This document shows positions 1 to 55,116 of a DNA stretch of 55,116 bases, in pieces. Within the stretch, counting starts at the first letter, position 1; every line of letters begins with the position of its first letter. The DNA is taken from NCBI GenBank assembly GCA_002929135.1, contig PESC01000041.1, positions 1 to 55,116 on the forward strand. The letters run 5' to 3'. The notes under the pieces were generated by a model, which saw only the letters and a program-made list of their open reading frames with translations, had not been told where the DNA came from and made no database searches. The stretch comes from Methylomonas sp. GTDB taxonomy: Bacteria; Pseudomonadota; Gammaproteobacteria; Methylococcales; Methylomonadaceae. Both the position numbers and the translations under genes were made by a program.

Positions 1-128
1 TGCCAAAACTTCTAACCGCATATATTGTGGCTGCGAGTTTGGCCCACGGAGGTTTTTGACGATGCTCTTGTACGGAAGTGGATCACCGACGACGGTCAAT
101 CGACGGCTCGACGAGTTGTTACGCCGTC

Positions 129-295
129 TGGCACCGCCAGTATGCCAACCATAACGAGGCCATGCGCGATGTCACGGATTACATCGTCAACTTCTACAAC
201 AGTCGGCGATACATTCGTCATTGAGCTACCTGCCTCCCAATGACTACGAAATGAAACGGGTAGATCAACAAAAAGTTGACCACCACATCGGATAG
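129..295 (+). pseudogene. IS3-family transposase, C-terminal fragment, frameshifted
   Basis: Reading from 129, the codons give WHRQYANHNEAMRDVTDYIV and then FYNSRR. This matches the tail of the rve integrase domain in IS3-family OrfB transposases. The frame hits TGA at 222-224. A one-base shift at about 220 resumes the expected LSYLPPNDYEM ending and runs to a TAG at 293-295. The rest of the element lies outside the window or is lost, and no inverted repeat end is recognised. The upstream bases 1-128 give no clear transposase sequence. It is a dead fragment with no expected function. Confidence 0.7.
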
Positions 296-308
296 GAGGC
301 TGAATAGT

Positions 309-626
309 TTACGAAGCCGCAAGAAAGGAGCAGCAATAATCGCTGGCAGTTCTGACTTTTAGGGTGAATTGCGCGTCACCCGGCACATCGAACGACTCGC
401 CGCCTTTTACCGTTCGCCAGTCGGCACCCGGCAGCAATACGTCCAGTTCACCGGCCAGAATATCCATCCGTTCCGGCTCGGCCGTGTTGAAGCTATAGTC
501 GCCCGGCTGCATGAATCCCAATGTTTTCCGGGTGCCATCGGCAAAAACCACGGTACGGCTGTTGACCTTGCCGTCAAAGTAAACGTTGGCCTTCATGACG
601 ACTGTTACGTTGTTGAATTCAGACAT
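309..626 (-). CDS. ppnP: pyrimidine/purine nucleoside phosphorylase PpnP
   Basis: This 105-residue protein belongs to the small cupin-like DUF1255/PpnP family (E. coli YaiE). The family splits nucleosides with phosphate into a free base and ribose 1-phosphate, acting in nucleotide salvage in the cytosol. The family's conserved start MSEFNNVTV, the stretch FADGTRKTLGFMQPGDYSF and the late ESFDVP are all visible. The frame stays open 45 codons further upstream, but the ATG at 626 starts exactly at the conserved family N-terminus, with an AGG-type ribosome site ahead. The gene stands alone between an IS3 scrap and folP. Confidence 0.9.
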   Translation of the reverse strand: MSEFNNVTVVMKANVYFDGKVNSRTVVFADGTRKTLGFMQPGDYSFNTAEPERMDILAGELDVLLPGADWRTVKGGESFDVPGDAQFTLKVRTASDYCCSFLAAS

Positions 627-757
627 GGAATACCTGCGCTGTGTGTTGAAAAAGGCGGGCGATAGTAGCAGATCAGCTGTTTTTTTGAATGACAAAACAG
701 ATTCTGCCGACATTCCAGGGCCATCGCAGCAAAATGCGAATGCCACTGCCCCCAAAC

Positions 758-1576
758 TCATATCGCCTGTTTGATGGCCCAGGCCACATCAGCCGCCTGT
801 CGGTTGGCTTTGACATCATGTACCCGGAACATTGTCACACCCGCCATCACGCCCAGCGCTGTGGTGACTGCCGTGGCCGTCACCAGCTCTTTCGGCTCTG
901 TCACCTGGCAGATGGCGCCCATGAAACGCTTGCGGCTGGTTCCCAGCAACACCGGAAAACCCAGGTCGACGAAACGATGCAAATGAGCGAGCAGGTCGAT
1001 ATTGTCCTGACGGCGCTTGCCGAACCCGATACCGGGATCGATCGCGATATGCTCGGCTTTGACGCCCGCAGCCAGGGCGGCGTCGATCCGGCGTTGCAGG
1101 GCATCGAGTACCTCTTGCACGACATTGTCGTACTGCGGCTTGTCCTGCATGGTCTGCGGTGTGCCCTGCATGTGCATCAGGATGATGGGTTTTGCCACCG
1201 ATGCGGCGAACGGCAACATGCGCACATCCCCCAAGCCAGCGCTGATGTCGTTGATGAGATCGGCCCCAGCATTCAAGGCCGCCTCGGCAACCCGGCTGGA
1301 CTGGGTGTCGATGCTGATCGAAACACCGTCCTCGACTGTCCGGATAGCGCGGATCACCGGCACGACGCGGCGAATCTGCTCGTCGTCCGCCACCGGCAGC
1401 GCACCGGGCCGGGTCGATTCCCCGCCAATATCGATGATGTCGGCGCCATCGGCCATCATTTCAAAGGCATGGCTGGCCGCCCGAGCGGGCACATCGTGCA
1501 GACCGCCATCGGAGAAACTGTCGGGCGTGACATTGAGTATGCCCATGATGCCGGGGCGATTACGAAACGAGAACAT
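758..1576 (-). CDS. folP: dihydropteroate synthase
   Basis: This 272-residue enzyme joins 6-hydroxymethyl-7,8-dihydropterin pyrophosphate to p-aminobenzoate in folate synthesis. It is a TIM barrel with all hallmark strands in order: GILNVTPDSFSDGG near the N-terminus, GADIIDIGGESTRPGA, SIDT, GADLINDISA, ILMHMQGTP, IDPGIGFGK, LLGTSRKRF and a final FRVHDV. The start at 1576 is preceded by AAGGAAAA at good spacing. The frame is open much further upstream (to 2308), but that extension lies antisense to the HerA-like gene and does not look like DHPS. The gene is separated from its usual partners ftsH and glmM. Confidence 0.96.
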   Translation of the reverse strand: MFSFRNRPGIMGILNVTPDSFSDGGLHDVPARAASHAFEMMADGADIIDIGGESTRPGALPVADDEQIRRVVPVIRAIRTVEDGVSISIDTQSSRVAEAALNAGADLINDISAGLGDVRMLPFAASVAKPIILMHMQGTPQTMQDKPQYDNVVQEVLDALQRRIDAALAAGVKAEHIAIDPGIGFGKRRQDNIDLLAHLHRFVDLGFPVLLGTSRKRFMGAICQVTEPKELVTATAVTTALGVMAGVTMFRVHDVKANRQAADVAWAIKQAI

Positions 1577-1672
1577 TGGGGGGTTTTCCTTGAGATGGTC
1601 GGGTACCAGGCGCCGCCTTGCCTTCAGCAAATATCGGCTAAGCTTGCCGCAGCATTTTAGGCGGGGGAACAC

Positions 1673-3331
1673 ATGACAGCAAATGACCACATACTGATAG
1701 GCCATCTGGTCGAGGTGCGCGGCGACGGCATGGATGCCCGCATCGTCGAAGAACACTCGACGGCAGCGCCCATCATCAAGGTCGGCGATGAGGAACTGCT
1801 GGCCGGACACTTGGGTTCGTATGTCGTCATCCATCAGTCGAGCATCAAGGTTTTGGCGCTGGTTTACAAGATGTGGGAGCGCGACCGCTTCGATTCTGCG
1901 GGCAACCGTTGTAGCGATCGCTTCATTGCCCTGATACCCGTCGGTGAAATCGATGATCGCAACCACTTCATGCGCGGCGTTCGCCATTATCCGACGCCTG
2001 GCGCCGACGTGTATGCCGTGGGTCTGGCTGAAATCAATGCCATTTTTTCCAAATTTCGTGATTACCGCTTTTTCATCGGCCAACTGACGACGCACAAGGA
2101 TTATCACCTGAGCCTGGATCCGCGCGCCTTGTTTGGTCGTCATTTCGCGATTCTGGGCCAGTCCGGTTCCGGTAAATCCTGGACCGTGACCAGCCTGATC
2201 CAGCATACGCTGGCGGCCATGCCGAAAACCCGTTTGATCATGCTGGACTTGCACGGCGAGTATTGCTGGAAAGACAAGACTGGCCGCATCGAATCGGCCT
2301 TTCCGCAAGATCGGGTCAATTACGTCGATGCCCTGGAACTGGAAATGCCGTACTGGATGATGACTTATGCCGAGCTGGTTGATTTATTCATCGACAAGGA
2401 CGACAAGGGTGCCTCAATGCAAATGGCTTTCATGCGCGAGATTTTGCAGCAATTGAAACGTAAGGAAGCCAAACTGATCGGCCTGAATGCGGTATCGATC
2501 GATACGCCGATTTATTTTTCGCTGGCCGAGATGTACATGCAGTTCAAAACGGCCAACGAGGAGCGTAAGGATTTCGGCAAAACCCACGGTGCCTTGTTTG
2601 GCCAGTTCGACGAATTTCTGGTACGTATGCAAAGCCGCTTCAACGATGTGCGCTACGACTTTCTGCTGAAACCGAAAAAACGCAACCATTCGGCCAGCAT
2701 GGCCGACCTGCTGCGTGAATTCGTGGGGTTGGGTGACAAGAAAGCCAACATCACCGTCGTCGACCTGAGTTCGGTGCCCACCGACGTGCGGCCCGCCGTT
2801 TCGGCGCAAGTGGGGCGGTTGGCCTATGAATTCAATTACTGGAACCCCAAGCGCCGCGAATTTCCAATCACCCTGATTTGCGAAGAAGCCCATGCCTATA
2901 TTCCGCGCGAAAAAGGCGGCCAGTTCGATGGCACCAAACGCATGATGGAGCGCATCGCCAAAGAAGGGCGCAAATACGGGGTATCCATCGGCGTGGTCAG
3001 TCAGCGTCCCACCGAATTATCCGAAACCATGCTGGCGCAATGCAGTTCGTTCATTTGCCTGAGAACCACCAACCCCGACGACCAGGCCTACATCCGAGGG
3101 CTGGTGCCAGAAGCCGAGGGCGATCTCACCGACATTCTGACCTCGTTGGGCCGTGGCGAGGCGCTGGTTTTGGGCGAAGCCGCGCCGCTGCCGACCCGGG
3201 TACAGATTTACCGCCCCGACCCCCAACCCAAAAGCAACGATGTCGATTACTTCACCGGCTGGCGCGAAGGCCCCGATGATCTGGATGTGGAAGCCATCGT
3301 CAACCACTGGCGCACACAGACTCGTCAATAG
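1673..3331 (+). CDS. HerA-like DUF87 ATPase
   Basis: This 552-residue protein has the layout of bacterial HerA/DUF87 ATPases. An N-terminal beta-barrel (HAS) region covers about 1-140. A Walker A motif GQSGSGKS lies at 162-169, a Walker B ITLICEEAH at about 399-407, and a sensor-like VSQRPTELS near 442-450. HerA proteins form hexameric motor rings that move DNA, often with the nuclease NurA in end resection, or with Sir2 or other effectors in phage defence. No NurA, SIR2 or other effector is next to it, so a partner would have to lie elsewhere. It reads divergently from folP and ends shortly before argC. Its role in this cell is inferred only at family level. Confidence 0.85.
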   Translation: MTANDHILIGHLVEVRGDGMDARIVEEHSTAAPIIKVGDEELLAGHLGSYVVIHQSSIKVLALVYKMWERDRFDSAGNRCSDRFIALIPVGEIDDRNHFMRGVRHYPTPGADVYAVGLAEINAIFSKFRDYRFFIGQLTTHKDYHLSLDPRALFGRHFAILGQSGSGKSWTVTSLIQHTLAAMPKTRLIMLDLHGEYCWKDKTGRIESAFPQDRVNYVDALELEMPYWMMTYAELVDLFIDKDDKGASMQMAFMREILQQLKRKEAKLIGLNAVSIDTPIYFSLAEMYMQFKTANEERKDFGKTHGALFGQFDEFLVRMQSRFNDVRYDFLLKPKKRNHSASMADLLREFVGLGDKKANITVVDLSSVPTDVRPAVSAQVGRLAYEFNYWNPKRREFPITLICEEAHAYIPREKGGQFDGTKRMMERIAKEGRKYGVSIGVVSQRPTELSETMLAQCSSFICLRTTNPDDQAYIRGLVPEAEGDLTDILTSLGRGEALVLGEAAPLPTRVQIYRPDPQPKSNDVDYFTGWREGPDDLDVEAIVNHWRTQTRQ

Positions 3332-3469
3332 GCCAAGGCTGGCATCGATTGCGGCTGCGGTACAATCAGGACGGGCGCAAAGACACCGCCCCTTCGACCT
3401 TGCCCGCAAGCACCGTGTTGAAGGATGGGCGGATTTTCGAATTTCAACCAGCAAGAGAACACATCCAGC

Positions 3470-4501
3470 ATGATACGAGTAGGCATCATTGGTGGCACGG
3501 GTTACACCGGTGTCGAATTATTGCGGCTGTTGGCGCTGCATCCCGCTGTGACCGTGACGGTCGTCACTTCGCGCGGTGACGCCGGTCAGCGCGTCGATAG
3601 AATTTATCCCAGCCTGCGTGGCTATTGCGATGCGGTTTTCACCACACCCGACATCGACAATTTTGGCGACTGCGACGTGGTGTTTTTCGCCACGCCCAAC
3701 GGCACGGCCATGACCATGGCAGCCGCCTTGCTAGCGCGAGACATCAAGGTCATCGACTTGTCGGCCGACTTTCGCATCCAGGATGTCGCAGTGTGGGAAG
3801 CCTGGTACGGCATGACCCATGCCAGTCCAAGGCTGATTGCCGAAGCCGTCTACGGCTTGCCGGAAGTCAACCGTGACGCCATACGCCAAGCGCACCTGAT
3901 TGCCTGCCCTGGCTGTTATCCGACGGCGGTGCAACTGGGTTTTCTGCCGTTGCTGGAAGCCGGTGTCATCGACGCCGGTCATTTGATTGCCGATGCCAAA
4001 TCCGGTGTCAGCGGTGCCGGTCGCAAGGCCGAATTGGCGTCGTTGATGAGCGAAGCTGGCGAAAGCTTCAAAGCCTACGCTGTACCGGGTCATCGCCATT
4101 TGCCGGAGATTCGCCAAGGCCTGGAACGTGTCACGGCGACGGATAGCGTTGGCCTGACCTTCGTACCCCACCTGACCCCGATGATACGCGGCATACACGC
4201 CACCTTGTACGCCCGATTGACGGCGGATGTCGATTTGCAGGCTTTATTCGAACGGCGTTATCAAGCCGAACCGTTCGTTGATGTCTTGCCGGGCGGCAGC
4301 CATGCCGACACCCGCAATGTTCGCGGCAGCAACCGCTGCCAGATCGCCGTGCACCAGCCACAGGGCGGCGATACCGTCGTGGTGCTGTCGGTCATCGACA
4401 ATCTGGTGAAAGGAGCCTCCGGCCAGGCCGTGCAAGCCATGAACCTGATGTTCGGTTTGCCCGAAACCCAGGGCCTGGCAGCCGTGGCGCTGTATCCCTG
4501 A
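3470..4501 (+). CDS. argC: N-acetyl-gamma-glutamyl-phosphate reductase
   Basis: This 343-residue enzyme reduces N-acetylglutamyl phosphate to the semialdehyde with NADPH in arginine synthesis. The N-terminal NADP-binding motif [17 protein letters not shown] is clear. The catalytic cysteine sits in ACPGCYPTA, and GHRHLPEI carries the conserved histidine region. The length is normal for the family. The ATG at 3470 begins exactly at the Rossmann motif; a longer reading frame from 3425 adds 15 unlike residues. It lies alone, and a degenerate palindromic repeat follows its stop. Confidence 0.95.
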
Positions 4502-4518
4502 ACGCGGATTCGCTTCTG

Positions 4519-4549
4519 CATTCCCACGCAGAGAGCGTGGTAATGGGAA
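4519..4549. repeat. Degenerate copy of the paired-palindrome repeat family
   Basis: The bases CATTCCCACGCAGAGAGCG, followed by a TGGTAATGGGAA-like arm, match the hairpin core TTCCCACG...CGTGGGAA seen at 36019-36312, 24193-24291 and 18949-19051. The copy is imperfect. It sits just after argC, where the stem could serve as a weak transcript end for either neighbour, but no T-run follows. Confidence 0.6.
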
Positions 4550-4581
4550 AGAAAGCCACATTTACCAAGTCCTGAGGGCTT

Positions 4582-5970
4582 TTATCGGGCCCCTTTACCC
4601 CAAAGCACCACTTCCACGGTACTCATCATGATAGCCATGTCGAGAAACAGGCTGTAGTTCTTCACGTAATACAGGTCGTATTGCAGTTTTTGCCAGGTGT
4701 CGTATTCGCTGGCACCGTAGGGATAACACAATTGCGCCCAACCGGTAATGCCGGGTTTGACGCGGTGGCGTTCCACGTAGTAAGGAATGGTTTGTTCGAA
4801 GCCCTGGACGAACTCGGGGCGTTCCGGACGTGGCCCGACGAAGCTCATCTCACCTTTCAGCACGTTGAACAACTGCGGCAATTCATCGATCCTGAACTTG
4901 CGAATCACGTTGCCAACCTTGGTTACGCGATCATCGGTCTGGCTGGCCCATTGCGCCCCGTTCTTCTCGGCATCGACCCGCATACTGCGAAACTTGATGA
5001 CTTTGAACGGCTGGTTCCGATAGCCCACCCGGATTTGGCGATAGAAAACCGGCGCTCGCCACCCGCTTTCCAGAACGATCGCCAACGCGGTCAGCAGCAT
5101 GATCCACCAGCTCACCGTCAGCAGCAACAGACTGGCAACGATGTCGAACCCGCGTTTGACGATGGGACGAAAACCATCATTGACGAAACCATCGCAGAAA
5201 ACCAGCCAGCTGGGGGTCAGGGTTTCGAGATAGATCAAACGCTTTTCCCGCTCGTAAAACGTCTGCAAATCCATCACCGGTACACCGGACATCTTGATGT
5301 CCAGCAAATCATCAACCGGCAATTTCTTGCGGCGGTCATCGATTGCGATGACGATTTCATCGACTTCCAGGCGTTCGACAATGCTCGGCAATGACTCGCC
5401 GCCATTCAAATGAATGGGGTTGTCGACGGTAACGGACTCGCCCTCCAGGGCGACATAGCCGACGATGTTAAAACCGCGATAGACGAAGCTCGAATTCATC
5501 ACATTGAGATCGCGTGCACGTTCGCCACAACCCAGCACCAGAACGCTGCGCTTCAATTTTTCGACATTGACGAAGCGGTAAAACAGATAGCGGGTCAAAA
5601 GCTGGCCCACCAGAGAAAAAAAGATGGCGAATACCAGCACGCTGCGCGCCAGCATCAGTTCAGGAATGACGTAATAAATAGTGGCCAGAATGAATATGGC
5701 AATGACATAACTGTAATTGATGCGCTCGATCAGGTTGTATTCCTCCCGATCCAGCGTTTTCCGGTACAAGCCCAGCCCGGAGCAACTCAAGGTGAACACT
5801 ACGGAAAACACCAGCGAGGCTTCTATCATTTCATGCTGGGAGTACCACGATGCTGTGTACAAAAATCGGACAGCCGCCCCCCACGACATCGCAAACAGGA
5901 AAACCAGCCACTCGGCCAGCATCAAACCAAGATAGGCCTTTGAAATGTAATGTCTGAATATACGGATCAT
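4582..5970 (-). CDS. EpsB-type polyprenyl glycosylphosphotransferase
   Basis: This 462-residue membrane protein is an exopolysaccharide sugar transferase of the bacterial sugar transferase family. It resembles the group linked to PEP-CTERM/EpsH loci (TIGR03013-like). Four hydrophobic helices occupy about residues 10-125, followed by a CoA-binding-like Rossmann part with VLVLGCGERA near 145. A further membrane helix lies at about 280-300, ahead of the catalytic domain. That domain shows KFRSM, DELPQLFNVLKGEMS, VGPRPERPEF and KPGITGWAQ. It moves a sugar phosphate onto undecaprenyl phosphate to start a polysaccharide unit. No other eps genes are adjacent, but rmlBDAC and a PEP-CTERM remnant occur in the window. 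Confidence 0.9.
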   Translation of the reverse strand: MIRIFRHYISKAYLGLMLAEWLVFLFAMSWGAAVRFLYTASWYSQHEMIEASLVFSVVFTLSCSGLGLYRKTLDREEYNLIERINYSYVIAIFILATIYYVIPELMLARSVLVFAIFFSLVGQLLTRYLFYRFVNVEKLKRSVLVLGCGERARDLNVMNSSFVYRGFNIVGYVALEGESVTVDNPIHLNGGESLPSIVERLEVDEIVIAIDDRRKKLPVDDLLDIKMSGVPVMDLQTFYEREKRLIYLETLTPSWLVFCDGFVNDGFRPIVKRGFDIVASLLLLTVSWWIMLLTALAIVLESGWRAPVFYRQIRVGYRNQPFKVIKFRSMRVDAEKNGAQWASQTDDRVTKVGNVIRKFRIDELPQLFNVLKGEMSFVGPRPERPEFVQGFEQTIPYYVERHRVKPGITGWAQLCYPYGASEYDTWQKLQYDLYYVKNYSLFLDMAIMMSTVEVVLWGKGAR

Positions 5971-6011
5971 GAATGCGTCAACTTAACCGTTCGCTTGAAT
6001 GACTGAAGGGG

Positions 6012-6776
6012 CTATCTGGAAGACAAAAGTGCCTTGATATGCTTGGAAGGAATCGCGTAGGAAATACCGCTGGGATGCGTGATGGCATTTTCCTTGGTTC
6101 CCTGGACGAACACCTTGTTGACGATGGCCACCACTTTGCCATCGCTCATGTCATAAACCGGGCTGCCACTGTTGCCGGGATAAGCCGTCGCATCCAGTTG
6201 AAACACATCGAACGGCGCATTCAAATGCCGGAGCATTTTTAAATTCAACTGCCGACTGGCCAGAACCGGAATTGCATTGGGTGAAATAGCGGCGATCATG
6301 CCTCTGTGGGTAACCGGAAAAAGCCCCAACACCATGCCGATGGGATAGCCGGTAAAGGCAAACACCTCGCCTTCCCGTACCGTATCCGAATCGGCAATCG
6401 CCAGTGCGGGCAAACGTACATCCTTCAAGGTCAGCAATGCAAGATCATGCTCTGGGTCGACGACTACCAATTCGGCCAGCGCCATGTTTTCGCGCTGGTC
6501 TTGCCGATAGAACACGGCAAATTTTTCCAGACGAACGCCATCCAGTGGCTTATCGACGACATGGGCGTTGGTGATGATGGTTTTGCCATCGTCCACGACA
6601 AACCCCGTTCCCAGGAACACTCCCCTGGGGTTGCGGGTTGGCATGACTGTTCCAACCGCGACGACCGACGGTTTCACCCGCTGAAGCAAATCCGGAAAAC
6701 CGGCATCCTGCGCCTGCACACTGGCCACCAGCAGCAAGTACAACCAGGCAACGCTAACAAGAGGCATGACATTCAT
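6012..6776 (-). CDS. secreted trypsin-like serine protease (S1C type, no PDZ)
   Basis: This 254-residue protein starts with a Sec signal peptide, with a hydrophobic core at about 5-20 and probable cleavage after VQA. A trypsin-fold domain like that of DegP/HtrA follows. The catalytic triad is visible: His in TNAHVVD, Asp in PEHDLALLTL, and Ser in YPGNSGSPVYD. The protein ends without the PDZ domain typical of DegP, so it is probably a short periplasmic protease or a trypsin-like protein that does not cut. It starts 41 bases upstream of the sugar transferase on the same strand and may be co-transcribed with it. The substrate is unknown. Confidence 0.85.
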   Translation of the reverse strand: MNVMPLVSVAWLYLLLVASVQAQDAGFPDLLQRVKPSVVAVGTVMPTRNPRGVFLGTGFVVDDGKTIITNAHVVDKPLDGVRLEKFAVFYRQDQRENMALAELVVVDPEHDLALLTLKDVRLPALAIADSDTVREGEVFAFTGYPIGMVLGLFPVTHRGMIAAISPNAIPVLASRQLNLKMLRHLNAPFDVFQLDATAYPGNSGSPVYDMSDGKVVAIVNKVFVQGTKENAITHPSGISYAIPSKHIKALLSSR

Positions 6777-6970
6777 CGAGGGTAGACCGGTTTGCTAATG
6801 AAGGCCGAAGTATAGCCGCTGTGTCGGGCTACAGGGAATTTGCAAGCGGATGACTCACAGGCCAGGTGCACCATTGCTCGCAACCGCAAGGCGTACTGTG
6901 TCACCCTGATTTTTGCCCTGCTTCCGGCTGCAATCAGCCCCACAGGCGCCGCATGAACCGTTACACCAAC

Positions 6971-7597
6971 TTAAAGATTCACTTGACCGAAAAGACCACT
7001 AAAGGCCTGTGCAGCGGTTTTGGCATCTTGATCGAACACGCCGCCGATGACGGCGAGCAGATCTGCACCGGCCACCAGTAATTGCCCAGCGTTGCTCGGC
7101 ACGATGCCGCCAATGGCGACGACAGGCACTCGCAGGCGTTGCTTGGCCAAACGCAAGGTTTCGATACCGGCTGGCGCGGCCAGCGGCTTGGTGCCTGAAG
7201 CAAAAAAGCGGCCAAACGCAACGTAATCGGCGCCATTGGCGACGGCCTGCTCGGCCTTGGCGATGTCGTCGTAGCACGACACGCCGATGATGGCGCCTTC
7301 CCCCAACCGTGCCCGCGCCTCAGCGATGTCGCCGTCACCGCGTCCCAGATGCACGCCATCGGCGCCCATTTGTAGAGCAAGGTCGATACTGTCGTTGACG
7401 ATCAACGGCGCACCGTAGCCATGGCACACGACCCGCAGCCGGATGGCGAGTTCGACGGCATCGACCGGCTGCTTGTCGCGGTATTGCACGACGACGGCGC
7501 CGCCCTGCAAAGCGGCTTCGACTGCCTGCACAATCTGATCCGGGGTTTTGTGTTCAGTCTGGGTGATGGCGTACAGGCCGCGCGGTGGAAATTTCAT
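6971..7597 (-). CDS. thiE: thiamine-phosphate synthase
   Basis: This 208-residue TIM-barrel enzyme joins the HMP pyrophosphate and thiazole phosphate halves into thiamine phosphate. Family motifs appear in order: GLYAITQT, VVQYRDKQ, LIVNDSIDLA, ADGVHLGRGDGD, IGVSCYDD, DYVAFGRFFASGTKP, VVAIGGIVPSN and a final LLAVIGGVF. The start overlaps the thiD stop by four bases (ATGA), so the two are translationally coupled. It is the last gene of the ligase-thiD-thiE operon. No clear terminator follows in 6777-6970, and no TPP riboswitch was recognised upstream of the operon. Confidence 0.96.
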   Translation of the reverse strand: MKFPPRGLYAITQTEHKTPDQIVQAVEAALQGGAVVVQYRDKQPVDAVELAIRLRVVCHGYGAPLIVNDSIDLALQMGADGVHLGRGDGDIAEARARLGEGAIIGVSCYDDIAKAEQAVANGADYVAFGRFFASGTKPLAAPAGIETLRLAKQRLRVPVVAIGGIVPSNAGQLLVAGADLLAVIGGVFDQDAKTAAQAFSGLFGQVNL

Positions 7598-8373
7598 GAC
7601 TCCATCCAGAACAAGCGGTTAGGGTTATGTTGACCTCGGCCCGGCTGGTAGCCTGCGGCCAGTGATTGCCAGGTGAAATCCTGGGCTTCGCTGACTGCGG
7701 TGAACATGTCCAGACCTTGCGCCAATAAAGCGGCAACCGCGCTGGCCAGGGTGCAGCCGGAACCGTGATAGCTGTGCGGCAAACGATCCCAGGTGAAGTT
7801 TTGCGTCAGGCCGTCGGGCATGAACAGCTGATTGCAAACCTGTTCGCTGCCTTCATGGGCGCCGGTAATCAGCGCGTATTGCGCCCCCATATCCCGCAGT
7901 GCCTGCCCGCAAAGGCCCAGATCATCCTGGGCTGTGAGCCTGCGGGCTTCCAGGCTGTTGGGCGTGACCAGCGTCGCCAGTGGCAACAGTTCGCCGACGA
8001 TGGCCGCCTGCAAGGCCTGGCTGGCCAGCGAGGTGCCGCCGCCTGCCGCCAGTATGGTATCGAGCACGATCGGCACACCGGGCAATGTGCGCACGATGTC
8101 GGCAATGGCGCTGGCGACAGCGGCATCACCAAGCAGGCCAATCTTGACGGCGGCGATGGTGAAATCGGCCATTAGCGTTCGCGCCTGGCTGGCGACATCC
8201 TCCGCCCGTTGCGGCAACAGACGTTTGACGTTGCGACTGTCCTGTTCGGTCAGTGCGGTAATGATGCTGGCGGCGTGGCAACGATGACTGACCAGGGTTT
8301 CGATGTCGGCCTGAATACCGGCGCCGCCGCTGGGGTCGTGGCCGGAAAAACACAGTACAACCGGGCGACTCAT
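7594..8373 (-). CDS. thiD: hydroxymethylpyrimidine (phospho)kinase
   Basis: This 259-residue ribokinase-fold enzyme phosphorylates HMP and HMP phosphate to give the pyrimidine precursor of thiamine. SGHDPSGGAGIQADIETL at the N-terminus is the family signature. The later LVTPNSLEARRL and the anion-hole motif GSGCTLASA complete the active site. It overlaps both neighbours by four bases (ligase stop with thiD start, thiD stop with thiE start). This is tight coupling in one minus-strand operon and feeds directly into ThiE. Confidence 0.96.
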   Translation of the reverse strand: MSRPVVLCFSGHDPSGGAGIQADIETLVSHRCHAASIITALTEQDSRNVKRLLPQRAEDVASQARTLMADFTIAAVKIGLLGDAAVASAIADIVRTLPGVPIVLDTILAAGGGTSLASQALQAAIVGELLPLATLVTPNSLEARRLTAQDDLGLCGQALRDMGAQYALITGAHEGSEQVCNQLFMPDGLTQNFTWDRLPHSYHGSGCTLASAVAALLAQGLDMFTAVSEAQDFTWQSLAAGYQPGRGQHNPNRLFWMES

Positions 8374-10328
8374 GACAGCTCTCCATCCAGCAGGCGCAGC
8401 AACCTGGCTTCGTCGATGACGGTTACGCCTTTGTCACGGGCGGCCTGGGTTTTGCTGGCACCGACGTTGTCACCGGCAACCAGATAATCGGTTTTGGCCG
8501 ATACCGCGCTGCCGACCTTGGCACCGGCCTGTTTGGCGCGTCTGGCCAGCTCGTCGCGCGAGCCGCTGTGCAAAGTGCCGGTAAACACCAGGGTTTTACC
8601 CGCCAGCGGGTGCAGGTTGGCCTGCCCCTGGCTTTTTTGTGTGGCTTGAAGGCTGAAGCCGAGGGTCATCAGCGTATCGAACAACGGTTTGATGTGGGCA
8701 AAACCTTCGACGATGACGGCGGCGGTTTTTTCGGCAAAGCCTTCGATGCGGATGATGTCGTCCTGCGTCAGCGTGAAAATCGCATTCAGGCCATGGTGCG
8801 CCAGCAAGCGTTCGCAATTGCCTAGCCCCATGCGAAATACGCCGAACGCCGCGAGAAAACGCCAGTCCTCGACGGTTTCGCTACGGCTGCGCAGCAGTTG
8901 ATCGACCAGGTTTTGTGACTGTTTGGGACCAAAGCCCATGGCTTCGAACTGGCTGGCACTCAGCGCGTAAATCGCATCGACCCGACGAATGCCGTGGCCA
9001 AACAGGCGTTCGATGCTGGCCGCACCGAAACCGTCGTTGTTTTTCAGCACCCGGAAAAAATGCGCCATGCTATTGGCGATTTGCGCCGGACAATCGAGAT
9101 TGTTGGGGCACAGCAGGTAATCGTTGTCCCAGACCAGTTCGTGGCCGCAGCTCGGACAGTGTTCGGGCACTTGCGGTTGGGCAGGGCGGATGACGGCTTC
9201 GATTTTGGGGATGACTTCGCCGGAACGCGCCAGCCGGATAACGGCACCGGGGCCTATGCCGTTGTCGATCACCATGCGGTAATGATGCGCCGTAGCCCGC
9301 GACAACAAGGCGCCGCTCAGCCGCACCGGCTCCAGTTCGGCCACCGGGGTGACGCGACCGGAACGCGAGGTTTGCGGCGTGACCCGCAAAATGCTGACCT
9401 CGGCGCTGGCCAGGTTTTCCTTGTAGGCCAGTTGCCAGCGGTGGTGATGACGAGTGGCTCCCATGGCGTGTTTGAGTTCGTCATCAATGATTTCGATGAT
9501 GACGCCATCGACGTCGTAATCGACGCGATGCCAGACGGTCTTGACGATGCGGTCGAAATCCTCGCGCAGTTGCAGCCAGGTACCGTTCCAGGCGGGCAGC
9601 AGGGCAAACGGATAGAACACGGCGGCGCCATCGCGTATGGCTTGTTCGGCATGGCTGTCCAGGTGTTTTTCCTTGATGACGCTGGCCTGAAAGTTGCGCG
9701 GGTTATCGAAGACTTCGGCAAGGTGGGCGTCGAAATAACGCCGACTGACGACGATTTCACCCGCGCCCTGCCCTCGCGCACCTTGTTGCGCCACCTGCAA
9801 GCCACGATCGAACACGCGGCTGATGTCGGTGCCTTTGCGGCCATCACCCCGGGTGTACAGGGTTTTGCCGTCGTCGTAGGCGGCATAGCCGTCGAGTTTG
9901 GGGGTGACTTTGAATACCAGATCATGGAACGATTTGCCCAGCTCATTGGCGGCTTTTTCGATACGCGCCGCCCAGCGTTCCACCTCATCGAAACCATAAG
10001 CCTTGTCGGTCGACAGCATCTGCACTGGCAGTGCCACGGTTTTACCGGCGAAAGCCGCTTCCGGTTCGACGCTGTGCAGAAACGGGTGGTCGGGCTGGCG
10101 ACGTTGCAGTTCAGCCAGAAAGACATGGTCGTAATCGGCATCGCTGATGATGGGCAGGCCGGCGCGGTACAGCGCATTGGACATTTCGACCAACGCCAGC
10201 AATTGGTCGTCGCTCAGGCTGCCGACGGCATCGGGGCTTTGGGCAAGCTGGCACAGTCTGTCGTGAGACAGCACACTGAAATCCAGCGTGGCGATGGTGA
10301 GTGCATCGAGTTGTTGGTCTGACAGCAT
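8370..10328 (-). CDS. divergent NAD-dependent DNA ligase
   Basis: This 652-residue protein carries all LigA modules in order. The NMN-binding Ia domain shows PIISDADYDHVFLAEL near 60-75. The adenylation motif KLDG has the reactive lysine at about 144. Motif IV is VDGVIIEI and motif V RWQLAYKEN. An OB fold (PVAELEPVRLSGALLSRAT) is followed by a four-cysteine zinc finger (CPSCG...CPNNLDC), helix-hairpin-helix repeats, and a C-terminal BRCT domain at about 575-650. It should seal nicks using NAD. The motifs are more divergent than in housekeeping LigA, and coupling to thiD is odd. It is therefore likely a second ligase, with the normal LigA elsewhere. The N-terminal methionine at 10328 has no long alternative. 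Confidence 0.88.
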   Translation of the reverse strand: MLSDQQLDALTIATLDFSVLSHDRLCQLAQSPDAVGSLSDDQLLALVEMSNALYRAGLPIISDADYDHVFLAELQRRQPDHPFLHSVEPEAAFAGKTVALPVQMLSTDKAYGFDEVERWAARIEKAANELGKSFHDLVFKVTPKLDGYAAYDDGKTLYTRGDGRKGTDISRVFDRGLQVAQQGARGQGAGEIVVSRRYFDAHLAEVFDNPRNFQASVIKEKHLDSHAEQAIRDGAAVFYPFALLPAWNGTWLQLREDFDRIVKTVWHRVDYDVDGVIIEIIDDELKHAMGATRHHHRWQLAYKENLASAEVSILRVTPQTSRSGRVTPVAELEPVRLSGALLSRATAHHYRMVIDNGIGPGAVIRLARSGEVIPKIEAVIRPAQPQVPEHCPSCGHELVWDNDYLLCPNNLDCPAQIANSMAHFFRVLKNNDGFGAASIERLFGHGIRRVDAIYALSASQFEAMGFGPKQSQNLVDQLLRSRSETVEDWRFLAAFGVFRMGLGNCERLLAHHGLNAIFTLTQDDIIRIEGFAEKTAAVIVEGFAHIKPLFDTLMTLGFSLQATQKSQGQANLHPLAGKTLVFTGTLHSGSRDELARRAKQAGAKVGSAVSAKTDYLVAGDNVGASKTQAARDKGVTVIDEARLLRLLDGELS

Positions 10329-10384
10329 GATGAAACCGGAGCGGCGGGGCGGGCAGATGGGGTGGGCAATTATACGGCAGGCAT

Positions 10385-10417
10385 AAAAAAAGGCGGGGAG
10401 ATGTCATCTCGCCCGCC
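10385..10417 (-). terminator. Rho-independent terminator facing the ligase gene
   Basis: On the minus strand a stem of GGCGGGCGAGATG against CATCTCCCCGCC (one bulged C) is followed at once by seven T. It would end minus-strand transcripts that start between here and rmlB, before they reach the ligase gene. On the plus strand there is no T-run, so it does not serve the ligase or rmlB directly. It implies a short transcript or a leader in 10418-10640. Confidence 0.7.
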
Positions 10418-10438
10418 AGAGGCACTCTTTCAAGAGGA

Positions 10439-10639
10439 TCATGCCAATCTATGGAAAGCAATCGACATGGCGGCAGTGTAGTGTTTCAAACGACGCTGGT
10501 ATTGATGCAGGTCAATGATGACGCACTGTGTGGCACGAATGGCGGCATCTGCCCGGCGGGTTGTGGAATATCGGCTAGAATGCCTTGCGTTCGTGTCGGC
10601 ATCGTCACGATGCCCATCAAATAAAGAGGATAGCTTCAT
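10439..10639 (-). CDS. possible small protein antisense to the rmlB start (weak)
   Basis: An open frame of 66 codons begins at an ATG at 10639, overlapping the rmlB start codon on the other strand. It stops 22 bases before the minus-strand terminator at 10385-10417. The C-terminal part reads [20 protein letters not shown] and looks like a plausible basic helix, but no family is recognised. The position relative to the terminator is the only real support. It may be noncoding, and the terminated transcript could instead be a small RNA. Confidence 0.2.
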
Positions 10640-11702
10640 GACCATTCTGGTGACCGGCGGTGCCGGTTTTATCGGTAGCAATTTCGTTCTGGACTGGCTG
10701 GCGACCTGCGATGAAGCCGTCGTCAATGTCGACAAGCTGACGTATGCGGGCAATTTGCAGAATCTGGCGTCTGTGCAACACGATGCCCGCCATGTGTTCG
10801 TGCGCGGCGACATCGTCGATTACGATCTTGTGCTCGGCTTGCTGCAACGGCATGGCATCCGCGCCGTCGTGAATTTCGCCGCCGAATCGCATGTCGACCG
10901 CTCGATTCACGGGCCGGAAGATTTCATCCAGACCAATATCGTCGGCAGTTTCCGCCTGCTGGAAGCCGTGCGGGCCTACTGGGGCAATCTCGATGCCGAT
11001 GCCAGAGCGGCATTCCGCTTCCTGCATGTATCGACCGATGAGGTTTACGGCTCGCTGGCGATCGGCGAACCGCCCTTCGCCGAAACCCATCCGTACCAGC
11101 CCAACAGCCCATATTCCGCCAGCAAGGCGGCGAGCGACCACCTGGTACGCGCCTACCATCACACCTACGGCCTGCCAGTATTGACCACCAACTGCTCGAA
11201 CAACTACGGGCCGTATCATTTCCCGGAAAAACTGATTCCGCTGTGCATTCAGAATGCACTGTCCGGCAAACCATTGCCGATTTACGGCGACGGCCAGCAA
11301 ATCCGCGACTGGCTGTATGTGCAAGATCATTGCAGTGCAATCCGCCGTGTTTTAGAGGACGGCAGGCTGGGTGAGGTTTACAACATTGGCGGCTGGAATG
11401 AAAAAGCCAATCTCGATGTCGTCAAAACCCTGTGCACGATGCTGGACGAACTCCAGCCACGCAGCGACGGCAAACCGTATGCCGAACAGATCGTCTTCGT
11501 GACCGACCGGCCAGGCCATGATCGCCGCTATGCCATCGATGCCCGCAAGCTGGAACGCGAGCTGGGCTGGCGTCCTGTTGAAACCTTTGAAACCGGTATT
11601 CGTAAAACAGTGGCATGGTATCTGGCCCATCAGGACTGGGTGGCCAATGTGATGTCGGGCGACTATCAGTCGTGGCTCGACAAAAACTACGAGGATCGCT
11701 GA
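10638..11702 (+). CDS. rmlB: dTDP-glucose 4,6-dehydratase
   Basis: This 354-residue short-chain dehydrogenase-type enzyme makes dTDP-4-keto-6-deoxyglucose, the second step to dTDP-L-rhamnose. The NAD motif is [11 protein letters not shown] at the N-terminus. [21 protein letters not shown] and the catalytic [10 protein letters not shown] follow, then NCSNNYGPY. The ATG at 10638 has AAAGAGGA upstream; the reading frame is open earlier but without family residues. It is first in a compact rmlB-D-A-C operon, and one base separates it from rmlD. Confidence 0.97.
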
Positions 11703-11703
11703 C

Positions 11704-12600
11704 ATGAAAATCCTGTTGTTCGGTAAAAACGGCCAAGTGGGCTGGGAATTGCAGCGCAGCCTGGCGCCACTGGGGCAGGTGCTGGCGCTGAACAGACACA
11801 GCCAGGATTATTGTGGCGATTTGAGCAAGCTGACTGGCATCGTTGCAGCAATCGCCGATTTCAAGCCCGATATCGTCGTCAATGCGGCAGCTTACACAGC
11901 GGTGGACAAGGCCGAAACCGAGGCGGAACAGGCTCAACTCATCAACGCGGCGGCACCGGCAGCCATAGCCGAGGCCGCTCGCGCCTGTGACGCCTGGCTG
12001 GTGCATTACTCGACGGATTATGTGTTCGACGGCACGGGCGAACGCCCCTGGCAGGAAGACGACCCGACCAGCCCGGCCAGCATCTACGGCAGCAGCAAGC
12101 TGGCAGGCGAACGGGCGATTCTGGCCTCGGGCGTTCGCCATCTGATTTTCCGCACCAGCTGGGTTTACGCCACACGCGGCCAGAATTTCGCCAAAACCAT
12201 GCTGCGACTGGCGCGGGAACGTGATCGACTCTCGGTAATCGATGACCAGATCGGCGCCCCCACCGGGGCGGAGCTGATTGCCGATGTGACAGCCCACGCC
12301 ATCCGCTCGCTGGCCTGCAAACCGGATGTTTCCGGCATTTACCACCTGGCGGCGGCGGGCCAGACCAGTTGGCACGGCTACGCCCGCCATGTGTTCGACT
12401 TGGCCCGCCAACATGGCGAAACCTTGCTGCTGGCGCCTTCCCAGCTCAAAGCCATTCCGACCAGCGATTACCCTACACCGGCTAGGCGCCCGTTGAATTC
12501 GCGTCTGAACACCGAAAAACTACGAACGACGTTCGGCCTGAACTTGCCGGACTGGCAAGCCGGTATCGATCGCATGTTGACCGAACATTCAGGACATTGA
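11704..12600 (+). CDS. rmlD: dTDP-4-dehydrorhamnose reductase
   Basis: This 298-residue enzyme carries out the last step to dTDP-L-rhamnose, an NAD(P)H reduction. The nucleotide-binding loop GKNGQVGWEL lies at the start, VNAAAYTAVDKAE follows, STDYVFDG precedes the catalytic YGSSKLAGE, and RTSWVYA is present. The gene is second in the rml operon, with one-base spacing from rmlB and three bases to rmlA. The rhamnose product probably feeds surface polysaccharide, consistent with the EpsB-like transferase at 4582. Confidence 0.96.
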   Translation: MKILLFGKNGQVGWELQRSLAPLGQVLALNRHSQDYCGDLSKLTGIVAAIADFKPDIVVNAAAYTAVDKAETEAEQAQLINAAAPAAIAEAARACDAWLVHYSTDYVFDGTGERPWQEDDPTSPASIYGSSKLAGERAILASGVRHLIFRTSWVYATRGQNFAKTMLRLARERDRLSVIDDQIGAPTGAELIADVTAHAIRSLACKPDVSGIYHLAAAGQTSWHGYARHVFDLARQHGETLLLAPSQLKAIPTSDYPTPARRPLNSRLNTEKLRTTFGLNLPDWQAGIDRMLTEHSGH

Positions 12601-12603
12601 CCC

Positions 12604-13500
12604 ATGACACCCGCCATGACACAACGCAAAGGCATCATCCTCGCCGGCGGCTCCGGCACCCGGCTCTACCCCGTCACCAAGGCGGTTTCCAAGCAGCTTC
12701 TGCCGGTCTACGACAAGCCCATGATCTATTACCCGCTCAGCACCCTGATGCTGGCGGGCATCCGTGACATTCTCATCATTTCCACCCCACAGGACACACC
12801 GCTGTTCCAGCAACTGCTGGGCGACGGCAGCGACTGGGGCATAAACCTGAATTACGCCATACAGCCCAGCCCGGATGGTCTGGCACAGGCCTTCATCATA
12901 GGCCGCGACTTCATCGACAACAGTCCCAGCGCCCTGGTGCTCGGCGACAATATCTTCTACGGCCATGACCTGCACCTGCAACTGAACAAAGCCGCCAGTC
13001 AGACCGGCGGTGCCACGGTGTTTGCCTATCACGTCCACGATCCCGAACGCTACGGCGTCGTGGCATTCGACGCCAGCGGCAAAGCAAGCTCACTGGAGGA
13101 AAAACCCAGCCAGCCCAAAAGCCACTATGCCGTCACCGGGCTGTATTTCTACGATGAACAGGTGGTCGATATTGCCGCCAACCTCAAACCCTCGCCACGC
13201 GGCGAGCTGGAAATCACCGATGTCAACAAGGTCTACCTGGCCCAGCAGCAACTCAGTGTCGAGATCATGGGGCGCGGCTACGCCTGGCTCGACACCGGCA
13301 CCCATTCCAGCCTGATCGAAGCCGGCAATTTCATTGAAACCATCGAAAACCGGCAAGGCTTGAAAATTGCCTGCCCGGAAGAAATCGCCTGGCGCAATCG
13401 CTGGATCAGCGATGACGACATGGAAAAACTGGCAAAACCACTGGCCAAGAACGGTTACGGCCAGTATCTGTTCAATCTTTTGAAACAACAGGTGTTCTGA
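12604..13500 (+). CDS. rmlA: glucose-1-phosphate thymidylyltransferase
   Basis: This protein of about 298 residues makes dTDP-glucose from dTTP and glucose 1-phosphate, the entry step of the pathway. The pyrophosphorylase motif [14 protein letters not shown], then [27 protein letters not shown] and LEEKP are all present. Two ATGs are possible. The one at 12604 is better spaced from AGGACA, while 12616 would give the shorter N-terminus common in the family. Its stop overlaps the rmlC start as TGATG. Confidence 0.97.
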
Positions 13501-14048
13501 TGCAGGCAACCCGACTTGCCATCCCCGAAGTCGTGCTGTTTACCCCCAGGGTATTCGGCGACGAACGCGGTTTTTTCTTCGAGAGTTTCAATCAGGCCGT
13601 GTTCGAGCAACTGACCGGGCTGCAACCCGTGTTCGTACAGGACAATCATTCCAAATCGCAAAAAGGCGTACTGCGGGGCCTGCATTACCAACTGCCGCCC
13701 AAAGCCCAAGGCAAGCTGGTTCGGGTGGTGCAGGGCGAAGTATTCGATGTCGCGGTCGATATTCGCAGGCATTCGCCCAGCTTTGGTCGATGGGTGGGCG
13801 CTCACCTGTCGGCGGACAACAAACAGCAGTTGTGGATACCACCGGGATTTGCCCACGGCTTCGTCACCTTGTCCGACACCGCCGAATTCTTGTACAAAAC
13901 CACCGATGACTATGCCCCGGACTATGAACGCTGCATCGCCTGGAACGACGCCGCCATAGCCATAGACTGGCCAATAGCCGAAGCGCCCGCGCTGTCAGCC
14001 AAAGACGTCCAAGGCCTGCCGCTGGCCCTGGCGGAAACCTTCGATTGA
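13500..14048 (+). CDS. rmlC: dTDP-4-dehydrorhamnose 3,5-epimerase
   Basis: This 182-residue cupin epimerises the 4-keto sugar at C3 and C5 before RmlD reduction. The family motifs RGFFFESFNQ, VQDNHSKSQKGVLRGLHYQ (with the active histidine), GKLVRVVQGEVFDVAVD and PPGFAHGF are clear. The start codon overlaps the rmlA stop by one base, so it is the last coupled gene of the operon. Debris of an unrelated gene begins five bases after its stop. Confidence 0.97.
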   Translation: MQATRLAIPEVVLFTPRVFGDERGFFFESFNQAVFEQLTGLQPVFVQDNHSKSQKGVLRGLHYQLPPKAQGKLVRVVQGEVFDVAVDIRRHSPSFGRWVGAHLSADNKQQLWIPPGFAHGFVTLSDTAEFLYKTTDDYAPDYERCIAWNDAAIAIDWPIAEAPALSAKDVQGLPLALAETFD

Positions 14049-14052
14049 CCAT

Positions 14053-14405
14053 GGCCGTATGGGGGATGTGATGGACAAACAGTTCACACCGCCGGGCCGT
14101 CCGAACCCGACCTGAACTATCTGCTCGACCGCCTAGATCGAAGGTTTCAGCTACAAGGAAGCCGGGCCGCAACTCTTGCTGCAAGTCTTCTTGCAGCGCA
14201 TCATCAACGGCGGTAGCAGCATCGGTCGCGAGTATGCCCTGGGCCGCAAGCCCTGCAACAAACCGCCGACTACGCCACCCAGGTCGGCGCCGAAGAAACC
14301 GCACTCATCCTGTTCGACCGGCGCGGCATTCTGGACTGGGACGAACGCTGCTGGCAGCGGCAGGCGCAACACCAAGGGCGCAGCATAGGCGTGGAGGGGA
14401 TGTAG
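14053..14405 (+). pseudogene. decayed AAA-ATPase-like / PD-(D/E)XK protein gene, fragments
   Basis: Three pieces of one gene type lie here in shifted frames. At 14053 the codons read AVWGM and stop, the usual last residues of the DUF1703-type AAA-ATPase/PDDEXK family. From about 14147 comes YKEAGPQLLLQVFLQRIING, then REYALGRK, from the nuclease domain. From 14265 comes ADYATQVGAEETALILFDRR in another frame, ending SIGVEGM and stop. The ATPase domain and the middle of the nuclease are missing. It is dead, and its final part is duplicated at 14957-15096. Confidence 0.7.
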
Positions 14406-14515
14406 GATGCATTGCAAATCTTCATAAGCCCGCTTCGGCGCTGTCAATTCGGTGCCAACTGTCTGAAACGATTGCAGCTATACTTCTCACTAAACCAAGT
14501 TTCGGTTACACGACC

Positions 14516-14881
14516 ATGCTAGCCCAAGAAGACATCACCTTCATCAAAACCCATCTCGCCGAATGGCTGGCCGAGCAATCGCTGGGCAAGCCGCCGGTGG
14601 TTTACGAGATAGAGCTGCGTGAACGCATGGTGCGAGTTGAAGAAGCCTTGAAAAATCAGGGTGAAGAACTCAAAGCACAGCGCGAATTGATCTATGACGT
14701 CATGAGACAAATGGACAAACGCTTCGAGCAGGTCGACAAACGCTTCGAGCAAGTCGACAAACGCTTTGAACAACTAGACAAACGTTTCGAGGAATTGGGC
14801 CGACGTCTGGATCGATTCATGTTCTGGTCATTGGGGTTAACAGTCACTGCGGCCTTGTTTGTTGTCAACTATTTGAAATGA
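14516..14881 (+). CDS. small coiled-coil protein with C-terminal membrane anchor
   Basis: This 121-residue protein belongs to no family I can name. Residues 1-40 are acidic. Residues 40-105 form a coiled coil that includes four seven-residue units of the type DKRFEQV (21-bp DNA repeats, about 14710-14793). A hydrophobic helix, FWSLGLTVTAALFVVNYL, ends the chain, so it is probably tail-anchored in the inner membrane. The reading frame opens earlier, but the ATG at 14516 gives the natural N-terminus MLAQEDITF. A 5'-truncated relative lies at 23974-24201. It sits between duplicated scraps of an AAA-ATPase/PDDEXK gene. Confidence 0.65.
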   Translation: MLAQEDITFIKTHLAEWLAEQSLGKPPVVYEIELRERMVRVEEALKNQGEELKAQRELIYDVMRQMDKRFEQVDKRFEQVDKRFEQLDKRFEELGRRLDRFMFWSLGLTVTAALFVVNYLK

Positions 14882-14911
14882 CCGAATTCTGACGGGCGAT
14901 TCTAAAAACAC

Positions 14912-15097
14912 ATGCCACGCCTCTTCAAAAACAATAAGCCGTTGAGTCTTATCCCTGCCGACTACGCCACCCAGGTCGGCGCCGAAGAAACCGCACTCAT
15001 CCTGTTCGACCGGCGCGGCATTCTGGACTGGGACGAACGCTGCTGGCAGCGGCAGGCGCAACACCAGGGGCGCAGCATAGGCATGTGGGGGATGTGA
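14912..15097 (+). pseudogene. duplicated 3' end of the AAA-ATPase/PD-(D/E)XK gene
   Basis: From 14957 to 15096 the DNA is nearly identical to 14265-14402 and encodes the same family ending, here intact as RSIGMWGM. The open frame starts at an ATG at 14912 with residues unrelated to the family, so this is a tail joined to new sequence. The last bases overlap the fumarase start region (GTG/ATG at 15085-15099) and supply the GGGGGA ribosome site used by that gene. Confidence 0.65.
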
Positions 15098-16641
15098 TGG
15101 CGCATACCCATGACACCATGACCCTGATCCGCCAGGACGACGTCATTCAAAGCATCGCCGATGCGCTGCAATACATTTCGTATTACCACCCCAAAGACTT
15201 CATCGACGAGCTGTACGCCGCCTACCAGAAGGAACAAGGTGCGGCAGCCAAGGACGCGATGGCGCAGATTCTCATCAACTCGCGGTTGTGCGCCGAAGGC
15301 CGACGGCCAATTTGCCAGGACACCGGCATCGTCACTGTATTTTTGAAAATTGGCATGGCCGTGCGCTGGGATGCCCGCATCAGCATCGCCGACATGGTCA
15401 ACGAAGGCGTGCGCCGCGCTTATCGGCATCCCGACAACGTGCTGCGGGCGTCGATACTGGCCGACCCGGCTGGCAAACGCATCAACACCCAAGACAACAC
15501 CCCGGCGGTGATCCACATGGAGGTCGTGCCCGGCAACACGGTTGAAATCGAGCTTGCCGCCAAGGGCGGTGGCTCGGAAGCCAAAGCCAAATTCGTCATG
15601 CTCAACCCCGCCGACAGCATCGTCGACTGGATCATGAAAACCGTGCCGACCATGGGCGCGGGCTGGTGTCCGCCCGGCATACTCGGCATCGGCATCGGTG
15701 GCACGGCAGAAAAAGCCATGCTGCTGGCCAAGCAGGCTTGCATGCAAACCATCGATATTCAGGACTTGATTGCACGCGGACCAGGCAGTGCGCTGGATGC
15801 GTTACGGCTGGAGCTGTACGACAAGATCAACGCCTTGGGCATAGGTGCCCAGGGCCTGGGCGGCCTGACCACGGTGCTGGATGTCAAAATCCTCGACTAC
15901 CCCACTCACGCCGCCAACAAGCCGGTGGCGATCATCCCCAACTGCGCCGCCACCCGCCACGCCCATCTGCTGCTGGACGGCTCCGGGCCTGCGCTGCTGA
16001 CACCGCCGTCACTGGCCGACTGGCCGGTCATTACCCAAACCACCGGTTCGGCGCGGCGCGTCAATATCGATGGCTTGACCAAACACGACGTGGCCGACTG
16101 GCAACCCGGCGAAACCCTGCTGTTGAGCGGAAAACTGTTGACGGGCCGCGATGCGGCACATAAACGCATCGTCGATTTATTGGCCCAAGGCCAAGCCTTG
16201 CCCGACGGGGTCGATTTCAGCAACCGCTTCATTTACTACGTCGGGCCGGTCGATGCGGTGCGCGATGAAGTCGTCGGCCCAGCTGGCCCAACCACGGCCA
16301 CCCGCATGGATGGCTTCACCGATGTCGTGCTGGAAAAAACCGGCTTGCTGGGCATGATAGGCAAGGCCGAACGCGGGCCAGAGGCCATCGCGGCCATTGC
16401 CAGACATCAGGCGGTTTACTTGGTCGCCGTCGGTGGTGCGGCTTATCTGGTGTCGAAAGCCATACGCCAGGCCCGCGTCGTCGCGTTTGCCGATCTGGGC
16501 ATGGAGGCGATTCATGAATTCGTCGTCGAAGACATGCCGGTGACGGTGGCAGTCGACAGCCGGGGCAATTCGATACACACCACCGCGCCCAGAGAATGGC
16601 AAAGCCGGATAGGCAAGATTCCGGTCACGCTGGCATCATGA
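15097..16641 (+). CDS. fumA: class I (iron-sulfur) fumarate hydratase
   Basis: This 514-residue single-chain class I fumarase interconverts fumarate and malate in the TCA cycle using a 4Fe-4S cluster. The cluster cysteines are visible in CQDTG, GAGWCPPG and PNCAATRH. The N-terminal part covers the alpha region and the C-terminal part, from about residue 340, the beta domain (GPAGPTTATRMDGF, GKAERG). I chose the ATG at 15097, seven bases after GGGGGA; a GTG at 15085 would add four residues. Its start is embedded in the end of a decayed gene, so its original promoter may have been displaced. Confidence 0.93.
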   Translation: MAHTHDTMTLIRQDDVIQSIADALQYISYYHPKDFIDELYAAYQKEQGAAAKDAMAQILINSRLCAEGRRPICQDTGIVTVFLKIGMAVRWDARISIADMVNEGVRRAYRHPDNVLRASILADPAGKRINTQDNTPAVIHMEVVPGNTVEIELAAKGGGSEAKAKFVMLNPADSIVDWIMKTVPTMGAGWCPPGILGIGIGGTAEKAMLLAKQACMQTIDIQDLIARGPGSALDALRLELYDKINALGIGAQGLGGLTTVLDVKILDYPTHAANKPVAIIPNCAATRHAHLLLDGSGPALLTPPSLADWPVITQTTGSARRVNIDGLTKHDVADWQPGETLLLSGKLLTGRDAAHKRIVDLLAQGQALPDGVDFSNRFIYYVGPVDAVRDEVVGPAGPTTATRMDGFTDVVLEKTGLLGMIGKAERGPEAIAAIARHQAVYLVAVGGAAYLVSKAIRQARVVAFADLGMEAIHEFVVEDMPVTVAVDSRGNSIHTTAPREWQSRIGKIPVTLAS

Positions 16642-16663
16642 TGCCGCGTTTTGGTTAGCGCGT

Positions 16664-16993
16664 TCAGCGCACGTTTGGCGGGTCGTCGTCGGCAAACAGC
16701 GCCAGAATCATGGCTTTTTCGTCGTCATCCAGAATGCGGTCAGCCAATAACGGATCGGCGGAAACGCGAGGCCGCCTGACCAGTGAGCCACTGCCGTTTC
16801 TGGCCTTGCTGCGGCGCTCGCTGTGACGGCGGTCGGCATCCCGCCGTTCGGTAATGCGGCGATCCTGCTTCGGCCACAAGACGTATTGCTGCTGAATCAC
16901 AGCCAGCCATTCCGCCGAATTGAACGGATGCGGATTGCTGCGTCTTTCGTGTTGCCGCCGCTCGTGCTGACGACGCGAGGAATCTTCGGACAT
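16664..16993 (-). CDS. small arginine-rich hypothetical protein
   Basis: This 109-residue protein is rich in arginine, with runs such as RRQHERRQHERRS and RRDADRRHSERRS around a central NSAEWLAVIQQQYVLWPKQDRR. The C-terminal 30 residues are acidic. No catalytic motif, signal peptide or membrane helix is seen. The alternation of a basic half and an acidic tail suggests a soluble nucleic-acid or ribosome contact, but that is a guess. It lies tail to tail with the fumarase gene and stands alone. Confidence 0.55.
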   Translation of the reverse strand: MSEDSSRRQHERRQHERRSNPHPFNSAEWLAVIQQQYVLWPKQDRRITERRDADRRHSERRSKARNGSGSLVRRPRVSADPLLADRILDDDEKAMILALFADDDPPNVR

Positions 16994-17130
16994 CGGGTAA
17001 TCTCAAAAAGCAGGTGCCATCAAACAAGAAAGCAGACAATTCGCCCACCTGCCGATAAAACGCCCGCCGCTTCAGGCTGACAATCTGCATTGAAGGAAGT
17101 TGCCCCAGGCCGGTGCCGAATCCCTCAGGT

Positions 17131-17167
17131 GTTCTCGTTTCCACGCACCAGCGTGGGCATGCGTACC
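17131..17167. repeat. Degenerate copy of the paired-palindrome repeat (first hairpin)
   Basis: GTTCTCGTTTCCACGCACC followed by AGCGTGGGCATGCGTACC matches the first half of the 89-bp unit found at 36112-36289 (TTCTCGTTCCCACG...CGTGGGAATGCATACC). The second hairpin of the unit is missing. It lies in the gap between two minus-strand genes. Confidence 0.65.
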
Positions 17168-17193
17168 ACATTCAATATCGGGTTCGCGTTCGC

Positions 17194-17649
17194 TCAGCGC
17201 TGCTGCCAGTCGTCAGGGGTTTTGATGAAATGGCCGGGCGCCGCGATATTGTGCATTCTTTGTCCGGCCAGTTGCGCCACATCGCCGACCGTAACACCGT
17301 TCCTGACGGCAATGCGCTGATACTCGGCCTGGCGCTGGGCATTGATACGAACCACCATCGCCCTGATTTCGACCGGTGTATCGACGGACACCACACCGAG
17401 AAAACCATCCATTTGTTCACCCACCAGCCCTTGGGCCTTGGCTTGCACCAGATCGAAGGCGGCTGCCGGAAAACTGGAAATCAGATCGTTGATATCGTGC
17501 TCGATGCTCCGACGAATACCCGGCTCGATCGTGGTATTCATGGCGGCGGGTATTTCGGCTGCTTGCGGCCTGACGTCCGACGAAGAACAGGCTTGCAGAC
17601 CCATTGTCGCCCAAGCCAGGCAGGCGACGGTTAAGAGGCTTGTTTTCAT
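17194..17649 (-). CDS. DUF1318 (YdbL-like) lipoprotein
   Basis: This 151-residue protein begins with a lipoprotein signal peptide, with lipobox LQAC and Cys at about 21. Its C-terminal half matches the YdbL/DUF1318 family: [54 protein letters not shown] and a final GHFIK. In enterobacteria YdbL sits with YnbE and the AsmA-like YdbH in outer membrane lipid homeostasis. Neither partner is recognised here. It should sit on the periplasmic face of a membrane. Confidence 0.8.
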   Translation of the reverse strand: MKTSLLTVACLAWATMGLQACSSSDVRPQAAEIPAAMNTTIEPGIRRSIEHDINDLISSFPAAAFDLVQAKAQGLVGEQMDGFLGVVSVDTPVEIRAMVVRINAQRQAEYQRIAVRNGVTVGDVAQLAGQRMHNIAAPGHFIKTPDDWQQR

Positions 17650-18075
17650 TGTGGTATCCGTTCGGCCAAGGTGGCGGGCTGAGTTGATGAACGCCAGGCT
17701 GATGATCCCGCAACCGGGCGCGATTCACTCCCGGCTGCGGCGTGCGCTCGGGATTATAGGCGACATACCTGGGGCGCATGCTGGCTTTACGCTATTCATC
17801 GCCGATTGACCGGGGTGTGTTGGAACAAGCACGATGGCCTCATGTGCGGGCGCACTGATCCAGGTAGCCGGTGCCAGTTTTTTGGCGCCTGGCGGCAACA
17901 CGACGGTTTTCGGACAATGTTTTTTTGACAGGATGACGGCCAGACGCTCGCGCATGGCGGCGAATATTCATTAACACACTGAAAGTAAATGAAAACTTTT
18001 TTGGCATGAAAAGTGTAGAGAATCAGATCAAGGCAGCCATGCCTACGACTTCACTGATTCATCGGGAGCACCATC
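17650..18075. other. Intergenic region upstream of fliC
   Basis: These 426 bases hold no convincing gene. A 76-codon frame on the minus strand (17725-17955) is open but shows no family features. The last 75 bases are AT-rich and carry the candidate flagellin promoter at 18001-18017. Confidence 0.5.
18001..18017 (+). promoter_or_regulatory. Candidate sigma-54 promoter of fliC
   Basis: TTGGCATGAAAAGTGTA has the -24 GG block and shares the eight bases TGGCATGA with the flgB promoter at 41515-41531. The -12 position reads GT rather than the usual GC, so the match is imperfect. A sigma-28 reading (TAAA at 17986 and GCATGAAA at 18004) fits less well. Confidence 0.4.
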
Positions 18076-18930
18076 ATGTCATCTTCACTGGTTATCAATA
18101 CCAATATCGCATCGTTAAACAGCCAGAAATTTCTCAGCCGCACCGGCGACAGCCTGCAAACCTCGATGGAACGGTTGTCGTCGGGTTTGCGAGTCAACAG
18201 CGCCAACGATGATGCGGCGGGATTGGCGATTGCCAATCGCATGACGTCGCAGATACGCGGCATGACGGTGGCGATGCGTAATGCCAACGACGGCATTTCC
18301 ATGGCGCAAACTGCTGAAGCCGGCATGGGCAATATCACCGAAACCCTGCAACGCATGCGCGACCTGGCGGTGCAGGCGGCCAACCGGGGTGCGGTCAGCA
18401 CCAGCGACCGGCAAAAATTGCAGACCGAATTCAGGCAGTTGGGACTGGAGATCGGTCGCATCATCAGCAACACCGAGTTCAACGGTAAAAAAATCCTCAA
18501 TGGCTCACTGGTCAACGTCACCTTCCAGGTCGGGCCGAACGCCGCTGCCGACAACCAGATCGGCATCACCGTGTCCAATCTGGCGGTGGTCAGTGGCTTG
18601 AACACTGTATTGGGAACAGGTGTTTCGATTGGTTCGTATGCGACGGCAAGCAGGGTACTGTCAGCCATCACCCAAATCGATCTGGCCATCACCAAAGTCG
18701 ATACCTTTCGGGCAACACTGGGTGCCATTCAGAACCGCTTTACCACGACGATCGCCAATCTTCAGTCGGCGGTCGAGTCACAAAGCGCGGCGCGCTCACG
18801 TATCATGGATGCCGATTTTGCTGCGGAAACAGCCAATTTGAGCCGGGCGCAGATTTTGCAGCAGGCAGGCACCGCCATGCTGGCGCAGGCCAACCAGGTC
18901 AATCAAGGCGTGTTGCAGTTGTTGCAATAG
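18076..18930 (+). CDS. fliC: flagellin
   Basis: This 284-residue flagellin builds the flagellar filament after export by the flagellar type III system. Only the conserved D0/D1 ends are present. The N-terminus reads LVINTNIASLNSQKFLSRTG and LSSGLRVNSANDDAAGLAIA, and the C-terminus AARSRIMDADFAAETANLSR and AQILQQAGTAMLAQANQ. The middle, about 140-215, is very short, so the outer D2/D3 domains are absent and the filament should be thin. The next gene is a Maf/DUF115 protein, which suggests that the flagellin is glycosylated. GGGAGCACC precedes the ATG. Confidence 0.96.
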   Translation: MSSSLVINTNIASLNSQKFLSRTGDSLQTSMERLSSGLRVNSANDDAAGLAIANRMTSQIRGMTVAMRNANDGISMAQTAEAGMGNITETLQRMRDLAVQAANRGAVSTSDRQKLQTEFRQLGLEIGRIISNTEFNGKKILNGSLVNVTFQVGPNAAADNQIGITVSNLAVVSGLNTVLGTGVSIGSYATASRVLSAITQIDLAITKVDTFRATLGAIQNRFTTTIANLQSAVESQSAARSRIMDADFAAETANLSRAQILQQAGTAMLAQANQVNQGVLQLLQ

Positions 18931-18948
18931 ACGAGATTCGAAGGCCGT

Positions 18949-19051
18949 CTCTCGTTCTCACGCGCAGCAAAGAAACGCATACGGGCGCGGCATGGGGATA
19001 TACCTGCGTAGAAAGGCCGGTATGGGTTCCCACGGAGATCGTGGGAACCAG
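18949..19051. repeat. Degenerate full unit of the paired-palindrome repeat
   Basis: The order of elements matches the unit at 36150-36229: CTCGTTCTCACGC, then AACGCATACGGG, then GCCGGTATGGGTTCCCACG and CGTGGGAACCAG. The first hairpin is badly worn; the second (19024-19048) still pairs. It lies between fliC and the motility accessory factor gene. Confidence 0.65.
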
Positions 19052-19106
19052 AAAAATTAGATTGCACTGCACGCCCCAATAAACAACGAATCCCCAAGGC
19101 ATCCAG

Positions 19107-21626
19107 ATGACAACAGCATCCATCGTCGAGCAGCACAGTGTGGGGCCGGTTGCCGTCAACAGCTTTGGCGAGCGGGTTTTGTTCGGCGTCAATCGCCATG
19201 TCTTCGACAAGATCAGCGCACGCACCGTGTTCGAAGCCCGGCTGGGCGAGACATTGTTCGCTCAGGACGCGCTCACCGTCGTGATAGGCAGCGATTCTGG
19301 CCTGCTGCCGCGCTACCTTGTGGAAAAAGGTTTGCCCAATGGCAGCCGCTACATTTTCCTCGAACCCGAGGCGGTGCTGGCGGCGTTGGAACAAAACGGG
19401 CTTCTGGAGCAGACGGACGACCGGCTGGTTTGCATCAGCCTGGAACAGTGGAACGAAACGATCAACCGTTTCAAGATCGGCGATTATTTCTATCTCGACG
19501 CCGTGCGTTGCTTCAATGCCTTGTGCGCCCAGGATGATTACATCGACGCCTACGCCGAGCTGAGCTGGCATATTGCCGAGGTGTTGGCGCAACTGCACTG
19601 GCACAGCAATATGGAACTGGGCATGGAAGCCTTCTTGACACGGCAGATTTACAACCTCGTCGACAATCGCGTACCGGCCAGCCTGCTTAAAAATGCCTTC
19701 GACGGCAAAACGGTGGTGATCTTGGCGGGCGGGCCTTCGCTCGATCAAGCCTTGCCGTGGGTCAAGGCTAATCGCGACCATCTGGTGGTATTTGCCGTGT
19801 CGCGCATCGCCAGGCAGTTGCTGGCATGTGAGCTGGCGCCGGATGTGGTGTTCTCGGTCGATCCAACCGAGCTGAGTTTCGATGTCAGCAAGGAAATGCT
19901 GGCCTTCGGCGAGCGCCCGCTGTTCATCTCGTCGCACCACACCGTGCCGCTACTACAAAGCCAGTGGCTGGGCCGCATGCTGTATCTCGGGTCGCGTGTG
20001 CCGTGGAAATCGCCGCTCAATGTCGACAACCTGTCCAGTGCCGGGCCTACCGTCACCAACACCGCACTGAACGTGGCCCATGCTTTCGGATTCAAACGCA
20101 TCGTGCTGGCTGGTGTCGATTTGTGCTTCACCCGCTTGGGCGTCACCCATGCCAGCGGCAGCAACGAACAACTGGCCGGGCCGCGTTTCGACCTGACCTC
20201 GCTGCAAGTCGACACCTACGGCGGCTTCAAGGCCCCGACCAGCAGCGATTTTGCGGCGGCGATCGCGTCGTTGAATGCACAAGCCCGGAGCATTAGCGCA
20301 TCGGGCTGCGAAATCCTCAATGTTTCCGCAGGCGCGGCCAGGGTCGAAAGCATCCGCTATTGCCCGCTTGCATCCATCAGCCTGGATGCGCAGCCACTCG
20401 ATGTCGAAGGCATCCTCGCGTCGCGGCTGGGTGAACGCGACAAGACAGTAGCCGCCGACTTCGACACGCTGGCGACGGAATTGCAACGGGCGGTGTACAA
20501 GATCGAAAAAATTGCCGATCTGGCAACCCAGGCCGCCAGGCTCAACGACGCCATGTTCGACGACGCAACCGGCCTGATCGCCGATGTGCGCGACAAGAAA
20601 AAACTCGACAAACTGGAGAAAACCCTGCGGCGCGATTACAAGGAATTCAGCCGTTTGGTGAAGAAATTCGGTATCCGCAAATTCATCCGGCTGGCCAAGC
20701 CATTTGCCGATGACGACTGGAACGCCGGAGACGTCAAGGAACTGGGCCGGGTGTATTACGAGGCCTACGGCGACGGCGCCCAGAAATTGCTCAAACTGTT
20801 GCGTGAAACGCAGGCGCGTGTCGAGGCGCGTCGGCAGGAGGTGCTGGCACAACCGGATGTCGGCCTGATGCTGGCGCAGTGTGAACAAGAGCGCTGCTTT
20901 GGTCGGGTTCGTTTATGGCGGCACAGGCTGGACATGACGCAATGGCCACAGGATGCACTGACGCTTTGCGATGATTACGAAAACCGATTCTGGCGCGTCA
21001 TCGAGGATCGCGATACCCGGCACCTTGTCCAAGTCAAACGCCACAGCGATCTTTCCGTCGTCAAACGACGTGCGGCTCTGCTGTTCAAGCACAAGAAAAT
21101 CGATGATTTGTGGGATTTGTCGGCCTCGCTGGACAGTTGCGAAGACACGATGGCGGCAAGACCGCACAGGCATTTGATAGCGGGTTATTTGGCAGAGCTG
21201 GCCCATGACCCGAATGCCGCACTGGATGCCTATCACCCCATCGTCGATGCAGGCCAGGGCTTGCTGGAAGAAGCCCTGACCCGTATCGCCGCCATTAGCC
21301 TGGATGGCCAGCAATGGCCCGACGCCATGCTGGCACTGGATTGCCTGGCGCAACTCAACGCGGCGTATTTACCGATGTTTGCCGACATGGCCAGGCTGCA
21401 AGGCGACTTGCTGAAAGCCATCGATGCTTATCGGAGCTATATCGAACAATTCCCGCACGATGATCTGGTGCAATTGAAGCTGGCCCAGCTTTACATCGAC
21501 GGGCAAATTTATGACGGTGCCGATCTGATGCTGGATTTCATATTGCACCGACAACCGGATCACCCCATGGCGGGCATGTTGAAGCAGCAAATGTCTGCGC
21601 TCAGGCTGGCACAGACCATCGCTTGA
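19107..21626 (+). CDS. Maf/DUF115 motility accessory factor
   Basis: This 839-residue protein belongs to the motility-associated factor group (DUF115, formerly 6-hydroxymethylpterin pyrophosphokinase-like). Members transfer nonulosonic acids onto flagellin in polar-flagellate bacteria. The core domain, about 185-400, shows KTVVILAGGPSLDQALPWV, FSVDPTE, LSSAGPTVTNTALNVAHAFG and KRIVLAGVDLCF. The last 150 residues form helical pairs like TPR repeats. It directly follows the only flagellin in the window, which supports a role in flagellin glycosylation. The sugar is unknown, and no pseudaminic or legionaminic acid genes are in the window. Confidence 0.85.
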   Translation: MTTASIVEQHSVGPVAVNSFGERVLFGVNRHVFDKISARTVFEARLGETLFAQDALTVVIGSDSGLLPRYLVEKGLPNGSRYIFLEPEAVLAALEQNGLLEQTDDRLVCISLEQWNETINRFKIGDYFYLDAVRCFNALCAQDDYIDAYAELSWHIAEVLAQLHWHSNMELGMEAFLTRQIYNLVDNRVPASLLKNAFDGKTVVILAGGPSLDQALPWVKANRDHLVVFAVSRIARQLLACELAPDVVFSVDPTELSFDVSKEMLAFGERPLFISSHHTVPLLQSQWLGRMLYLGSRVPWKSPLNVDNLSSAGPTVTNTALNVAHAFGFKRIVLAGVDLCFTRLGVTHASGSNEQLAGPRFDLTSLQVDTYGGFKAPTSSDFAAAIASLNAQARSISASGCEILNVSAGAARVESIRYCPLASISLDAQPLDVEGILASRLGERDKTVAADFDTLATELQRAVYKIEKIADLATQAARLNDAMFDDATGLIADVRDKKKLDKLEKTLRRDYKEFSRLVKKFGIRKFIRLAKPFADDDWNAGDVKELGRVYYEAYGDGAQKLLKLLRETQARVEARRQEVLAQPDVGLMLAQCEQERCFGRVRLWRHRLDMTQWPQDALTLCDDYENRFWRVIEDRDTRHLVQVKRHSDLSVVKRRAALLFKHKKIDDLWDLSASLDSCEDTMAARPHRHLIAGYLAELAHDPNAALDAYHPIVDAGQGLLEEALTRIAAISLDGQQWPDAMLALDCLAQLNAAYLPMFADMARLQGDLLKAIDAYRSYIEQFPHDDLVQLKLAQLYIDGQIYDGADLMLDFILHRQPDHPMAGMLKQQMSALRLAQTIA

Positions 21627-21931
21627 GGCGGGCAAGGCGCACGCTTGACCGAGCGCGATAATTCCCTCTAGCCTTCCGTGAGAGAAGCAGAGGTGAAGGC
21701 CCTTGTGTTCACCAATTCACGGCAGGCCGCCGGACTTTTTCGGGTTGACTTTTGGGAAAAAATCCTTCAATTTACGCGCTTGGTGTGGCTATCCAAGGGC
21801 GCTCGGCCCTTGCCGAATAAGTACTAAAGGGCAGTCATCCAAGCAATTGCGTTTCAACACACGAAAAGTATCAGTCTCAATAACATGACACGTACTCTGT
21901 ACTTCATACAGACTACCGGGAGGAAACACTT
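21627..21931 (+). promoter_or_regulatory. xoxF upstream leader with hairpin
   Basis: This gap of about 300 bases precedes xoxF. A clean 7-bp stem CAAGGGC / GCCCTTG with loop GCTCG lies at 21794-21812, and GGGAGGAAACACTT gives a strong ribosome site just before the ATG. No obvious -35/-10 pair stands out. The leader may carry the lanthanide or methanol control of xoxF, but the sequence alone does not show that. Confidence 0.4.
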
Positions 21932-23785
21932 ATGATGAAGCCTGTACATAACTGGCTGCTCACTTCAGCTGTAGCTGCTTTACTTGCTGCACCTACTGTC
22001 TCTAATGCCAACAGCGAAGTCGAAAAACTCACTCAAAATCCCGCCAACTGGGCAACCTGGGGTGGCGATTACGCAGGCACCCGTTACAGCAAACTGTCAC
22101 AAATCAATACTCAGAACGTAAAAACCCTGCAACCTGCCTGGACTTTCTCTACTGGCGTCCTGCGTGGTCACGAAGGCGGCCCGTTGATCGTCAATGGCGT
22201 GATGTTCATCCACACCCCGTTTCCTAACACCGTCTACGCCATCGATCAAAAAACCAAAGCCGTCATCTGGGAATTTACCCCAACCATGGATGCCGACGTA
22301 ACGATTCCCGTCATGTGCTGCGACACCGTCAACCGTGGCCTGGCCTATGGCGACGGCAAAATTTTCCTGCAACAATCCGACACCGTTCTGACCGCACTGG
22401 ATGCCAAAACCGGCAAGCGGGTATGGAGCGTACAAAACGGCGACCCTAAACTGGGCATGACCAACACCAACGCACCCATCGTGGTCAAGGACAACGTCAT
22501 CACCGGCATCTCCGGCGGCGAGTTCGGTGTACGTGGCTTCCTGGCGGCCTACAATGTCAAAACCGGCCAACTGACCTGGAAAGGCTACAGCATGGGCCCT
22601 GACAAAGACACCCTGATCAAACCGGGCAAATCCACCACCTGGCAGGATGGCAAAGTCACCCCGCTGGGACCAGAATCCAGCCTGGCAACCTGGAAAGGCG
22701 ATCAATGGAAAATCGGTGGCGGCACCACCTGGGGCTGGTACTCTTACGACCCGAAACTGAACCTGGTCTATTACGGTTCAGGCAACCCATCCACCTGGAA
22801 CCCGGTACAACGTCCAGGCGACAACAAATGGTCGATGTCGTTGTGGGCGCGTGACGCCGACACCGGCGAAGTCAAATGGGTTTACCAAATGACGCCACAC
22901 GACGAATGGGACTTCGACGGCATCAACGAAACCGTACTGGTCGACCAGGAAGTCAAAGGCAAAATGCACAAAACCATCGTGCACTTCGACCGTAACGGCG
23001 TGGGCTACACCCTGGATCGTGAAACTGGCGAACTGCTGGTAGCCGAAACCTTCGACAAATCGGTCAACTGGCTGACCCACGTCGACATGAAAACCGGTCG
23101 TCCACACGTCGTGCCCGAGTTCTCGACCGAACACAACGGCGAAGACGTCAACACCGTCGGCACCTGCCCCGCTGCATTGGGTTCAAAAAACCAGCAACCC
23201 GTTTCCTACTCGCCACAAACCGGCCTGTTCTACATCTCCGGCAACCACTTGTGCATGGAGTACGAACCGTTCGAAGTCAGCTACACCGCAGGTCAACCCT
23301 ACGTAGGCGCTACCCTGTCGATGATGCCGGCCGGTGCCGACGCCATCACCGGCAAGAAAGACGGCAGCACCAACCTGGGCCAGTTCACCGCATGGGATGC
23401 CAAAACCGGCAAGATCGTCTGGTCGAACAAAGAGCAATTCTCGGTTTGGTCGGGTTCTGTCGCCACTGCGGGCGGCGTCGTGTTCTACGGCACCCTGGAA
23501 GGCTACCTGAAAGCGGTTGACGCCAAAACCGGCAAGGAGTTGTACAAATTCAAAACCCCATCCGGCATCATCGGCAACGTCAACACCTGGGAATTCGAAG
23601 GCAAACAATACGTCGGCGTACTGTCGGGTATTGGCGGCTGGGCAGGTATCGGTATCGCGGCCGGTATCGACGACGGCACAACATCAACCAGCTCGGAAGG
23701 TTTGGGCGCGGTAGGTGCTTACAGAAGCCTGGGTTCCTATACCAAGCTGGGCGGCACCTTGACGGTATTCGCACTGCCAGACTGA
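21932..23785 (+). CDS. xoxF: lanthanide-dependent methanol dehydrogenase XoxF
   Basis: This 617-residue periplasmic PQQ enzyme oxidises methanol. A Sec signal peptide covers about residues 1-27. The eight-bladed propeller keeps the vicinal disulfide CysCys at 129-130, the metal ligand Glu in GGEFG (about 197) and Asn in GSGNPSTWN (about 285). The catalytic Asp is in DEWDFDG (about 327). The extra Asp two residues later (about 329), where MxaF has Ala or a similar residue, marks lanthanide use. No xoxG cytochrome or xoxJ lies beside it, and it forms its own transcription unit between a long leader and a strong terminator. Either M1 or M2 may be used. Confidence 0.95.
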
Positions 23786-23810
23786 TTCCGTCTGTCGGCG
23801 GATAAACGTC

Positions 23811-23844
23811 AAAAACCCTGGCCGAGCAATCGGCCAGGGTTTTT
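23811..23844 (+). terminator. Rho-independent terminator of xoxF
   Basis: A 13-bp stem, AAACCCTGGCCG against CGGCCAGGGTTT with loop AGCAAT, is followed by seven T. It begins 26 bases after the xoxF stop and should end its transcript efficiently. Confidence 0.92.
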
Positions 23845-23973
23845 TTGTATCTGACGACTTGCTCCTGCGCGAGAATCCGAACAAGGCTTCGTTCTCACGA
23901 AGACTGTGGAAACGAAGCCGTAAAATGCAGTAAGCAACGCCCACCGCATCAGAACGCGAGCGCTTCGCGTTGC

Positions 23974-24201
23974 TCAGCACACCTGCTTGCTACAACAACC
24001 GGAATACCGCAACAAACAAACCGGCAACCGATAAAAAATCCCCAGCGCCCACATGGCCAGTTGCCGCATGTCGCGGTGGATTTGCAAAATTTCCTGGTGA
24101 ACCTGCTCAAAGCGCTTATCCATCTGCTCGAAGCGCTTGTCCATCTGCTGCACCAGCATTTGCATGGTTTCGCGTTGTGCCTTGTCCTCGCCCTGATTTC
24201 C
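23974..24201 (-). pseudogene. 5'-truncated relative of the coiled-coil membrane protein
   Basis: On the minus strand the codons read GNQGEDKAQRETMQMLVQQM and then DKRFEQMDKRFEQV, followed by a hydrophobic end (LAMWALGIFY). This parallels KNQGEELKAQRELIYDVMRQ of the protein at 14516-14881. The frame runs into TGA at 24202-24204, right at the edge of the palindromic repeat 24193-24291, so the first half of the gene is lost. An internal ATG at 24165 could still start a 63-residue product. Confidence 0.6.
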
Positions 24202-24291
24202 TCATTCCCACGCTCTGCGTGGGAATGCAGGCCGGGACGCTCTGCATCCCGCAAGCTCACGCCACGCAGAGCGTGGGAATGAGGAAATCAG
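24193..24291. repeat. Compound palindrome with 30-bp perfect inverted arms
   Basis: The arms 24193-24222 and 24262-24291 are exact reverse complements over 30 bases, starting CTGATTTCCTCATTCCCACG. The left arm also takes part in a smaller palindrome, CATTCCCACGCTCTGCG and its complement, at 24203-24227. The 39-base centre contains a further copy-like stretch. It belongs to the TTCCCACG...CGTGGGAA repeat family and abuts the broken coiled-coil gene. Confidence 0.85.
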
Positions 24292-24311
24292 CCTCACCGC
24301 ACCCGCCCAGC

Positions 24312-25643
24312 TTATGCCCCGGCAATCGACATTTGTTCGACCAGGATGGAGCCGACGCGAACATTGCCACGCAAGTCGACGTCGTTGCCAATCGCGACGA
24401 TGTTGCGCAGCATGGTTTTTAGATTACCGGCCACGGTGATTTCCTGCACCGGATATTGAATCTGGCCGTTTTCCACCCAAAATCCCGAGGCGCCGCGCGA
24501 ATAATCGCCGGTGATGCGGTTGACGCCCTGCCCCATCAGCTCGGTCACCAACAGGCCGGTATCAAGCAGCGCCAGCATGGTCTGAAAATCGCGTTCGCCC
24601 GGCTCTACCGTCAGGTTATGTACGCCGCCGGCATTGCCTGTCGATTGCATGCCCAGTTTGCGCGCCGAATAGCTGCCGAGCAGATACGACCGGAGTATGC
24701 CGTTGCTGACGATGTCGTGTGCCCGGGTGGCGACGCCTTCGGCGTCGTAGCTGGCACTGCCCAATGCGCCCGCCAGATGCGGCTGTTCGTGGATGTGGAC
24801 GAAATCCGGCAGAATCTGTTGACCGAGAGAATCCAGCAAAAACGAGGCCTTGCGATACAGGCTGCCGCCGCTGACGGCGCCGATCAATGCACCGATCAGC
24901 CCTGAGGCCATGTCCGGCGCAAACAGTACCGGGCATTGCCGGGTAGTCAGACCGCGTGCATCCCTGCGGGCAATGGTGCGTTGCGCGGCCTTTTCGCCGA
25001 TCTGTCTGGCAGGCTCCAGCTTGCTGGCGTTGCGGGCGACGCTGTACCAGTAATCACGCTGCATGGCGTCGCCGCTGCCTGCCAGCACCGAGCAGCTGAC
25101 GGAGTGCCGACTGGATTGATAGCCATGCAGAAAGCCCAGAGAGTTGCCGAATACGCGGGTGCCGCGATGGGTGTTGACCGTGGCGCCTTCGGAATTGCTG
25201 ATGGCCGGATGATAGTGACGGGCGGCGTCTTCGCATTCGATGGCCAGTTGAATGGCGGCTTCGGCGTCGATGGCCCACGGATGGTAGAGGTCGAGATCGG
25301 GGAACACCGTCGCCAGCAAGTCCGCATCGGGCAAACCGGCGCATTCATCGTCGCTGGCATGACGGGCTATGCTGCATGCCGCTTTGACGGTGTCCGCCAG
25401 CGACGTTGATGACATATCGTTGGTGCTGGCCGAGCCTTTCTTCTGGCCGAAATACACGGTAACGCCCAGGCCTTGGTCGCAGTGGTATTCCAAGGTTTCG
25501 ACCTCACCCAGCCGTGCCGATACCGACAAGCCGTTGTCGACGTTGAGCGCGGCTTCGGCGGCGCTGGCACCTTGTTGCCTGGCTTCATCGAGCACTTGCT
25601 GGACGACGACTTGCAGGCGGTTGATTTCATTTTGATTCTGCAC
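24312..25643 (-). CDS. pmbA: metalloprotease subunit PmbA/TldE
   Basis: This 443-residue protein is the TldE (PmbA) half of the TldD/TldE peptidase. In E. coli the heterodimer trims microcin B17 precursor and degrades CcdA; elsewhere it cuts RiPP leaders. The family pattern is clear: GLSVSARLGEVETLEYHCDQ, the central GGSLYRKASFLLDSLG, GGVHNLTVEPGE and the final GDYSRGASGFWVENG. It lacks the HExxxH zinc motif, as expected for the E subunit. It lies just downstream of tldD on the same strand with a 21-base gap, so they form one unit. Confidence 0.95.
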   Translation of the reverse strand: MQNQNEINRLQVVVQQVLDEARQQGASAAEAALNVDNGLSVSARLGEVETLEYHCDQGLGVTVYFGQKKGSASTNDMSSTSLADTVKAACSIARHASDDECAGLPDADLLATVFPDLDLYHPWAIDAEAAIQLAIECEDAARHYHPAISNSEGATVNTHRGTRVFGNSLGFLHGYQSSRHSVSCSVLAGSGDAMQRDYWYSVARNASKLEPARQIGEKAAQRTIARRDARGLTTRQCPVLFAPDMASGLIGALIGAVSGGSLYRKASFLLDSLGQQILPDFVHIHEQPHLAGALGSASYDAEGVATRAHDIVSNGILRSYLLGSYSARKLGMQSTGNAGGVHNLTVEPGERDFQTMLALLDTGLLVTELMGQGVNRITGDYSRGASGFWVENGQIQYPVQEITVAGNLKTMLRNIVAIGNDVDLRGNVRVGSILVEQMSIAGA

Positions 25644-25664
25644 GATGGGATTCCTGTCTGCCGC

Positions 25665-27104
25665 TTATACGCAAGTGCCGCCGACGGTAAGGCCGTCGAT
25701 TCTCAAGGTGGGCTGACCCACACCCACTGGTACACTCTGACCCTCCTTGCCGCAGGTGCCGACGCCGCTGTCGAGCGCCATATCGTTGCCGACCATGGAT
25801 ACCCGGGTGAGTACATCGGGGCCGTTGCCGATCAGCGTGGCGCCTTTGACCGGGCGGGTGATCCTGCCGTTTTCGATCAGATAGGCTTCGCTGGCCGAGA
25901 ATACGAACTTGCCGGAGGTGATGTCGACCTGGCCGCCGCCGAAGTTACGGGCGTACAGGCCTTTTTTGACCGATTGGATGATTTCGTCCGGCAGGCTCAT
26001 CCCCGGCAGCATGTAGGTGTTGGTCATGCGCGGCATCGGCAGGTGGGCATAGGATTCTCGGCGACCGTTGCCGGTGGATTTGACACCCATCAGCCGGGCA
26101 TTGAGCTTGTCCTGCATGTAACCTTTGAGGATGCCGTTTTCGATCAGCACGGTGTTTTCGGTAGGTGTGCCTTCGTCGTCTATGCTGAGCGAGCCGCGAC
26201 GGCCCGGCAGGGTGCCGTCATCGACCACCGTGCACAAATCCGACGCCACCCGCTCACCGATACGGCCACTGAACGCCGAGGTGCCCTTGCGGTTGAAATC
26301 GCCCTCCAGGCCGTGGCCGATGGCTTCGTGCAGCAGAATGCCCGGCCAGCCCGAACCCAGTACCACGGTCATACTGCCCGCCGGTGCCTCACCCGCTTGC
26401 AGGTTGATTTGCGCCTGGCGCACCGCTTCGCGGCCATAATCCAGGGCGCGGTCGTTTTCCAGAAAATAACTGAAATCGGTGCGGCCACCGCCACCCATGC
26501 TGCCTTGCTCGCGACGACCGTCTTCGACCAGGATGACGCTGACGTTCATACGCACCAAAGGCCGGATATCGGCGACCAGCGAGCCGTCCTGGTTGGCCAC
26601 CAGCACATGATCGTAAGCCGCTACCAGACTAATCATGACTTCCTCGATACGGCTATCGAGCTTGCGGGTTTCGGTATCCACCCGTTTGAGCAGGGCGATT
26701 TTTTCCTCGTCGGCCAGCGACTTCAGCGGGTTGACCGCTTCGTACAATAGCCCCCATGCACGGGTAGGTTCGACCCTGACCTGTGCGTGCTGCCCCTGCC
26801 GCGCGATGGCTTTTACGTTGCTGGCTGCTTCGAGCAAAATCGGCAATTCGATGCGTTCGCTGTAGGCAAAGCCAGTCTTGTCGCCACTGACCACGCGCAC
26901 ACCGGCGCCGTTTTCGATTGAATACGTACCTTCCTTGACGATGCCGCCTTCGAGCGACCACGATTCGAAATGACTGCTCTGGAAGTAAATGTCGGCGGCA
27001 TCGACCGGTGCGCTGAGCAAAGCCGCCATCACCTTGTCGATGTCATGGGCATCCAGACCGTTGGCGGTCAGTATCGATTGTTTCACTTGCGCAAGTAACG
27101 CCAT
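25665..27104 (-). CDS. tldD: metalloprotease TldD
   Basis: This 479-residue protein is the catalytic TldD subunit. The zinc motif [11 protein letters not shown] (HExxxH) is present, after GSGWPGILL. Later conserved pieces include [40 protein letters not shown] and [20 protein letters not shown]. The start at 27104 has AAGGATTCC directly upstream and gives the family N-terminus; the frame opens 15 codons earlier. With pmbA it should make the heterodimeric peptidase. No RiPP precursor is seen next to it. Confidence 0.96.
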
Positions 27105-27297
27105 GGAATCCTTGTTTTGTAGTGTTCGCACAACACATTGCGCTTTCAACCCTGCGCCTGGCCTTTTTTCATGCCGGGAGATGGAGGGTAAACAGCGGAG
27201 TTTGAATTGCGAGCGATATGGAAAAAATTACGGTAACTATTCAGCGAAAGCTGCATGGGCGCGAAGAGTCATCTGGACGCTGACGTAATTGCTCAAA

Positions 27298-27726
27298 TTA
27301 CATCACAAAAAAAGAAGCCAGGTAGGCAACGCCCATTATCGTTGCGGCCAACACCAGCTTTCTGGGCAATGATTGATAGTGCCAGTACAGTGTGATTTGC
27401 GTTTTACGTTTGACCCAGGCATCAAGCGTCCGCTGGCGAATCGACTTGAGAATTCGGGGGAAAAGCCGCCACAGCAGATACATGATGCCTGCCAGCATGG
27501 TCATCAGTATGTAAAAGGTTACCAGCTGGCTGCCGTGCCGTGAGGTATGAAACAAATGCTCGACGGTGTGCTCGATACCCAATTCGAACCATTCGAACAG
27601 TATGTGTGCAATTTCGAACAGGGTGTGCATCAGTTCCAGCACAAAATGCAGGGTCACGTCGTAAAAGATGATGGCCAGCGTACTCAGCGCCACTATCAAC
27701 AAATCGAGATTTTCTTTTATGCGCAT
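27298..27726 (-). CDS. small integral membrane protein, unknown
   Basis: This 142-residue protein is of no family I recognise. Hydrophobic helices lie at about 8-25 and 70-90, with a third at 122-140. Between the first two is a histidine- and glutamate-rich stretch (HFVLELMHTLFEIAHILFEW, then ELGIEHTVEHLFH). A basic loop follows the second helix. It starts nine bases after the rlmJ stop on the same strand and is probably the last gene of cca-rlmJ. Whether the His/Glu pattern binds metal is unknown. Confidence 0.65.
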   Translation of the reverse strand: MRIKENLDLLIVALSTLAIIFYDVTLHFVLELMHTLFEIAHILFEWFELGIEHTVEHLFHTSRHGSQLVTFYILMTMLAGIMYLLWRLFPRILKSIRQRTLDAWVKRKTQITLYWHYQSLPRKLVLAATIMGVAYLASFFVM

Positions 27727-27735
27727 AAAACCTGC

Positions 27736-28590
27736 TCACGAATCTGGAGGTATCTCGCCAACTTGCCACTCTACCCGCCACTGCCCCTGACCTTCGCTCA
27801 ATATCGGGTCTAGCCAGGTCAGCAGGGTAGTCGCGTGCGCATCGAGCTGCCAGGGCGGGTTGATGACCAAAAGTCCGGAGCCTGTCATGCCGCGCACACG
27901 GCCATCGCCGGTTACACACTGCTCGATACGCAACTGCCTGGGGATGCCGGTATCCTTGATGCGTTGCAGCAAGCGCTCGGTCTGCGGACGATCGATCACC
28001 GGATACCAAAGCACGAAAATGCCGGTATCAAAATGGCGATGCGCGGTTTGCAAGACGCCAACGACTGCCGAGTAATCCGATTTGAGTTCGTAGCTGGGGT
28101 CGATCAAAATCAGGCCTCGTCGCTGAATCGGCGGTAATTTTTTGGGTAAACGCTCCAGGCCGTCTTCCTTGAATACGGCCACTTGTTTGTCACCCGCAAA
28201 CAAGTGGGCCAAATGACCGTAATCGGTAGCGTGTAGTTCCGACAATTGCATACGATCCTGCGCCCGGATCAATCGTCGCACCAGTTGCGGCGACCCCGGA
28301 TAACGCTGCAATTGCTTGCCGGTATTTTCGGCACGCACGGCGGCAAGATAATCGCGAATCTCCTCAGGCCGCTCGACAACCGGCCAAATTTTTGCAATAC
28401 CAGTTTGATATTCACCGGTTTTTTTCGCAAATTCAGACTGGAATGCGTACTTACCGGCTCCGGCATGCGTGTCGATATACACAAAGGGTTTGTCTTTTTG
28501 CTTCAGCGACTTGACGATCATCGCCAGTACGCTGTGTTTCAGCACATCGGCAAAATTACCGGCGTGGAAGCCATGGCGATAACTCAGCAC
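27736..28590 (-). CDS. rlmJ: 23S rRNA A2030 N6-methyltransferase
   Basis: This 284-residue SAM-dependent enzyme methylates A2030 of 23S rRNA. The N-terminus MLSYRHGFHAGNFADVLKHS is the family signature, YIDTHAGAGKY is the SAM loop, and the catalytic motif reads IDPSYE. The usual form is DPPYE, so the second Pro is Ser here, a small departure at the active site. The C-terminal GSGLLVINPPWQLD is present. It overlaps the end of cca by seven bases and is probably co-transcribed with it. Confidence 0.94.
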   Translation of the reverse strand: MLSYRHGFHAGNFADVLKHSVLAMIVKSLKQKDKPFVYIDTHAGAGKYAFQSEFAKKTGEYQTGIAKIWPVVERPEEIRDYLAAVRAENTGKQLQRYPGSPQLVRRLIRAQDRMQLSELHATDYGHLAHLFAGDKQVAVFKEDGLERLPKKLPPIQRRGLILIDPSYELKSDYSAVVGVLQTAHRHFDTGIFVLWYPVIDRPQTERLLQRIKDTGIPRQLRIEQCVTGDGRVRGMTGSGLLVINPPWQLDAHATTLLTWLDPILSEGQGQWRVEWQVGEIPPDS

Positions 28591-29861
28591 AAAACCGCCT
28601 GTGACTGGCTTGTCGGCTCAACAGTCTTTTGACCCTGCGAGTGCATCCGCTTGTAGTCATCGACTGCCTGACAGCGTGCCCGGCGGATGGCCGCGCCAAT
28701 TTCAGGCCCTTTCAAGCCATCGACCGCAACGACGGTTATATCGATAGGCGACACGATGTCGAATACCTGCCGAATGTAATCGGCCTGCGGATAAGCCCGA
28801 TCCTCCAGCCCAGTACGGCCCCGGGCATCGGCTTCGCAGGCCAGCAGAAAATCGTCCAGATTGGCCACCGACTTGAAGGCACCTATCATTTGCAACAAAT
28901 CAACCAAAGTATCGGCACGCAAATCAAACGCGCGGTGGCAATGGGTGTGAAACTCCATGACATGGGCACACAATGCCTTGAAGCCATTGGGCACCCGCAG
29001 GCGCTGGCAAAGCTGTTCCAGCAAGGCCAGGCCCTTGCGCTCATGGCCATGGTGACTGGGCCAGCGTTCCGGCGGCGTTTTCGCCTTGCCCAGATCATGC
29101 AACAAAGCCGCCAAGCGGATTTCGGGCTTAGACGACAGCCGTGTTGCCTGGTTTAGCGCCATCAGGCTGTGAATGCCGGTATCGATTTCCGGGTGATATT
29201 GCGGCGGCTGAGGTATGCCAAACAGCGCATCGAGTTCAGGAAAAATCACTCGCAGTGCACCGCAGTCGCGCAACACCTCGAAAAATGCCGCTGGCGTGGT
29301 TTCGACCAGCGACTTGGACAGTTCAGCCCAGACCCGCTCGGCCACCAGATGATCGATCTCGCCGCTATCGACCATATCGCGCATCAATTGCAGGGTTTCC
29401 GGCGCCACGGTAAAGCCCAAATGGCCGTAGCGTGCCGCAAACCGCGCGACACGCAACACGCGAACCGGATCTTCATTGAAGGCAGGGGATACATGGCGCA
29501 GAATGCGCTGGTCGAGATCGGCGCGACCGCCAAACGGATCGATCAATTCGCCGTCTTCATCGAGCGCCATGGCGTTGATGGTCAGATCACGCCGCAGCAA
29601 ATCGTCTTCCAGCGTGACATCGGGCGCTGCATTGACCTCAAACCCTTTGTAGCCGGGGGCCGTCTTGCGCTCGGTACGAGCCAGGGCAAATTCATCATGG
29701 GTTTCAGGGTGCAGAAACACCGGGAAATCCTTGCCGACCAGTTTGAAACCTTGCGTCAGAAGATCGTCGGCATTAGCCCCAACCACCAACCAATCGCGCT
29801 CCACCACCGGAAAATCCAGCAAACGATCACGCACGGCACCGCCAACCAGATAGATTTTCAT
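28584..29861 (-). CDS. cca: CCA-adding tRNA nucleotidyltransferase with HD domain
   Basis: This 425-residue enzyme adds or repairs the CCA end of tRNAs. The head shows YLVGGAVRDRLL and ERDWLVVGA, where the first metal position is Glu rather than Asp, then ARTERKTAPGYKGF and RRDLTINAMA. The neck has NEDPVRVLRVARFAARYG. The HD phosphohydrolase domain begins at AALLHDLGKAKTPPE, typical of the gammaproteobacterial type. The ATG at 29861 begins the conserved MKIYLVGG; a start at 29894 would add 11 unlike residues. Confidence 0.96.
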   Translation of the reverse strand: MKIYLVGGAVRDRLLDFPVVERDWLVVGANADDLLTQGFKLVGKDFPVFLHPETHDEFALARTERKTAPGYKGFEVNAAPDVTLEDDLLRRDLTINAMALDEDGELIDPFGGRADLDQRILRHVSPAFNEDPVRVLRVARFAARYGHLGFTVAPETLQLMRDMVDSGEIDHLVAERVWAELSKSLVETTPAAFFEVLRDCGALRVIFPELDALFGIPQPPQYHPEIDTGIHSLMALNQATRLSSKPEIRLAALLHDLGKAKTPPERWPSHHGHERKGLALLEQLCQRLRVPNGFKALCAHVMEFHTHCHRAFDLRADTLVDLLQMIGAFKSVANLDDFLLACEADARGRTGLEDRAYPQADYIRQVFDIVSPIDITVVAVDGLKGPEIGAAIRRARCQAVDDYKRMHSQGQKTVEPTSQSQAVLC

Positions 29862-30033
29862 GACACTAGACTCACAGCATGGCTCTTTGAACAAGGTCGC
29901 TTAGTATAAAGGACTCGTTTGGACAATGCTGACCTCAATACGCGCCAGCCGCCATGCTGCCAGAGCGTCCCGTACGTTTGCCCAGCCCGCTGAGCTTTAG
30001 GTTGAGGGGTAGTCACGAAGCCACACCCAATCA

Positions 30034-30576
30034 TCAAGTTGACGGGACCGCCGTGGAAAAACCTTGCTGACCGCCATTCCAACGCTCGATGACTTGATAG
30101 CGAACGCCGTCGGGCGTCGTCACCGATTCGACCAGACACACTTGATCGCTGCACCAGACCACAGGTTCGAATAACAGAGGGAAAACAGGACTTGCCTTGC
30201 GCAGCAAGGTTACGTGCGGCGTGTAAGGCCGGGTGTCGATGGTCATACCGCTGTCGATCGCGGCTTGCGATAAGGCATCGACAATGGGTAATAACCGGCT
30301 GTCGCCTTGCGATGCGGTCAAACACGCCACCGCCGGTTTTTTCCAGTAGGTCAGCCGGTCGAAAACCAGCGTCATCGTCTCTATGGTCAGACTCGCCGCC
30401 ACCTGGCTCAACGCCTGCTGCTGACAGACAGTGGTCGCCCCCAGAAAAACCAAGGTCACATGCAGATTGGCCGCAGGCACCACCTGGCCGTATTCACCCA
30501 ACCGGGTTGCAAGCCCGTGGCATTGCCGCCGCGTATCATCGTTTGGCCACAAGGCGAAAAACAGCCGCTTGTGCAT
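30034..30576 (-). CDS. thpR: RNA 2',3'-cyclic phosphodiesterase
   Basis: This 180-residue protein of the 2H phosphoesterase family (LigT/ThpR) opens 2',3'-cyclic phosphates on RNA ends. Both histidine motifs are present: HVTLVF near residue 39 and HVTLLR near 125, in the usual symmetric two-lobe layout. The N-terminus KRLFFALWPND is typical. It starts three bases after the thiol oxidoreductase gene and so lies at the end of the long flagellar transcript. Confidence 0.92.
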   Translation of the reverse strand: MHKRLFFALWPNDDTRRQCHGLATRLGEYGQVVPAANLHVTLVFLGATTVCQQQALSQVAASLTIETMTLVFDRLTYWKKPAVACLTASQGDSRLLPIVDALSQAAIDSGMTIDTRPYTPHVTLLRKASPVFPLLFEPVVWCSDQVCLVESVTTPDGVRYQVIERWNGGQQGFSTAVPST

Positions 30577-30579
30577 GGC

Positions 30580-31254
30580 TCAAGTCGGCAGCCAGCGCAC
30601 AATGTCGCGTTCGACCTCGGGATAATGGCCGAAACGGCTTTGCCGCAACACGCCGTCGGCGTCGATCAACAGCTGGGTTGGTGTGCCCTGCATGCGGTAA
30701 CGCTCGAAGGTTTGCGACCGGTAGCGTTGGTTTTGCAGATGTTGCCGCACACGCTGGCGTACCGTCTGCTGAAAATCCGCCGCCAGATCGACGAAACCGT
30801 CCAGATTGGTGGCGATGAAGGCATCGACTGCCGCATCAGAACCATCGAATGCAGTGTCTACCAGCCGGTCCATCGCCAGCGGAAACGGGATGCGGTGCGG
30901 CCAGCGCCCCTGTTGCAGCACACCCTGAGCCTGAAGCGCCTGCAAGCTTGCCCCGACCACCTGGCCGTGCTCTGCCAGCAGACACAAGTTGGCCAGGGTA
31001 TTGAGGTCGAAATCCTCGAACGCCGTGGCCAGGCCGATCACCGTCAGGCCCTGGTCGCGGTAGCGTCGATCAAGTTCGATGGCCTGCGGCAAGGCGTAGA
31101 GAAAACAGCCAGGACAATTGACCTGAAACACCTCCACCAGCACCAGACGACCACGATGGTCGTGCAGACTGCTGGCTTCGCCCTGCACCCAGTCGGCAAC
31201 GTCCCAGTCGGGCGCCGGGTGGCCAATGACAGCAGATTCGATGGGCGATACCAT
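30580..31254 (-). CDS. TlpA/thioredoxin-like protein
   Basis: This protein of about 224 residues has an AhpC/TlpA-type thioredoxin fold: HPAPDWDVADW, then LVLVEVFQVNCPGCFLYALP with a CPGC redox pair, and a late QGTPTQLLIDADG holding the cis-Pro. No signal peptide is seen, so it is probably cytoplasmic. A GTG at 31263 overlaps the flgL stop as GTGA. I prefer the ATG at 31254, which has GGTGA five bases upstream. Coupling to flgL places it in the flagellar operon, but a link with flagella is only inferred from position. Confidence 0.75.
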   Translation of the reverse strand: MVSPIESAVIGHPAPDWDVADWVQGEASSLHDHRGRLVLVEVFQVNCPGCFLYALPQAIELDRRYRDQGLTVIGLATAFEDFDLNTLANLCLLAEHGQVVGASLQALQAQGVLQQGRWPHRIPFPLAMDRLVDTAFDGSDAAVDAFIATNLDGFVDLAADFQQTVRQRVRQHLQNQRYRSQTFERYRMQGTPTQLLIDADGVLRQSRFGHYPEVERDIVRWLPT

Positions 31255-31259
31255 GGTGT

Positions 31260-32168
31260 TCACCGCAAGAAATTGAACAACGACAAGTTTTGTATGCGGG
31301 CGAAAGATTGCTGGGCTGCCTGCAAGGCTATTTCCTGCAAATTGAACTGGCTGATGGCCTCGGCGTAATCCAGATCGCCGATTTGCGATGCAATGGCCTT
31401 GTGTTCGATGATGTAGCCCTCGTTCAAGGTCTGCTGGGCATCGATCGCATTCAACCGCGCACCCAGCGACACGCTGACCGAGGTAAAGCGATCCAGCGCC
31501 CGATCGATGTCGGCCAGCGACTGGGGATTGGCGACATTGCTTCTGAAGTCGTCCGCCAAACGTTGCAGGGCCTGAAATACGTTGTCGATCGAACCCGGCG
31601 CCGTCGGCGGCAGCGCCACCACGCCGAACACCGCCTGCCCCGGATCGCCATCGGCCACGGTGCGATTGGGACCTATCGTAATCCCACGCTGATTGCCGTC
31701 GCCGTTGTAGGCAAAACCCGGAGCTGCGGAAAATGCCGGTCGATCGCTGGCAAAGCCGGAAAATATGAACTCGCCGTTCGGATTCTGGGTATTGGCGATG
31801 CTGTGCAAAACCCCGTTGAGCTGGTCGATTTCTTCGGCAATCTGCCTGCGGTTGGCGCCGGAATTGGTGTCGTTCAAGCCCTGCACGGTCAATTCGCGAA
31901 CGCGCTGCAAGATGTTCACACCGGTATCGATGCCGGACGCGGCCTGCTCCAGGCGCTGCCTGACCGTCACAATGTTGTCCTGATACTGCTCATACACCTT
32001 GATGCGCTGATTGAAATCGATCAACGCCGTTGCCGCCTGCGGATTTTCCGACGGTTTCAGGTATTTCTGCCCGGTCGACAATTTCAACTGGCTCTCCGAC
32101 AGCTTGCTTTGCCGCTGGAGCATTTCATTGACACCCAACTGGTGAAACCAGGTCGTCGAAATACGCAT
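31260..32168 (-). CDS. flgL: flagellar hook-filament junction protein 3
   Basis: This 302-residue protein joins the hook to the filament, next to FlgK. It resembles flagellin at both ends: MRISTTWFHQLGVNEMLQRQ and LKLSTGQKYLKPSENPQAAT at the start, and DYAEAISQFNLQEIALQAAQ at the end. GEFIFSGFASDRPAF in the middle is typical of FlgL. AGGAGGCTGAC precedes the ATG. It is the last structural gene of the flgB-L operon. Confidence 0.95.
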   Translation of the reverse strand: MRISTTWFHQLGVNEMLQRQSKLSESQLKLSTGQKYLKPSENPQAATALIDFNQRIKVYEQYQDNIVTVRQRLEQAASGIDTGVNILQRVRELTVQGLNDTNSGANRRQIAEEIDQLNGVLHSIANTQNPNGEFIFSGFASDRPAFSAAPGFAYNGDGNQRGITIGPNRTVADGDPGQAVFGVVALPPTAPGSIDNVFQALQRLADDFRSNVANPQSLADIDRALDRFTSVSVSLGARLNAIDAQQTLNEGYIIEHKAIASQIGDLDYAEAISQFNLQEIALQAAQQSFARIQNLSLFNFLR

Positions 32169-32177
32169 GTCAGCCTC

Positions 32178-33830
32178 CTATCGAACCACGCCTATCAAGG
32201 TTTCGAACAGCGAATTGGCCATCGAAACCGCCTGCGCCGCCGCCTGATAAGCATTTTGAAATTTGATCAGATTGGCCGCTTCTTCATCCAGATTGACGCC
32301 TGACAGGCTTTCCCGCGTGGTTCTGGCCTGTTCCAGCAACACTTTCTGCGCGTTGGAGCTGATGCTGGCAGCATGGGTCAGACCGCCAACATCGGCCACC
32401 AGTTGACCATACACCTGATTGAACGTGCTTTTGCCATTTTGCATCAATGTGGCATTTTCCAGATTGGCCAGCCGCAGGGCATTGCGGTTGTCGCCCGGCA
32501 AACCGGCGGCATCGGCTGCTGCAATCTGGCGCGGATTGGTCAGCGCCACGCTGATTTTACTGGCAACGTCCATCGCAGGCCTGATCACGAAACTGTCGCC
32601 CACACTGATGCTGCCAGCAGTCACGTTGAAGTTGAAACCGTGGGCCGGGGTTGCGGCCTGTAGCGCGGCCAGATCGGGGTAACTCGTCATGCTGTTGTCG
32701 TTCAGATTGCGCAGTTCGAAGTGGGTCGGCGTCGTCTGTGTGATGCGGTAAGCGGTTGCCAGTGGCGCGGACGACGGCGGCGGCGTGAACGTCACGCCCA
32801 GGCGCAAGGCTGGATCGGCCGCCGATCCCGTTACCTGGGGCTGGGCTGTGCCGAAAGCGAACAACGCATTGCCTGCATTGCCATCAAGGTCGACACCGGC
32901 GGCATGACGGTTGTTGAATTCGGTGGCAAAGCCCAGCACCAGGGTGCCCAACTGGCTTTGTGCGGCGTTCAGCACCTCGTCGCGGAAGCGCAGATTGGCA
33001 GCCAGTTTGCCCCCCGACAATTGGCCGGTGATGGCTTTGTCCTTGTAGACGATTTCGCGCTGGGCCGGATTCAACTGACTGCTCTGCACACTCAGCGGGT
33101 AGGCAATGCTGTTCATGACCAAGGGCTGACCCCGACCGATGAATACACTCAGCGAACCATCGTTTTGTTCGACGACCGACACATCGACGTTTTCGGCGAT
33201 TTTGTTTAGCAATACGTCGCGCTGATCGAGCAAGGCGTTGGGCAACTGTTTGCCCGATGTGCGGCGGATGTCATCGGTGATCTGCACATTGAGCCGGGCG
33301 ATACCGCTGGCCAGTTGATTGAGGTCTTCGACGACAGTGCTGATATTGCTGTCCACCCGCTGCTGCATGTCTTCGAGGCGGTTGCCGACGATGTTGAAAT
33401 GCGCCGTCATCGAGCGGGCCTCGGCCAGCATGACGTTGCGAACCGGCATCGAACTCGGGGCGCTGGCGACATCGTTCACCGAATTGAAGAACGACTTCAT
33501 GGTGTTCGACAAGCCGGTATCCTGGCTGGCAAACAGGTTGTCGATTTCCGCTGCCATGCTGTGGTAAGTGGCGACATCGCTATGCGCCGAGATACTGGAA
33601 CGCAGTTGAGCGGTCACAAACTGATCGTAACTGCGGCTGACATTGGCGGTGTTGACACCGCTGCCAATGAAACCGGCGCCGGTGTATTGCTCCGGCATGC
33701 TGCGCAATTCGACCCGTTGCCGACTGTAGCCTTCGGTGTTGACGTTGGCGATGTTGTTGCTGGTGGTTTCCAGCGAACGTTGAAACGCCGCCAGCCCGGT
33801 CAGTGCATTGTTCAGGATGCCAATGGCCAT
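32178..33830 (-). CDS. flgK: flagellar hook-filament junction protein 1
   Basis: This 550-residue FlgK forms the first hook-filament junction ring. The rod-type N-terminus reads ILNNALTGLAAFQRSLETTS and NNIANVNTEGYSRQRVEL. The C-terminus is VNLDEEAANLIKFQNAYQAA and AQAVSMANSLFETLIGVVR, the usual helix. The middle is short. It lies ten bases after flgJ and ahead of flgL in the operon, and it is exported by the flagellar type III system. Confidence 0.96.
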   Translation of the reverse strand: MAIGILNNALTGLAAFQRSLETTSNNIANVNTEGYSRQRVELRSMPEQYTGAGFIGSGVNTANVSRSYDQFVTAQLRSSISAHSDVATYHSMAAEIDNLFASQDTGLSNTMKSFFNSVNDVASAPSSMPVRNVMLAEARSMTAHFNIVGNRLEDMQQRVDSNISTVVEDLNQLASGIARLNVQITDDIRRTSGKQLPNALLDQRDVLLNKIAENVDVSVVEQNDGSLSVFIGRGQPLVMNSIAYPLSVQSSQLNPAQREIVYKDKAITGQLSGGKLAANLRFRDEVLNAAQSQLGTLVLGFATEFNNRHAAGVDLDGNAGNALFAFGTAQPQVTGSAADPALRLGVTFTPPPSSAPLATAYRITQTTPTHFELRNLNDNSMTSYPDLAALQAATPAHGFNFNVTAGSISVGDSFVIRPAMDVASKISVALTNPRQIAAADAAGLPGDNRNALRLANLENATLMQNGKSTFNQVYGQLVADVGGLTHAASISSNAQKVLLEQARTTRESLSGVNLDEEAANLIKFQNAYQAAAQAVSMANSLFETLIGVVR

Positions 33831-33840
33831 GATGTTTCCC

Positions 33841-34893
33841 CTACCCTGTTTGCTCCAGCGAACCGGATTGCGCGGCGACTTGATGACGATAAATCGTCAT
33901 GACTTTTTCGGCATAGCGTGGATCGGTGGCGTAGCCAGCCTGTTGCAGCTCACGCAGATAGTGCGCCGGGTTGTCGGCTTTTTTCAGTGCCTCGCTGTAA
34001 CGCGGATGGCTTTTGATCAGGTTGACGTAATCGTCGAAGCTGTCTTTGTAGGACTCATAAGCACGAAAACCCGCCGTGGTACGGCTGGGTACGCCACCGT
34101 CGTACTCCAGCGTCGAAACCCGTGCCTGCCGACCCTGCCAGGTTTTATCGGCCTTGATGTTGAATACATTGAAACTGCTTTCACCCCGACCATCCTTGAT
34201 GACGGATTGTCCCCAGCCGGTCTCCAGCGCCACCTGTGCCAGCAACACGCCCGGATTCACCCCCAGTTCACGGGCGGCGGCCTCGGCATGGGGACGCAAG
34301 GCCGTCATGAACTGGTCACGCCGGTTGAAACCCTCGCCCGACGCCGGTACCGCCGCAGCCACACTCGTTTCGTGAACCCCCATGCGCTGCCAGCGGCCTT
34401 GCAACGCCTGGTGGCTAGCTTCCAGTTTTTCCAGTGTCGCCTGCAAGCGGTCGAGTCCGGATTCGTCCAAGGGGTTTGCCGTATCGCCAGACGTTACCGC
34501 AGATGCATGGCGTGAAACGGATGCGCGGCTCCCCAATCCCCGGTCGAGATAATCAGCCACGGCCAGATGGGTCGAGTCGGCGCTATCAGCCTCAGCGGCG
34601 GGCATCAACTGCTTGGCGATCATGTCCGCCAAGCCAACACCGGGTTTGGCCGCCAGTTGCAAGGCCATTTGCTGGTCGAACATGTCGCGATAAAACTCGC
34701 TTTGCTTGCTATCCATCACGCTTTCGGCCAGTTTGGCCTGACGCATGTTTTTCAGCACCATGTTGAGAAACAACGATTCGAACTGGCTGGCCACCTGCTT
34801 GATCGCGTCCGGCGATTGCTCGTGGGCGCCTTGCTTGAGTTTGGCCAGTCCGTTGAAATCGGTGTAAACCGATGCGGTATCGACGTTCAGCAT
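33841..34893 (-). CDS. flgJ: flagellar rod assembly protein and muramidase FlgJ
   Basis: This 350-residue protein has two domains. The N-terminal rod-capping part, about 20-115, shows VASQFESLFLNMVLKNMRQA and EFYRDMFDQQMALQLA. The C-terminal glucosaminidase domain, about 190-340, shows GVNPGVLLAQVALETGWG, SSFNVFNIKAD and FRAYESYKDSFDDYVNLIKS. It cuts peptidoglycan so that the rod can pass and also guides rod assembly. Both domains are complete, as is normal in gammaproteobacteria. GGGAGAGAGAC precedes the start. Confidence 0.95.
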   Translation of the reverse strand: MLNVDTASVYTDFNGLAKLKQGAHEQSPDAIKQVASQFESLFLNMVLKNMRQAKLAESVMDSKQSEFYRDMFDQQMALQLAAKPGVGLADMIAKQLMPAAEADSADSTHLAVADYLDRGLGSRASVSRHASAVTSGDTANPLDESGLDRLQATLEKLEASHQALQGRWQRMGVHETSVAAAVPASGEGFNRRDQFMTALRPHAEAAARELGVNPGVLLAQVALETGWGQSVIKDGRGESSFNVFNIKADKTWQGRQARVSTLEYDGGVPSRTTAGFRAYESYKDSFDDYVNLIKSHPRYSEALKKADNPAHYLRELQQAGYATDPRYAEKVMTIYRHQVAAQSGSLEQTG

Positions 34894-34924
34894 GTCTCTC
34901 TCCCGGTTGGTTTACGGCTCGCCA

Positions 34925-36334
34925 TCAAATGACCATCAATTCGGCCTTGAGGGCACCGGCCGATTTCAGTGCTTCCAATATCGCCACCAGGTCGCTGGGT
35001 GCCGCACCCACGCTGTTGACCGCCTGGACGATTTCATCCAGCGACACGCCGGGGTTGAAGACGAACATGTGGTTCTTGTCCTCCTTCACCGCCACCGCCG
35101 ATTGCGGCACCACCACGGTTTCACCCGGTGAAAACGCCCCTGGCTGGCTGACTTGCGGGTCTTCGGTGATGGTGACGGTCAGGCTGCCATGAGACACCGC
35201 CGCCGGTTGCACCTTGACCTTGCTGTTGATGATGACAGTGCCGGTACGCGAATTGACGATCACCCTGGCCGGGGCATCGTCGGGCGTCAGGGTGACGTTT
35301 TCCAGCACAGAGGCAAATCCGACGCGTTGGCTGGGGTCTATCGGCGCCCGCACGCTGACCGAGGTGGCATCGATCGCCGCTGCCGTACCCTCGCCCAGGG
35401 TCTTGTTGATGGCTTCGGCCATGCGGCTGGCCGTGGTGAAGTCGGCGGTATTGAGGTTGAACACGATCTCGTTGCCCTGCTCGAACGGCGTAGCCACGGT
35501 TTGTTCTACCGTCGCGCCGCCGGGAATGCGGCCAACCAGCGGATTGTTGACGGTAATCTTCGAGCCATCCTGGCCACCGGCGGTCAAACCGCCGACGATG
35601 AGATTGCCTTGCGCCACGGCGTACACCTTGCCATCGGCACCGCGTAACGGACTCATCAGCAAGGTGCCGCCACGCAGGCTTTTGGCATCGCCGACCGACG
35701 ACACGGTCACGTCAATTTTTTGGCCCGACTTGGCAAAGGCCGGCAAATCCGCCGATATGCTGACGGCGGCAATGTTGCGGGCCAACTGGTTGAAGCCCGA
35801 CGGCAGGGTCAGGCCGTATTTGCCCATCATGTTGCGCAAGGTCTGGTTGGTGAACAGAGTTCTGTCGCCGGATCGGTCCAACCCCACCACCAGACCATAT
35901 CCAACCACCTGGTTGGTTCGGACGCCATTCATGGTCGCGATGTCCTTGATGCGTTCGGCGTGGGCCGCAAGACTCATGCACAGCAGCATCACGACGAGGG
36001 CTAGCGTCCGGGTTGCCAGGCAGCGCGTGGGAACGCATACCTGACCTCGGGTGCCGTATGGATTCCCACGCAGAGCGTGGGAACCAGAGTGAATAACGGC
36101 TGGCGTATGGGTTCCCACGCAGAGCGTGGGAACCAAGATGATGTTCTCGTTCCCACGCTCCCGCGTGGGAATGCATACCTGGCGTCGGCTGCCGTATGGG
36201 TTCCCACGCAGAACGTGGGAACCAGGATGGTGGTCTCGTTCCCACGCTCCCGCGTGGGAATGCATACCCGGCATCGGCTGCCGTATGGATTCCCACGCAG
36301 CACACGGGAACCCGAAAAGGGCTGATTTATTCAT
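34925..36334 (-). CDS. flgI: flagellar P-ring protein with repeat-expanded leader
   Basis: The mature part (about 343 residues from [20 protein letters not shown]) is a normal FlgI, which forms the P-ring around the rod in peptidoglycan. It keeps [32 protein letters not shown] and [19 protein letters not shown]. The leader is abnormal. Residues 1-7 (MNKSALF) and the hydrophobic core [17 protein letters not shown] look like two halves of one signal peptide. About 98 codons of palindromic repeat DNA (36019-36312) separate them, without a stop. The start at 36334 has GAGGATGCC upstream and sits 35 bases after flgH. Whether the protein is still exported and processed is open. Confidence 0.9.
36019..36312. 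repeat. Tandem array of paired-palindrome repeats inside flgI
   Basis: Two full 89-bp units, 36112-36200 and 36201-36289, differ at about seven positions. Each holds a hairpin TTCCCACG...CGTGGGAACC, then 38 bases further a second hairpin TTCCCACGCTCCCGCGTGGG, then GCATACC and GCCGTATGG. A further hairpin lies at 36064, a partial unit at about 36021, and a last worn one at 36290. Because 89 is not a multiple of three, the two units are read in different frames by flgI, yet neither contains a stop. Confidence 0.92.
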
Positions 36335-36369
36335 GCTGGCATCCTCAGATTTTATCGCGCAGGCCACCG

Positions 36370-37038
36370 TCAAAACGGAAACCACGGACTTAGCAGAACC
36401 CGGCCTATCCAGCCGACTTTCGCCGAATCGGCCATGGCGCCTTCGCCGGTGTACATGATGGTGGCATCGGCCAGTTTCGACGATGGCAAACTGTTGCTGG
36501 CGTCGATGTCGATGGGGCGGACGATGCCGGATACCCGGATGTATTCGTCGCCATCGGACAACGTCACCCGCTTTTCGCCACGCACCTTGAGGTTGCCGCT
36601 GGGCAGCACCTCGGTGACGGTAACACTGATGTTGCCGGTCAGCCGGTTGCTTTGCTGGGTATCGCCCTGGCCCTGAAAGCTGCGGTTGGCGTTGACTTCG
36701 GTTTCCAGACTGCGGCCCAGCACGGTTTTGGCAGCCATGCCGAACAAGGTGGGTGCTGTCACCGATACGTTGGCTTCCTTGGTTTCGCTGCTGTCGGCCT
36801 GCTTGCGCGCCGAGGTGGATTCCCTGAGCTGGATGGTCAAAATGTCACCCACCCGTCGCGCCGAGTAATCCTCGAACAAGCGCATGTCGAAATCGGCCTG
36901 ATAGATCGCGCCATTGTTCTGCGGCGGTGGCCGCAAGTCGGCAGGTTGCACGGCTGAAAAGTCGGGATCGCGTTTGGGCAGGGTGTCGCAACCGGCCAGC
37001 GCGGTGGTGAACAGGGTCAATAACATCAAATTGCGCAT
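36370..37038 (-). CDS. flgH: flagellar L-ring lipoprotein
   Basis: This 222-residue lipoprotein forms the L-ring in the outer membrane. The signal peptide ends in the lipobox LAGC (Cys 17). Family motifs include [24 protein letters not shown], the serine- and threonine-rich [46 protein letters not shown], and the final [14 protein letters not shown]. It precedes flgI with a 35-base gap and follows flgG by ten bases in the operon. Confidence 0.96.
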
Positions 37039-37048
37039 GGCGTCCTCC

Positions 37049-37837
37049 TCAGAGCTGCTGGCTGACGAACGACAGCATTTCGTCGGTCGTCGAAATGGCT
37101 TTCGAATTCATTTCGTAGGCACGCTGGGTTTCGATCATGTTGACCAGCTCTTCCACGACGTTGACATTCGAGGTTTCCAGGGCGCCCTGCAAAATCGCGC
37201 CCAATTCGTTCTCGCCCGGCGTGCCGATGATGGGTTCGCCACTGGCGGCGGTTTGCCGGTAAAGGTTTTCGCCGGTCGGTTCCAGACCCGCCGGATTGAT
37301 GAAATCCGCGACCACTAACTGGCCGATTTGCACCGCCGCCGGTGTGCCGGGCTGCTGTATGCTGATGGTGCCGTCACGACCTATGGTCAGGCTGAGGGCG
37401 CCGGGCGGTACGGTAACGGCGGGTTCCACCGACAAGCCGCTGGAAGTGACGATCTGGCCCACACCGTCGAGTTTGAACGAGCCGTCGCGGGTGTAGGCCA
37501 GATCACCGTTGGGCATCAACACCTGGATGAAGCCACGGCCACTGATCGCAACATCCAGCGAGTTGCCGGTTTGCTGAATATTTCCCTGGGTATGCAGTTT
37601 TTCGGTGGCAACGGTACGCACGCCGGTGCCGAGCTGCAAACCGGTGGGTAGCTGGTTGATTTGGGTCGATTGGGCACCGGCCTGGCGGATGTTCTGGTAG
37701 ATCAGGTCTTCGAACAGCGGTCGGCTTTTCTTGAAAGCGGTGGTATTGACGTTAGCAAGATTGTTGGAAATCACCGCCATCCGGGTTTGTTGGGCATCGA
37801 GGCCGGATTTGGCCACCCATAGTGCACGTTCTGTCAT
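37049..37837 (-). CDS. flgG: flagellar distal rod protein
   Basis: This 262-residue FlgG builds the distal rod. The N-terminal [20 protein letters not shown] and [20 protein letters not shown], and the C-terminal [20 protein letters not shown] and [16 protein letters not shown], are diagnostic. The length is standard. A short structured gap with a 16-bp direct repeat separates it from flgF, whereas most other operon gaps are only about ten bases. Confidence 0.97.
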
Positions 37838-37854
37838 AACGGTCTCCTGGCTGA

Positions 37855-37895
37855 CAGGTTTTTGGCTTTACAGATTTTTGACTTTACAAAACCTG
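37855..37895. repeat. 16-bp direct repeats within an inverted repeat, flgF-flgG gap
   Basis: TTTTTGGCTTTACAGA (37859-37874) is followed at once by TTTTTGACTTTACAAA (37875-37890), matching at 14 of 16 bases. The pair is bracketed by CAGGTTTT (37855) and AAAACCTG (37888). It could form a hairpin in the operon mRNA or be a site for a regulator. No known consensus is recognised. Confidence 0.6.
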
Positions 37896-37903
37896 AGCAT
37901 GTT

Positions 37904-38653
37904 TTATGCCATCTGCATCAGCCGCGCCGAGCGACCGGCATTGTCATCCGCCGTGCGCATGACTTTGCTTTGCAGTTCGAAATTACGCGCCAGCTCTATC
38001 ATCTCGACCATCGCCGACAAGGCATTGACGTTGCTGCTTTCCAGTGCACCCTGAACCAGACCGATCCGGGCGTCGGCCAGCACCGGCGGGCCACCGCTCT
38101 GTTTGAGATACATCAGGCCATCACCGCGTTTTTCCAGCTTGTCATCCCCCGGATTGACCATTTTGATCCGGCCTACCAGTACCGCGTTGGTGGCAATGGC
38201 ACCTTGCGGAATGATGCTGATGGTACCGTCTTGACCGATGTCGATTTTCCGTGCGGGCGGTATGGCAATCGGTTGGCCGTTGTCGTCGAGCAATTGCTGT
38301 CCGGCACCATTCTGTAACTGGCCTTGCGGCAGGATGCGCAGATCGCCCGCCCGGGTGTAGGCCTCGGCGCCGTTTTCACCTTGAACCGCAAACCAGCCGG
38401 GGCCGTTGATCGCAATATCGAGATCGCGGCCCGTGGTTTGTACCGCGCCATTCGACACATCGCTGCCGGGCCGTTCGGTCATCGAATAAACCCGGCTCGG
38501 ATAACCAGGGCCAAAGGCGGGCATGGCTCTAAACTGCTCGAAATCCTGCTTGAAGCCCGAGGTCTGGCTGTTGGCCAGGTTGTTGGCATTGGCGGTTTGC
38601 GCCAGCAGGGTTTGCTTGGCACCATTCATTGCGATGTACAGGCTACGGTCCAT
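37904..38653 (-). CDS. flgF: flagellar proximal rod protein
   Basis: This 249-residue FlgF is part of the proximal rod. It starts MDRSLYIAMNGAKQTLLAQT and NANNLANSQTSGFKQDFEQF, and ends with LESSNVNALSAMVEMIELAR and NFELQSKVMRTADDNAGRSA. It also has the central GRDLDIAINGPGWFAVQ typical of rod and hook proteins. It lies 33 bases after flgE in the operon. Confidence 0.96.
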   Translation of the reverse strand: MDRSLYIAMNGAKQTLLAQTANANNLANSQTSGFKQDFEQFRAMPAFGPGYPSRVYSMTERPGSDVSNGAVQTTGRDLDIAINGPGWFAVQGENGAEAYTRAGDLRILPQGQLQNGAGQQLLDDNGQPIAIPPARKIDIGQDGTISIIPQGAIATNAVLVGRIKMVNPGDDKLEKRGDGLMYLKQSGGPPVLADARIGLVQGALESSNVNALSAMVEMIELARNFELQSKVMRTADDNAGRSARLMQMA

Positions 38654-38686
38654 GGCGTGTCCGGCTCGGTATCAGCTATTGGGTGT

Positions 38687-39970
38687 TCAGATATTGAGTA
38701 TGGCTTGCATGATCTGGTTTTCGGTGGTAATGGTCTGGGCATTGGCCTGGTAATGCTGCTGGGCAACGATCAGATTCACCAGTTGCGCGGCCAGATCGAC
38801 GTTGGAGGCTTCCAGCGCGCCAGACTGAATCGCACCGAAGTTGTTGGAACCGGCCTCGCCGCGTATCGGCTCGCCGGAATTGGCCGCCTGCCCCCAAGAG
38901 GTGTCGCCGAGCTTGGCCAGGCCATTACTGTTGGGAAAACGGGTCAGCGCCACCTTGCCGACGGTTTGCGAGCCGCCGTTGCTGAAGCGGGCAAAAATCA
39001 CGCCGCTGTCATCGATGTCGATGCCGGTCAGACGGCCCGCCGGCAAGCCATTTTGCGACATGGCGTTGACGCTGAATTTTTGCTGCACCTGGGTGGAGCC
39101 GGTGTAATTCATGCTGTTTATGCTGATGGGTGCAGCACCAGTGGGCGGTGTGATGGTGTAACTGCTCAATGCGAACGTACCGTTGGCAGGTGACGTCAAC
39201 CGGCCACCGGAATCGAAGGTCAGCGTACCGGCAGCCGAACCACCAGCCAGGAGCGGGGTTCTGGCACTCGGTGTTCTGGGGTCGCTCATGTAGTGGTGGA
39301 CAAACCAGTCTGTCGTGGTGGCGGTGGACGGCCCCTTGACGAAAAAGGTGGTCAGAATGTGCGGCGAACCCAGCGAGTCGTAGACCGTCACCGAGGTCTG
39401 GCTGTTGTAGGTCGCGCTGTTATCCGGGTCGAAAGTGGTTGCTGGTGTAACGTCGTTGGCATTGACGTTGACGACGATGTTGGCCGAGTCCGTCGCCAAC
39501 GGCAGACCGGTCAGGGTATTGATCTGCACCGGCTGGGTCACACCGACGCTGAAGCCATCGGCCACAGTGGTACCGTTGGGCGCATATACCAGCAATGCCG
39601 CACCGCGATTGTTGACTAAGTAGCCTTCCCTATCCAGCTTGAACTCACCGGCGCGGGTGTAAGACAGGTCGTTGACTTCCGTCGGACTCTTCGCCAGCGT
39701 AAAAAAGCCTTCGCCGCTGATGGCCAGATCGAGATTGTTGTCGGTGAACTGCAAATTACCCTGATTGAATTGCTGGGCAACATTGGCAACACGAACCCCC
39801 GAACCGGGCGTGATGTTGCTGACGCCGCCCAGGCTGGTGGCATAGACGTCGGCAAATTCCGAGCGAGAGCGCTTGAAACCGACGGTATTGGCGTTGGCGA
39901 TGTTGTTGCCAGTGACCGCCAGGTTGTTGGCTGCGGCATTCAAGCCGCTGAGTGCTGTGGTAAACGGCAT
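38687..39970 (-). CDS. flgE: flagellar hook protein
   Basis: This 427-residue protein polymerises into the hook. The N-terminus is MPFTTALSGLNAAANNLAVT then GNNIANANTVGFKRSRSEFA; NLDLAISGEGFFTL and DLSYTRAGEFKLDREGYLVN follow. The C-terminus LEASNVDLAAQLVNLIVAQQ and HYQANAQTITTENQIMQAI is standard. The start at 39970 has AAGGAGATCATC in front; a frame opening 29 codons earlier lacks family residues. The variable centre (about 170-330) carries the DUF1533-like beta region seen in other hooks. Confidence 0.96.
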   Translation of the reverse strand: MPFTTALSGLNAAANNLAVTGNNIANANTVGFKRSRSEFADVYATSLGGVSNITPGSGVRVANVAQQFNQGNLQFTDNNLDLAISGEGFFTLAKSPTEVNDLSYTRAGEFKLDREGYLVNNRGAALLVYAPNGTTVADGFSVGVTQPVQINTLTGLPLATDSANIVVNVNANDVTPATTFDPDNSATYNSQTSVTVYDSLGSPHILTTFFVKGPSTATTTDWFVHHYMSDPRTPSARTPLLAGGSAAGTLTFDSGGRLTSPANGTFALSSYTITPPTGAAPISINSMNYTGSTQVQQKFSVNAMSQNGLPAGRLTGIDIDDSGVIFARFSNGGSQTVGKVALTRFPNSNGLAKLGDTSWGQAANSGEPIRGEAGSNNFGAIQSGALEASNVDLAAQLVNLIVAQQHYQANAQTITTENQIMQAILNI

Positions 39971-39980
39971 GATGATCTCC

Positions 39981-40661
39981 TTATAGAATTTGTCTGATCT
40001 GATTGAATCTGACCGGCTCCAGGCCCAGCAGATTGACTTGCAGGCCGCCGTTGCCACCCTGGTTCATGGTGACGCTTCTGACTTCCGAATGAATGTTGGT
40101 GGCCAGTGCGGTATTGGCACCATCCACACTGGCCTCGGCGCGAATACGGTAGACGCCGGGATTGGCCATCTGGCCGTCGTTGCCCAGACCATCCCAGACG
40201 AATTCGGTTTTTCCCGACGACTGGATTCCCAGGTTGATGTCTCTTACCACTTCACCGGTCTGGGCGTTGATGATCTTGACCTGAACATCCGGCGAGCTGG
40301 CAGGCAGATCGAAATCACCGGCGATCTGGCCACCCGCCGACAACAAACCTTCGCTGCCGGGCGCCGATACGTTACGCCCGACCAGACTGGCCGCCTGCAA
40401 TGCCTGGTCGGAACTGATGGCGCCTGCGAAGTCCTTGAACGAGGCCTGCAAATCCTGAATGCCGGACACGGTACTGAATTGCGCCATCTGGCCGAGAAAT
40501 TCGCCGTTTTCCATGGGCTTCATCGGGTCTTGATGGGTGAGCTGGGTGGTCAGCAATTTCAAAAACTGCTCCTGGCCCAAAGTTTGTTTTTGCCCGCCCT
40601 TGGCCTGTTGCGTGGTGGCAAGGCCTAAGCTGTTGAATGCGTCGATTGCGTTAGTGGTCAT
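39981..40661 (-). CDS. flgD: flagellar hook capping protein
   Basis: This 226-residue FlgD caps the growing hook. The N-terminal helix region LGQEQFLKLLTTQLTHQDPM and PMENGEFLGQMAQFSTVSGI is diagnostic. The middle FDLPASSPDVQVKIINAQTG followed by FVWDGLGNDGQMANPGVYRI matches the FlgD Ig-like domain. It sits between flgC and flgE with gaps of about ten bases. Confidence 0.96.
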   Translation of the reverse strand: MTTNAIDAFNSLGLATTQQAKGGQKQTLGQEQFLKLLTTQLTHQDPMKPMENGEFLGQMAQFSTVSGIQDLQASFKDFAGAISSDQALQAASLVGRNVSAPGSEGLLSAGGQIAGDFDLPASSPDVQVKIINAQTGEVVRDINLGIQSSGKTEFVWDGLGNDGQMANPGVYRIRAEASVDGANTALATNIHSEVRSVTMNQGGNGGLQVNLLGLEPVRFNQIRQIL

Positions 40662-40672
40662 GATTCAAGCCC

Positions 40673-41092
40673 TCACTGTCCCATTTTCAGGGTTTGCAAC
40701 ATCAGGTTTTTGGCGGTGTTGAGCACTTCCACGCTGTTCTCGTAAGCCCTGGAGGCCGACATCATGTTGGCCATTTCTTCTACCGTGTTGACGTTGGGCT
40801 TGTAGATGTAACCCAGCTCGTCTGCCATCGGGTGATTGGGTGCGTATTCCATGACCGGCGGTGCCTGGCTTTCGACCACGCCCAACACATCGACGCCTGC
40901 CGCCTTGTTCTTGTCGAGCAAATTATTCAATTCCGCCGCAAAAACCGGCTGGCGGGATTTATAGACCTGGCCCAGGCTGCTGCTGACGCTGTTGGCGTTG
41001 GCAATGTTGCTGGCCACCAGATTCAGCCGCAGGTTTTGCGCTTTCATGCCGCTACCGGCAATGTCGAATATGTGCAATGCCGACATCCTCAT
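40673..41092 (-). CDS. flgC: flagellar proximal rod protein
   Basis: This 139-residue rod protein has the N-terminal FDIAGSGMKAQNLRLNLVAS, NIANANSV, and the C-terminal YIYKPNVNTVEEMANMMSAS and RAYENSVEVLNTAKNLMLQT. The ATG at 41092 overlaps the flgB stop (ATGA). A second ATG at 41086 would shorten it by two residues. Translational coupling to flgB is usual for this pair. Confidence 0.95.
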   Translation of the reverse strand: MRMSALHIFDIAGSGMKAQNLRLNLVASNIANANSVSSSLGQVYKSRQPVFAAELNNLLDKNKAAGVDVLGVVESQAPPVMEYAPNHPMADELGYIYKPNVNTVEEMANMMSASRAYENSVEVLNTAKNLMLQTLKMGQ

Positions 41093-41481
41093 TCTCCACG
41101 CAGGGCCGTCATCAGCCCTGAAAATTTACCTTCGATGAAACGCAGACTCGCCTGATACTGCACGGCGTTTTCGGCGTATTTGGCCTGTTCGATGTGCTCT
41201 TCGACCGTGTTGCCATCGAGAGACGCCTGGTTGGGATTGCGATATTTGACATCGGCGCCCAGCAGCGTCGTCGGTGATGCCAAATGGCCCTGGTGGCTAG
41301 TTTTCAGCCCGGACTGCGACGCCATTTTCTGCGCCAGCACGCTCTTGAAATCCAGATCGCGGGCCTTGTAGTCCGGCGTGTCGGCATTGGCCAGATTGGC
41401 CGCGAGTAATTCACCGCGCTTTTCGCGCAGTATCAAGGCATTGGGATGTATGCCCAACGCCCGTTCGAAATTGATGGCCAT
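41089..41481 (-). CDS. flgB: flagellar proximal rod protein
   Basis: This 130-residue protein is the first gene of the flgB-L operon. It shows the family features NALILREKRGELLAANLANA, DTPDYKARDLDFKSVL and the C-terminal GNTVEEHIEQAKYAENAVQY. AAGGGAGGCGACAGGC lies in front of the ATG, and a well-formed sigma-54-type promoter lies 34-50 bases upstream. The flgA and flgM genes often found beside it are not in the window. Confidence 0.96.
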   Translation of the reverse strand: MAINFERALGIHPNALILREKRGELLAANLANADTPDYKARDLDFKSVLAQKMASQSGLKTSHQGHLASPTTLLGADVKYRNPNQASLDGNTVEEHIEQAKYAENAVQYQASLRFIEGKFSGLMTALRGE

Positions 41482-41514
41482 GCCTGTCGCCTCCCTTAGG
41501 TTTTGTTGCAGGGT

Positions 41515-41531
41515 AAGCAGGTCTCATGCCA
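41515..41531 (-). promoter_or_regulatory. sigma-54 promoter of the flgB-L operon
   Basis: On the minus strand TGGCATGAGACCTGCTT matches the sigma-54 consensus TGGCAC-N5-TTGC(A/T). GG and GC are 12 bases apart, which is the exact -24/-12 spacing. Transcription would start about 25 bases before the flgB ATG. The 320-base gap to tilS (41482-41801) shows no other clear element. Confidence 0.75.
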
Positions 41532-41801
41532 TGTTTGTTTTTTGATGTATTTTCAGCGACTTGAAAACGACTCGCGCTTGGCTTGACTAAAACAAAGCCA
41601 CCTGGCGAATCGAACGAGTCAAAAATCCGGCACCGCTGATTGTCAAGCTTCGCCTGATTGCAGTGAGGTTTAACAACGACCAACGCTTGAACCAACCAGC
41701 CGAATCGCGCGTAAAATTTGATTACCAGGCGATCAACCCGAACCATGCGGGCAACAACAGCCTGCAAGCCCAATATTTTTGTTGCCCCCTTCAAAACCGC
41801 C

Positions 41802-43145
41802 ATGCTCCATTTCGACGACATTGCCGACAGCCTGCCCGATGAGGCCAGCACCTTGTGGCTGGCCTACAGCGGCGGCATTGATTCGCAAGTTTTATTGCAT
41901 CTGCTGGCCAGCCAACCTGGCCTCAAGCCGCGTATGGTGGCGGTTTATGTCGATCATGGCCTGCAAGCCGAGTCGGCACTCTGGCGTGAACATTGCCGAT
42001 GTCAGGCTGAAGCCCTGGGCGTGGCGTTTCGTGCTATCGGTGTCGATGCCCGCCCCAAACCGGGCGAGAGCACCGAAGCCGCAGCGCGCGAGGCGCGTTA
42101 CCGGGTGTTGCGGCCCTTGCTCAGGCCTGGCGATGTCTTGCTTGTCGCCCAGCATCGCGAAGATCAGATGGAAACGCTGTTGTTGCAACTGTTGCGCGGT
42201 GCCGGTGTTCAAGGCCTGGCAGCCATGCCGGTCAGCGCCGATTTTGGCAGTGGCCGGATCGTTCGGCCTTTGCTGGCCATCGGCAAGGCCGACATCGAGT
42301 CCTACGCCAAACACCATGACCTAAGCTGGGTGACCGACCCCAGCAATCAAAGCCGCGCCTTCGACCGCAATTTTTTGCGCCACGACATCATCCCGTTATT
42401 GAAGCAACGCTGGCCGATGCTGGACAAAACCGTCGCCCGCAGTGCCCGTCATTGCGCCGAAGCGGCACTCTTGCTCGATAGGTTGACGGAAAAGCCGTTC
42501 GACGCGGCCTTCGACGCCGATAATCGCACGCTGGCCATCGATGCACTCATGCCGTTGTCGCCCGCCGAGCAAACGCTGCTGCTACGAAAATGGCTGCATC
42601 ATTGCACGGGCAAAACGCCCAGCGAAGTCATGTTGCGGCGGGTGCGCCACGAATTGATCGATGCCCGCAGCGATGCCAATCCAGACATTGCATTCAACCA
42701 TCATCAACTCAAACGCTACCGCAACCAGCTTTACTGCTTGCCAGAATCGGCTTTGCAGCCCCTGCGAGACAGCGTTATCTGGCCGCGCGATCAGCACGAC
42801 CTGGCCTTGCCCAATGGCTTGACGCTGATTCGTGATCGCGTCGAGAATGGCATCAGCGCCAGGCTATGGCAGTGTTTGCCGGTCAGCATCCGGCCTCGCC
42901 AGGGTGGCGAAACCCTGAAACTGCCGGGCCGGGCCGGTCATCACCGCCTGAAAAAACTGTTTCAGGAAGCCGGTGTGCCGCCGTGGCAACGTGAAGCCCG
43001 ACCATTGATTTATCTGGGCGATCGGTTGGCGGCGGTTGTTGGTTTGTGGGTGGACGAATGGGCCTGGAACACGTCGCCGGAGCGCGGTATTTCAGTTCGC
43101 TGGCAATTTCGAAACGAGGAGAACACACATGTTGATGGTGCCTGA
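41802..43145 (+). CDS. tilS: tRNA(Ile)-lysidine synthetase
   Basis: This 447-residue enzyme puts lysine on C34 of tRNA-Ile(CAU) so that it reads AUA. The PP-loop SGGIDS lies at residues 23-28, followed by VYVDHGLQAESALWREHC, ESTEAAAREARYRVL and AQHREDQMETLLLQLLRGAG. The C-terminal domain GGETLKLPGRAGHHRLKKLF, then FQEAGVPPWQRE, is that of full-length TilS. The ATG at 41802 fits the family start. It heads the conserved block tilS-pyrG-kdsA-eno and diverges from the flagellar operon. Confidence 0.95.
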   Translation: MLHFDDIADSLPDEASTLWLAYSGGIDSQVLLHLLASQPGLKPRMVAVYVDHGLQAESALWREHCRCQAEALGVAFRAIGVDARPKPGESTEAAAREARYRVLRPLLRPGDVLLVAQHREDQMETLLLQLLRGAGVQGLAAMPVSADFGSGRIVRPLLAIGKADIESYAKHHDLSWVTDPSNQSRAFDRNFLRHDIIPLLKQRWPMLDKTVARSARHCAEAALLLDRLTEKPFDAAFDADNRTLAIDALMPLSPAEQTLLLRKWLHHCTGKTPSEVMLRRVRHELIDARSDANPDIAFNHHQLKRYRNQLYCLPESALQPLRDSVIWPRDQHDLALPNGLTLIRDRVENGISARLWQCLPVSIRPRQGGETLKLPGRAGHHRLKKLFQEAGVPPWQREARPLIYLGDRLAAVVGLWVDEWAWNTSPERGISVRWQFRNEENTHVDGA

Positions 43146-43329
43146 GATACTGCAAGTGGTCATCGTGGGCTTGATGATCGTGATACCGGTCATCCTGATC
43201 TACAAAAAAGCCGGGCTGAATCCCTTGTGGGCTGGCTTGGTATTCCTGCCCGGTTTCGGTTTGTTGCTGATTTTCCTGCAACTGGCCTTGATGGACTGGC
43301 CCAACGCCAAACGGGGATTTCGGTCATGA
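43129..43329 (+). CDS. small membrane protein, first of a twin pair
   Basis: This 66-residue protein has two hydrophobic helices (about 6-25 and 34-52) and ends DWPNAKRGFRS. GAGGAGAACACAC gives a strong ribosome site, and the gene starts 17 bases before the tilS stop, so it is coupled to it. It shares the pattern Y..-KAG-N-.W..L-.P with the next protein, which suggests an old duplication. Function unknown. Confidence 0.7.
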   Translation: MLMVPEILQVVIVGLMIVIPVILIYKKAGLNPLWAGLVFLPGFGLLLIFLQLALMDWPNAKRGFRS

Positions 43330-43523
43330 TGCTGTTCTGGTTGCTGCTGCCGTTGTTTGCCGGATTTTGCTTGTGGCTGGGTTATCGCATCATCGAAAAA
43401 GCCGGTTTCAATGGCTGGTGGACGTTGGCGCTGCTGGTGCCTGTCGTCAACATCATCATGATCTGGGTGTTCGCCTTCAGCCGCTGGCCCAATTTACGTA
43501 CCGATAGCGAACAGGATTTGTAA
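43326..43523 (+). CDS. small membrane protein, second of the twin pair
   Basis: This 65-residue protein has two helices. YRIIEKAGFNGWWTLALLVP in the middle is followed by IWVFAFSRWPNLRTDSEQ. Its start overlaps the previous stop as ATGA. The GFNGWWTLALLVPVVN pattern is common in small inner-membrane proteins of gammaproteobacteria. With its neighbour it may form a hetero-oligomer, though that is a guess. Confidence 0.7.
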   Translation: MMLFWLLLPLFAGFCLWLGYRIIEKAGFNGWWTLALLVPVVNIIMIWVFAFSRWPNLRTDSEQDL

Positions 43524-43576
43524 GCTTCTGCCTATACGGGCCTTTGCCGGATTCGCCAGCAAGCCGGTGGCAAAAC

Positions 43577-43585
43577 TGCTAGAAT
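43577..43585 (+). promoter_or_regulatory. Candidate extended -10 promoter of pyrG
   Basis: TGC followed by TAGAAT forms an extended -10 element about 50 bases before the pyrG start. No good -35 lies at the right distance. It would give pyrG its own start, apart from the tilS transcript. Confidence 0.35.
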
Positions 43586-43622
43586 CCGCGCCTTTTCCGA
43601 CCCCTGGCCGTTCGTTGACTGA

Positions 43623-46102
<2,480 letters not shown>

Positions 46103-46118
46103 GGTTGCAAGGTTTGTC

Positions 46119-48046
<1,928 letters not shown>

Positions 48047-48055
48047 ACCGGCGCA

Positions 48056-48085
48056 GGTTGGCCTTGCATCAAGGCAGGGCCAACC
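48056..48085 (+). terminator. Hairpin after eno, possible transcript end
   Basis: GGTTG-GCCTTG-CAT-CAAGGC with a bulge and closing CAACC makes a strong stem just after the eno stop. No T-run follows, so intrinsic termination is uncertain. It may act as an mRNA 3' stabiliser. Confidence 0.35.
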
Positions 48086-48122
48086 AATCTGCGGGGGGAT
48101 TGAGTTTCCTAACGGAATTACG

Positions 48123-48266
48123 ATGACTGTCATGGTATTTGATACACACGGGTTTATCAAAATTCCGCAAAAAGCTGGTTTCAGTCAACAACAGGCGGAA
48201 CCAGGATATGCGGTTATGTTGCTGACCCAGGCAGGTTTGAATGCAGCCCTGGTGAAGCTGTTGTAA
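48123..48266 (+). pseudogene. truncated DUF1640-type coiled-coil protein start
   Basis: This frame of 47 codons begins MTVMVFDTHGFIKIPQKAGF and continues SQQQAE, the hallmark N-terminus of DUF1640 proteins (normally about 100-200 residues with a coiled coil and a C-terminal membrane helix). After residue 26 the family pattern is lost and the frame ends soon. It is a remnant, or a micro-protein derived from one, inserted between eno and ftsB. Confidence 0.5.
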
Positions 48267-48316
48267 CACCTGTTTCAACACCCAAGCTCATAGAACTTTA
48301 ACGCCAGAGGATTCCC

Positions 48317-48586
48317 ATTAAAACGCTGGTCGCCATCATCATCGCCCTGACCCTGCACTTCCAATACCGGCTGTGGTTTGGCGATGCCAACATTGCGCAA
48401 ATCAGCGAATACCGCGAACGACTGGAACAACTCAACAAGCAGATTCAGGAAAAAAAAGACCGTAACGACGCACTCTATGCCGAAGTCAAAGACTTGCGTC
48501 GCGGCCTAGAAACCATTGAAGAGCGTGCCCGTTATGATTTGGGCATGATCAAGGAAAACGAAACCTTTTTTCAGGTGCTGGAATAG
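48317..48586 (+). CDS. ftsB: cell division protein FtsB, ATT start
   Basis: This 89-residue bitopic protein of the FtsQLB divisome complex spans the inner membrane once (about 4-18, LVAIIIALTLHFQYRLWFG). A periplasmic coiled coil follows (YRERLEQLNKQIQEKK, then YAEVKDLRRGLETIEERARY), ending in the typical LGMIKENETFFQVLE. No ATG, GTG or TTG is available at the N-terminus. An ATT at 48317 lies five bases after AGAGGA and puts lysine second, exactly as in normal FtsB. Its place before ispD is the classical order. Confidence 0.88.
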   Translation: MKTLVAIIIALTLHFQYRLWFGDANIAQISEYRERLEQLNKQIQEKKDRNDALYAEVKDLRRGLETIEERARYDLGMIKENETFFQVLE

Positions 48587-48589
48587 CGC

Positions 48590-49285
48590 ATGAATTCAAT
48601 ACCCTCATGTTGGGCCGTAGTGCCCGCCGCCGGTGTCGGCAAACGTATGCTGGCCGACCGCCCCAAACAATATCTGCCGCTGGCAGGCAAAACCGTCATC
48701 GAACACACACTGTCGCGGCTACTGGCCTCCGGCGCGTTTGCAAAAGTCGCGGTGGCCATTTCCATTGAAGACCCGTACTGGCCGGAACTGGCCATTGCCA
48801 GACACCCCGATGTCATCACCGCCCCCGGCGGCAAGGAACGTGCCGATTCGGTGCTGTCGGCCCTGAAAACCCTGCAAGGCCTGGCCAGCGGAAACGACTG
48901 GGTGCTGGTGCACGACGCCGCCCGGCCCTGTCTGACCACCAGCGACATCCATCTGCAAATACAAACGCTAAAAGACGATCCGGTTGGCGGCATTCTGGCC
49001 TTATCGTCGCACGACACCTTGAAGCAGGTCGAAGGTGACGTCATCACCACCACCATAGACCGCAAACACATCTGGCGGGCATTGACGCCGCAGATGTTCA
49101 GATACGGCCTGTTGCGCGACGCCCTGCAACAGACCGAAGGCAATCCGGCCATCACCGACGAAGCCAGTGCGTTGGAGCTATTGGGATTCAAGCCAAAAAT
49201 CGTCGAAGGCCGCCCCGACAACATCAAGATCACCCGGCCCGACGATCTGGCGCTGGCACAATTCCACATGGAGCAACAAACATGA
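48590..49285 (+). CDS. ispD: 2-C-methyl-D-erythritol 4-phosphate cytidylyltransferase
   Basis: This 231-residue enzyme makes CDP-ME in the MEP isoprenoid pathway. [20 protein letters not shown] is the nucleotide loop, and [49 protein letters not shown] and [13 protein letters not shown] follow. It begins three bases after ftsB, and its stop overlaps ispF (ATGA). The three form a usual gammaproteobacterial cluster. Confidence 0.97.
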
Positions 49286-49755
49286 TCCGAGTCGGCCAAG
49301 GCTACGACGTTCACCGCTTCAACGACGGCGACCACATCATTCTGGGCGGCGTCACCATTCCTTACGAAAAAGGCCTGGAAGCCCATTCCGACGGCGATGT
49401 GGTGTTGCATGCACTGGCCGATGCCATTCTGGGCGCGGCGGCGTTAGGCGACATCGGCAAACACTTCCCCGATACCGATCCCGACTTCAAGGGCGCCAAC
49501 AGCCGAGTTTTGTTGCGCCACGTTTACGCTATCGTCAAAGCAAAGGGTTACACGCTGGTCAATGCCGATATCACCATCATAGCCCAGGCACCGAAAATGC
49601 TGCCGCACGTACCCGCCATGTGCGCCAACATCGCCGTCGATCTGGAAACCGACCTCGACTGCATCAACGTCAAAGCCACCACGACCGAGAAACTGGGCTT
49701 CGAAGGCCGCAAGGAAGGCATCGCCGTGCAGGCTGTGGTGTTGATAGAAAAATGA
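49282..49755 (+). CDS. ispF: 2-C-methyl-D-erythritol 2,4-cyclodiphosphate synthase
   Basis: This 157-residue trimeric enzyme closes the cyclodiphosphate ring in the MEP pathway. The zinc ligands are in GQGYDVHRF (Asp 9, His 11) and [46 protein letters not shown] and [20 protein letters not shown] follow. The length is normal. Coupled to ispD, it acts two steps after it. Confidence 0.97.
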
Positions 49756-49818
49756 TGACAGCCTTTCCTGTCGGGAGAAGCGTACGCTCTCCCCAAGGCA
49801 AGAGCCAAGGTGACAATC

Positions 49819-49839
49819 CCCTCTCCCTCTGGGAGAGGG
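49819..49839. repeat. Short palindrome CCCTCTCCC-TCT-GGGAGAGGG
   Basis: A 9-bp perfect stem with a 3-base loop lies between ispF and truD, followed by CCAGGGTGAGGGT. This is the widespread intergenic repeat type found in many proteobacterial genomes. No T-run follows. Confidence 0.75.
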
Positions 49840-49857
49840 CCAGGGTGAGGGTTTCAA

Positions 49858-50913
49858 ATGCACGACGACGCAAACAGGTTTTTGCTGCCTGATTGGCCCC
49901 GAGCCTACGGCGGCCCGTCGGCCACCGGCAACATCAAGTCCAACCCTGACGATTTCATCGTCGAGGAAACCTTAAGCTTCACACCTGAAGGCCATGGCGA
50001 ACACATTTTCCTTTATGTTGAAAAAGTCGGTGAAAACACTGAATACATCGCCCGCCTTTTGGCTCGTCATGCCGGGGTGCGACAGCGCGACATCGGCTAT
50101 GCCGGCTTGAAAGACCGTCACGGTCGTACCCGGCAATGGTTCAGTGTCTGGTTGCCGGGTAAGGATGCACCTGACTGGCAGGCTATCGAATCCGAACGAC
50201 TGACCATCCTGCAAGCCATCCGCCACCCGCGCAAACTCAAACGCGGCGTGTTGGCAGGCAACCGCTTCGTCATTTTGATTCGTCACTGGCAGGGCAACCG
50301 CGTACAAACCGAGCATCAATTGCAATGCATCCAGGCCACCGGCTTCCCCAATTACTTTGGCGAACAGCGTTTCGGCCATCGCGGCGGCAATATCGAAAAA
50401 GCCCTGGCCCTGTTTCAAGGGCAGCGCGTCAAACCCGAACAACGGTCGATTTACCTGTCGGCGGCAAGATCGTTGCTTTTCAACGACATACTCGCCGCAA
50501 GGGTGACAGCACAAACCTGGAATCAGGCGCTGTCCGGCGATGTATTCCAACTCGAAGGCAGTCACAGCCATTTTCTGACCGACCTTATCGACGCCCCACT
50601 CATCGAACGAGTCCGCATCAGCGACATTCATCCAACCGGCGCACTGTGGGGTCGAGGTTCACTGCGATCGAGTGGCGATGTAGCGACACGGGAACGGGCG
50701 TGCGCCGACGCGCATCCGGTATTGGTGACGGGTCTGGAATGCGCCGACTTGTCGCAAGACCGGCGTGCGCTGCGCGTCAAACCCGAAAATCTGTCCTGGC
50801 ATTGGAGCGACGACGGGCTAAATCTAGCGTTTACCTTACCCGCAGGCAGTTACGCCACCGCTTTGTTGCGCGAGATCATCGTCCACAGTGATCTGGTTGG
50901 TCATTCGGACTGA
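49858..50913 (+). CDS. truD: tRNA pseudouridine(13) synthase
   Basis: This 351-residue enzyme makes pseudouridine 13 in tRNA-Glu. The catalytic Asp lies in YAGLKDRHGRTRQWFSVWL (Asp 86), after IKSNPDDFIVEETLSFTPEG. The TruD-specific GFPNYFGEQRFGHRGGNIEK follows. The length is normal. It closes the ftsB-ispD-ispF-truD cluster; surE and pcm, often next, are absent, and accessory DNA begins instead. Confidence 0.96.
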   Translation: MHDDANRFLLPDWPRAYGGPSATGNIKSNPDDFIVEETLSFTPEGHGEHIFLYVEKVGENTEYIARLLARHAGVRQRDIGYAGLKDRHGRTRQWFSVWLPGKDAPDWQAIESERLTILQAIRHPRKLKRGVLAGNRFVILIRHWQGNRVQTEHQLQCIQATGFPNYFGEQRFGHRGGNIEKALALFQGQRVKPEQRSIYLSAARSLLFNDILAARVTAQTWNQALSGDVFQLEGSHSHFLTDLIDAPLIERVRISDIHPTGALWGRGSLRSSGDVATRERACADAHPVLVTGLECADLSQDRRALRVKPENLSWHWSDDGLNLAFTLPAGSYATALLREIIVHSDLVGHSD

Positions 50914-51014
50914 TGTTTCATTGCGGCTCGGCAAAAAACTGTGCGTCTAACCCACCCATCTACCGGCCAAGGCATCAATCGGCGAACCTCATGTTTTTTG
51001 CATGAGGAATCGCG

Positions 51015-51389
51015 ATGGGAACGAAAGCGGATTGGAGCAAACAGATCGAAAACTGGCAGCGAAGTGGCCTGAGCCAGGCGGCGTATTGTCGGCAGCAGGA
51101 TTTACCCTATCAATACTTTACGGCTCAGCTGGCGGCGTATCGAAAGCCCGCCCAACCTGGCAAGCCCGCCGTACGGCTCAGAGACAACCGACGCTCTTCA
51201 TCCCGGTACGGTAATGGCGTCTGGCTGTGTCAACGGCGTTTGCATCAGGGCGGCTTTGTCTGGTTCCAAGTGGATACGGCGGCGTTTTCGATCAGCCAGG
51301 CATAGTGGCAATAGCTGGTCGCCGGTGTCGACTGGCAGCGGTTGTCGGCACAATGCCAACCTGACTGGCAGGTTTGAACAGGCCCATAA
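51015..51389 (+). pseudogene. IS66-family accessory genes fused by deletion
   Basis: From the ATG at 51015 the frame reads KQIENWQRSGLSQAAYCRQQ, the start of the IS66 TnpA-like accessory protein. After about 60 codons it changes to NGVWLCQRRLHQGGFVW, from the IS66 TnpB protein, so the end of one and the start of the other are missing. A stop at 51303 and another at 51314 interrupt the TnpB tail (LVAGVDWQRLSA). The large TnpC transposase is absent. The element is dead. Confidence 0.75.
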
Positions 51390-51535
51390 ATCCAGCGCCT
51401 GAAGCCGTGAAATCCCAGTTAAATCACACCGAAACCGGGAAAGACTCAACAACGGACAATTACCACGTCTAACGCAAAGCTCAGCCGCGTAGCGTTAGCG
51501 GAGTCGGCTGGAGCGTTGGGTTAGGAGTTGCCAAA

Positions 51536-51757
51536 TCAAGAGTCAAGTGCGCTGATGAAGTCATCAATTGAAACACCACCTTGTTTGAGCAACCCCACCA
51601 AAGTTCCTGTCTTGATCTCGCGATGATTCGGTACAACACAGCCACTGGAACCTCTTCGAAGTACGATATGACTTCCTCTTTGACGAACGAAGACAAAGCC
51701 CAAACGTTGCAAGGCGCGTATAGCCTCGGCACCCGAAATAACCGGGATTTTAGGCAT
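51536..51757 (-). CDS. hicA: HicA-type mRNA interferase toxin
   Basis: This 73-residue toxin of the YcfA/HicA family cuts mRNA when free of its antitoxin. The dsRBD-like fold shows AIRALQRLGFVFVRQRGSHI with the catalytic His in GSH, then VVPNHREIKTGTLVGLLKQG. It overlaps the end of the antitoxin gene by eight bases (starting at 51757), so the antitoxin comes first. A start at 51766 would add three residues. Confidence 0.9.
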   Translation of the reverse strand: MPKIPVISGAEAIRALQRLGFVFVRQRGSHIVLRRGSSGCVVPNHREIKTGTLVGLLKQGGVSIDDFISALDS

Positions 51758-51956
51758 GCGCAGCAACCTGGAATGTTGTCAGCAGAGAACGGCCTGTCAA
51801 GATTAACGGAAACTCCTCTAAATACAGTTCAGTCGCCTCTTGGAGATTAGCGAGTGCCTCCTCGATACTCTCACCCTGCGTAGTTGTGCCTGTTTCAGGA
51901 TTGAGCGCAATATAACCGCCCTCGACGGCGGGTGTTAATACAGCAGACAGTTCCAT
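51750..51956 (-). CDS. hicB: HicB-type antitoxin
   Basis: This 68-residue protein has the HicB partial RNase H-like fold: VEGGYIALNPETGTTTQGES then IEEALANLQEATELYLEE. It lacks a C-terminal DNA-binding domain, so self-repression would need another part. It lies just upstream of hicA and overlaps it. AAAGG precedes the ATG. The pair should form a type II toxin-antitoxin module. Confidence 0.88.
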   Translation of the reverse strand: MELSAVLTPAVEGGYIALNPETGTTTQGESIEEALANLQEATELYLEEFPLILTGRSLLTTFQVAAHA

Positions 51957-52019
51957 AATTTTAGCCTTTCGTAAGGTTTAATCAGTGCCAAAGCATGTGG
52001 TCAAAATTCGAAGAAATGA

Positions 52020-52238
52020 CTAACTCCGTCGATATTTTGAACTGAATACGCCACAGATTCCAGCCCCAAACAGCCAAAAAGCGCTTGGTATCGGTACCAC
52101 GGCATCGGCTTGAGAATAGAGCGTATTTGATGCCGTGACAATCGTTGCTCCGTTGGGTGTGGAGATACCGAAATGAGTTATAACTAAATCTGGTGTACAG
52201 CCCGACTTGAAGAGAGGTGGCGCCCCATACGCGCCAAC
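52020..52238 (-). pseudogene. C-terminal fragment of a PEP-CTERM protein
   Basis: On the minus strand, 72 codons end with VVPIPSAFWLFGAGICGVFS and then SKYRRS and stop. This is a PEP-CTERM sorting signal: a Pro-containing motif, a hydrophobic helix and a basic tail. The stretch before it, FGISTPNGATIVTASNTLYS, looks like the exported body. No start codon is found; the frame is cut by TAA just upstream at 52239-52241. The protein would have been sorted by exosortase and sugar-linked, in line with the EpsB-like transferase at 4582. The remaining intergenic DNA to 52327 holds nothing clear. Confidence 0.65.
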
Positions 52239-52327
52239 TTAAGCCCCTAAGCCATTGTTTCCTCTTGAAAACGAGGTGTGACAACCCCATAGCAGGGTGT
52301 TTTTACCGACTAAAGTGTAAAGTCCCT

Positions 52328-52804
52328 ATGAAGTTGCCACCATCACTGGCACAATCGCTGCTGAGCCTTATCGCCTGCACCGATTCACAAACCCCGGAAC
52401 ACGCGCAAAAACTCGTAAAACAACGCACCCTACACGGCATAGACATCCTGAATTTTGTCGAAACCGTCCTTGTCTACAAACTGCCGCACTTGACGCGGGA
52501 GGAGATCAGAACCATGCTGGGCTTAGATACCGAACTCAAACAAAACCGCTTCTACCAGGAAATTGCCGAAGAAGAACGTCTGCAAGGTCGCAAGGAAGGG
52601 AACAAGGAAGGCCGCAAAGCAGAAAGCATCACCACCCTGCTGACGCGCTTACTCCGCCGTAAATTTGGCCTGCATCCGGAGCTGGAAGCGGCCTTATTGC
52701 AGCTACCCGATATGGAGCTGACAAAGCTGATGGACTTGGCCGATGCTTTGCTGGATTTTACGGTGACGAGCGATTTACAAACTGGGCTGGCTAAACACGG
52801 ATAA
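52328..52804 (+). CDS. C-terminal part of an Rpn/DUF2887-DUF4351 protein
   Basis: This 158-residue protein looks like the second half of the gene type that begins at 54683. It shares 21 identical bases (52348-52368) with the last bases of the window, in the same reading context AQSLLSL. It continues with REEIRTMLGLDTELKQNRFY, a charged linker, and a DUF4351-type end LLRRKFGLHPELEAALLQLP. The PD-(D/E)XK nuclease half is missing, so it is a 5'-truncated relative, though still open. Function unlikely or regulatory. Confidence 0.6.
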   Translation: MKLPPSLAQSLLSLIACTDSQTPEHAQKLVKQRTLHGIDILNFVETVLVYKLPHLTREEIRTMLGLDTELKQNRFYQEIAEEERLQGRKEGNKEGRKAESITTLLTRLLRRKFGLHPELEAALLQLPDMELTKLMDLADALLDFTVTSDLQTGLAKHG

Positions 52805-52839
52805 TTTGCAGCTTGAAAGAACTACGCCCCATTTTTCCC

Positions 52840-53805
52840 ATGCACGACCAGAACTTCAAAAACCTGATACTGGATTACCCGCGCCAGGCATTGGCTTTTT
52901 TTGCCCCCGAGGAAGCATCTGATGATCTGGCGCAGGCGCGCATCATTCCGGTTCGGCAAGAGCAACTGCAAGAACGCCTGGGTAACCGCTTCCGCAATCT
53001 CGACACCCCGTTGCTGGTGGAATGGCCGGACGGCAAGCGCGAAGCCCTGCTGTTTGTCATTGAAGAAGAAACCCGAAGCGACTTGTTTTCCATCTATCGT
53101 TTGGCGCATTACTGCCTGGACATCGCGGAGTTGCTAAAAACCGAACGCATCGTCCCGGTAGTGATTTTTCTCAAAGCGGGTCGGCGGCCTGCTGAATTGA
53201 AACTCGGTGGTAACCGGCATACCTACCTCAGTTTTCACTATCTGGTCTGCGATTTGAAACGGCTGTCCGCTGCCGACTACCAAGAAAGCGATAACATCGT
53301 GGCCCGGCTCAACCTGCCCAACATGCAGCATCCAAGACAACAGCGGCTGGAAATGTATTGGGCTGCTCAACTGGGTTTGGTTCGCCTCGAAACCGATCCC
53401 AATAAAATCCGTAAATACAGTGACTTCATTGATTATTATGCCGACCTGACCGAACAAGAAGTCACAGAATATCAACAGCATTACCAAACGAAAGAAGGTG
53501 AAATCATGGGCATGGTAAAAGTCTGGACAGAGCAAGGCCTGGAACAAGGCCTGGAACAAGGCCTGGAACAAGGCCTGGAACAAGGCGAACAAATAGGCAA
53601 GAAAAAGGAATGTGTCGTCTTGCTTACCCGCTTACTCCGCCGCAAATTCGGCCTGCACCCGGAGCTGGAAACAGCACTGAAACAACTGCCCAAGCTGTCA
53701 TTGGATACACTGGAAAACCTCGCGGACGACCTGCTGGATTTCAACAGCATCACCGACCTGCAAGCCTGGCTTGACCGCCGCGATGTCGAAAAGGCCGAGC
53801 AGTAA
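52840..53805 (+). CDS. Rpn-family PD-(D/E)XK protein with DUF4351
   Basis: This 321-residue protein has an N-terminal Rpn/transposase-like nuclease fold: FKNLILDYPRQALAFF, then LLVEWPDGKREALLFVIEEE with acidic residues, then IYRLAHYCLDIAELL and VPVVIFLKAG. Rpn proteins promote recombination in E. coli. The C-terminus is a DUF4351 unit (LLRRKFGLHPELETALKQLP). Between them four EQGL repeats come from a 12-bp tandem repeat. A TTG at 52813 would add nine residues. It follows the truncated relative by 35 bases. Confidence 0.8.
   Translation: MHDQNFKNLILDYPRQALAFFAPEEASDDLAQARIIPVRQEQLQERLGNRFRNLDTPLLVEWPDGKREALLFVIEEETRSDLFSIYRLAHYCLDIAELLKTERIVPVVIFLKAGRRPAELKLGGNRHTYLSFHYLVCDLKRLSAADYQESDNIVARLNLPNMQHPRQQRLEMYWAAQLGLVRLETDPNKIRKYSDFIDYYADLTEQEVTEYQQHYQTKEGEIMGMVKVWTEQGLEQGLEQGLEQGLEQGEQIGKKKECVVLLTRLLRRKFGLHPELETALKQLPKLSLDTLENLADDLLDFNSITDLQAWLDRRDVEKAEQ
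53530..53586 (+). repeat. 12-bp in-frame tandem repeat (about 4.7 copies)
   Basis: GAACAAGGCCTG is repeated four full times plus GAACAAGGC, the first copy reading GAGCAAGGCCTG. The copies are nearly identical, so the array can probably gain or lose units by slippage, changing the linker by four residues (EQGL) without a frameshift. Confidence 0.9.
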
Positions 53806-53819
53806 TCGTTGTAACTATT

Positions 53820-54105
53820 CAGCGTGAACGCAAACTTGGGGAAAGCCCCCGTTTCCCGTATGCCGCGCCGAGCACCGGAGCGTTTGGCAGGAATAGCCCG
53901 AAGGGCCAAGGATGGCCCTTTCGTCAACCTCTGCCAAACGCGAGGAGCGCAGGATAACAGCGGCATCCGGGCCGCCTGCTGACTCGCGCCTTCCCGGCGC
54001 TCGCACTGCGTGCGCCGCTGGCGTACCAATCCGCTCCCGGCGGATTGGTCTTTGGATACTTTCTTTTGGCGGCGCAAAAGTTACCCAAGGCAACGGTGGC
54101 CTGGT
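53820..54105. repeat. Intergenic composite of hairpin-rich repeat DNA
   Basis: No gene is supported here. GCGTTTGGCAG (53880) pairs with CTGCCAAACGC (53931), and an inner CGAAGGGCC pairs with GGCCCTTTCG, making a long imperfect hairpin. Near 54055-54090 the TACTTTCTTTTGGCGGCGCA stretch resembles widespread interspersed repeats. Several overlapping frames are open in both directions, as usual for GC-rich repeat DNA. Confidence 0.6.
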
Positions 54106-54344
54106 GGCTGGAATTGCTAATTGTCGATACCCGAATCATACAACCCACCGCATCTATCGATTTTCCTCGTGGCCACAAGGATGCCCCTTTTCTAATTTGC
54201 GCGGAACCCGGTAAGGCTGATTATTTGATTACCGGCGATACCGATTTCAGCGAGGCGACTGCCTTGGTTAGTGCAACGATCTGTAGCTTGAGTCAATTCG
54301 CGCAGAGGATAGCCCCCAGCGCATTGAATGTATTGAGACATTAA
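54105..54344 (+). pseudogene. C-terminal fragment of a PIN-domain (VapC-like) protein
   Basis: The frame shows HKDAPFLICAEPGKADYLIT then GDTDFSEATAL and SLSQFAQRIA. This is the last half of a PIN ribonuclease domain, with its acidic residues in the KD, GKADYLITGD and DF positions. The N-terminal half with the first Asp is missing; upstream codons come from the repeat DNA. No VapB-type antitoxin is seen. Confidence 0.65.
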
Positions 54345-54411
54345 CCCAAAATAAGCCCGGTCTTGTCAGTGGGGCTTCAAGGGTAACCTAACCACCTGCT
54401 CCGCGTTGCCA

Positions 54412-54459
54412 CTCTCCGCCACTGCCGTCAAGTCAAGGCTTGACGGCAGTGGCGGAGAG
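54412..54459. repeat. 21-bp perfect inverted repeat
   Basis: CTCTCCGCCACTGCCGTCAA plus G (54412-54432) is the exact complement of 54439-54459, with a six-base loop TCAAGG. It is followed by CGTGGGAACCAGAAAAAA, the right edge of the paired-palindrome repeat. This suggests insertion into, or replacement of, one repeat arm. Confidence 0.85.
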
Positions 54460-54597
54460 CGTGGGAACCAGAAAAAACCTGATGGAAGAAAATGAAAGCA
54501 GTACTCTGCCCAAGCTGACGCAAACCCGTCACCAACGCAAAGGATAATGCCGCCATGACTACACCGAACACCTCTTGCCAACGCCATTTCGGCTTCC

Positions 54598-54668
54598 CCG
54601 TTCCTACGAAGGCCGGGCACGTATGCCACGCGGCAGCGTGGAAACCCAAGCAGCGTATCCCCACGTTT
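54598..54668. repeat. Degenerate paired-palindrome repeat, minus orientation
   Basis: On the minus strand GGTTTCCACGCTGCCGCGTG followed by GCATACGTGCCCGGCC resembles the second hairpin and its GCATACCCGGC tail at 36239-36271. The pairing is worn. It lies just before the last gene. Confidence 0.5.
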
Positions 54669-54682
54669 GAATTTTAGTTTCC

Positions 54683-55116
54683 ATGAAAACCGACAGCCTG
54701 TTCTACCGTCTGTTTCAAGACTGGCCGCAACTGGCACTGGAACTGCTTCAACTGCCCTACAGCCCGGACAGCTACCATTTTGTTTCGGAAGAAATCAAAC
54801 AAACCGGCTTCAGAATCGACGGCTTGTTCAAGCCCGCAGACAACAAGCCCGATCAACCGCTCATCTTCGCCGAAGTGCAATATAAGCCGGATGCCGACCT
54901 TTACGGGCGCCTGTTTACCGAAATAACCCTATACCTCTACCGACAAAAAATGGCCCGTCCCTGGTGCGCCATGGTAATTTACCCCAACCGAAACACCGAA
55001 AGACCGGCGGGCATCGACTTTGAACCCTTCACCCGATTACCCCAACTCCAGCGCATCTATCTGGAAGACTACCGACGCCCCACGCTGGATACACCGGCAC
55101 AATCGCTGCTGAGCCT
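54683..55116 (+). CDS. DUF2887 / Rpn-type PD-(D/E)XK protein, cut by window end
   Basis: The first 144 residues are visible. MKTDSLFYRLFQDWPQLALE and GFRIDGLFKPADNKPDQPLI then FAEVQYKPDADLYGRL give the DUF2887 pattern, with the D...ExQ active-site residues of the Rpn nuclease fold. YLYRQKMARPWCAMVIYPNR follows. The visible end overlaps in sequence with 52348-52368, so the missing part probably resembles the protein at 52328-52804. Function is inferred as a recombination-linked nuclease. Confidence 0.8.
   Translation, partial: MKTDSLFYRLFQDWPQLALELLQLPYSPDSYHFVSEEIKQTGFRIDGLFKPADNKPDQPLIFAEVQYKPDADLYGRLFTEITLYLYRQKMARPWCAMVIYPNRNTERPAGIDFEPFTRLPQLQRIYLEDYRRPTLDTPAQSLLS

Follow-up and report, generated by a model that had tools for sequence, protein, structure and literature searches.

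A REPIN array lying in frame within the FlgI signal peptide of a Methylomonas-like lineage

In-frame REPs and Rickettsia elements within genes have been published (PMC3733652, PMC10969869), and the locus described here is thus of a kind already known. In the consulted sections of their paper, Di Nocera et al. (2013, PMC3733652) describe intragenic REPs as singles, dimers and clusters within coding genes, with N-terminal cases included, and report, for Thauera and R. conorii, REP clusters that code for 43 to 82 residues. Our locus is likewise a REP cluster within the N-terminal part of a coding gene, flgI, but differs from the cases set out there in that the array is without GTAG or CTAC, spans 98 codons and lies within a Sec signal peptide. 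REPINs, which are found with RAYT transposases, were described by Bertels and Rainey (2011, PMC3116915) as inverted REP doublets in many copies with matching RAYTs and with tandem arrays, and as far as that description goes the flgI repeat shares its inverted doublets, high copy number, RAYT with matching REPs and tandem arrangement. According to the same account, overlap with genes was seen for just 14 among the 1,067 commonest 16-mers of P. fluorescens SBW25, whereas the array here is inside a gene.

Rickettsia palindromic elements are palindromes found in frame within genes, which they are described as entering at higher frequency than REPs do (PMC3767692, PMC10969869). Judged by description, the flgI array is alike in being a palindrome in frame within a gene; the Rickettsia elements, as portrayed there, occupy many genes, some of them common to orthologues across species, in an unrelated host, whereas here one gene of one species is affected. 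PARCELs are palindromic coding repeats of another sort (PMC2996958). They too are tandem coding repeats with DNA dyad symmetry, for which some taxa show a link with mobile elements and membrane-targeted proteins, but by their published description they conserve a 25-residue motif in one frame, whereas the 89-bp unit in flgI is read in different frames and keeps no protein motif. Finally, autotransporters are described as having Sec signals whose N-terminal part is exceptionally long (PMC2805444), which resembles the very long stretch before the Sec core in FlgI; such signals are presented there as typical of a protein family, whereas the FlgI leader consists of repeat DNA in a single species. 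What is unusual at our locus is the site, where the n-region of a Sec signal is separated from its core, together with the size of the insert and the 89-bp unit, since the flgI frame is broken when one unit is lost or gained. A literature search of partial coverage, with supplementary tables outside it, found no report of a REP array splitting a Sec signal peptide.

The array and the flgI 5′ end

The window, by which we mean the whole 55,116-nucleotide stretch of contig PESC01000041.1 that was analyzed, carries flgH, flgI and flgJ in the usual order on its minus strand. Translated from the native ATG, the flgI frame runs for 469 codons: MNKSALF is followed directly by 98 codons of palindromic repeat (about 36313-36020), and these by the hydrophobic signal core, the sequence AHA/ERIKD and a normal P-ring domain (Table 1). 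A sequence-only reading of this DNA had proposed that order as well as a leader of 126 residues, and both agree with direct reading and translation of the minus strand. It had further described two 89-bp units with partial ones beside them. Tandem Repeats Finder and a repeat comparison, in which the two units were 92% alike and further partial copies appeared, confirmed this description; in detail it had to be mended, since the array is composed of three roughly 80-bp REPINs plus a single REP, and the outer arm at either end of the array is degenerate. The REPINs are inverted REP pairs forming a larger hairpin, and the main unit spacing is 89 bp.

Table 1. Coordinates of the array and of the neighboring coding features in the window
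Feature	Position	Strand	Remarks
flgH	36370..37038	minus	Intact neighbor upstream of flgI
Shine-Dalgarno-like GAGGA	36342..36346	minus	7 nt 5′ of the native flgI ATG; direct reading
flgI start codon ATG	36334-36332	minus	35 nt past the flgH stop codon (36372-36370); direct reading
FlgI native start and n-region, MNKSALF	36314..36334	minus	Leader begins MNK, just past flgH, in 16 of 29 parsed congeners
REPIN C	36235..36314		Outer (flgH-side) arm degenerate; pairing in the sense RNA persists, G-U pairs included
REPIN B, full	36146..36225
Single REP (half REPIN)	36105..36134
REPIN A	36009..36087		Outer arm, toward the flgI signal core, degenerate
Tandem array	36097..36312		89-bp period, 2.4 copies, 91% matches; Tandem Repeats Finder
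FlgI signal core and cleavage region	35957..36007	minus	Usual A-x-A/E site
Mature FlgI (343 aa) and stop	34925..35956	minus	PF02119, E 2.4e-135 for the whole ORF

Folding of the sense RNA over the array region is strong (z -11.5). The degenerate outer arm of REPIN C folds at -15.7 kcal/mol in the sense RNA versus -8.4 kcal/mol in the antisense RNA. The G-U pairs kept in this arm could reflect selection at the RNA level, although in the outer arm of REPIN A the hairpin is not kept. We note that altered REP arms at 36286-36314 and at 36199-36223 still pair in the sense RNA by way of G-U pairs; such cases are few.

Comparison of flgI 5′ ends, which had been suggested as a check on the insertion, set the locus apart from its relatives. 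The best hits among named neighbors were mostly Methylomonas, which puts the genus at Methylomonas or very close to it. FlgI was matched in 31 of 37 genus genomes, this one among them, and we parsed 38 other FlgI 5′ ends, 29 from the genus and 9 from the order (locus L099 went unparsed). The array was absent from all 38, whose leaders are ordinary and short at 18-32 residues, counted from the first Met in range. At one locus (L055) no ATG lies in range for the leader, which may start at GTG. Within 420 nt upstream of the mature FlgI start, none of the 38 relatives had a REP half-site, and this genome had 12 half-site matches. That the leader begins MNK just past flgH in over half of the parsed congeners places the native start upstream of the array and the insertion within the gene. 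The signal core is also in good order: its highest 11-residue Kyte-Doolittle mean is 2.82, within the span of 1.82-3.29 seen in the 38 relatives, and we rejected a worn-out core on this ground.

A REPIN family with a RAYT

The repeat core, TTCCCACGC-N(2-7)-GCGTGGGAA, is present in 102 copies in this 2.57-Mb assembly (95.86% complete) versus 0-28 copies in 36 congeners, and a reversed control pattern gave 0 copies. One RAYT was detected, as an NF047646 match of 98.5 bits (cut-off 80) at G000:C14:31325-31852, flanked by one intact REP core downstream and a degenerate core upstream. A search with Pfam PF01797 had pointed to a RAYT-free genome, a view abandoned when a relative's RAYT and NCBIfam NF047646 revealed the gene. 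All 7 of the relative loci that were fetched have a RAYT-like ORF between inverted cores about 620-640 bp apart; these loci were chosen for such core pairs, or for a RAYT match between them, and the count gives no estimate of frequency. NF047646 matches numbered 0-28 in each of the 36 congeners. This genome thus combines the most REP cores in the genus with one NF047646 match, and most congeners show many RAYTs and few cores, the count concerning this core type only.

A many-copy palindrome, inverted pairs and a RAYT beside the same REPs identify the repeat as a RAYT-associated REP/REPIN. The sequence-only reading had named Rickettsia palindromic elements as its known analogue. That comparison stands in kind, the insertion being in frame within a gene whose orthologues are without it; the nearer relative is the RAYT-associated REP/REPIN class. 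Members of the GTAG REP superfamily carry an unpaired GTAG at one end, and there is no GTAG or CTAC in 36009-36314.

Other REPs were observed in the window and near the RAYT. A second REPIN lies in the window at 24205-24279, immediately downstream of the pmbA/tldD-family gene that occupies 24312-25643 on the minus strand. The window also holds a 12-bp tandem repeat at 53533-53586 (4.5 copies, 100% matches). Beside the RAYT on the same contig (L170, about 2125-2225, G000:C14), a 7-base unit (about CTGGACT) repeats in a long run, which is followed by another REPIN upstream of a gene.

We also looked at where REPs stand relative to other genes of this genome. The sample comprised 58 cores in 29 fetched loci and 6 in the window (looser pattern), set against 104 in the genome, or roughly 60%. 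There were 32 distinct REP-bearing ORFs outside the window (33 rows), and 20 of them were scanned. A Pfam domain was found in 7, and in every one of these a Met separates the domain from the REP, which is upstream; the remaining 13 gave no Pfam match. One of the seven (L156) has a half-site only, and another ORF among the 20 (L147) likewise has half-sites only. Judging from this arrangement, the REPs of the seven domain-bearing ORFs probably lie outside the gene, just upstream. The proposal that the repeat readily settles in genes as a general rule is therefore not upheld, the REP being apparently extragenic in all seven; within the sampled part, again roughly 60% of cores, flgI is the only clear case of a REP inside a gene.

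Stop-poor repeats and the open frame

Because 89 is not a multiple of three, successive units are read in different frames and yet stay open, as had been noticed from the sequence. Between 36019 and 36312, all three sense frames are without stops, and one 89-bp unit set head to tail is without stops in all six frames. All three frames were open on one or the other strand in 1 of 3000 dinucleotide shuffles of the flgI array. Head-to-tail copies of a shuffled 89-bp unit were open likewise in 14% of trials with one of the two units and in 21% with the other, which indicates that most of the three-frame openness is due to repetition itself. Any given single frame was open in 13% of the array shuffles.

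The same property extends to the family. In 13 sampled arrays of at least 100 bp, 35 of 78 frames were open versus 16.2 expected from shuffles; of 47 "clusters", seven of length 10, in which single half-sites had been counted twice, were excluded. The suggestion that the repeat is stop-poor in several frames thus agrees with both flgI and the sampled arrays. Since nearly every second array frame is open, the openness of flgI needs no selection, and we rejected it as proof of selection. Stop-poor repeats do explain how such an element can survive within a gene. One further array, at L140 8856-9403 (G000:C14), is 548 bp long with cores about every 189 bp, and has two frames open throughout.

Proposed insertion, read-through and cleavage

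We consider it somewhat better than even, at about 55%, that a REPIN inserted in the FlgI signal with the frame kept, that the 126-residue leader is made, and that it is cleaved to mature FlgI. REPINs are non-autonomous hairpin elements of the RAYT transposase family. By this account one of them, presumably moved by a RAYT, would have entered between the n-region and the core of the signal peptide in this one Methylomonas-like lineage, and the site would have grown to three REPINs and a single REP, in part by tandem duplication of the 89-bp unit. The frame would have survived the insertion because the repeats are stop-poor. Translation from the native ATG with its Shine-Dalgarno would then run through the repeats to give the long precursor, and Sec and signal peptidase may still use the intact core and the AHA/E site, so that mature FlgI would be normal or at reduced yield. 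FlgI is described as normally reaching the periplasm via Sec, its signal being cleaved (PMC8298488). In this lineage the protein most likely carries the long leader at first and, as we infer, still loses it by cleavage. Weighing against this account, strong folding of the sense RNA could hinder translation, and the species is represented by one genome.

The flagellar setting speaks for this account. Among the markers looked for, flgB-flgL, the P-ring chaperone FlgA, FlhA and two flagellins (besides FlgL) are present without stops. Between mature flgI and that of the relative G009, differences at codon positions 1, 2 and 3 number 50, 32 and 186, a pattern that points to purifying selection on mature flgI since the split from G009, although this signal may be older than the insertion. 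On the other side, changes of mature FlgI on its own lineage were in excess against G009 (30 to 10, p 0.002; Fisher versus the other ten flg genes, p 0.019), and against G018 they stood at 32 to 17 (Fisher versus the other ten flg genes, p 1.0). We rejected the view that an accelerated flgI proves decay, since the acceleration is seen against G009 only.

The excess against G009 can still be counted toward an account that we think unlikely, in which the insertion disabled flgI, the long leader or RNA hairpins blocking export or translation, while flagella are being lost in a small-genome lineage. The genome would suit such a history at 2.57 Mb versus 4-5.7 Mb in 25 of 36 congeners, as would the lack of a flgI match in 6 of 37 genus genomes, all of them at most 3.7 Mb and two only 83% complete. 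The flagellar genes without stops, the intact frame and signal core of flgI, and the lack of acceleration relative to other genes versus G018 argue the other way. We note that the genomes without a FlgI match (G001, G003, G010, G019, G021 and G022) measure 2.0-3.7 Mb and that flagella may have been lost several times among small-genome members of the genus. Quite unlikely, in our estimation, is a start of flgI translation downstream of the array, which would leave the repeats in effect as 5′ untranslated sequence. In-frame GTG/ATG codons at 115-116 and TTG/GTG at 67/73 could serve, in all seven domain-bearing REP ORFs of this genome the REP precedes a Met and the domain, and Di Nocera et al. 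caution, in the part of their text consulted, that many N-terminal REPs may be extragenic on such grounds (PMC3733652). Yet the native ATG, in the same place as that of the relatives, retains a good Shine-Dalgarno upstream of the array, whereas codon 115/116 has none by eye and would give a leader of 11-12 residues with no basic residue except His.

Assembly copy number is a main doubt on the array. REPs stand at or near the end of at least four contigs (C14, C59, C6 and C4), which suggests that arrays trouble assembly, and one unit more or fewer would shift the flgI frame. Even so, we hold it improbable that the assembly has miscounted the units and produced the open frame by accident, since flgH and flgI-flgJ flank the array in the usual order and the two main units are about 8% divergent in bases, which helps assembly. 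In silico, changing the array by -1, +1 or +2 units of 89 bp gave proteins of 177, 140 and 266 residues that lack mature FlgI, and +3 units restored FlgI. This loss of frame makes the reading sensitive to assembly error, and it also makes array length a potential on/off switch. That the array does act as a motility contingency switch, recombination or slippage between 89-bp units moving flgI in and out of frame so that a mobile REPIN would be a coding phase switch inside a signal peptide, strikes us as very improbable; a literature search of partial coverage found no report of flgI phase variation.

Under the preferred reading, in which the long leader is made and then removed, flgI offers a clean case, with close-relative orthologues free of the insert, of a hairpin repeat in a conserved gene at a place where the extra protein can be cut off. 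A general question thereby becomes testable, namely whether in-frame mobile repeats can land safely in signal peptides. The lineage-specific expansion of REPINs, with 102 cores and one detected RAYT, is also linked in this way to a possible influence on motility.
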